From positions 1-29,617 of the IMG/VR virus record IMGVR_UViG_3300044701_001653: DNA of 29,617 nucleotides. One strand, 5' to 3'. Shown in pieces: positions 1 through 29,617 of the stretch (position 1 is the stretch's first letter; each line of letters opens with the position of its first letter). Under the pieces are notes generated by a model, which searched no databases, had not been told where the DNA came from, and saw only the letters and a list, made by a program, of their open reading frames with translations. A program made the translations under genes and the position numbers. The DNA is from a virus.

Positions 1-197
1 CTTATGTGGAGTTTGGTACTGGACCTTACTTTAAAAATTATCCAGGTAAGGAATCATTTTGGCAAAAAAAGGCAAAAGAATATTTTAAGACTGGTAAAGG
101 AACAACATATCCAAGACCATACTTTTATCCAACTGTAACTAAAAATATTATTAAACTTAGGGAAAAATTAAAAAATATTTTAGGTAAAAATGCTTGA
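1..197 (+). CDS. Head-tail completion protein, HK97 gp10-like, C-terminal fragment (5' end outside window)
   Basis: The reading frame is already open at the left edge: a TAT codon precedes the first in-window GTG, giving YVEFGTGPYF. The YVEFGT motif followed by aromatic residues is typical of the C-terminal part of HK97 gp10-like head-tail joining proteins, which connect the filled capsid to the tail. The visible 64 or so residues are rich in Lys and Tyr and end in a basic helix. Its stop overlaps the next gene by 8 bp, and that next gene looks like a tail terminator, the usual neighbour. The GTG at position 6 is probably internal and not the true start. Family assignment is inferred from the motif and gene order. 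Confidence 0.7.
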   Translation, partial: YVEFGTGPYFKNYPGKESFWQKKAKEYFKTGKGTTYPRPYFYPTVTKNIIKLREKLKNILGKNA

Positions 198-621
198 TTG
201 TAGTAATAATGTCAGAGTGATTTATGTCAATGCCTTAAATGGCAACTTGTCTTACAATGGCAAAGATGTGCCAGTGTATGGACAAATTCCATTTGATACT
301 ACACCACAAAACTATGTAATAATTGGCAACATAACTGAATCAAGTGATAATACCAATCATTCATTTGGTAACAATGTAGAGGTAGTGGTTGATATTTTTA
401 GTGAGCAATATAGAGTAAATGACTTAGGAGTAGTTGATAATATTGCATCACAAATTTTAAATATACTTATACCTGATACTCAGGTAGATGGATTTGATGA
501 TGCTAATTTTGAAGTATTTCCTATTGGCAGATCAAGTTCAAGATACTTACCATTGCAAGATGGCGATAATTATGTAGCAAGAAAAATTATAACAATAAAC
601 AATTTAGTAAATCAAAAATAG
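190..621 (+). CDS. Putative tail terminator / tail completion protein
   Basis: A 143-residue protein between a gp10-like gene and the tail tube gene, the position normally held by the tail terminator (DUF3168 or gp17-like group), which caps the tail tube and sets the joining interface with the head. It is acidic, has no membrane segment, and contains a central stretch VVVDIFSEQYRV followed by a helix SQILNILIP, compatible with the alpha/beta fold of these proteins. ATG at 190 is chosen because it overlaps the previous stop, as expected for translational coupling. No diagnostic motif is visible, so the call rests mainly on size and gene order. Confidence 0.5.
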   Translation: MLDCSNNVRVIYVNALNGNLSYNGKDVPVYGQIPFDTTPQNYVIIGNITESSDNTNHSFGNNVEVVVDIFSEQYRVNDLGVVDNIASQILNILIPDTQVDGFDDANFEVFPIGRSSSRYLPLQDGDNYVARKIITINNLVNQK

Positions 622-627
622 AAAACA

Positions 628-1059
628 ATGGCACAAGTATTAGGTAGTTTACAAAACATTGAGATTGATGTAGCTGGTGGTACATCTTATAAAAATCTTG
701 TATGTTTACGTACATCATCTGTTAACACCACAATGGATGCAACAACTGAGCAAACTAACTGTGGAGTATTGACTTCACCATCTGAACCTCAGATGAATCT
801 TGATTTTGATGCAATTTGTGAGACATCTCCAAGTATTGCTCAAGTATCTTATGAAGATTTATTGGCTGCAATGGTAAACAAAACTATTGTTGCAGTAAGA
901 GTACAAAATCCAGTTGTAAGTGGTTCATCTGCTGGTGCAGCGTATTACCACGCATTTAGTGGTTATATCACTGACCTTACTTTGAACCAATCTACTACTG
1001 AATTTATCAATTTCTCTGGAACAATCCAATCTACTGGCGCTTTGGATGTTGTAGCTTAA
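628..1059 (+). CDS. Major tail protein (tail tube)
   Basis: A 143-residue, beta-rich protein with few charges, beginning MAQVLGSLQNIEIDVAGGTSYKNLVCL. It lies directly before the G/GT-type tail chaperone pair and the tape measure gene, which is the invariant position of the major tail tube protein in long-tailed phages. The C-terminal part (YYHAFSGYITDLTLNQSTTEFINFSGTIQSTG) reads as the final strands of a tube-fold protein: an added element followed by a strand ending in a short G/A-rich tail. It would polymerise into stacked rings around the tape measure. A second tube-like protein is encoded at 6274-6906. Function is inferred from synteny and composition. Confidence 0.65.
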   Translation: MAQVLGSLQNIEIDVAGGTSYKNLVCLRTSSVNTTMDATTEQTNCGVLTSPSEPQMNLDFDAICETSPSIAQVSYEDLLAAMVNKTIVAVRVQNPVVSGSSAGAAYYHAFSGYITDLTLNQSTTEFINFSGTIQSTGALDVVA

Positions 1060-1067
1060 TTTAACTT

Positions 1068-1442
1068 ATGAACTATACTACTATTACTATTAACGACCAA
1101 AAGGTCGGACTTAAATTTGGGATGGCTTCGTTCAGATACTTATCTGATAAGTTTAAAGATGGCATCTCTTTTGAAAATGGCGAACTAAATGAGATTGGAG
1201 TAGCACACTTGGTTTATAGTGGTTATTATAATAACTGCCTTGTAAAAGGTGTTTTGCCTGAAATGAAATTTGAAAACTTAGTAGATTATATCGAAGCCAA
1301 TATAATGAAGAATGAGTTTTTAGAAGAACTAAAAACCGTTATAAATGTTTGGGGTGAAAGCGATATGATTAAAAGTAATGTTGCAGCAGCCGAAGAAGTA
1401 GATGATAAAGCAAAAAAAAAGAGTTCACGTGGGAGGAAATAG
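1068..1442 (+). CDS. Tail assembly chaperone, short form (gpG-like)
   Basis: A 124-residue protein between the tail tube and tape measure genes. It starts with a small beta region (MNYTTITINDQKVGLKFGMASF), continues as helices, and ends in a lysine-rich tail DDKAKKKSSRGRK. This size, position and charged tail match the short tail assembly chaperone (lambda gpG role), which coats the tape measure protein before tube polymerisation. The end of the gene carries an A9 tract that serves as a slippery site; a fraction of ribosomes should shift to -1 and produce the longer GT form described separately. Known from the family: both forms are needed in a set ratio, and neither is retained in the virion. 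Confidence 0.75.
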   Translation: MNYTTITINDQKVGLKFGMASFRYLSDKFKDGISFENGELNEIGVAHLVYSGYYNNCLVKGVLPEMKFENLVDYIEANIMKNEFLEELKTVINVWGESDMIKSNVAAAEEVDDKAKKKSSRGRK

Positions 1443-1726
1443 AGGCTTACGCATTCGGTGAGTTGCAACTTCTTCCACGTGATTTCTTTGATATGAGTCC
1501 ACGACATTTTTCTCTTATGCTGAGAGGTTATAATGAGAAGAAGGTGGATAACTATAAGCAGACAAGACTATTGATGTTTACAATGGTGCGTCTAATGGGA
1601 GACCCTAAGACTGCACCAAAGACACCAGAGGCATTGTGGGAATTACCAGGTGATGAGGTTAAGAAGCCTTCTGATGAAGAGTATAGAGAAGTCTTTAATA
1701 GATTAACAAAATGGCAGAAAACGTAA
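1068..1726 (+). CDS. Tail assembly chaperone, -1 frameshift fusion (gpGT-like)
   Basis: A -1 shift at 1415-1421 joins the 124-residue gene to an overlapping frame that stays open from the slip site to 1726, giving a product of about 219 residues. The new part begins KKEFTWEEIEAYAFGELQL and continues LLPRDFFDMSPRHFSLMLRGYN. This is convincing protein sequence with no start codon better than an internal TTG at 1463, so independent translation is unlikely. The C-terminal T domain would recruit the tape measure and the tube subunits. Its stop lies 16 bp inside the tape measure gene. The slippery heptamer and downstream stem are visible directly; the expression ratio is not. Confidence 0.8.
1415..1481 (+). 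promoter_or_regulatory. Programmed -1 ribosomal frameshift site with stimulatory stem-loop
   Basis: The zero-frame codons read GCA AAA AAA AAG, so 1415-1421 is the canonical slippery heptamer A AAA AAG, within nine consecutive A. Four bases later a stem can form between 1426-1437 and 1470-1481: CACGTGG pairs perfectly with CCACGTG, and five further pairs (two G-U) extend it to 12 bp around a loop of about 32 nt. Position and spacing fit a stimulatory element. Confidence 0.8.
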
Positions 1727-3906
1727 ATCCTTTAGTATTACCAATAAAAGTTGATACATCACAAGTAACAACTGGTGTCAACGCATTAAGGAATAGATTA
1801 AGGGAATTACAAACAAATACCCTAACAGTTTCACAAAACATTGCTCAAACTGGCAATGCTTCTACGGTTGCTGCTAATGGTATGGCTGCATTATCAAATC
1901 AAGCAGCTTCAACATCAAATTCTTTAAATCAACTTGCCAATTCTTCTGTTAGAGCAAGAACAACATTAACATCTTTATCTCTAATTGCTCAAGATGCCCC
2001 ATTTGGATTTATAGCAATACAAAATAACCTTCCAGCATTAATTCAACAATTTGGTTTATTAAGAGCAGAGGCTGGTAGCAATGGCGCAGCATTTAAACAA
2101 TTAGGGCAATCATTACTAGGACCTGCTGGTGCATTTTTGGCATTTAGTGCCGTAACTGCTGCGGTTACATACGCAATAAGAGAGTATGGGTCATTGAAAA
2201 ATGCAATCAATGCATTAATAGGAAGTAATGGAAAACTTTATCAAGAATTAACTAAAGTAAATAAAGAGTACGATAATTATTTAAAAAATAGCGATGGCTT
2301 AGATTTATCAATTTCTAAAACATCTGCTTCGCAACAAGGTCAAATAACAACAATACAATTACTTACTGAGCAAGTAGGTAATTTATCTTTATCAGAAAGT
2401 CAAAGATCAAATGCTCTAAAGCAATTAAAAGAAATTGATAAAGATTATTATGCAGGTCTTACTACTGCTGAATCTGATAGTGAAAAATTAAGAAAATCAA
2501 CAGATTTACTTACTCAATCTATTATAAATCAAGCAAAGGCAAAAGGTCTTGCTGATACAATTAGTGAAATAACAAAGCAAATATCTGCTTTAGAATTTGC
2601 TCAAAAAAAATTAGCACCTGAGTTTACAAAACTAGCTAATCAAGCTGAGCCAGAAATAAAAAGACTTCAAAATTCACTACAACAAGGATTATTTGGTGGG
2701 TTTACAGTACAAGGATTGTTAAAAATATCAGAATTTGGAACAATTAAAGATGCATTAAGTAAAGGTGATGAACAAATAAATAATGAATTATCTAATCTTA
2801 ATGCAACAAAAGAAGAATTAAAGAAAATACTAACAGAAATTACTCAAGCATTTACTCCTGATGAATCAAAAAAGGGTAAAGAATTTACATTAGGACTAGA
2901 TGCTCAAGACTTAGATGCTGCGTTTAACTTAGATAAAATAATTTCAAGTATTACTAAATATGGTAATGCATTATTAGATACTAACAATTCTGTTGAGGAA
3001 AGAAAAAATGCCCTAAAGGAATTAATAGCAATCAATCCACAAGTATTTAGTGGTTTAAGTTTAGAAAAATCAGCTACACTAGCAAATAAAAATGCAATAG
3101 AATCATATATTAGGTCATTGCAAATATTAATAAAAGAAAGAGAATTTGATGCAAGATCTTCTAAAATAAATACAGAATTAAGAAATGCAGAAATAAAGAA
3201 AACAGAAGATGCAGTAAAAGTAAGTCAAGATAAAGTTAAAGCATACGAAGATCAATTTGATAATATTGTAAAATTAACTTATGCTCAGGATGAATATGGA
3301 AATTCAACTGATAAAATAACTACTAAATCACTTTCATTTTTAAAAGTATTAAAGCAACAACAAGATATTACTGCTGCTATAAATAAGGCATTAAATAATA
3401 TATACGGACCAGGTACGGCAGATGAAAATGACCCAGTAAAAAGAGTAGAGGAATTATCAAAAAGAATAAAACAAGCCAAAGATAATTTTGAAAATACTAT
3501 TAGAAAAGGATTGCAACAACCATTTGAGGATTTCTTTAGTACACTGATAGAGACTGGTAAATTCTCACTTGATAGTTTTGAGGGATTGTTTAAAGATATG
3601 CTAAAGCGTATTGCTGCACAAATTGTATCAGCTGGTATAGCTAAGCTAATTAGTAGTATTTTATTTCCACCAGGTGCAACTGCTGATGCATTAGCGGGAG
3701 CAGCTGCTGGAAATTCAAGCGGTGGTGGAATAATAGGCGCATTGATAAGTTTATTTGGAGGAAGAAGATCATATAATAATGTAAACTTTGGTGGAATGGA
3801 AGGTGGTGGAATGCAGATGAGTGGTCAAGTAGTATTTGTACAAAGAGGAAGTGATTTGGTGGGGGTATTAAATAGAACAAATTCAACAATTAACAGAGTT
3901 GGCTAA
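1711..3906 (+). CDS. Tail tape measure protein
   Basis: A 731-residue protein, long and mostly helical, rich in Gln, Asn, Ser and Lys, directly after the chaperone pair. It opens with PLVLPIKVDTSQVTTGVNALRNRLREL, the common tape measure start, then long coiled-coil-like stretches (about residues 190-560). A hydrophobic segment near residues 137-160 (GAFLAFSAVTAAVTYAI) and a second at about 640-690 (AAQIVSAGIAKLISSILF and a Gly/Ala-rich stretch) would be membrane-interacting regions used during DNA delivery. It sets tail length: by the usual 1.5 Angstrom per residue rule, inference only, a tail of roughly 110 nm. No lysozyme or peptidase domain is apparent. The gene overlaps both neighbours. 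Confidence 0.9.
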   Translation: MAENVNPLVLPIKVDTSQVTTGVNALRNRLRELQTNTLTVSQNIAQTGNASTVAANGMAALSNQAASTSNSLNQLANSSVRARTTLTSLSLIAQDAPFGFIAIQNNLPALIQQFGLLRAEAGSNGAAFKQLGQSLLGPAGAFLAFSAVTAAVTYAIREYGSLKNAINALIGSNGKLYQELTKVNKEYDNYLKNSDGLDLSISKTSASQQGQITTIQLLTEQVGNLSLSESQRSNALKQLKEIDKDYYAGLTTAESDSEKLRKSTDLLTQSIINQAKAKGLADTISEITKQISALEFAQKKLAPEFTKLANQAEPEIKRLQNSLQQGLFGGFTVQGLLKISEFGTIKDALSKGDEQINNELSNLNATKEELKKILTEITQAFTPDESKKGKEFTLGLDAQDLDAAFNLDKIISSITKYGNALLDTNNSVEERKNALKELIAINPQVFSGLSLEKSATLANKNAIESYIRSLQILIKEREFDARSSKINTELRNAEIKKTEDAVKVSQDKVKAYEDQFDNIVKLTYAQDEYGNSTDKITTKSLSFLKVLKQQQDITAAINKALNNIYGPGTADENDPVKRVEELSKRIKQAKDNFENTIRKGLQQPFEDFFSTLIETGKFSLDSFEGLFKDMLKRIAAQIVSAGIAKLISSILFPPGATADALAGAAAGNSSGGGIIGALISLFGGRRSYNNVNFGGMEGGGMQMSGQVVFVQRGSDLVGVLNRTNSTINRVG

Positions 3907-6274
3907 AGCATTAAAATATAGAATAGAGTTTTATAGCAAGGATGGATACCTTTGCCAAGTTGACTTTCGTTATGAGGGTTATACTGCTGGTGTTGTCTAT
4001 AATTTAGATGGAGCCTCAAGACCATTTGTATTAAGAGAATTTAATACAGATGATGATTTATTTAAGCCAATCAGACCATTACTTGCAGAAATAAATATTG
4101 TAACCAACTCTACATCTGTCAGTATAGATGATTTTTTGGCTGACCAAGATACAGACATTGAAGTAAGATTTACATTTAACGGAAGTATTTATTGGAGTGG
4201 TTTTGTATTACAAGATGATTTTCAAGAAGTTTATGAGGAGCAAAATCACATTCTAACTATTACTGCAAGTGAGGCATTAGGACTATTGAAAGATAGGCAA
4301 CTTTCTGACGATGGAGTAGAGATAGAAGTTAAAAAGACACCATTAGAACTTATAGAACTTTGCTTACAAGATACATCTAAGCCACTTGTAGATTACACAT
4401 TGATTAATAATTTGTATCATACAAGTATGTCAAGTACTTTGCCGAATACATCACTTAATCAATGTTTAATTGACCCAAGGACATTTGAAACATCTCCAAG
4501 AACTTATGAGGATTGCTACACAGTTCTTGATAAAGTAAATACTGCATTTAACCAAACTATTTTTCAATATGAAAATAGATGGGTAATACAAAGAATAGAG
4601 GACCTATATACAAGTGGTAATTTAAGAGGATACAACAAATTAAGTGGTACATCAACATCTTTTAACAAGAGATTTGATATAGAGGTAGGTGCAAATAGTG
4701 AGGTAAAACCTATTGCTCCACAAATGCTTAGGTTCATAAATCGTAAGCCAAAAGAGACTATTGTAACATTTGATTACGATAGGCTTGCTGAGGTTATTAA
4801 AAATAGTTCATTCTCAAGAGGAGCATTGATTGCTAGCTATCCTACGGAAAAGTGGTATCAGATTAATAACTGGACACCTAATTTATTAGCAATAGAAAAT
4901 CCAAGAAGAGTAGAATTATACGAGTCAAAGTTTGGTGCATTAATTGATAATTATATTTTATTAAGAGAAGCAGTAGATATAACATCAGAAACCATAAAAG
5001 TTAATTCTGGTGAAACGGTTAAATTTAGTATTGATACAAAATATGTAACAACATCAAGTTTAGCTAATCCTGACTTTGTAAAACCTACGGCAGTTATTAG
5101 ATTAACTGACGGAACAACAACATATACATTAACAGAAGATGGTGATTGGACCAATAGTATAGTTAATATAACTGTACCATATAGTAATAAGGTTATACAA
5201 ACTCAATGGAACACATTAGAAGTTGAATCAACAAATATGCCTATTGGTGGGACTATTGAGGTGACACTTATTAACTCAACTAATGACAATGTTAGATATT
5301 TCAAAAATATGCAATTTGAAATACTTAATAGGGTTGATGGATTTATAGAAGGTTTAACTGGTATTGAGGCAAAGTTTATAAAGACACAAAATATTAAGTT
5401 TAATAATAATTACGATTTATATTTAAATGATTACATATCAGAATCTTATAAAGGATTGATTTATGAGATGGATGGTGAAACACCAACTGATTTTGAATGG
5501 TATAGATTTAGATATAGTGGAGAGAGGCAGTCATTTAAGAAGCAAAATGCCATATCTCATTGGTCTCACGATAGATATGATAGGGATAAGATTGATGCTG
5601 CATTTTACGGATTAACTTGGGCAGATGGAGCAACAACTAAACCAATAGGTTTACTTAACACAATTAAACTTGTTGATGACTTACCTAATAAGATTTTTTA
5701 CATATCTAATCTAAAGGAGATTGACTTTTATAATGCAACTTGGAATTGCACTATGGAAGAGGTATGGGATACATCAAGAGATGGTGCAGCTGGTATTACA
5801 AGACAATTATCAGTAAATGTTGATACTGGAACATATCCTGGTATTATAAACGTAAAATATTTACCATCAACTAACCCCGACTTTGAGACAACTGGTGATG
5901 ATGAATTAATTTATAATGGTGCAGAACCAATTACAGAAAACTTAACTGTTACTGTTAGCGGTAATATAACTGCTTACACTGGTGCAACACCAGTTTCAGT
6001 TGACTTTTTACTAAAGCAAAATGGTACGACTATAAAAACACAAACTATTTCTATAACTACGGCTGCTCCTTTCTTTTATTCTGTAAACCTATCACCAGCA
6101 ACTGCTACAACTATAAATCCAAAGGATGTATTTGTTGTAACATTTTTAGCTACTCAAATAGGTAAAAGTGTTGATGGCATACAATTTATAGGTGGAATAT
6201 TTGAGAGTACTACTTATACTATTCCAAACGAACTTAACTACGATCCATACACCGAAAAATATCTTTTTAAATAA
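3899..6274 (+). CDS. Large tail protein, probable distal tail/baseplate component
   Basis: A 791-residue protein immediately after the tape measure gene, where distal tail and tail-associated proteins are normally encoded. The N-terminal region (ALKYRIEFYSKDGYLCQVDFRYEGY) and the following strands resemble the start of a distal-tail-type hub; the middle contains Trp/Tyr-rich stretches (FEWYRFRYSGERQSFKK) and the C-terminal 150 residues are Thr/Ser-rich beta sequence (TVSGNITAYTGATPVSVDF). The only start near the 5' end is TTG at 3899, overlapping the tape measure stop by 8 bp; translational coupling makes it plausible. No enzymatic motif was found. The exact role (hub, tail tip, host contact) cannot be decided from sequence alone. 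Confidence 0.6.
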   Translation: MAKALKYRIEFYSKDGYLCQVDFRYEGYTAGVVYNLDGASRPFVLREFNTDDDLFKPIRPLLAEINIVTNSTSVSIDDFLADQDTDIEVRFTFNGSIYWSGFVLQDDFQEVYEEQNHILTITASEALGLLKDRQLSDDGVEIEVKKTPLELIELCLQDTSKPLVDYTLINNLYHTSMSSTLPNTSLNQCLIDPRTFETSPRTYEDCYTVLDKVNTAFNQTIFQYENRWVIQRIEDLYTSGNLRGYNKLSGTSTSFNKRFDIEVGANSEVKPIAPQMLRFINRKPKETIVTFDYDRLAEVIKNSSFSRGALIASYPTEKWYQINNWTPNLLAIENPRRVELYESKFGALIDNYILLREAVDITSETIKVNSGETVKFSIDTKYVTTSSLANPDFVKPTAVIRLTDGTTTYTLTEDGDWTNSIVNITVPYSNKVIQTQWNTLEVESTNMPIGGTIEVTLINSTNDNVRYFKNMQFEILNRVDGFIEGLTGIEAKFIKTQNIKFNNNYDLYLNDYISESYKGLIYEMDGETPTDFEWYRFRYSGERQSFKKQNAISHWSHDRYDRDKIDAAFYGLTWADGATTKPIGLLNTIKLVDDLPNKIFYISNLKEIDFYNATWNCTMEEVWDTSRDGAAGITRQLSVNVDTGTYPGIINVKYLPSTNPDFETTGDDELIYNGAEPITENLTVTVSGNITAYTGATPVSVDFLLKQNGTTIKTQTISITTAAPFFYSVNLSPATATTINPKDVFVVTFLATQIGKSVDGIQFIGGIFESTTYTIPNELNYDPYTEKYLFK

Positions 6275-6906
6275 TGGCAGATACATTAAAAGCAGAAGGG
6301 TTAGTTATAGCGGCTATGGATGGCAGTGGCAATGTCTATCCATTTGCTTGTGCTACCAATTCTAGTATAACAATAAGTGGTGAGACATTAGAGATAGCTA
6401 CTATATCTAATAACGCATTTAGGTCGTTTGTAAGTGGCAGACAATCATTCACAATTAGTGGGTCTGGGCTTGCAAAAATGACTGAAACAAGTATGAATGG
6501 TATCAATTTTTTTGATAACTTTATAACTGGAACGAATACAAAATTTAAGTGTTTTTTAGACTTAATTGACAATCAGAACAACTATCAGTCTTATGAATTT
6601 CAAGTTATTATAACTTCACTTACATTAGACTCTACTTACGGAACTTTCCCTACATACTCTTATACTTTACAAGGAGCAAGTCCTATAACAGACACACTAA
6701 TCAGGGACCAAGATGTTGTGTCAAGCGGCAAGGTTACGGCTGCGGCTGGTAGTCAGCCAGGTGGAACGTACAAACTTGTGGCAGTAGGTTATGGTGGCAA
6801 GTGGTACTTTAACTACTCGGTTACACTTGATGGTGTAACACCGATAATAAACTTAGGAGCTTCATTAAACGGAACGACTGTAACACATTGTTACACGGCA
6901 ATATAA
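6274..6906 (+). CDS. Second tube-like tail protein
   Basis: A 210-residue protein whose first 140 residues read like a TP901-1-type tail tube protein: alternating strands such as SSITISGETLEIATISNNAFRS and SFTISGSGLAKM, a central FFDNFITGTNTKFKCFLDL, then QSYEFQVIITSLTLDSTYG and a closing YSYTLQGASPI. The last 60 residues form an added Gly-rich beta domain (GGTYKLVAVGYGGKWYFNY). The gene overlaps its upstream neighbour by a single base (TAATG). Because another tube candidate sits at 628-1059, this one may be a tail-tip ring, a decorated tube subunit or the actual major tail protein. Fold assignment is by pattern reading only. Confidence 0.55.
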   Translation: MADTLKAEGLVIAAMDGSGNVYPFACATNSSITISGETLEIATISNNAFRSFVSGRQSFTISGSGLAKMTETSMNGINFFDNFITGTNTKFKCFLDLIDNQNNYQSYEFQVIITSLTLDSTYGTFPTYSYTLQGASPITDTLIRDQDVVSSGKVTAAAGSQPGGTYKLVAVGYGGKWYFNYSVTLDGVTPIINLGASLNGTTVTHCYTAI

Positions 6907-6917
6907 AAATCAATAAT

Positions 6918-7076
6918 ATGAAACAAATGATGGAAAACGTAAAGACAAGCCTTTTCGGAGCAGTAGCAGGATTGCCAATGATTTGGGAAGGTGCAATGGC
7001 TAATGATTGGAAAATGGTCTTAGCTGGTCTTGGAATGCTATTAGTTGGCATTTTTGCTTCAGACGCTAAAAAGTAA
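6918..7076 (+). CDS. Small membrane protein, holin candidate
   Basis: A 52-residue protein starting MKQMMENVKTSLFG. Two short hydrophobic segments (SLFGAVAGLPMIW and MVLAGLGMLLVGIFA) are separated by a short charged stretch and followed by a basic tail DAKK, as in small class II or III holins. ATG at 6918 is preferred; an upstream TTG at 6888 would extend the frame into the previous gene. The gene sits 6 kb before the endolysin, within the tail module, and just before another small membrane protein, so the two may work together. A structural role in the tail is the alternative. Confidence 0.4.
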   Translation: MKQMMENVKTSLFGAVAGLPMIWEGAMANDWKMVLAGLGMLLVGIFASDAKK

Positions 7077-7079
7077 GAG

Positions 7080-7301
7080 ATGGAGCAAGGGGTGATTGTA
7101 ACGATAATTATTCAGACTATTGCTTTTGCAATGGCATTGTCGAAGATGTTTACGGATATGAAGATTAAGTTGAGAGAACTTGATCTTCGTGTCCGCACCC
7201 TTGAGAAAAAAGAGGATGAGATTGGTGAGAAGTTAGGGAAGATTTTCGATGCTCTGCAAGACATAAAATTGGAATTAAAAGATAAAGCAGATAGACAATG
7301 A
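7080..7301 (+). CDS. Small membrane-anchored coiled-coil protein
   Basis: A 73-residue protein with one N-terminal membrane segment (about residues 4-20, GVIVTIIIQTIAFAMAL) followed by a highly charged helix with heptad-like spacing (KLRELDLRVRTLEKKEDEIGEKLGKIFDALQDIKLELKD). It begins 3 bp after the candidate holin and ends in an ATGA overlap with the next gene. Topology resembles accessory lysis proteins (type I-like holin partner or antiholin) found next to holins in phages of Gram-negative hosts, but it could also be a tail-tip or assembly factor. No named family recognised. Confidence 0.4.
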   Translation: MEQGVIVTIIIQTIAFAMALSKMFTDMKIKLRELDLRVRTLEKKEDEIGEKLGKIFDALQDIKLELKDKADRQ

Positions 7302-7633
7302 GCGAACATAATTTAAAACAAATTAGAAGAGGTGACACTTGGAATATGAACTTAAAGTTCTACGAGGAGGAGTGTGAGGTCACCCCTATTGATGTTAGTT
7401 CTTGGACATTCAAGCTAATGGCTAAGAATAGTGCTGGGGTTACTCAGTTCACTTGGGATAATGCTACTTTTGTTGTTGGTGCTACCAATGAGAGAAGTGT
7501 GACATTAATACCTGCCGTTACGGTTGCCTATCCAATCGGTGAGTTCGCTTATGACTTGCAAGTGGTGAACCCAAGTGGTACATTCACTTATATGTACGGA
7601 TATATCAAAGTTATTGACCAAATAACAAGCTAA
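7298..7633 (+). CDS. Baseplate protein with BppU N-terminal-like domain
   Basis: A 111-residue protein opening with LKQIRRGDTWNMNLKFYEEE, then WTFKLMAKNSAGVTQFTWDN and a closing YDLQVVNPSGTFTYMYGYIKVIDQIT. The order (RGDT-type start, a strand with SSWTFKLMAK, a late strand GEFAYDLQV, and a terminal strand before DQIT) matches the N-terminal domain of lactococcal-phage upper baseplate proteins (BppU), which attach fibres to the baseplate. Here the domain is free-standing and precedes two fibre genes, so it probably serves as the fibre adaptor. Coupled to the previous gene by ATGA. Confidence 0.6.
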   Translation: MSEHNLKQIRRGDTWNMNLKFYEEECEVTPIDVSSWTFKLMAKNSAGVTQFTWDNATFVVGATNERSVTLIPAVTVAYPIGEFAYDLQVVNPSGTFTYMYGYIKVIDQITS

Positions 7634-7635
7634 TT

Positions 7636-10600
7636 ATGACAATAAGAGTAACATACAACACGGAAGATATTGCAACATATATCAGTCTAAGCTACGAGAA
7701 CCCATCGATTGATGCGGTGTGGGGTCAGATAACTGGCACACTTTCTAACCAAACGGATCTGCAAAACGCATTAGATGCCAAAGTCCCTTATACAGGTGCG
7801 ACTACTAACGTTAACTTGGGTGAGTTTGAGTTGAAGGCTGGTCAAATGACACTTGACATCACACCTACGGGTACGGCTGCGGTTGGTACTACAAGGTGGA
7901 ACGATACGATAGGTAGCAGCGAGACCACCCTAAAAGGTGGTAGTGTTATTTTAAAGAATGGTGTGGACTTAGTGGCGAGAGTGGTAAATAAAGTTAGTCC
8001 TAATACTACACTAACTAAGGCAGCCTATCAAGCGGTAAGAATAAGCGGCGCACAAGGTCAAAGATTAGCGGTTGCTTTAGCACAAGCAAATAACGATAAC
8101 AATAGTGCAGATACGATAGGTCTTGTTACGGAGACAATAGCAACCAACCAAGAAGGGTTTATAATGACAGTTGGTTCGCTTGAAGGTATAAATACAACGG
8201 GTTCGCTACAAGGTGAAACTTGGGCAGATGGTGATGTGATATATTTGAGTCCTACAACGGCTGGTGCTTTGACTAACGTCAAACCTATTGCTCCTCAACA
8301 TATTATTGTCATAGGTTACGTTGAGTACGCTCACGCAAACAATGGTAAGTTGTATGTTAAGGTGATGAACGGATGGGAGTTAGGGGAGTTACACGATGTA
8401 GATACTACTGGTGCTACTAATGGTCAAGTGCTTAAATATAACGGAACCATCTGGACACCGAGTGGGGATGTAGGAATTACAAGTTTAAACGGATTAAACG
8501 CAACATCTCAAACTTTCGCAACGGGTACAAGTGGGACTGATTTCAATATCAGTTCAGCTACAAGTACACATACTTTCAATCTCCCTACTGCGAGTGGAAC
8601 GAACAGAGGGTTACTAAGCAGTGCAGATTGGACAACATTCAATAGCAAACAAAACGCATTAACCAACCCAATTACGGGAACTGCTGCTGCTGGTCAAGTC
8701 GCATACTTCACGGGTGCGACTACACAAGCTGGGAGTAATAATTTGTTTTGGGATGCAAGTAATAATAGGTTAGGTGTAGGTACTGCAAGTCCATCCTACA
8801 AACTTGACGTACAAGGCACATCGGGAACTGTTGCTATTCGTGCAGCAAGTAGTACCGCTGGTGATATTTTATACTATGCAACTGGAACTGTTACTGGTAG
8901 TTTAAATGCGTTTACAACTGCTATAAATGCTACTGGTAGTGTTGGAGCAAGTTTACAAAATAACAATACTGCAACGGGTTCTTCTTTCTTGGACATAAGT
9001 GTTCCTTCTGCATCAACTGGAGACCCTTACATAACATTTACAACAAGTGGAGCAACGAACTGGAGCATAGGTACAGATAATAGCGATAGCGATAAATTGA
9101 AGATAGGTCCAGTATCTAACCCATCATTAGCTGGTGCAACTACATTAGTATTACATACAACTGGAAACACAAGTCTTGGTTCAACCACCGACTCTGGTCA
9201 ACGCTTACAAGTAACGGGTGATACGTTATTGAGGGGTAGTGGAAATGGTAGTGGAACAACGGCATTGACGGTGCAGAATAGTGATGGAACGAATATACTT
9301 AGAGTTAGGAATAATGGTCAAATAGTTGCTAATTCTGGTATTTCTGTAGGAGCAATAAATACTGGGGCTGGTATATTTCCAACAGGAACTGCAGGTCAAG
9401 AAAGTATTACATTGCAGAGTTCAGCTTTTCCAAGTGATACAAATATTATTGATATTTTTTTAACAAATGGTCAAGGTGATGCTGCTCATACAAGTGGAAC
9501 CAGAAATTTAGTTGATACATTTAGAGGATTTAATCCAACAAGTGGAACAGGTATTTATAATTTATTAAGAATTAGAACCACCATCAACCAAACTGGCGGT
9601 GCAAACGGAATCACTCGTGGTCTATACGTTAACCCAACCCTAACCGCTGCGGCTGATTGGAGGAGTATAGAATGGAGCAACAATACTGGATGGGGATTGT
9701 ATGGTGCGGGGACTGCGAATAACTATTTGGGGGGTTCATTGGGAATTGGTAGTACGACATTGACAAACTATGCTTTAAGGATAGGAAAAGCAATAACAGG
9801 AAATGCTGCATCGGTTGGTATTGGTATTACATCAACAATTTCATCAGATGTAACTTCATCGGCTTCTTTATACTATTCCTTGCCATCAACACAAGCGGCA
9901 ACTTTTACATTAACTGAACTAAGACATTTTGAAGCTGGATTTTTAACACTTGGGTCTGGTTCAACTATAACAAATCAAAGTGGCTTCTTTGCTGGAAATA
10001 CACTAACACAAGCAACCAATAATTACGGATTTTATGGCAGTATTGCAAGCGGTACGGGTAGATGGAATTTTTACGCCGCTGGCACTGCCAACAACTATAT
10101 GGCGGGGTCATTGGGGATTGGTGCTACGACATTGACTGGTTATAACTTTAGAATTTCTAAAAATTTAACTGGGTTTACAACTGCAATTTCATTACAAAAT
10201 GACGCAGTAATTCAATCTGATGTACAAACATCAGCAACTTATTTTAGAACAATAGCGAGTACCCAAGCTGCTTCGTTTACATTATCGCAATTATTTCATT
10301 ACGCAGCATTACAAGGAACATTCGGTGCTGGTTCAACTGTAAATAATCAATATGGATTTTATGTAGCAAATTTATCTACTGGACCTTTAACTTACGGGTT
10401 CTATGGTGATGTAGCAAGTGGTACTGATAGGTGGAATTTATACATGGCTGGTACTGCTGCAAATTTTGTTCAAGGGAATTTATTAGTTGGTACAGCTTCA
10501 AATGCAAATAACTATCAACTATATGTAGTTGGGGGAAGATTAGGTGTAAATAATGGTATTAGATTAGGTACAGGATATTCAGCAATAGATATTGAAACAG

Positions 10601-11205
10601 GTGCAAGTGGATTGTATTTAAGTGGGGCACAAGGTGCATTGAATCATATTTTTATACATACATCTGGAAACACATTATTAGGCTCTACGACTAATTCGGG
10701 CGAGAAGCTACAAGTCACTGGCACTGCGAAGATAACGGGGAATACAAGTATAGATACTGATACATTTTTTGTTGATGCTGGAAGTAATAGGGTAGGTATT
10801 GGAACAATTAGTGCAACTGCTAAACTTCACGTTTTAGGTAGCTTAGGTGCATTTAGAGTTTTAGATAGTGGTGCTGAAGTACATTTCAGTAGAGATGGTA
10901 ACAATGATTTTTTCGCAAATGGTGGTGTATCTTCTCAATTAACAATAGGAGCAAATACTAACTTAATTTTTAAGTCTGGTACTGGATTACCAGAACGTAT
11001 GCGTCTTGACGCATCTGGCAATCTCGGTATAGGAAACACTCCTACGGCTGCCCTTGATGTTAAAGCATCTACAACAAGTGCTGCTGCAATGAGATTGCGT
11101 AGCGGTACTGCACCAACAACACCTAACGATGGTGATATTTGGTTTGATGGCACTGATTTAAAAATGAGGATTGGTGGTGTAACGAAAACATTTACGTTAA
11201 TATAA
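7636..11205 (+). CDS. Long tail fibre protein with internal repeats
   Basis: A 1189-residue, Gly/Thr/Ser/Asn-rich, charge-poor protein. The N-terminal 60 residues include a short coiled-coil-like element (LSNQTDLQNALDAKVPYTGAT) common in Bacteroidota fibres; about residues 90-250 form a globular domain. Further on come the fibre motif SSADWTTFNSKQNAL (about residues 325-340) and repeated NRLGVGT...YKLDV units (about 376, 1050, 1135). Residues about 686-930 contain near-identical 124-residue units starting WGLYGAGTANNY / WNFYAAGTANNY / WNLYMAGTAANF. The C-terminus ends DGDIWFDGTDLKMRIGG, a common fibre end. No catalytic or autochaperone domain was seen. It should carry host-range determinants. 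Confidence 0.8.
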   Translation: MTIRVTYNTEDIATYISLSYENPSIDAVWGQITGTLSNQTDLQNALDAKVPYTGATTNVNLGEFELKAGQMTLDITPTGTAAVGTTRWNDTIGSSETTLKGGSVILKNGVDLVARVVNKVSPNTTLTKAAYQAVRISGAQGQRLAVALAQANNDNNSADTIGLVTETIATNQEGFIMTVGSLEGINTTGSLQGETWADGDVIYLSPTTAGALTNVKPIAPQHIIVIGYVEYAHANNGKLYVKVMNGWELGELHDVDTTGATNGQVLKYNGTIWTPSGDVGITSLNGLNATSQTFATGTSGTDFNISSATSTHTFNLPTASGTNRGLLSSADWTTFNSKQNALTNPITGTAAAGQVAYFTGATTQAGSNNLFWDASNNRLGVGTASPSYKLDVQGTSGTVAIRAASSTAGDILYYATGTVTGSLNAFTTAINATGSVGASLQNNNTATGSSFLDISVPSASTGDPYITFTTSGATNWSIGTDNSDSDKLKIGPVSNPSLAGATTLVLHTTGNTSLGSTTDSGQRLQVTGDTLLRGSGNGSGTTALTVQNSDGTNILRVRNNGQIVANSGISVGAINTGAGIFPTGTAGQESITLQSSAFPSDTNIIDIFLTNGQGDAAHTSGTRNLVDTFRGFNPTSGTGIYNLLRIRTTINQTGGANGITRGLYVNPTLTAAADWRSIEWSNNTGWGLYGAGTANNYLGGSLGIGSTTLTNYALRIGKAITGNAASVGIGITSTISSDVTSSASLYYSLPSTQAATFTLTELRHFEAGFLTLGSGSTITNQSGFFAGNTLTQATNNYGFYGSIASGTGRWNFYAAGTANNYMAGSLGIGATTLTGYNFRISKNLTGFTTAISLQNDAVIQSDVQTSATYFRTIASTQAASFTLSQLFHYAALQGTFGAGSTVNNQYGFYVANLSTGPLTYGFYGDVASGTDRWNLYMAGTAANFVQGNLLVGTASNANNYQLYVVGGRLGVNNGIRLGTGYSAIDIETGASGLYLSGAQGALNHIFIHTSGNTLLGSTTNSGEKLQVTGTAKITGNTSIDTDTFFVDAGSNRVGIGTISATAKLHVLGSLGAFRVLDSGAEVHFSRDGNNDFFANGGVSSQLTIGANTNLIFKSGTGLPERMRLDASGNLGIGNTPTAALDVKASTTSAAAMRLRSGTAPTTPNDGDIWFDGTDLKMRIGGVTKTFTLI
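9691..10800 (+). repeat. Three tandem protein-coding repeats of about 372 nt inside the fibre gene
   Basis: Equivalent Trp codons begin units at 9691, 10063 and 10432, spacing 372 and 369 nt (124 and 123 codons). Each unit begins with an AAGTANNY-like motif, continues with a Gly-Ser-Leu-Gly-Ile-Gly stretch, and the first two contain a TQAATFTL/TQAASFTL motif and an NYGFYG/TYGFYG closing motif. The third unit is partial. The units have diverged at many positions, so this is an old duplication. Confidence 0.75.
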
Positions 11206-13028
11206 TGAGAATAAACAAATCATTAATAACTTATATTCCGAGTAGTGGTAGTGGTAGTGGCTCTGTCACTTCCGTAGCACTAACTGCTCCTACTGGGTTT
11301 AGTGTGAGTGGATCACCAATCACATCAAGTGGGACACTTGCACTTAGCTTTGCGAGTGGGTATTCATTACCTACCACAACCAAGCAAGGGCAATGGGATA
11401 GTGCGTATGTTTTCACTAGTGGCTTCCCAAGTGGAACGGCTCAACAATTACTAAGGGTAAATACTTTAGGGACTGCATTGGAGTTTTTTACTCCGAGTTT
11501 CTTAGTATCAACTGATATTATCGCTACATCACCATTAGTATGGAATAGTGGAACAAAGACTATGAGCATACCAGTTGCTACAAATAGTGCTAATGGTTAT
11601 TTAAGCAGTGCAGACTGGTTAACTTTTTCTTCTAAACAAAACGCCATCACTTTAACGACAACTGGAAATAATGGTAGTGCTACACTAGTTGGGGCAACTT
11701 TAAACATTCCAACTTATACCTTAGTTGGTTTGGGTGGTATGGCTAATCCATTTACCACTGGTATCGGTCAAATAATTTATTCTAATGGAGCAGGAGCACC
11801 TTTATCTTTAGCACCAAATACAACAACGACTAAGAAGTTCTTAGCAATGACTGGTGATGGTACTAATGGAGATGCTCCGTTCTGGGATACGATTAGCGGA
11901 ATTACTGGTAGTGGTACTACTAATTATGTTGCTAAGTTTACCTCATCAAGTGCAGTTGGAAATAGTAATATTACAGACAATGGTAGTGTTATTGTACTTT
12001 CAAGTGATGTAAGTATTACAGGGCAAACGATTGTTACAAGCAATGTCACTGAACAAATAGTTATAAAAACTGCAACAGATGCTAATAGACAGCTATTACT
12101 TGGATATAGTTATGCTGGCAACTATGGAACTATTCAATCAATTCAACAAGGTGTTGGATATACAAATTTAGCATTAAATGCTATTTCTGGTAATGTAGGA
12201 ATAGGTAATGCTGCACCACAATCTAAACTTCAAGTTAATGGTGGTGGTCTTGCAACCAGCGGTAATGGATTTATGGTTTCTGCTGGTTTAACAAATGGAA
12301 GATTAGAAACTTATCAAAGTGGTACTGCTAACTGCATTCATACTTGGTTAGATAATAATACCTATGAAATAAGTGCTGGTTCAACTGCTGGATATGTAAG
12401 TGGGTTAGTTATTACGGGTAGAGATGCTTCACTACTACCAGATAGAGTTGCTATTTATACAAGGTCTTTACAAAGATTTCAAATAGGCAGCTTAGGTCAG
12501 TTGCAATTAAATTCTTATACATCTGCAACAAGTTTTACAGGTACTCCAGTTGCCTACTTGGCTTGTGATAGTAGTGGTAATATTATCACATCCAACCCAA
12601 GTGGGATAGCAAAATATATGAGTGTGGCATTAAGCACAGTTGGTAATACTTGGTTGGATATGCCAGCAGCATTAAGTTTCTTTGACTCTAGTAATACTTA
12701 TGTTACGCAACTAGAACTTAGTTCATTTAATCAAGTTAGGCTTGTTGTAAATAAATTAGGTACTGCTGGAGCAACTGGTAGTAAGTTAATACTTAGATAC
12801 CAAGACACAACTGGAGCACCTTTTACGGCATCTTCTTATTCTGATATAGGAACAAGTGAGGTGAGTGTTACAGTTGATGTGGCTAATAATATCTTAGTAA
12901 GTAGCTGGATAAACTTAGCTACCGCAGCAAAAGATGACGTGTGGGTAGCATTACTTGGTATTGATGGCGATGGTGCTATTGACCCGACATTCGGTAATAT
13001 ATACGCAGAATTTAGATATAATCCTTAA
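11205..13028 (+). CDS. Second tail fibre protein
   Basis: A 607-residue protein, again Gly/Ser/Thr-rich and charge-poor. It begins with a Gly-Ser linker (PSSGSGSGSVTSVALTAP), contains NGYLSSADWLTFSSKQNAI (about residues 130-148), closely matching a motif in the first fibre, and a GNVGIGNAAPQSKLQVNG segment of the same family as the NRLGVGT units. The C-terminal 140 residues (MSVALSTVGNTWLDMPAALSFF onward) look like a distinct compact beta domain, a candidate receptor-binding head. Start and stop are fused with the first fibre (TAATG), suggesting coupled expression and assembly into one fibre. No enzyme motif detected. Confidence 0.75.
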   Translation: MRINKSLITYIPSSGSGSGSVTSVALTAPTGFSVSGSPITSSGTLALSFASGYSLPTTTKQGQWDSAYVFTSGFPSGTAQQLLRVNTLGTALEFFTPSFLVSTDIIATSPLVWNSGTKTMSIPVATNSANGYLSSADWLTFSSKQNAITLTTTGNNGSATLVGATLNIPTYTLVGLGGMANPFTTGIGQIIYSNGAGAPLSLAPNTTTTKKFLAMTGDGTNGDAPFWDTISGITGSGTTNYVAKFTSSSAVGNSNITDNGSVIVLSSDVSITGQTIVTSNVTEQIVIKTATDANRQLLLGYSYAGNYGTIQSIQQGVGYTNLALNAISGNVGIGNAAPQSKLQVNGGGLATSGNGFMVSAGLTNGRLETYQSGTANCIHTWLDNNTYEISAGSTAGYVSGLVITGRDASLLPDRVAIYTRSLQRFQIGSLGQLQLNSYTSATSFTGTPVAYLACDSSGNIITSNPSGIAKYMSVALSTVGNTWLDMPAALSFFDSSNTYVTQLELSSFNQVRLVVNKLGTAGATGSKLILRYQDTTGAPFTASSYSDIGTSEVSVTVDVANNILVSSWINLATAAKDDVWVALLGIDGDGAIDPTFGNIYAEFRYNP

Positions 13029-13047
13029 TAAATAAAAATAAAACAAA

Positions 13048-13332
13048 ATGGGAGTTAACATTCAACCAGTTAGTATCTGGGCAAACGGACAAAGCAAAGA
13101 AGCAAGTGAGTTAGATGCTAGAATCATTTATGATGATTTGGCAACAAGTGCTATTTTCTACTATGAACTTAAAGAAGCAACTACAAACGATGAGAATGGT
13201 GTAGCAAGTGGTGGTTCGGTTCTATCGGTAGGTAACGTATCTATGGATGGTCAGGATTACATTGACTGGGATAATTCAAACGAACAAGCGTACGTTTACA
13301 TTGCTGGTAAACTAAATTTGGTAATTATATAA
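13048..13332 (+). CDS. Small protein of the fibre module, function unknown
   Basis: A 94-residue acidic protein beginning MGVNIQPVSIWANGQSKEASELDARIIYDDL. It has no membrane segment and appears to be mainly beta strand, with an AIFYYEL strand and a DGQDYIDWDNSNEQAYVYI segment near the end. It follows the second fibre gene by 19 bp. Small proteins at this place are frequently fibre-tip or virion components in Bacteroidota phages, but I do not recognise the family and assign no function. Confidence 0.6.
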   Translation: MGVNIQPVSIWANGQSKEASELDARIIYDDLATSAIFYYELKEATTNDENGVASGGSVLSVGNVSMDGQDYIDWDNSNEQAYVYIAGKLNLVII

Positions 13333-13342
13333 ATATTTTATA

Positions 13343-13350
13343 TAACTTTA
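13343..13350 (+). promoter_or_regulatory. Possible -7 promoter element before the lysis genes
   Basis: TAACTTTA matches seven of eight positions of the Bacteroidota -7 box TAnnTTTG and lies 16 nt before the next ATG. A TTTG at 13317-13320 is 22 nt upstream, 3 nt more than the spacing of the better promoters in this window, so this is a weak candidate. Confidence 0.35.
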
Positions 13351-13366
13351 CGTAAAATTTAAAACT

Positions 13367-13501
13367 ATGGACATTAAAGAACTAAAAGCAAGTGCTTATG
13401 ACTGTTTAGCTCAGATCGAATACTTGCAAAAACAATTAGCAGAAATCAATCAGAAAATCGCTGAGGCAATGCAGAAAGATGCTGAACAAACTGCACAATA
13501 A
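13367..13501 (+). CDS. Small coiled-coil protein preceding the endolysin
   Basis: A 44-residue reading frame, MDIKELKASAYDCLAQIEYL and onward, ending EQTAQ. It is almost entirely helical with heptad-type Leu/Ile spacing and alternating Lys/Glu/Gln, so a coiled coil is likely. The ATG has the same ACTATG context as three other genes here that appear to begin transcripts (15934, 17207, 19682), which supports translation. It overlaps the start of the endolysin by 23 bp, so it may act partly as a leader that couples translation of the lysis genes. No family recognised. Confidence 0.55.
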   Translation: MDIKELKASAYDCLAQIEYLQKQLAEINQKIAEAMQKDAEQTAQ

Positions 13502-14072
13502 AATCCCCGTACAAGTCCTCAATGAGTTAGGTGATGTGATGAAGCAATTCGGCATCACCAACTCTTTTAGGCTTACTCACTTCTTAGCACAAGTTGCTCA
13601 CGAGAGTGGTAACTTTAAGCACGTTAGGGAGAACCTCAACTACTCCACCGAAGGACTGCTCAAAGTCTTTCCAAAATACTTCGATAAAAATACTGCACCT
13701 CTTTATGCAAGGCGACCACAAGCTATTGCCAATATGGTTTATAATGGTCGTATGGGTAATAAGCTAAAGAGCAATGATGGTTGGATGTTTCGTGGAGCAG
13801 GTTTTTTGCAGTTGACAGGAAGAACAAATTTCAAGGCATTCTCAGATTTTATAGGTGATCCGAATATTATGGATAACCCCGACCTTGTAGCTACAAAATA
13901 CCCACTCACATCCGCTGGATGGTTCTTCGAAAAGAGAGGGTTGTGGAAGATATGCGATGAAGGTGTACATCAAGATATAGTCAAGAAAGTTACCTTAAAA
14001 GTGAACGGCGGCTACAATGGGCTTTCAGACCGCCTCTCAAAAACCAATGTCCTATTTAATATATTAGTATGA
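13479..14072 (+). CDS. Endolysin, glycoside hydrolase family 19 (chitinase-like muramidase)
   Basis: A 197-residue protein with the GH19 pattern used by many phage endolysins: FLAQVAHESGNFKHVRENLNYS at residues 35-56, where Glu42 of HESG and Glu51 are the likely catalytic acids, and FRGAGFLQLTGRTNF at 104-118, corresponding to the conserved GRGxxQLTGRxNY substrate-cleft motif. It would cleave the glycan strands of host peptidoglycan at the end of infection. No signal peptide or membrane anchor is visible, so export through a holin is expected. The downstream gene is a spanin candidate, coupled by ATGA. The start overlaps the small gene upstream. Confidence 0.88.
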   Translation: MLNKLHNKIPVQVLNELGDVMKQFGITNSFRLTHFLAQVAHESGNFKHVRENLNYSTEGLLKVFPKYFDKNTAPLYARRPQAIANMVYNGRMGNKLKSNDGWMFRGAGFLQLTGRTNFKAFSDFIGDPNIMDNPDLVATKYPLTSAGWFFEKRGLWKICDEGVHQDIVKKVTLKVNGGYNGLSDRLSKTNVLFNILV

Positions 14073-14497
14073 AATATTTATTATTACTATTGCTATTATC
14101 ATCTTGTGTTACACAAAAAAAGATTGAAAGGTATTTTCTCAAAAACCCTGAAGCAATCGAGACAATATACATCACCAATGATGTTCACGATACCACTATT
14201 ATTACTAAAGATAGTCTTGTTATTGAAAGAATTGCAGACACTTTATACCAATGGGTTAATGATACGCATTACATTGACAGAGTGCGCATAAAGAAGGTAT
14301 TAGAGCCTTGTAAGGATAGTATAATCATAGTTGAGAAAAAAGTTTTTGTAGATAGGTATAAGAAGGTATATGAGGCTGCAAAGAAAGATAGAGATGCCAC
14401 AGAGAAGCAATTCCGTTGGTGGCAGAAAGGAGCATTACTAACTTGGGCTTGGATAATACTTATTGCTGGTGTGATTTATATCATCAAACGTAGATGA
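14069..14497 (+). CDS. Unimolecular spanin candidate (lipoprotein with C-terminal membrane anchor)
   Basis: A 142-residue protein with a short lipoprotein signal peptide MKYLLLLLLLSSC (lipobox Cys13) and a C-terminal membrane segment at residues 121-138 (GALLTWAWIILIAGVIYI) followed by KRR. An outer-membrane lipid anchor plus an inner-membrane segment in one chain, with a predicted beta-rich and then helical periplasmic stretch between them, is the architecture of u-spanins such as T1 gp11, which fuse the two membranes in the last step of lysis. Its position directly after the endolysin fits. The stop overlaps the exonuclease start (ATGA). The alternative is an Rz-like inner-membrane component, but the lipobox argues against it. 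Confidence 0.7.
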   Translation: MKYLLLLLLLSSCVTQKKIERYFLKNPEAIETIYITNDVHDTTIITKDSLVIERIADTLYQWVNDTHYIDRVRIKKVLEPCKDSIIIVEKKVFVDRYKKVYEAAKKDRDATEKQFRWWQKGALLTWAWIILIAGVIYIIKRR

Positions 14498-15519
14498 AAA
14501 AAAGCGACATAGTTAAGGAGTATTTGGGATTATATCCGAATATGAAAAACTACACTCTCGCCAAGAAGATTATCGATGAGAATGATGGGCTTTTTGGGGA
14601 TGTAGAAGCAGCAAGAAAAATGATAGGCTACTATCGTGGCACCAATGGAAGTGGTGATAGAAAGAGATTAAAAGATAGGAAATTCCAAAGACCATTAACC
14701 TACGACACAACCAATACCAAAATGGAGAAAATCCAAACAAGTGCGAAAGTACTTATCCTTGACATTGAGACGGCACCCATTAGTGCATACGTTTGGGGCA
14801 TTTGGAATCAGAACGTACACTTGCCACAAATCAAGACCGATTGGTTCTGCTTGACGTGGGCAGCTAAGTGGTTATTCGAAGATAAGGTGTATAGCGGTAA
14901 GCTAAAGCCAGAGGAAGTAGTCAACCAAGATGATAAGAGGATAATGGAGGGGATTTGGAAGCTAGTTAACGAAGCTGATATAGTGATTGCTCATAATGCT
15001 GAGAAATTTGACATACCACGTCTAAACTCAAGGTTTATCTTAAATGGCTTAAACCCACCACTCCCCTATCAAGTTATAGACACTTTAAGGCATATTAGAA
15101 GGCAGTTTGGGTTTACGAGTAATAAGTTAGATTACGTCAACAAATTGCTGAACCTAGAAAGGAAGAAAGAGACCTCATTCGAGTTGTGGGATAATTGTAT
15201 GAAAGGTGATCGCAAAGCACTCAAGGAGATGGAGGATTATAATGTACAAGATGTGCGAATACTTGAAGAGACATATTTACAAATCAGACCTTGGATCAAA
15301 CCACATCCAAATATGGGGTTATTTATATTGGATGAGACTGAGCAAAGATGCCCTTCTTGTGGATCGAATGAACTTGAGGCACAAGGCAAATGTTATAACA
15401 CGAGTGCTAACATTTACGAGTTGTTTAGGTGTGGGAATTGCAATAGCATATCAAGGAAAAGGCTTGGTGCTGCTACAATTAAACAAAAAAGACACTTACT
15501 AATTCCAACTGCAAAGTGA
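14494..15519 (+). CDS. DEDD-family 3'-5' exonuclease with C-terminal zinc ribbon
   Basis: A 341-residue protein. Residues 1-50 look like a winged-helix or HTH region (VKEYLGLYPNMKNYTLAKKII). The core carries the three motifs of polymerase-B/DnaQ-like exonucleases: LILDIETAP (Asp90, Glu92), VIAHNAEKFDIPRLNSR (Asp173), and YNVQDVRILEETY (Asp253). The C-terminus has a CPSCG...FRCGNC zinc ribbon (Cys286, Cys289, Cys313, Cys316). It likely trims DNA or RNA 3' ends in replication or recombination; no polymerase domain is attached. It is translationally coupled to the lysis gene upstream and the HExxH gene downstream, an unusual linkage of lysis and nucleic-acid metabolism. Confidence 0.8.
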   Translation: MKKSDIVKEYLGLYPNMKNYTLAKKIIDENDGLFGDVEAARKMIGYYRGTNGSGDRKRLKDRKFQRPLTYDTTNTKMEKIQTSAKVLILDIETAPISAYVWGIWNQNVHLPQIKTDWFCLTWAAKWLFEDKVYSGKLKPEEVVNQDDKRIMEGIWKLVNEADIVIAHNAEKFDIPRLNSRFILNGLNPPLPYQVIDTLRHIRRQFGFTSNKLDYVNKLLNLERKKETSFELWDNCMKGDRKALKEMEDYNVQDVRILEETYLQIRPWIKPHPNMGLFILDETEQRCPSCGSNELEAQGKCYNTSANIYELFRCGNCNSISRKRLGAATIKQKRHLLIPTAK

Positions 15520-15788
15520 GAAGAATTAAAGTACAATATACCAAACTTGGGAAGCAGAAGGCTTGGGGGTTGGCTCACTCGGATGAGTTGATTGAGATAG
15601 ATATTCGGCTCAAGGGTCGCAAGGCAATGGAGATATTAATACACGAGATCTGTCACATTTTAGCACCAGAAGATAGTGAGGAAGAAGTAGTAAGAAAGAG
15701 TATCATCCTCACCAAAACCTTATGGCACGAGGGTTACAGAAGAATAGATAATACAGAAGATATACCATTGCAGAATGGCGAACCTTGA
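15516..15788 (+). CDS. Small HExxH putative zinc metallopeptidase
   Basis: A 90-residue protein with MEILIHEICHILAPEDSEEEVV at residues 38-59. HEICH (His43, Glu44, His47) is the HExxH zinc-binding motif, and the Glu residues 55-57 could supply a third ligand. The helix after it and the small size resemble minimal SprT/ImmA-like or WLM-like phage proteins. The GTG start overlaps the exonuclease stop (GTGA), and the gene ends just before a terminator. Substrate is unknown; catalytic activity is an inference from the motif. Confidence 0.6.
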   Translation: MRRIKVQYTKLGKQKAWGLAHSDELIEIDIRLKGRKAMEILIHEICHILAPEDSEEEVVRKSIILTKTLWHEGYRRIDNTEDIPLQNGEP

Positions 15789-15815
15789 TTGTTTTAAATA
15801 CGGTATGGTCAAATT

Positions 15816-15845
15816 CCCCCCTTGTTTCTACTTGGGGGTTTTATT
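15816..15845 (+). terminator. Rho-independent terminator after the lysis/exonuclease operon
   Basis: C6 at 15816-15821 pairs with G5 at 15834-15838 across a loop of about 12 nt, followed by TTTTATT. It lies 28 bp after the last stop of the operon and before a well-formed promoter. Confidence 0.7.
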
Positions 15846-15879
15846 GTTCATTACATTCACAATATTTTAACACTTTATT

Positions 15880-15910
15880 TTTGGTAAGTCAAATAATTGT
15901 CTTAACTTTG
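15880..15910 (+). promoter_or_regulatory. Bacteroidota-type promoter for the early/replication operon
   Basis: TTTG at 15880-15883, a spacer of exactly 19 nt, then TAACTTTG at 15903-15910, a perfect match to the -7 box TAnnTTTG. The regulator ATG follows 23 nt later. Confidence 0.75.
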
Positions 15911-15933
15911 ATGTCATAACAAATAAGAATACT

Positions 15934-16152
15934 ATGACTGAAATTTTAATTAAAGAAAAACTGAGAGCATTGCGAGAATCGAAAGGATTATCTCGTGAAA
16001 CATTATCTAAGATGGCTAATGTAACTATGCAGACTATTTTTAGAGCAGAGACTGGTGGGAATATCAATCTTAACAACTACCTAAAAATCATTAATACTTT
16101 ACAATCCTATGGAGTACATAGCAATACTGGTGATAATGTTAATTACATTTAG
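15934..16152 (+). CDS. XRE-type helix-turn-helix regulator
   Basis: A 72-residue protein with a Cro/C1-type HTH at about residues 7-60: IKEKLRALRESKGLSRETLSKMANVTMQTIFRAETGG, in which LSRETLSKMANVTMQTIFRAE is the helix-turn-helix. It is the first gene after a strong promoter and a terminator, so it probably controls its own promoter and the replication genes. It lacks the peptidase domain of LexA/CI-type repressors. The stop falls inside the next gene. Whether it acts as a lysogeny regulator or only as an early-gene timer cannot be told. Confidence 0.85.
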   Translation: MTEILIKEKLRALRESKGLSRETLSKMANVTMQTIFRAETGGNINLNNYLKIINTLQSYGVHSNTGDNVNYI

Positions 16153-16441
16153 TGTAATTTTCGTTCCTAATCAATGGGACACACCAATCAAATCCAAACG
16201 CAAACACACCAATACAAAGTATGTCATCCCAGCAGAGTTTTGGGTAGAATACAACGAGATGCTACAAGATATAAATGATATGACACAAGGCAATGCAAGG
16301 GTGGTGTTCCAAAGATTAACTAAATTAAACGAGAAGTATTGTAGGTTCTTTATGAACTATACCTTCGATGAGAAAATGACGCAGTTGATAGAAAAGTATA
16401 ACCAAAAGATTAACTATTTTCATAACAATAAAACCAAGTAA
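16109..16441 (+). CDS. Small protein with N-terminal hydrophobic segment, function unknown
   Basis: A frame of up to 110 residues. From ATG 16109 it begins MEYIAILVIMLITFSVIFVPN, a good membrane anchor, overlapping the regulator by 44 bp; a later ATG at 16136 would shorten the anchor and leave a 17-bp overlap. The soluble part is charged and helical (FWVEYNEMLQDINDMTQGNARVVFQRLTKLNEKYCRFF). Three bases separate it from the SSB-like gene. No family recognised; a membrane-attached accessory of replication is possible but unproven. Confidence 0.55.
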   Translation: MEYIAILVIMLITFSVIFVPNQWDTPIKSKRKHTNTKYVIPAEFWVEYNEMLQDINDMTQGNARVVFQRLTKLNEKYCRFFMNYTFDEKMTQLIEKYNQKINYFHNNKTK

Positions 16442-16443
16442 AA

Positions 16444-17028
16444 ATGGGACTAAATCAAAGTCAAAGCAAAGGCGTGTTTTTAAGCATCACAAATGGTAAA
16501 TTAGTAAGACAATTTCCATCAGCAACAGACAAATCTGTTAGCAGAGTCAACAAGATGGGTCGTGAAGTCCACGAAGAGTTTTACGACTCATTAAGTGGAT
16601 GGCTCACGGACATCAAGACAAAAGAGAGTGAGTATGGTAAGTTTTGGGTAGTTACAATCAAAGATAAAGATGTATATTACAACTTAGAGTGTAAATACGA
16701 TAGCGGTTATGCTATGTCGTTTTTGAAAGCATTACCAAATGCAGATTTATCTGATGTTATTACCATTACACCAAAGCTAATTGTTGATGGCGATAAAAAG
16801 CAATCAGTGATGTTCATTTCTCAAAATAGAAATGGGATAAAGCACTACTGGACCAAAGCTGATCCAAAAGAATTACCTGACTTGCAGAAAATAAAAGTAA
16901 AAGGTAAAGAAACTTGGGACTCTACCAATAGGTTAGAATATTTGGAGGATTATGTAAAAACTGCTATCTTACCAAAGATTAAACCTACCCTCTCAGACGT
17001 TAACGAGGGAGACGATACACCGTTTTAG
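16444..17028 (+). CDS. Single-stranded DNA-binding protein (phage SSB-like)
   Basis: A 194-residue protein with a beta-rich middle (GKFWVVTIKDKDVYYNLECKYDSGYAMSFLKAL, DVITITPKLIVDGDKKQSVMFISQNRNGIKHYW) compatible with an OB fold, and a C-terminal tail NEGDDTPF at 187-194. An acidic tail ending in Pro-Phe is the SSB signature that recruits partner enzymes. It begins the run of DNA-processing genes. It would coat ssDNA during replication and recombination. The OB domain is divergent from bacterial SSB and belongs to the type common in phages of Bacteroidota. Confidence 0.75.
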   Translation: MGLNQSQSKGVFLSITNGKLVRQFPSATDKSVSRVNKMGREVHEEFYDSLSGWLTDIKTKESEYGKFWVVTIKDKDVYYNLECKYDSGYAMSFLKALPNADLSDVITITPKLIVDGDKKQSVMFISQNRNGIKHYWTKADPKELPDLQKIKVKGKETWDSTNRLEYLEDYVKTAILPKIKPTLSDVNEGDDTPF

Positions 17029-17106
17029 TGTTGGGTTGTATTCGGGGGTTGCGAAGGTTCGCATTTAGGGAGGGTATCCCACCCCATTTTTAAATTATTC
17101 TAACTA

Positions 17107-17127
17107 TTGCTAAATAAGATTTAGCAA
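17107..17127. repeat. Perfect AT-rich inverted repeat, operator or hairpin candidate
   Basis: Arms TTGCTAAAT (17107-17115) and ATTTAGCAA (17119-17127), nine perfect pairs with the 3-nt centre AAG. It has no T-tract directly after it, so an operator in front of the nuclease operon is at least as likely as a terminator. Confidence 0.55.
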
Positions 17128-17151
17128 ATGTGTTTCATTAGTGTAGCATAC

Positions 17152-17182
17152 GACCTAGCGTTTCTACGTTGGGGTCTTTTTT
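17152..17182 (+). terminator. Weak terminator candidate before the nuclease operon
   Basis: GACC at 17152-17155 can pair with GGTC at 17173-17176, followed by six T at 17177-17182. The stem is only about 4-5 bp, so confidence is low. The 178-bp gap also holds TGCGAA-GG-TTCGCA around 17049-17062. Confidence 0.3.
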
Positions 17183-17206
17183 ATCAAACTTTATAAACTT
17201 TAAACT

Positions 17207-17959
17207 ATGAACAATTATACTATCGACTTAAACAAGAATCGCATCGAGTTTTTAGACTCACGTTTTTATGCCACACCATCAGGTGGCTATGTCCCTTCGG
17301 TCACCACAATCTTAGAATGCTTCCCAAAGGGTGCTGAGTTTTACAAATGGCTCAAGGAAATGGGAGGTGATGCCGACACCATCCGTGATGAGGCTGGTCG
17401 TAGAGGCTCGAACGTACACGCATTGACCGAAAGGTATGACGATGGAGAGGAAGTGTCTTATTTGGACCATAATGGCTTCCCTGCTTATAAGAATTTAGAA
17501 TGGGCAATGTTCGAAAGGTATGTAGATTTCTGCACTACCCACAAGCCAAGCATTGAGATGATGGAAGCGCATTTTGTTAGTGAGAAATTAGGTTTTGCTG
17601 GGACACTTGATCGTGTAGTGACTCTTAATGGTAAGAGGATATTATTGGATATTAAGACATCCAACTCAGTACAAGATAGCTACTGGTTGCAGTTATCGGC
17701 TTACTACGAATTGCTTAGTGAGATTGCAACTGATGTTAAAAGCATTGATGAGGTTGGGATATTGTGGCTCAATGCCAAGACTCGTACCACTGGTAAAGGT
17801 GGAGCAATACAAGGAGTGGGTTGGCAGCTAATCACCAAGCCTATTAGTGAGGTGTTAAGCTATTGGACACTATTCCAAGCAACTCACCAGCTTTGGCTTT
17901 ATATGAACGAGACAACCAAGCCAAGACAATTATCTTACACTTTAAAACATAAAAAGTAA
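17207..17959 (+). CDS. PD-(D/E)XK nuclease (RecB/Cas4-like exonuclease)
   Basis: A 250-residue protein with ordered PD-(D/E)XK motifs: RGSNVHALTER (His71), GFAGTLDRV (Asp135), RILLDIKTSN (Asp148, Lys150) and YWLQLSAYYELL (Gln162, Tyr166). The spacing and the QxxxY motif place it with RecB-type nucleases, used by phages for end resection in recombination with an SSB partner. It begins after a 178-bp regulatory gap; the ATG has the same ACTATG context as other promoter-proximal genes, preceded by a double AAACTTTA. Exonuclease rather than endonuclease activity is inferred from the family. Confidence 0.82.
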   Translation: MNNYTIDLNKNRIEFLDSRFYATPSGGYVPSVTTILECFPKGAEFYKWLKEMGGDADTIRDEAGRRGSNVHALTERYDDGEEVSYLDHNGFPAYKNLEWAMFERYVDFCTTHKPSIEMMEAHFVSEKLGFAGTLDRVVTLNGKRILLDIKTSNSVQDSYWLQLSAYYELLSEIATDVKSIDEVGILWLNAKTRTTGKGGAIQGVGWQLITKPISEVLSYWTLFQATHQLWLYMNETTKPRQLSYTLKHKK

Positions 17960-17962
17960 TTT

Positions 17963-18166
17963 ATGGACTTCATTACCATCGACAACAAAGACACAGTAGT
18001 GTATCGCATAGCGCATCTACTCCGCTCACGCTCCGAGACTGGGATTCGTAAGTATGGGACAACTCTTGATAGGACAGACTTAGAAGTTAAGCAATGGATT
18101 GACCACGCAATAGAGGAATGTTTGGATCAGGCTCTTTATTTGCAAAAATTAAAAGATACTTTATGA
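17963..18166 (+). CDS. Small MazG-like protein
   Basis: A 67-residue, mainly helical protein with GIRKYGTTLDRTDLEVKQWIDHAIEECLDQALYLQKL. The KYGxxLxRxD...WxxHAxEExxDxAxYLxKL pattern is shared by small phage proteins related to all-alpha NTP pyrophosphohydrolases (MazG-like), where the HAxEExxD helix holds the metal-binding acidic residues. It may hydrolyse nucleotides or alarmones, or be a shortened non-enzymatic relative. Begins 3 bp after the nuclease gene and overlaps the next start by ATGA. Confidence 0.6.
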   Translation: MDFITIDNKDTVVYRIAHLLRSRSETGIRKYGTTLDRTDLEVKQWIDHAIEECLDQALYLQKLKDTL

Positions 18167-18312
18167 CCGTTAAGATTGAATGGTTAGAAACTGGTGTAAC
18201 AATGATTACACTATCTTATGAAGGTAAAAATTATGTAACTGGTTCATTATTCTCAGATGAAATTGGAGAAAAAATCCAATTATTAATTAATAAAGCATTA
18301 GAAAATGACTAG
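18163..18312 (+). CDS. Small conserved-looking protein, function unknown
   Basis: A 49-residue frame, MTVKIEWLETGVTMITLSYE and onward, ending INKALEND. The true start is taken as ATG 18163 because it overlaps the previous stop (ATGA); an in-frame start at 18118 lies inside the previous gene. Reads as a small beta meander followed by one helix (SDEIGEKIQLLINKAL). Its stop overlaps the ATG of the next small gene. No family recognised. Confidence 0.6.
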   Translation: MTVKIEWLETGVTMITLSYEGKNYVTGSLFSDEIGEKIQLLINKALEND

Positions 18313-18406
18313 AGCAATAGTTTGGATTATATTACTACTTATCACAGCAGTAATTTGGTTTTTCTTTTTATATGGCATAATTAAATTCTTTACAAATTGC
18401 AACTAA
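18305..18406 (+). CDS. 33-residue single-pass membrane peptide
   Basis: The frame MTRAIVWIILLLITAVIWFF continues FLYGIIKFFTNCN. Nearly the whole peptide is one membrane helix, with Arg3 at the start and a Cys near the end. It overlaps the upstream gene by 8 bp and the helicase start by 10 bp, which fits a tightly packed operon and argues for real translation. Function unknown; small membrane peptides of this kind are often regulators of host membrane proteins or lysis, but nothing here shows that. Confidence 0.45.
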   Translation: MTRAIVWIILLLITAVIWFFFLYGIIKFFTNCN

Positions 18407-19629
18407 GAGACTATCAAATAGACCTATCTAATAAAGCCGCACAAATATTGTACGAGAATGGTCTTGTGTATTTAGCGATGGAAGTCAGGACTGGTAAGAC
18501 TCTTACGGCACTCGCAACGGCACATAAGTTTGGTGCAAATAGGATATTGTTTGTAACCAAGAAGAAAGCGATTGATGATATTATTGGACAAGGTAAGAAG
18601 ATGGGGTTTGACTTAGAGATTTATGTAACTAACTATGAGCAGTTGCATAATGTAAATGAAGAGTTTGATCTTGTCATTATTGATGAAGCGCATAGCTTAG
18701 GATCATTCCCTACACCTTCTTTAAGAGCAAAAGAATTAAAACGAATATGTAATGGAAAAGCAATTATCTTTCTTTCGGGGACACCGACCCCAGAGTCTTT
18801 CTCGCAGTTATATCATCAGATGTGGGTATCGTCTTTTAGTCCTTTTAAAGATTACAAAAATTTCTACGGATGGGCAAGAGATTACGTTGAGATACGCCAA
18901 AAATATCTGTATGGCAAGACGATTAATGATTACTCGTTTGCCAAAAGAGAACTTATTGAACTCCAAACATCTCACCTTTTTCTTGCCTTCACCCAAGAAG
19001 AAGCTGGGTTCACCGAGTTAGTGAAGGAGAATGTTTTGTATGTCAAGATGGAGGAGACAACCTATAAGTTTGCTGAAAGGCTTCGTATCGACAAAGTAAT
19101 TACAAACAAGGAAGGCAAGAGTGTACTTGGAGATACGGCGGTAAAGCTAATGAACAAGCTACATCAGATTTATAGTGGCTCGGTTATAGTAGATAATCCT
19201 GAAAGATATGGTCATGTAATTGACTATACAAAGGCAGAGTTTATCAAGCAACATTTTGCTGGGAAAAAAATCGCCATCTTCTACAAATTCCAAGCCGAGA
19301 AAATGGCTATTAAGTGGATAATGGGTAAATGCTATGAGGATCCGACTGAGTTTAACAATGCCAATGATGGGTGCTTTATATCTCAAATAGTTAGCGGTAG
19401 AGAGGGGGTGAATTTAAGCACGGCTGATGCACTTGTTTTTTATAACATAGATTTTTCTGCAACAAGTTACTGGCAAAGCAGAGCAAGGATACAAACTAAG
19501 GATAGAACCAAAGAGGCGCAAATATATTGGATATTTAGTGAGGGAGGTATAGAGGATAAGATTTACAAAGCAGTAATGGATAAGAAAGATTATACTTTGC
19601 AGTACTTTAAGAAAGACTTTGGCATTTAA
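18397..19629 (+). CDS. SF2 DEAH-type helicase (SNF2-like phage helicase)
   Basis: A 410-residue protein with LRDYQIDLSNKAA (Q-motif-like, residues 3-15), motif I MEVRTGKTLTAL (28-39), motif II LVIIDEAHSLG (92-102), motif III LSGTPTP (126-132), and C-terminal motifs VSGREGVNLSTADALVFYNID and YWQSRARIQTKDRT (motif VI arginine fingers). It should translocate on or unwind nucleic acid during replication, recombination or DNA entry. The start is TTG at 18397; no ATG fits because the Q-motif begins at residue 3. This is one of the best-supported enzymes in the window. Confidence 0.88.
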   Translation: MQLRDYQIDLSNKAAQILYENGLVYLAMEVRTGKTLTALATAHKFGANRILFVTKKKAIDDIIGQGKKMGFDLEIYVTNYEQLHNVNEEFDLVIIDEAHSLGSFPTPSLRAKELKRICNGKAIIFLSGTPTPESFSQLYHQMWVSSFSPFKDYKNFYGWARDYVEIRQKYLYGKTINDYSFAKRELIELQTSHLFLAFTQEEAGFTELVKENVLYVKMEETTYKFAERLRIDKVITNKEGKSVLGDTAVKLMNKLHQIYSGSVIVDNPERYGHVIDYTKAEFIKQHFAGKKIAIFYKFQAEKMAIKWIMGKCYEDPTEFNNANDGCFISQIVSGREGVNLSTADALVFYNIDFSATSYWQSRARIQTKDRTKEAQIYWIFSEGGIEDKIYKAVMDKKDYTLQYFKKDFGI

Positions 19630-19630
19630 C

Positions 19631-19660
19631 TTGTCTATAACATATTAGTTACTATATTCG
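19631..19660 (+). promoter_or_regulatory. Bacteroidota-type promoter for the primase operon
   Basis: TTG at 19631-19633, exactly 19 nt, then TATATTCG at 19653-19660 (seven of eight matches to TAnnTTTG). The next ATG is 21 nt downstream. Confidence 0.6.
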
Positions 19661-19681
19661 TCTAAACTAAACATTTATACT

Positions 19682-20116
19682 ATGTCTAAACAACAACACA
19701 TCACTAAGAGACTTGACTGCACGATTGCCTACCTTGCTGACTATTTAGGCTTACGAGAAAATTCTTACGACATTTCTGCACAGGTAGAGGACCTAAGATG
19801 CTTTTGGTATAGCGATTACCAAACAAATCACAACCAAGCATTTTTCGAAGTAGGGCATTTAGAAACATCTTTCTTTATTAATTTTCAAATACCTTTGGAA
19901 GAGTTGACCCAAGATGAGATTGCAATGTTAATGGTAAGGTGGGTCTGCTTCACAGATAATAAATGTATTAATGGTAGTTTGCCTTTTACTACTGCTGATA
20001 CTTCATCAAGTAGGTCAATACCAGAGGTTGATTTTGATGTAGATATTAGTAATGGTCTAATTCAACCAATAGAATTAATTTTTCACGTTGACCAAGGATG
20101 GTTGCAAATAAAGTAA
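19682..20116 (+). CDS. Protein of the replication operon, function unknown
   Basis: A 144-residue protein, MSKQQHITKRLDCTIAYLADYLGL at the start. The first 40 residues look helical; the rest alternates acidic loops and strands (FFEVGHLETSFFINFQIPLEEL, EVDFDVDISNG, IELIFHVDQGWLQIK). Overall strongly acidic. It is the first gene after the promoter at 19631-19660 and stops 1 bp before the VRR-NUC gene. No family recognised. An accessory to the primase-helicase or nuclease is possible by location only. Confidence 0.6.
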   Translation: MSKQQHITKRLDCTIAYLADYLGLRENSYDISAQVEDLRCFWYSDYQTNHNQAFFEVGHLETSFFINFQIPLEELTQDEIAMLMVRWVCFTDNKCINGSLPFTTADTSSSRSIPEVDFDVDISNGLIQPIELIFHVDQGWLQIK

Positions 20117-20117
20117 T

Positions 20118-20390
20118 ATGAAAGAATCACAACTCCAAACACAAATTAAAAACCGCCTTACCAAGCACGGATGGTTGGTGGTGAAGATTATTAGCTCATC
20201 AATGAACGGCATCCCAGACCTTATGTGCATTCGCAAAGGTGTGGTGATGTTCCTCGAAGTTAAGACCGATGTGGGTGTAGTGGCACCACTACAAGAATAT
20301 GTAATGAAAGTGCTGAATAGCTATCAGGTACATAGTAGAGTAGTAAGATCGGTAGAAGATATTGATGTTTATTGTCATAAAAATGTTTAA
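20118..20390 (+). CDS. VRR-NUC domain nuclease
   Basis: A 90-residue protein that is just the VRR-NUC fold: KESQLQTQIKNRLTKHGW, then NGIPDLMCIRKGVVMFLEVKTDVGVVAPLQEYVM with Asp34 (GIPDL), Glu47 and Lys49 (LEVK) and Gln59 as the catalytic set. VRR-NUC proteins are PD-(D/E)XK nucleases; stand-alone phage versions probably act on branched DNA such as Holliday junctions. Placed between an unknown gene and the primase-helicase, 3 bp before the latter. Confidence 0.85.
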   Translation: MKESQLQTQIKNRLTKHGWLVVKIISSSMNGIPDLMCIRKGVVMFLEVKTDVGVVAPLQEYVMKVLNSYQVHSRVVRSVEDIDVYCHKNV

Positions 20391-20393
20391 TTA

Positions 20394-22892
20394 ATGCACA
20401 CTAAATACTTAGACTTTGGAGTTAATGTTATTGCGGTTAATGATAAAAAACAAGCCATTTTTGCTTGGAAGGAATATCAAAGCCGAGCAATAACTAAAGA
20501 TGAGCTTGAGAAGCAAATGGCAGACCCACGAGCCAAAGGGATAGCAGTAATTTGCGGAGCAGTGAGTGGAGGTCTTGAGGTAATTGATATAGATACGAAA
20601 TATGAAACGTTCCCTCTTTGGGAACAAATTAAGAATAAAATACCGCAAGATATTTTTGCAAAGCTCCACATTGTAAATACTAAGAGCAATGGCTATCATC
20701 TGTATTATAAATGCGAAGAGATAGAATGCAATCAAAAGCTTGCACAAAGGCAGCCAACCGCAGAAGAAAAGTTGCAAAACCCACAAATCAAAACCTATTG
20801 CATCATCGAGACAAGAGGTGAGGCTGGGTATGTGGTTGCGCCACCAAGTGATGGCTACACCATCGTGCAAAAAGGTATTAATATTATTACCATCGAAGAG
20901 AGGTCGACCTTGTTTGAAGTGATGCGATCGTTTAATGAAATAATAGAAGAGCAAATCATTGAGGCTCATCAGCGACCATCTACCAAAGATTATGGTGTAT
21001 CACCATTTGAGGATTATAATAAGCGAGGGGATATTAGTGGATTATTGCAGTCGCACGGATGGACAATAGTGAAGGAGAATAGTGAGAGGGTGTATTATTT
21101 GCGCCCAGGTAGTAAGGCAGAGCATAGTGGATCGTATAATAAGTCGCTTGGCTTGTTCTCTGTCTTTTCAGTTAACACACCATTTACTCCTCAGAAGGGT
21201 TATAGACCCGCTATTGTTTACGCTATACTTGAACATAATGCAGACTACAAAAAAGCAGCCAAAGCCCTACTCGAGCAAGGTTACGGCGAAAAAAAAACCT
21301 CAGACCGACTCGAACGAACTCTTTTTAATAAAAAGCAAAATGGAGCTACAAAGGACGAATTGGTATCGCTCCTCGTCCAGTCCCATCGGAAATCTGTCAC
21401 GGATGCAACGGAAATGGTAGACAACCTTGAGCAAAGGTGGGGCGAGCAGATTTGCACTTTTTGGGATGTTTCAGAGCAAGATAGGCTCACCATCAATCGT
21501 TATAAGCTCCAAGTATTTCTCACCACATTAGGAGGCTTCAGGCTTTATTTTTATGACCAAAATAGCACGATTTATCGTTTAGTAAGGATAAAGGATGGTT
21601 TTGTAGAAGAGTCCTCCACAGAGCAAATAAAACGCTTTATAAAGGATTATATTGATAGGCTACCAGATAGTTTTGATGGAGGCATCACCCCACAAGATTT
21701 GTTAGAACATATCTATCGTGGTGCATCAGCTTTGTTCTCGGATGCTTTCTTTGAGTTTTTTGATAGGGCAGATATAAATTTTCTGCAAGACACCCAAGAC
21801 ACTTCTTACTTCCCGTTTAAGAATGGTGTGGTATGTGTGAGCAAAGGCAAGATAGAACTAAAGACGTATGGTGAACTCAACAAATTTGTTTGGAAAACAC
21901 AAATCATCGACCACCATATTTATGTTGATGATGGCTCGATTAAATTGGAAGAGATTGAGTATTATAAATTTTTGTTTTATATCAGTGGCGAAGAGGCTGA
22001 AAGACTTATGTATGCCATCACACTGATTGGTTACTTATTACATACCTATAAAGACCCCTCACGCCCATTCTCGGTCATCCTTGCTGAAGAGACTGAGAAT
22101 GAGGCTAATGGAGGAGGCACTGGTAAGGGAATTTTTGTAAAGGCTCTTGGGCATCTTAGTAACCTGGTCAGAGTAGATGGTAAGAACTTTAAGGTAGATA
22201 AGAACTTTGCCTTTCAGAGGGTTGATCTCGACACACGAATTTTAGCCATTGAGGATACACGGAGGAATGTAGATTTTGAGGGTTTTTATTCTATCATAAC
22301 AGAAGGAATCACAGTCGAGAAGAAGAATAAGGATGAGTTGTTCATTCCTTATAAGGATAGTCCAAAGGTTATGTTTACCACCAATTATACCATCCCAAAT
22401 ATGGGCAACCACGCTAAAAGAAGGCAGAAGGTGTTTGAATTTTCACCATACTTTGGAGCTGGTAAGACACCTGAGGATGTATTTGGTCATAAATTATTTG
22501 AAGATTGGGATAAGGATGAGTGGAATAGGTTCTTTAATTTGATGTTTAACTGCGTTCAAATCTACCTTGAAAGTGGGGTTTTGGCAGTCGAAAATTCGGA
22601 TAAATTGCTGAGGAAACAGGTCCGCGTCCAGTTCTCGGAAGAGTTTTTAGAGTTCTTTTTGGGGGTGGTTGAAGAGAAGGGAGTGTGGATAAGTAAGGAG
22701 CAAATGTATAATGATTTTCTAAATATGACGGGTTTTGAGAAGAAAGAATACTCCATGAAACGCTTTTCAAAGGCGATTGACGAATCGTGTACTATTTTAA
22801 AAATCGTGTACCTGAGTACACGATCCAAGGCTCATAATAACAAAAAATGTATAAAGTTCGTAGAGACAGATTTGGTAGAACAAGTATTATGA
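20394..22892 (+). CDS. Primase-polymerase / SF3 helicase fusion
   Basis: An 832-residue replication protein. The N-terminal part is an archaeo-eukaryotic-type primase-polymerase: LEVIDIDTKY (Asp65, Asp67), KSNGYHLYYKC (His102), ETRGEAGYVVAPPSDGY (139-155). The C-terminal half is an SF3/D5-like helicase: Walker A GGGTGKG at 573-579, Walker B-like RILAIEDTRRN at about 613-623, and PKVMFTTNYTIP at about 654-665 with the sensor Asn. The last 100 residues look like a winged helix (YNDFLNMTGFEKKEYSMKRFSKAI), a likely DNA-binding domain. Such proteins open the origin and synthesise primers. The 3' end contains the first iterons, and the main array follows the stop. Confidence 0.88.
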   Translation: MHTKYLDFGVNVIAVNDKKQAIFAWKEYQSRAITKDELEKQMADPRAKGIAVICGAVSGGLEVIDIDTKYETFPLWEQIKNKIPQDIFAKLHIVNTKSNGYHLYYKCEEIECNQKLAQRQPTAEEKLQNPQIKTYCIIETRGEAGYVVAPPSDGYTIVQKGINIITIEERSTLFEVMRSFNEIIEEQIIEAHQRPSTKDYGVSPFEDYNKRGDISGLLQSHGWTIVKENSERVYYLRPGSKAEHSGSYNKSLGLFSVFSVNTPFTPQKGYRPAIVYAILEHNADYKKAAKALLEQGYGEKKTSDRLERTLFNKKQNGATKDELVSLLVQSHRKSVTDATEMVDNLEQRWGEQICTFWDVSEQDRLTINRYKLQVFLTTLGGFRLYFYDQNSTIYRLVRIKDGFVEESSTEQIKRFIKDYIDRLPDSFDGGITPQDLLEHIYRGASALFSDAFFEFFDRADINFLQDTQDTSYFPFKNGVVCVSKGKIELKTYGELNKFVWKTQIIDHHIYVDDGSIKLEEIEYYKFLFYISGEEAERLMYAITLIGYLLHTYKDPSRPFSVILAEETENEANGGGTGKGIFVKALGHLSNLVRVDGKNFKVDKNFAFQRVDLDTRILAIEDTRRNVDFEGFYSIITEGITVEKKNKDELFIPYKDSPKVMFTTNYTIPNMGNHAKRRQKVFEFSPYFGAGKTPEDVFGHKLFEDWDKDEWNRFFNLMFNCVQIYLESGVLAVENSDKLLRKQVRVQFSEEFLEFFLGVVEEKGVWISKEQMYNDFLNMTGFEKKEYSMKRFSKAIDESCTILKIVYLSTRSKAHNNKKCIKFVETDLVEQVL

Positions 22893-23097
22893 TACAAAAA
22901 TCACTTTTGGGTACACGATTTTGGCCTTGGGTACACGATTGGTACACGATTAGTACACGATTAAAACGTTGATTATCAGTGCAGGTACACGATGTACACG
23001 ATTTTTCTATGTTTTTTCTATGCCCACCTTTTTTTTGGCAAAAAAATATAGGAGTGGGTGGAGTAAGGAAAATCGTGAAAATCGTGTAATCGTGTAC
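22784..23097. repeat. Iteron array GTACACGAT, candidate replication origin
   Basis: Ten perfect copies of the 9-mer GTACACGAT. Forward copies start at 22816, 22911, 22931, 22942, 22953, 22985 and 22994; reverse copies (ATCGTGTAC) start at 22784, 22803 and 23089. Imperfect reverse copies lie at 23072 and 23081. Many extend to GGTACACGATT. The copies at 22931, 22942 and 22953 are 11 bp apart, about one helical turn; 22985 and 22994 are directly adjacent. Copies at 22803 and 22816 form an inverted pair with a 4-nt centre inside the primase gene. Such iterons next to a primase-helicase gene are typical of phage and plasmid origins. Confidence 0.8.
23003..23052. other. T-rich/A-rich segment within the iteron array, unwinding element candidate
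   Basis: Immediately after the two adjacent iterons are two copies of TTTTTCTATG, then eight T (23029-23036), GGC, and seven A (23040-23046), flanked by CCT and AGG. It can form an AT hairpin and would melt easily. It lies between forward and reverse iterons, as expected of a DNA unwinding element, but this is inference. Confidence 0.45.
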
Positions 23098-23099
23098 CC

Positions 23100-23120
23100 A
23101 ACCATTTTCTTAAAATGGTT
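23100..23120. repeat. Perfect AT-rich inverted repeat at the end of the iteron array
   Basis: Arms AACCATTTT (23100-23108) and AAAATGGTT (23112-23120), nine perfect pairs, centre CTT, followed by TTGTAT. It has the same arm length and (on the other strand) the same AAG centre as the repeat at 17107-17127. Could be a terminator for the primase operon or an operator for the next gene. Confidence 0.5.
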
Positions 23121-23170
23121 TTGTATAGGATATAGACCAATATTGTTAATAGTTTTTTGTTATCTTTATA

Positions 23171-23186
23171 TTGATAGTTATCAACA
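23171..23186. promoter_or_regulatory. DnaA-box-like site with inverted half-sites, upstream of the DnaA-like gene
   Basis: TTATCAACA at 23178-23186 differs at one position from the bacterial DnaA box TTATCCACA. It overlaps an inverted pair TTGATA (23171-23176) and TATCAA (23179-23184). It lies 28 bp before the DnaA-like start; a possible -7 box TATCTTTA is at 23161-23168, so the site could sit in the 5' leader. Confidence 0.5.
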
Positions 23187-23213
23187 TTGTAAATTATTTT
23201 AAAAAGTATATAT

Positions 23214-23603
23214 ATGGTGAATTTAAGTAATGTTATGGAAGCGGTAGTTGAGGTAACTGGTGTACCATCTTATCAGGTGATTGGTAAGAGCAGAATGAAA
23301 GAGATTGCAATGGCTAGGCATTTGTTTTGCTATATGGCAAGACTCCATACCAATGCTTCACTTTTGGCTATTGGGGAGTTTTTGTCAGGAAGGGACCACG
23401 CAACGGTGATGAATTCGGTTAGGGTGTCAAATGATATGATCGACACCGATTATGGGGTTTTTGTCGAGATGGTGAACGAATGCTCTAACCATATAACAAA
23501 GAATTGGAAACAAGATTTCACTTTTAGTGTAACAATACCTTACGGGGTAGAGTTTACCAAAGTAAAATCTGCATTGGAGGTTTTTGGTGTTTCTATTCGC
23601 TAA
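23214..23603 (+). CDS. Stand-alone DnaA domain IV-like DNA-binding protein
   Basis: A 129-residue protein. Residues about 4-75 match the C-terminal DNA-binding domain of the initiator DnaA: VTGVPSYQVIGKSRMKEIAMARHLFCYMARLHTNASLLAIGEFLSGRDHATVMNSV, with the signature helix ending GRDHATV (Arg60, Asp61, His62, Thr64) that reads the DnaA box, and the basic loop GKSRMKEIAMAR. There is no AAA+ ATPase domain, so it cannot act as an initiator alone. It follows the iteron array directly, so it may bind the origin, recruit or block the host DnaA, or regulate phage promoters. The last 50 residues are unassigned. Domain recognition is strong; role is inference. Confidence 0.85.
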   Translation: MVNLSNVMEAVVEVTGVPSYQVIGKSRMKEIAMARHLFCYMARLHTNASLLAIGEFLSGRDHATVMNSVRVSNDMIDTDYGVFVEMVNECSNHITKNWKQDFTFSVTIPYGVEFTKVKSALEVFGVSIR

Positions 23604-23838
23604 CCTCTGCAATAATTGTATCAATTGCTTCGTAAATGTTTGACACTTCACCAAGATCGGCATCTGTCAATTCAATAATTAGTTCAGCAAGTTTTTGGCG
23701 CAATAATTCTGTATTCATACGAAAAGTTTTTGGTGGGCGTTTTTGGCTCAGTTCAATTCGTTCACTGAGGTTTTTGGCAGATTTTTGGCACAAGGGATTT
23801 TTGGCGGGTTTTTGTTGCATAGGGTTTTTGGCATACAT
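23593..23838 (-). CDS. Small basic/acidic protein convergent with the DnaA-like gene
   Basis: Up to 81 residues. The first 40 are basic and repetitive (AKNP, QKPAKNP, QKSAKN, QKRPPKTFR), encoded by the GCCAAAAA repeats; the last 41, starting at an internal ATG (23718), form an acidic helical segment MNTELLRQKLAELIIELTDA and onward. Either start is possible. The longer form starts inside a 38-bp palindrome that would hide its start codon in a hairpin. It overlaps the DnaA-like gene tail to tail by 11 bp. A small regulator or antagonist of its neighbour would fit but is not shown. No family recognised. Confidence 0.5.
   Translation of the reverse strand: MYAKNPMQQKPAKNPLCQKSAKNLSERIELSQKRPPKTFRMNTELLRQKLAELIIELTDADLGEVSNIYEAIDTIIAEVSE
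23692..23832. repeat. Cluster of TTTTTGG(C/T) direct repeats
   Basis: Seven copies of TTTTTGGC or TTTTTGGT within 141 bp, starting at 23692, 23727, 23740, 23771, 23782, 23798 and 23825; another is at 23580. They are irregularly spaced, all in one orientation, and code for the basic N-terminal part of the minus-strand protein, if that is translated. Confidence 0.6.
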
Positions 23839-23873
23839 ACCTATTTACACGCAATTGCGTGGCGTTAGGTATG
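23836..23873. repeat. 38-bp interrupted palindrome, operator or cruciform candidate
   Basis: A perfect 14-bp palindrome CACGCAATTGCGTG (23848-23861) sits exactly at the centre of a second inverted pair, CATACCT (23836-23842) and AGGTATG (23867-23873), with symmetrical 5-nt spacers. AGGTAT (23867) also pairs with ATACCT (23876-23881). It covers the start codon of the longest minus-strand frame, so it may regulate that gene. There is no T-tract. Confidence 0.65.
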
Positions 23874-23928
23874 CAATACCTTTGCAACATATTGCGAAAA
23901 TATATCAATTGAATTTAAGGCTATTTTC

Positions 23929-23950
23929 AGCCGTTTTACGGGCTTTTATT
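23929..23950 (+). terminator. Probable terminator downstream of the DnaA-like gene
   Basis: CCGT (23931-23934) pairs with ACGG (23938-23941) and the stem continues past one bulged G through AG/CT, followed by TTTTATTG. Confidence 0.45.
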
Positions 23951-24018
23951 GTGTGGTTGATAGTTAGATATCATTTTAGTATTTTAGTGGCTTAAAATGG
24001 CTTGAAATAATTACATCT

Positions 24019-24102
24019 ACCAGACGTGTTTAGCTGGTGAACATTTACCAGACGTGTTTAGCTGGTGAACATTTACCAGACGTGTTTAGCTGGTGAACAT
24101 TT
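24019..24102. repeat. Three perfect 28-bp tandem repeats
   Basis: Units at 24019-24046, 24047-24074 and 24075-24102 are identical, head to tail with no spacers. Each begins ACCAG and has CTGGT 10 nt later, so each can form a short hairpin; the second half is GAACATTT. The length is not a multiple of 3 and no credible gene crosses the array. The surrounding 23839-24189 has no gene I can support. Confidence 0.9.
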
Positions 24103-24108
24103 ATTTGC

Positions 24109-24152
24109 GACCAATGGCGGCAACGAACCGCCTACGCTCTTTGCTATTGGTC
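24109..24152. other. Nested inverted repeats, structured RNA or DNA element
   Basis: GACCAAT (24109-24115) pairs with ATTGGTC (24146-24152); directly inside it GGCGG (24116-24120) pairs with CCGCC (24128-24132), leaving a 13-nt bulge TACGCTCTTTGCT. It follows the 28-bp repeats within 6 bp and is unusually GC-rich for this region. Confidence 0.5.
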
Positions 24153-24161
24153 AAAGGAAAA

Positions 24162-24184
24162 CCCCACAAATTTGCGGGGCTTTT
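24162..24184. terminator. Bidirectional rho-independent terminator
   Basis: CCCC-A-CAAATTTG-C-GGGG (24162-24179) forms a stem with one A/C mismatch and a self-complementary centre, with TTTT on the right (24181-24184) and AAAA on the left (TTTT for the other strand). It lies just beyond the last minus-strand gene, so it ends the leftward operon. Confidence 0.75.
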
Positions 24185-24189
24185 ATTAG

Positions 24190-24303
24190 TTAATCTTCAA
24201 TCCATTGGGTTATTATTTGCTCGTTGGTACTGTTGTCGATATATACAACCCAATTACCTATCTTGATATATACGACCTCGTTTGTTTTAACGTCTATTTC
24301 CAT
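24190..24303 (-). CDS. 37-residue protein, last gene of the leftward operon
   Basis: MEIDVKTNEVVYIKIGNWVV continues YIDNSTNEQIITQWIED. The ATG at 24303 is chosen because it lies just after the upstream stop and has the ACAAAATG start context shared by the operon; an upstream in-frame ATG at 24372 lies inside the neighbour. The product would be a small acidic beta-type protein with one hydrophobic strand pair. It ends at 24190, six bases from the bidirectional terminator. No family recognised. Confidence 0.5.
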   Translation of the reverse strand: MEIDVKTNEVVYIKIGNWVVYIDNSTNEQIITQWIED

Positions 24304-24314
24304 TTTGTTATATT

Positions 24315-24608
24315 TTAGTTGTTTTCGACCTTTATTAGTTCGCCATTCCATTCTTTGCCGTTTAAATACCACTTAAAGCGTTTTTGGTGAATTGAAACGC
24401 CTGGTAAAGCGTTTAACCGTTCTTTTGTTGTATTTGTAAACCAGCCGCAATTTGATATAAATAGTTCGCCGTTTCTTAATTTTGCAATCATATTTCCATG
24501 TAAATATAAATAAGCCACTTCGCCTAATGTTTCAACGCTTGTGTTTTGTAGTTTAAATGGCTTTTTTGCTAAAAAATTGGAAATTGCTTTTTGTGTTACT
24601 TTTTTCAT
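24315..24608 (-). CDS. Conserved small phage/plasmid-type protein, function unknown
   Basis: A 97-residue protein: MKKVTQKAISNFLAKKPFKL at the start, then an LYLHGNMIAKLRNGELFISNCGWFTNTTKERLNAL segment and QKRFKWYLNGKEWNGELIKV. The LHGNxIA, GWxTxTTKERLN and WYLNGxxW motifs recall a family of small proteins I have seen as hypothetical in many phages and plasmids, with no assigned activity. The start has the AAAAACTACACAAAATG leader also present before 25784. Basic and probably nucleic-acid- or protein-binding, but that is speculation. Confidence 0.7.
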   Translation of the reverse strand: MKKVTQKAISNFLAKKPFKLQNTSVETLGEVAYLYLHGNMIAKLRNGELFISNCGWFTNTTKERLNALPGVSIHQKRFKWYLNGKEWNGELIKVENN

Positions 24609-24637
24609 TTTGTGTAGTTTTTATGTGTTTATAATTG

Positions 24638-25075
24638 TTAACCTTTTATTTTGCCTTTAAGGTCAAAATGATAGTCGTTTGCCTCAAAAGTTTCCGCAAT
24701 TGCTTCATCAGATATTAAATATTCGTAAAGGTTTTTAATTTCTTTAATAAAATATCTAGTTACATTATTTTTAAAAATATCTTCATTTTTATCTTTTAAA
24801 TATATTAAGGCTATTTTATAAATCTTTGTTGATTCGCCGTAATTAAATAAAATATTATCAGCAATTATTTCTAAATCTTTATTAAAATAAATTTCAATTT
24901 TGTCATAGTAAATATCGAAGCCTACCAATTCGCAACCAATATCTTCTAAATCATTTTTAAAATCATCCCACCAATTAAATTCTGTATTAATGTCTAAATA
25001 ATTTGAAATTGCTTTTTGTTGTGCATCTTTTGGTAATTCGCTAAATGTGTAAATTGTTTCAGTTAATGTTTTCAT
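24638..25075 (-). CDS. Conserved-looking protein, function unknown
   Basis: A 145-residue acidic, helical protein starting MKTLTETIYTFSELPKDAQQKAISNYLDINTEFNWWDDF. The pattern tyxFsELpxdAQxKAIxNYxdIN...WWDD is common at the start of uncharacterised phage and mobile-element proteins. The rest alternates strands (GCELVGFDIYYDKIEIYF) and a long helix. No catalytic motif is seen. It is the third-to-last gene of the leftward operon, with 29 bp to the next gene. The start follows ACACACACAAATG. Confidence 0.65.
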   Translation of the reverse strand: MKTLTETIYTFSELPKDAQQKAISNYLDINTEFNWWDDFKNDLEDIGCELVGFDIYYDKIEIYFNKDLEIIADNILFNYGESTKIYKIALIYLKDKNEDIFKNNVTRYFIKEIKNLYEYLISDEAIAETFEANDYHFDLKGKIKG

Positions 25076-25097
25076 TTGTGTGTGTTTTAGTGTGTGT

Positions 25098-25355
25098 TTA
25101 AAATTGATATTTAAAATTAAATTTTGTAACTGTTTTTGTTTGTTTATCAGGTGAAGTCAAAATATCTTTGTAAACCTTATACCCCGCTTCAGTGTAGCAC
25201 CTTTGTTGCGTACAAGATCCACCCAAACGGCGGAAAAAAGATGCATCATTGATAAAGTTATTGTATTGCGTTTCGGTTATTGTTTCCGTTTCTGTTTTTG
25301 TTAATTGGTAGGCGGTTTTAGTTCCTGTCTTTTTTACAAAATATTGTTTTGTCAT
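25098..25355 (-). CDS. Small basic protein, function unknown
   Basis: Starts MTKQYFVKKTGTKTAYQLTK, 85 residues, very rich in Thr and Lys, ending TKTVTKFNFKYQF. The segment FFRRLGGSCTQQRCYTEAGYKVYKDILTSPDKQTKT contains two Cys six residues apart and could be a small functional loop. ATG 25355 is preferred over ATG 25370 because its upstream CTACAAATTACAATG resembles the other starts of the operon. No family recognised. Confidence 0.55.
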   Translation of the reverse strand: MTKQYFVKKTGTKTAYQLTKTETETITETQYNNFINDASFFRRLGGSCTQQRCYTEAGYKVYKDILTSPDKQTKTVTKFNFKYQF

Positions 25356-25381
25356 TGTAATTTGTAGCATAAAAAAAGTAT

Positions 25382-25474
25382 TTAAAGGTTTTCAATAATG
25401 TTAACTAATTTCAGCGCGGCAATAAAGAAAAGCCAAAATAGGACGGCTTTTAGTGTGTCTTTATTAATCTTCAT
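25382..25474 (-). CDS. 30-residue membrane peptide
   Basis: MKINKDTLKAVLFWLFFIAA continues LKLVNIIENL. One membrane helix with a basic N-terminus. The ATG overlaps the end of the upstream gene by 11 bp (coupled start), and the stop is 26 bp before the next ATG. Its coding sequence holds AAAAGCC...GGCTTTT (about 25427-25451), which could form a 7-bp hairpin. Function unknown. Confidence 0.45.
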   Translation of the reverse strand: MKINKDTLKAVLFWLFFIAALKLVNIIENL

Positions 25475-25784
25475 TTTCAAAGTTTAAGTCGTGGTTAATA
25501 TCAAAAGTTATGGCTTCATCATAAGTATTAAAAAAATGCTCTTCGCCGTTGTCGTAATTGGTAACCAAATATTCAACATCATTTCCTAACATTGAACAAA
25601 TACTAACGCCGTTTTCGAGTGCTATGTAAACAATCCCTGAATTTTCATTGAAGCCAATCCCGCCGTCCATTATACATTCATTTACGCAATGATCGGCGTA
25701 GGCTTGAAATACTTTTGCAAGTCCTTGAGCTTCGCAATAAGCGGGTCCGTCTTGTGAAATGTTGTGAATTGTTAAGTTTTCCAT
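25464..25784 (-). CDS. Small acidic protein, function unknown
   Basis: A 106-residue, strongly acidic protein: MENLTIHNISQDGPAYCEAQGLAKVFQAYADHCVNECIMDGGIGF at the start, then short strands (IVYIALENGVSICSM, DVEYLVTNYDNGEEHFF) and an acidic tail NHDLNFENED. Several Cys residues (positions 17, 33, 37, 62) might bind metal, but no known motif is formed. The acidic surface would also fit a DNA-mimic inhibitor such as an anti-restriction protein; that is speculation. Start context AAAAACTACACAAAATG. Confidence 0.55.
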   Translation of the reverse strand: MENLTIHNISQDGPAYCEAQGLAKVFQAYADHCVNECIMDGGIGFNENSGIVYIALENGVSICSMLGNDVEYLVTNYDNGEEHFFNTYDEAITFDINHDLNFENED

Positions 25785-25806
25785 TTTGTGTAGTTTTTAA
25801 AGTTGA

Positions 25807-25887
25807 TTAAATTAAATTCCAATTAATTAAGGTAATTAGTGCAATGATTGAGTAAAAGGCAAGGGTAATAAATAGTGCTTGTTTCAT
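25807..25887 (-). CDS. 26-residue membrane peptide, first gene of the leftward operon
   Basis: MKQALFITLAFYSIIALITL continues INWNLI. A single membrane helix after a short basic start. It begins 24 nt downstream of an excellent promoter and ends 22 nt before the next ATG, in the position of a leader gene. Start context AAAACACAATG fits the operon. It could be a real membrane peptide or a leader that couples translation; too short for a family call. Confidence 0.4.
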   Translation of the reverse strand: MKQALFITLAFYSIIALITLINWNLI

Positions 25888-25911
25888 TGTGTTTTGTTTT
25901 AATTGTTTAGA

Positions 25912-25942
25912 CAAATATAGATAGTAATACTATACAATCAAA
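25912..25942 (-). promoter_or_regulatory. Bacteroidota-type promoter for the leftward operon
   Basis: On the minus strand: TTTG (25942-25939), a spacer of exactly 19 nt, then TATATTTG (25919-25912), a perfect TAnnTTTG box. It is the best-matching promoter in the window and drives the genes from 25887 to 24190. Confidence 0.8.
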
Positions 25943-25995
25943 ATATTTTTATATCTTTTTTTATATATTTATTTAAATACTATCTAAATAGTTAG

Positions 25996-26015
25996 TTATC
26001 AACATAGTATTGATA
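25996..26015. promoter_or_regulatory. DnaA-box-like site with inverted half-sites in the divergent region
   Basis: TTATCAACA at 25996-26004 is identical over 13 bases (TAGTTATCAACAT) to the site before the DnaA-like gene. TATCAA (25997-26002) is paired with TTGATA (26010-26015). It lies in the very AT-rich intergenic stretch 25888-26064 between the leftward operon and the rightward packaging genes. Confidence 0.5.
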
Positions 26016-26064
26016 AATATATTATTAATTTATTTTGGTTTATTCCTAATTTTAGGTTAATTAA

Positions 26065-26280
26065 ATGAATAAAAAAGGCTTTTACATATCTAAGCAAAGG
26101 AAAGGCGAAATTGTGTTAAACATCAACGCGCCTGATTTTATCGAATACTTGAATACAATTAATAAGGTAAACGGGTGGTGTAAATTCAGGATATATGAAA
26201 GGGAAAAGCCTGCTTCAAACGGGTTGACTCATAACATGGAATTAATAGAATACAAAGAAGATACTAAACAAATAGATTAA
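26065..26280 (+). CDS. Small protein before the terminase genes, function unknown
   Basis: A 71-residue basic protein: MNKKGFYISKQRKGEIVLNI at the start, then NAPDFIEYLNTINKVNGWCKFRIYEREKPASNG and an acidic C-terminal tail EYKEDTKQID. Mixed strand-helix-strand pattern (EIVLNI, DFIEYLNTI, WCKFRIYERE). First gene of the packaging block, 12 bp before the terminase small subunit start. No family recognised. Confidence 0.6.
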   Translation: MNKKGFYISKQRKGEIVLNINAPDFIEYLNTINKVNGWCKFRIYEREKPASNGLTHNMELIEYKEDTKQID

Positions 26281-26292
26281 CAGTAATTGCAT

Positions 26293-26604
26293 ATGCAAGA
26301 GGAAAGCAAACAAGATAAGCCGAAGTATAAATGGGGTGGAAAGCGTCCTAACCAAACAGGTCGCCCAAAACGTATGGACGAGCAGGCAATTATCGAGAAA
26401 CTAACCCCAATGGCGGAAACCGCTTTCAAGGTATTGAATCAGAAGATCCTTGACGGCGATATGAACGCCATTAAGCTTTATATGTCTTATTTCTTAGGTA
26501 TGCCAACCCAAAAGGTTGAGAGTAAGATTGAGGGCCAATTGAATCAAGTCAGTGTCGAAGTGGTCAGGCCGCAACTAGTTAAAGAGGAAATATTGGTTAA
26601 TTGA
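26293..26604 (+). CDS. Terminase small subunit
   Basis: A 103-residue protein from ATG 26293 (a TTG two codons earlier is possible). KWGGKRPNQTGRPKRMDEQAIIEKL is the basic start followed by a helix, typical of small terminase subunits with a GRP(K/R) turn; TPMAETAFKVLNQKILDGDMNAIKLYMSYFLGMP is the repeat-like helical oligomerisation region, and the C-terminal tail would contact the large subunit. It should recognise the packaging start in the phage DNA. The gene ends 277 bp before the large subunit, an unusual gap. Confidence 0.8.
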   Translation: MQEESKQDKPKYKWGGKRPNQTGRPKRMDEQAIIEKLTPMAETAFKVLNQKILDGDMNAIKLYMSYFLGMPTQKVESKIEGQLNQVSVEVVRPQLVKEEILVN

Positions 26605-26633
26605 TAGGGTAGGGGAGGGGCTGATTATCAACC
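26601..26633. promoter_or_regulatory. Third TTGATA/TATCAAC site, overlapping the terminase small subunit stop
   Basis: TTGATA (26601-26606) is paired with TATCAA (26626-26631) across 19 nt, and TTATCAACC (26625-26633) differs at one position from the two other sites. Confidence 0.35.
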
Positions 26634-26881
26634 ACTTAGGAGCCTACTTAACATAATGTATATTATATACGAAAAGTGGCAAAGGTCGACCGAATAGGGT
26701 CGGGATATAATGAGGAGGTACATAAGAACTACTAAATTTAGTAGTGCCTGGGTAAACGACAAAAATGATAGCAACCAAATGACCATCTAACTTTAGTTAT
26801 AGAAAAACTGTATATACGATGACCCCTATTTATACCATACTTTTCAAGCTGATAAACCAATACTAAATTTTAATTTTTTCT
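26605..26881. other. Structured noncoding gap between terminase genes, cos/pac candidate
   Basis: No gene is supported in these 277 bases. It contains a perfect 18-bp palindrome ACTACTAAATTTAGTAGT (26728-26745), GTATA-TTA-TATAC (26658-26670), CCACTT (26632-26637) paired with AAGTGG (26674-26679), GGTCGACC (26684-26691), and a following GGTC (26698-26701). Packaging start sites are often near the small terminase gene, so a cos or pac site is a reasonable guess; an RNA or regulatory region for the large subunit is the alternative. Confidence 0.4.
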
Positions 26882-28027
26882 ATGAACGCTAAACTCCAAA
26901 CTAACAAGGTCTACGAAATACTTTCAGACTCAAAGAAGAGAATCACTGTAATGCAAGGAGGTTCTCGTAGTGGAAAGACTTACAATATCCTAATTTGGTT
27001 TATTGTAAAGTTGTTACAAGAAAATGGTAAGACCTTAACAATAGTCCGACAATCGCTTCCGAGCATTAAGGGTACGGTGTTAAGGGATTTTATAGATATA
27101 CTTTCCCGTCTTGGTATTTATAGTGAGGACAATCACAACAAGACGGACCAGATTTATTCTTTGAATGGCAATATTGTGGAGTTTGTATCGGCAGATCAAC
27201 CTCAAAAAATTCGTGGTCGTGCAAGAACGTATTTGTTTTGCAATGAGGCTAACGAATTGACGTATGAGGCTTGGATGCAGTTGATTATGCGTACAGAGGG
27301 TAAGATAGTGATTGACTATAACCCTTCTGACTTATCATCTTGGATTTACGATAGTGTTATTCCAAGAGATGATGCAGACTTTCACATTACTACTTTCCGT
27401 GATAACCCATTTCTTCCAAATGAGTTAGTCTTGGAGTTGGAAAGGTTAAAGGATGCTGACCCTAACTATTGGACTATCTACGGATTAGGTGAGAGAGGAT
27501 TATCACAAGACTTGATATACTCACACTGGAAAACAACAGAGCAGATGCCTGAGGATGGTGAAGTGGTGTACGGGTTGGACTTTGGATTTAACGTGCCTAC
27601 GGCTCTTGTAAAGGTGGTCTTCCACGAAGATGCTGCATATTGTCAAGAGTTGATATATGAGCCGAAGATGACAACTGATGATGTGATAGACAGACTAAAG
27701 GCATTAGGCATAGAAAAGTGGGATGATTTGTATTGTGATGCTGCCGAACCGAAAACGATAGAGAGTATAGTGAGGGGAGGGTTCAATGCCAAACCTGCTA
27801 ACAAAGATGTGACGGAGGGAATAAAGACGGTAAAAGCGACACCATTGTTTATTCACCAAGATAGTGTAAATTTGTTAAAGGAAATAAAAAACTATCGTTG
27901 GAAAACGGACCGCAATGGAAACAAACTTGATGCTCCCGTGAAGTTTAATGACCATATTCTTGATGCACTTAGATACGGCATATTTAGTAAATTAACTATC
28001 CCAAGTGTTACTTGGGGTGCAATATAA
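26882..28027 (+). CDS. Terminase large subunit (PBSX/Terminase_3 type)
   Basis: A 381-residue packaging motor. ATPase part: Walker A GGSRSGKT at 26-33, Walker B YLFCNEANEL at 117-126 with Glu122 as the catalytic base, and a coupling-type motif IDYNPS at 144-149. Nuclease part (RNase H-like): GLDFGF (Asp233), LYCDAAEP (Asp286), and NDHILDALRYG (Asp357, Asp361). It cuts concatemeric DNA and pumps it into the prohead through the portal encoded next. Length is a little short for the family but all motifs are present. Confidence 0.95.
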   Translation: MNAKLQTNKVYEILSDSKKRITVMQGGSRSGKTYNILIWFIVKLLQENGKTLTIVRQSLPSIKGTVLRDFIDILSRLGIYSEDNHNKTDQIYSLNGNIVEFVSADQPQKIRGRARTYLFCNEANELTYEAWMQLIMRTEGKIVIDYNPSDLSSWIYDSVIPRDDADFHITTFRDNPFLPNELVLELERLKDADPNYWTIYGLGERGLSQDLIYSHWKTTEQMPEDGEVVYGLDFGFNVPTALVKVVFHEDAAYCQELIYEPKMTTDDVIDRLKALGIEKWDDLYCDAAEPKTIESIVRGGFNAKPANKDVTEGIKTVKATPLFIHQDSVNLLKEIKNYRWKTDRNGNKLDAPVKFNDHILDALRYGIFSKLTIPSVTWGAI

Positions 28028-28033
28028 AAATAG

Positions 28034-29509
28034 ATGGGTTTATTAGACATATTCAAGAAAAAGGGTTTAGACCCGAATCAGAATGTAACAACAAATATTA
28101 GGGGCATCAACGGAGCGTTGTTACAAGAGTATGAGAATGGTAAGTATGTTTATGAAGGATATTTAGGAAATGCAGATGTGTATAGCATCGTGTCGTTCCT
28201 TGCACGTAAGGCGGCATCTATTCCGTGGTACGTTTACAAAACAAATAATACAGAGAAGGGTAGGACATCACTAATGCGCTACAAGCAACTAACAAAAGGC
28301 TTGGGCAATCAAGGTGCGTTTGAGAGAGCAGTGATAGAGAGGAAGAACGCATATAGTGAGAATATTGTGATGAACTCTGCATTAGCGAGACTATTAGAAA
28401 GACCGAATGAATACCAAGCACAAGACCAATTCCTCGAGAACTTATTTGGTTATAGATTTTTATCAGGAGAAGGTAATATTTACGGCAATGATGGAAAGAT
28501 GGGCGGAAAGTTCGTTGAGCTTAACGTGCTTCCAACCCATTTCTTGGACATCTACCCCGACCCTAATGACCTCTACGGACTCGTTGGATATAGACTTATG
28601 GTTGACAGAGGAATAGACATTCCAAAGGACCAAGTATGTGCTTGGAAAACTTGGAACCCAGATTTTGATGCAACCACGAGAACTCACTTACGTGGGTTGT
28701 CGCCATTACGTGCTGCATACAAAACACTTCGTATGAGCAACAATGCTGCTGATGCGAGTGCGATGATGGCGGCTAATGGTGGAGCAAAAGGTGCAATCAC
28801 TCCGAAGCCATTAGGAACGGTAGTGCCAAACTTCACAATAGAGCAAGCAAACATAATTAAAAGAGCAGTGAATGAGGACATAAACACTGTGGACAATAAA
28901 GGCAAGGTTGCAGTGCTGCAAACACCGTGGGACTATTTAAACTTTGGGTTGTCATCAGTAGATATGGAGCTTGTAAAGACAATGCAAATGAGTTTACATC
29001 AATGGTGTAGGGTGTTTGGTATGCCTGCGGTATTGTTTGATGTTGATACGTCAAGTTATAACAACTACCAAAATGCAATGCGTGACCTAATCACCAATAC
29101 AATTATGCCAATGTGCTGCTCATTAAGAGATGAGTTGAACAAATGGTTGGTACCAAGATTTGGTGAGGATGTGTTCATTGACTTTGATATAACTGCGTTA
29201 CCTGAGATGCAGCAAGATATGGAGAGGATGGTACGTTCTCTTCGTGATGCGAACTGGCTAACGATGGATGAGAAGAGAGTAGCTATGAACTATTCTAAGA
29301 AAGAGGGTGCGTGGGATATGAGTTATATCAATCAGGGGCTTGTGCCAATCACTCAAGTAATGATGGACCTAAGCATAGCAGATGATAACAGCAACGACAA
29401 CAGACAAAGAGATATGGGCGATCGTGATGAAGAGATTTCCGAAGATCCCTACGGAAATGACGTGCCTAACGGAACGAACAATGAGGATGCAAGTGAGGAT
29501 GTCGTATAA
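28034..29509 (+). CDS. Portal protein (HK97-like)
   Basis: A 491-residue protein right after the large terminase. It opens GLLDIFKKKG, with NADVYSIVSFLARKAASIPWYVYK as the conserved N-terminal wing region, then LLERPNEYQAQDQFLENLFGYRFLSGEGNIYG and the typical LSPLRAAYKTLRMSNNAADASAMMAANGG stretch (stem region), and QWCRVFGMPAVLFDVDTSSYNNYQNAMRDL. These are hallmarks of Phage_portal family proteins, which form the dodecameric vertex ring. The C-terminal 40 residues are acidic and variable. Confidence 0.92.
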   Translation: MGLLDIFKKKGLDPNQNVTTNIRGINGALLQEYENGKYVYEGYLGNADVYSIVSFLARKAASIPWYVYKTNNTEKGRTSLMRYKQLTKGLGNQGAFERAVIERKNAYSENIVMNSALARLLERPNEYQAQDQFLENLFGYRFLSGEGNIYGNDGKMGGKFVELNVLPTHFLDIYPDPNDLYGLVGYRLMVDRGIDIPKDQVCAWKTWNPDFDATTRTHLRGLSPLRAAYKTLRMSNNAADASAMMAANGGAKGAITPKPLGTVVPNFTIEQANIIKRAVNEDINTVDNKGKVAVLQTPWDYLNFGLSSVDMELVKTMQMSLHQWCRVFGMPAVLFDVDTSSYNNYQNAMRDLITNTIMPMCCSLRDELNKWLVPRFGEDVFIDFDITALPEMQQDMERMVRSLRDANWLTMDEKRVAMNYSKKEGAWDMSYINQGLVPITQVMMDLSIADDNSNDNRQRDMGDRDEEISEDPYGNDVPNGTNNEDASEDVV

Positions 29510-29585
29510 AATAAAACTTATCAATGAACGCAACGCAGCGAGGGACATATTGGCTGAAAGTGGAGAGGCTGCGAAGGAGTCTTGA
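29499..29585 (+). CDS. 28-residue ORF after portal, uncertain
   Basis: MSYKIKLINERNAARDILAE continues SGEAAKES, overlapping the portal stop by 11 bp. It reads like the N-terminus of a head protein, so it may be a small gene, or the start of a prohead protease cut short by a sequence error at its TGA. A new ATG begins at 29609 and a TTG-started frame from 29583 is open to the window end; either could be the next head gene. Not decidable here. Confidence 0.4.
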   Translation: MSYKIKLINERNAARDILAESGEAAKES

Positions 29586-29617
29586 CAAGAAATATAGTTC
29601 TTTGTTTTATGATATAC

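Follow-up and report, generated by a model that had tools for sequence, protein, structure and literature searches.

Origins of the PICI/SaPI type lie immediately 3' of rep, with an AT-rich region flanked by two sets of iterons (PMC6092414), and the C-terminal domain of their Rep reads the iterons (PMC7581432). In SCCmec, short direct repeats just past the 3' end of the Cch2 helicase gene are bound by the C-terminal domain of Cch2 on its own (PMC7581432). P4 alpha, as cited in PMC4234260, unites primase, SF3 helicase and a C-terminal winged-helix origin-binding domain acting on repeats in one protein. The origin of plasmid pRN1, 3' of its gene, is described as a stem-loop with a 21-nt stem, a 58-nt loop and no iterons, and recognition of the stem-loop has been proposed (PMC4234260).

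The DNA analysed here, an IMG/VR virus contig of 29,617 bases that we call the window, has short iterons immediately 3' of a primase-helicase gene, as in PICI- and P4-type elements. With a probability of roughly 80%, we judge from sequence comparison and from analogy with these systems that the array is the phage's replication origin and that its own primase-helicase is the initiator. A sequence-only reading had placed an origin beside this gene, and that proposal gains support from an array in every phage relative with adequate sequence. The features of the locus are as follows.

20394..22892, + strand: primase-helicase, 832 aa, proposed initiator (Pfam PF09250, E 4.5e-14; PF19263, E 1.5e-7)
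22593..22865, + strand: codons of the predicted C-terminal winged helix, ~residues 734-824, proposed iteron reader (AlphaFold model; iteron type follows the domain)
22784..22792, - strand: exact repeat copy in the gene (Glu-Ser-Cys codons)
22803..22811, - strand: iteron within the gene, whose codons Ile804-Val805-Tyr806 belong to the first predicted wing strand
22816..22824, + strand: exact repeat copy in the gene
22911..22961, + strand: left set of four direct iterons, spacing 20-11-11
22969..22978, no strand: near-palindrome TTGATTATCA between the left set and the abutting pair (consensus TTGATWATCAA)
22985..23002, + strand: abutting iteron pair, exact copies at 9-bp spacing, followed by a T-run
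22986..23088, no strand: inverted repeat that the abutting pair makes with the distal inverted copies (span 103 bp; arms 23 nt, loop 57 nt)
23003..23066, no strand: T-rich then G-rich tract between the inverted iteron sets, conserved in type, of ordinary melting ease
23069..23097, - strand: right set, inversely oriented, with an exact, a near and a partial iteron
23098..23210, no strand: flank of 80% AT, less stable than any other DNA beside the array (only 2.4% of windows less stable)
23178..23186, + strand: DnaA-box-like TTATCAACA, 37 nt ahead of the DnaA-IV start
23214..23603, + strand: DnaA domain-IV-only protein, 129 aa (PF08299, E 1.8e-18)

The ten perfect 9-mers within 314 bp that had been read from the letters are there: GTACACGAT occurs exactly ten times at 22784-23097, seven times on the + strand and three times on the -. 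Its expectation is 0.18 copies in the whole window, ten copies were reached in none of 100 shuffles, and every other 314-bp stretch of the window holds at most four copies of any single 9-mer. Two near copies had also been listed, of which one is TTACACGAT at 23081-23089 and the second, AAAATCGTG at 23069-23077, is partial only. Start-to-start distances between exact copies are 19, 13, 95, 20, 11, 11, 32, 9 and 95 bp; "several" spacings of 11 bp thus come down to two, and helical phasing describes the left direct set, where 20, 11, 11 and 32 bp are close to whole helical turns, but not the 9-bp step. Copies in opposite orientations do lie within the primase gene, which has three in all, at 22784 (-), 22803 (-) and 22816 (+). 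The neighbours were also correctly named, as a Prim-Pol and DUF5906 helicase protein on one side and a 129-aa protein with Bac_DnaA_C only on the other. A perfect match to the IHF site WATCAANNNNTTR at the palindrome was considered and dropped, as it is absent from the other lineages inspected.

The primase-helicase matches PF09250 and PF19263 above cut-off and has a GGGTGKG motif, as an SF3-type helicase with a fused primase should. Its layout is a Prim-Pol (AEP) domain, an SF3/DUF5906 core with GGGTGKG as Walker A and, from a structure model, a C-terminal winged helix. The AlphaFold model, of the C-terminal 114 residues with 22 window-family sequences, has a mean pLDDT of 81 and the order H-H-H-H-E-E. 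Behind an archaeal Orc1-DNA complex as the top Foldseek hit (E 0.044, probability 0.99) come winged helices of Fur, TFE and MarR type, no hit has an E below 0.001, and the best VIA-align Z of 7.6 is generic. The model therefore supports a winged-helix fold without implying membership of a particular family. Absence of the P4 origin-binding domain from the fold lists shown is no evidence against kinship; a PDB sequence search with the primase and its C-terminal domain returned no credible relative.

Relatives were collected from viral sequences with the primase (40 loci, and 80 overlapping ones by profile) and with the DnaA-IV protein (17 loci), and from bacterial genomes (14 loci, including Niabella and Chitinophaga chromosomes at 43-45% identity); loci are numbered with an L. 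A relative with the same primase and no array would speak against an origin, and we looked for one among all phage relatives with enough downstream sequence (~75, 60-98% identical): each has an array at the same place after the primase. L145, at 47% identity, has none. The shared layout consists of direct iterons at ~20-11-11 bp, a spacing kept in most lineages, then TTGATWATCAA and an abutting 9-bp pair with a T-run at its end, a tract rich first in T and then in G, and distal inverted copies, with an inverted-repeat span of 92-108 bp in most lineages. The repeat itself differs by lineage (GTACACGAT, GTACGCGAT, GTACGTGAT, GTACCACTT, GTACCGCTT, GTARTCGAT, GTAGTCCAT, TTGCRCGAT, TAACATCAT) and changes in concert, while spacing and palindrome are largely kept. 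In a crude count of single 9-mers, only about half of the relatives exceed every one of 60 shuffles, since repeats vary inside one array; the case for the array rests on its geometry.

In two Niabella loci (L146 and L147) and one Chitinophaga locus (L148) the module again follows the primase gene, with the whole module inverted relative to the gene, which is easier to explain by a DNA element than by an RNA structure or a promoter. TTGATWATCAA is found in most lineages with differing iterons and in both Niabella loci; Chitinophaga has another palindrome, CAATACTGTATTG. L146 is probably a prophage, since its upstream exonuclease and helicase families are those of the window.

Further afield, a nucleotide search for the array in named phages gave only a 32-nt chance-like match, and no clear iteron pair of this geometry was seen directly downstream of the distant DUF5906 helicases of Leef_1, BT-TP2 and MW202828. 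In Bacteroides phage BT-TP2 (L163, 4595-5515), the DUF5906 helicase gene and a small neighbour are followed by several repeats of the GTAACC type, in both orientations, which may form a similar origin. The region downstream in BIP-1, placed from a published coordinate in a record without gene annotation, has an inverted repeat of 92-nt span and no clear 9-bp pair. A crude scan of more distant relatives (35% identity or less; proteobacterial and others) detected no array except in a Flavobacteriaceae MAG (L156), where nine AAAACGTAC-like copies (shuffle maximum 6) lie after position 1571, preceded by a primase-helicase only 28% identical; these are a possible far relative of the array.

The T8/A7 runs described between the repeats are present, but the segment is not particularly melting-prone, at 67% AT against 63.5% for the window and with 40% of 50-bp windows less stable. 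Two iteron sets are present, as in PICI- and P4-type origins, and the AT-rich part lies outside them, at 23098-23210, where the DNA may unwind and/or the DnaA-IV gene may have its promoter. GC skew carries no information on the origin, being positive almost throughout the window, with no minimum or reversal at the array. The position of the least stable DNA would suit a function of the iterons mainly in incompatibility or copy control by handcuffing, replication truly starting at another place, such as the AT-rich flank or a separate locus. There is a precedent in P4, which has a distant second site, crr, and requires it in addition to ori. The window differs from P4 here, as no second cluster of the 9-mer was found in it, and we regard this explanation as improbable beside an origin within the array.

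The sequence-only reading had left the binder as one of two proteins, the primase-helicase or the DnaA-IV protein, and the comparison favours the C-terminal domain of the former and speaks against the latter. Among 260 pairs of loci with core identity of at least 90%, repeat similarity correlates with similarity of the C-terminal domain (rho 0.83, partial rho 0.71), and no label permutation of the full set in 500 did as well; for DnaA-IV, the partial rho over the same pairs is 0.05. Natural recombinants separate the two candidates. Where the C-terminal domain is 95-100% identical and DnaA-IV only 55-69%, the repeats are the same (L011 and the window; L026/L028; L048/L141; L091/L094/L124; L107/L109), whereas DnaA-IV identities of 86-92% with C-terminal domains at 74-79% go with different repeats (L043 and the window group; L024 and L080/L090/L108). 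L011 has a C-terminal domain of the window type (95-100% to that group) and the window's repeats, with a DnaA-IV that is 66-69% identical and changed in its recognition helix from GRDHATV to GRHHSTV. L043 is the converse, since its primase core (98%) and DnaA-IV (91%) are close to those of the window, and its C-terminal domain, at 78%, resembles the L020 type, as do its repeats (similarity 0.97 to L020 and 0.25 to the window). Repeat type thus appears to follow the C-terminal winged-helix domain and not DnaA-IV, which indicates that the tail end of the primase-helicase itself reads the repeats.

Part of this correlation may be linkage, as the domain codons adjoin the repeats. In L043, all 60 nt tested in the tract separating the sets match the window, yet the iterons on either side of it, apart from one at the junction, belong to the other type. 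Simple linkage fails to explain such co-change, because the distal inverted repeats lie beyond a tract that is the window's; L043's right set is the one direct counter to linkage.

It is accordingly unlikely, and markedly so, that the array is an origin at which DnaA-IV binds GTACACGAT and recruits the primase-helicase. In 69 of 76 loci its gene follows the array, its domain IV is intact, and by inspection TACAC is common to GTACACGAT and the DnaA box TTATACACA. However, repeats stay unchanged when DnaA-IV diverges to 55-69%, recognition helix included, they change while DnaA-IV does not, the partial correlation is near nil, and arrays occur where no DnaA-IV gene was detected beside them (within 5.0 kb in L037 and 2.3 kb in L046). 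A full DnaA initiator binds TTATNCACA boxes; of the AAA+ domain III and domain IV that make up full DnaA, only Bac_DnaA_C was found in the 129-aa protein. Exact TTATCCACA lies near the place equivalent to the DnaA-box-like sequence in L020, L021, L023 and L047, and is absent in distant relatives. DnaA-IV is probably not the repeat binder and most likely an accessory factor; our guess is that it regulates its own promoter or modulates host DnaA.

The three copies inside the primase gene differ in how they are kept. The first (22784-22792) is probably held by coding and not as a site, since it stays GTACACGAT even in GTACGCGAT phages, and the third (22816-22824) is weakly kept, reading GTACGCGAT in most close relatives. 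The second (22803-22811), in the wing codons, carries the lineage's own iteron in most lineages: the match is 9/9 for IVY/ATCGTGTAC, IAY/ATCGCGTAC, ITY/ATCACGTAC, IDY/ATCGATTAC and MDY/ATGGACTAC, and 8/9 for IML/ATCATGTTA and some others, with no match at the exact codon position in several lineages (such as L024, L029, L034, L037 and L048). Residue 805 thus changes along with the DNA site.

That the array is instead a group of operators controlling transcription by repressing the primase or DnaA-IV gene, and no origin, has very little probability: it does end ~120 nt before the DnaA-IV start and overlap the end of the primase gene, and winged-helix domains are frequent in repressors, but it sits at the primase gene's 3' end, the gap between primase stop and DnaA-IV start ranges from ~160 to 510 nt with the inverted-set span steady at ~100 bp, the module orientation is reversed in Niabella and Chitinophaga, and known elements with this layout are origins.

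Comparison of the relatives points to an origin through its position, its near-constant geometry, its lineage-specific repeats and their co-change with the winged-helix domain. For how such an origin, immediately 3' of its own initiator gene, would fire, we draw on P4 alpha, SaPI/PICI Rep, Cch2 and pRN1 ORF904. The C-terminal winged-helix domain of the primase-helicase would bind the 9-bp iterons, so that several protomers gather both at the left direct set and at the abutting pair, which faces the inverted right set ~100 bp away. From these, SF3 helicase hexamers would assemble and unwind the DNA between or beside the iteron sets, and the fused Prim-Pol domain would make the first primer.

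Two other kinds of repeat lie downstream of the array. Tandem arrays with a 28-29 bp period are found in the window at 24013-24103 and, ~1.0-1.2 kb after the primase stop, in L011, L024, L025, L083, L090 and L108, with 3 copies in the window, 11 in L011, 13 in L083, 11 in L108 and 9 in L025. Their place and period are alike and their sequence is different in each phage, several have an internal inverted repeat such as ACCAG-N10-CTGGT, and they are possibly a partition or regulatory site. The other repeat is TTTTTGG, frequently in the form GTTTTTGGC or GGGGTTTTTGGCGGG. Over the 1.5 kb following the primase, which were examined in most relatives and lie just downstream of the proposed origin, many relatives carry 5-12 copies on the + strand and hardly any on the -; the window has 10 against 0 at 23691-23835. 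These copies could be priming, recombination or mobile-repeat sites.

A likely origin and initiator can be assigned to a widespread environmental phage group, and the natural chimaeras (L043, L011 and others) amount to matched pairs of domain and site over at least seven iteron types, which would allow a winged-helix replication initiator's recognition code to be derived directly.

The locus resembles the rep-ori of PICI/SaPI in that the proposed origin lies immediately 3' of the initiator gene and two iteron sets flank a central segment; recognition of the iterons by the helicase C-terminal domain, known for PICI/SaPI, is suggested here by sequence co-variation, and the fused primase is found in PICI/SaPI sometimes. 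It differs in belonging to tailed phages with probable Bacteroidota hosts, in having a Prim-Pol/DUF5906 fusion as putative initiator, a conserved palindrome, a DnaA-IV gene next to it and a central segment that is not distinctly AT-rich, and in carrying one iteron in the initiator's own wing codons. With P4 alpha it shares primase, SF3 helicase and C-terminal winged helix (predicted here) in a single protein and repeats at the ori, here a proposed one; the P4 primase is of the bacterial (Toprim) type (PMC4234260). Cch2, in contrast, has three AAGTG iterons and a separate A-family primase-polymerase.

In domain types the protein agrees with ORF904 of pRN1, where Prim-Pol, SF3 helicase and C-terminal winged helix are also in one protein, and an inverted repeat of ~100 nt also lies 3' of the gene; recomputed, its stem, loop and span are 21, 58 and 100, compared with 23, 57 and 103 in the window. 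The pRN1 family consists of archaeal plasmids, from a different domain of life, and pRN1 has no left direct set, no TTGATWATCAA and no adjoining annotated DnaA-IV gene. The arms of the pRN stem-loops contain imperfect 9-bp tandem pairs over an inverted span of ~100 bp, weakly so in pDL10: in each of the four plasmids tested an internal offset of 9 bp scores best, with 7/9 matches in pRN1 (L159, p 0.04), 8/9 in pHEN7 (L164, p 0.003), 7/9 in pRN2 (L168, p 0.03) and 5/9 in pDL10 (L166, p 0.35), a coincidence that is suggestive only, as the plasmids are related to one another. We tentatively raise the idea, which we think more doubtful than probable, that phage iteron origins and archaeal pRN stem-loops are one device, in which two inverted abutting 9-bp pairs ~100 bp apart are read by a Prim-Pol/SF3 winged-helix protein, and in which the phage site in the reader's own wing codons ties site to reader specificity in evolution. 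If so, the pRN stem-loop would be a pair of protein-binding sites and not a hairpin, and whether pRN1-type origins are hairpins or inverted protein-binding sites is a question that can now be tested.
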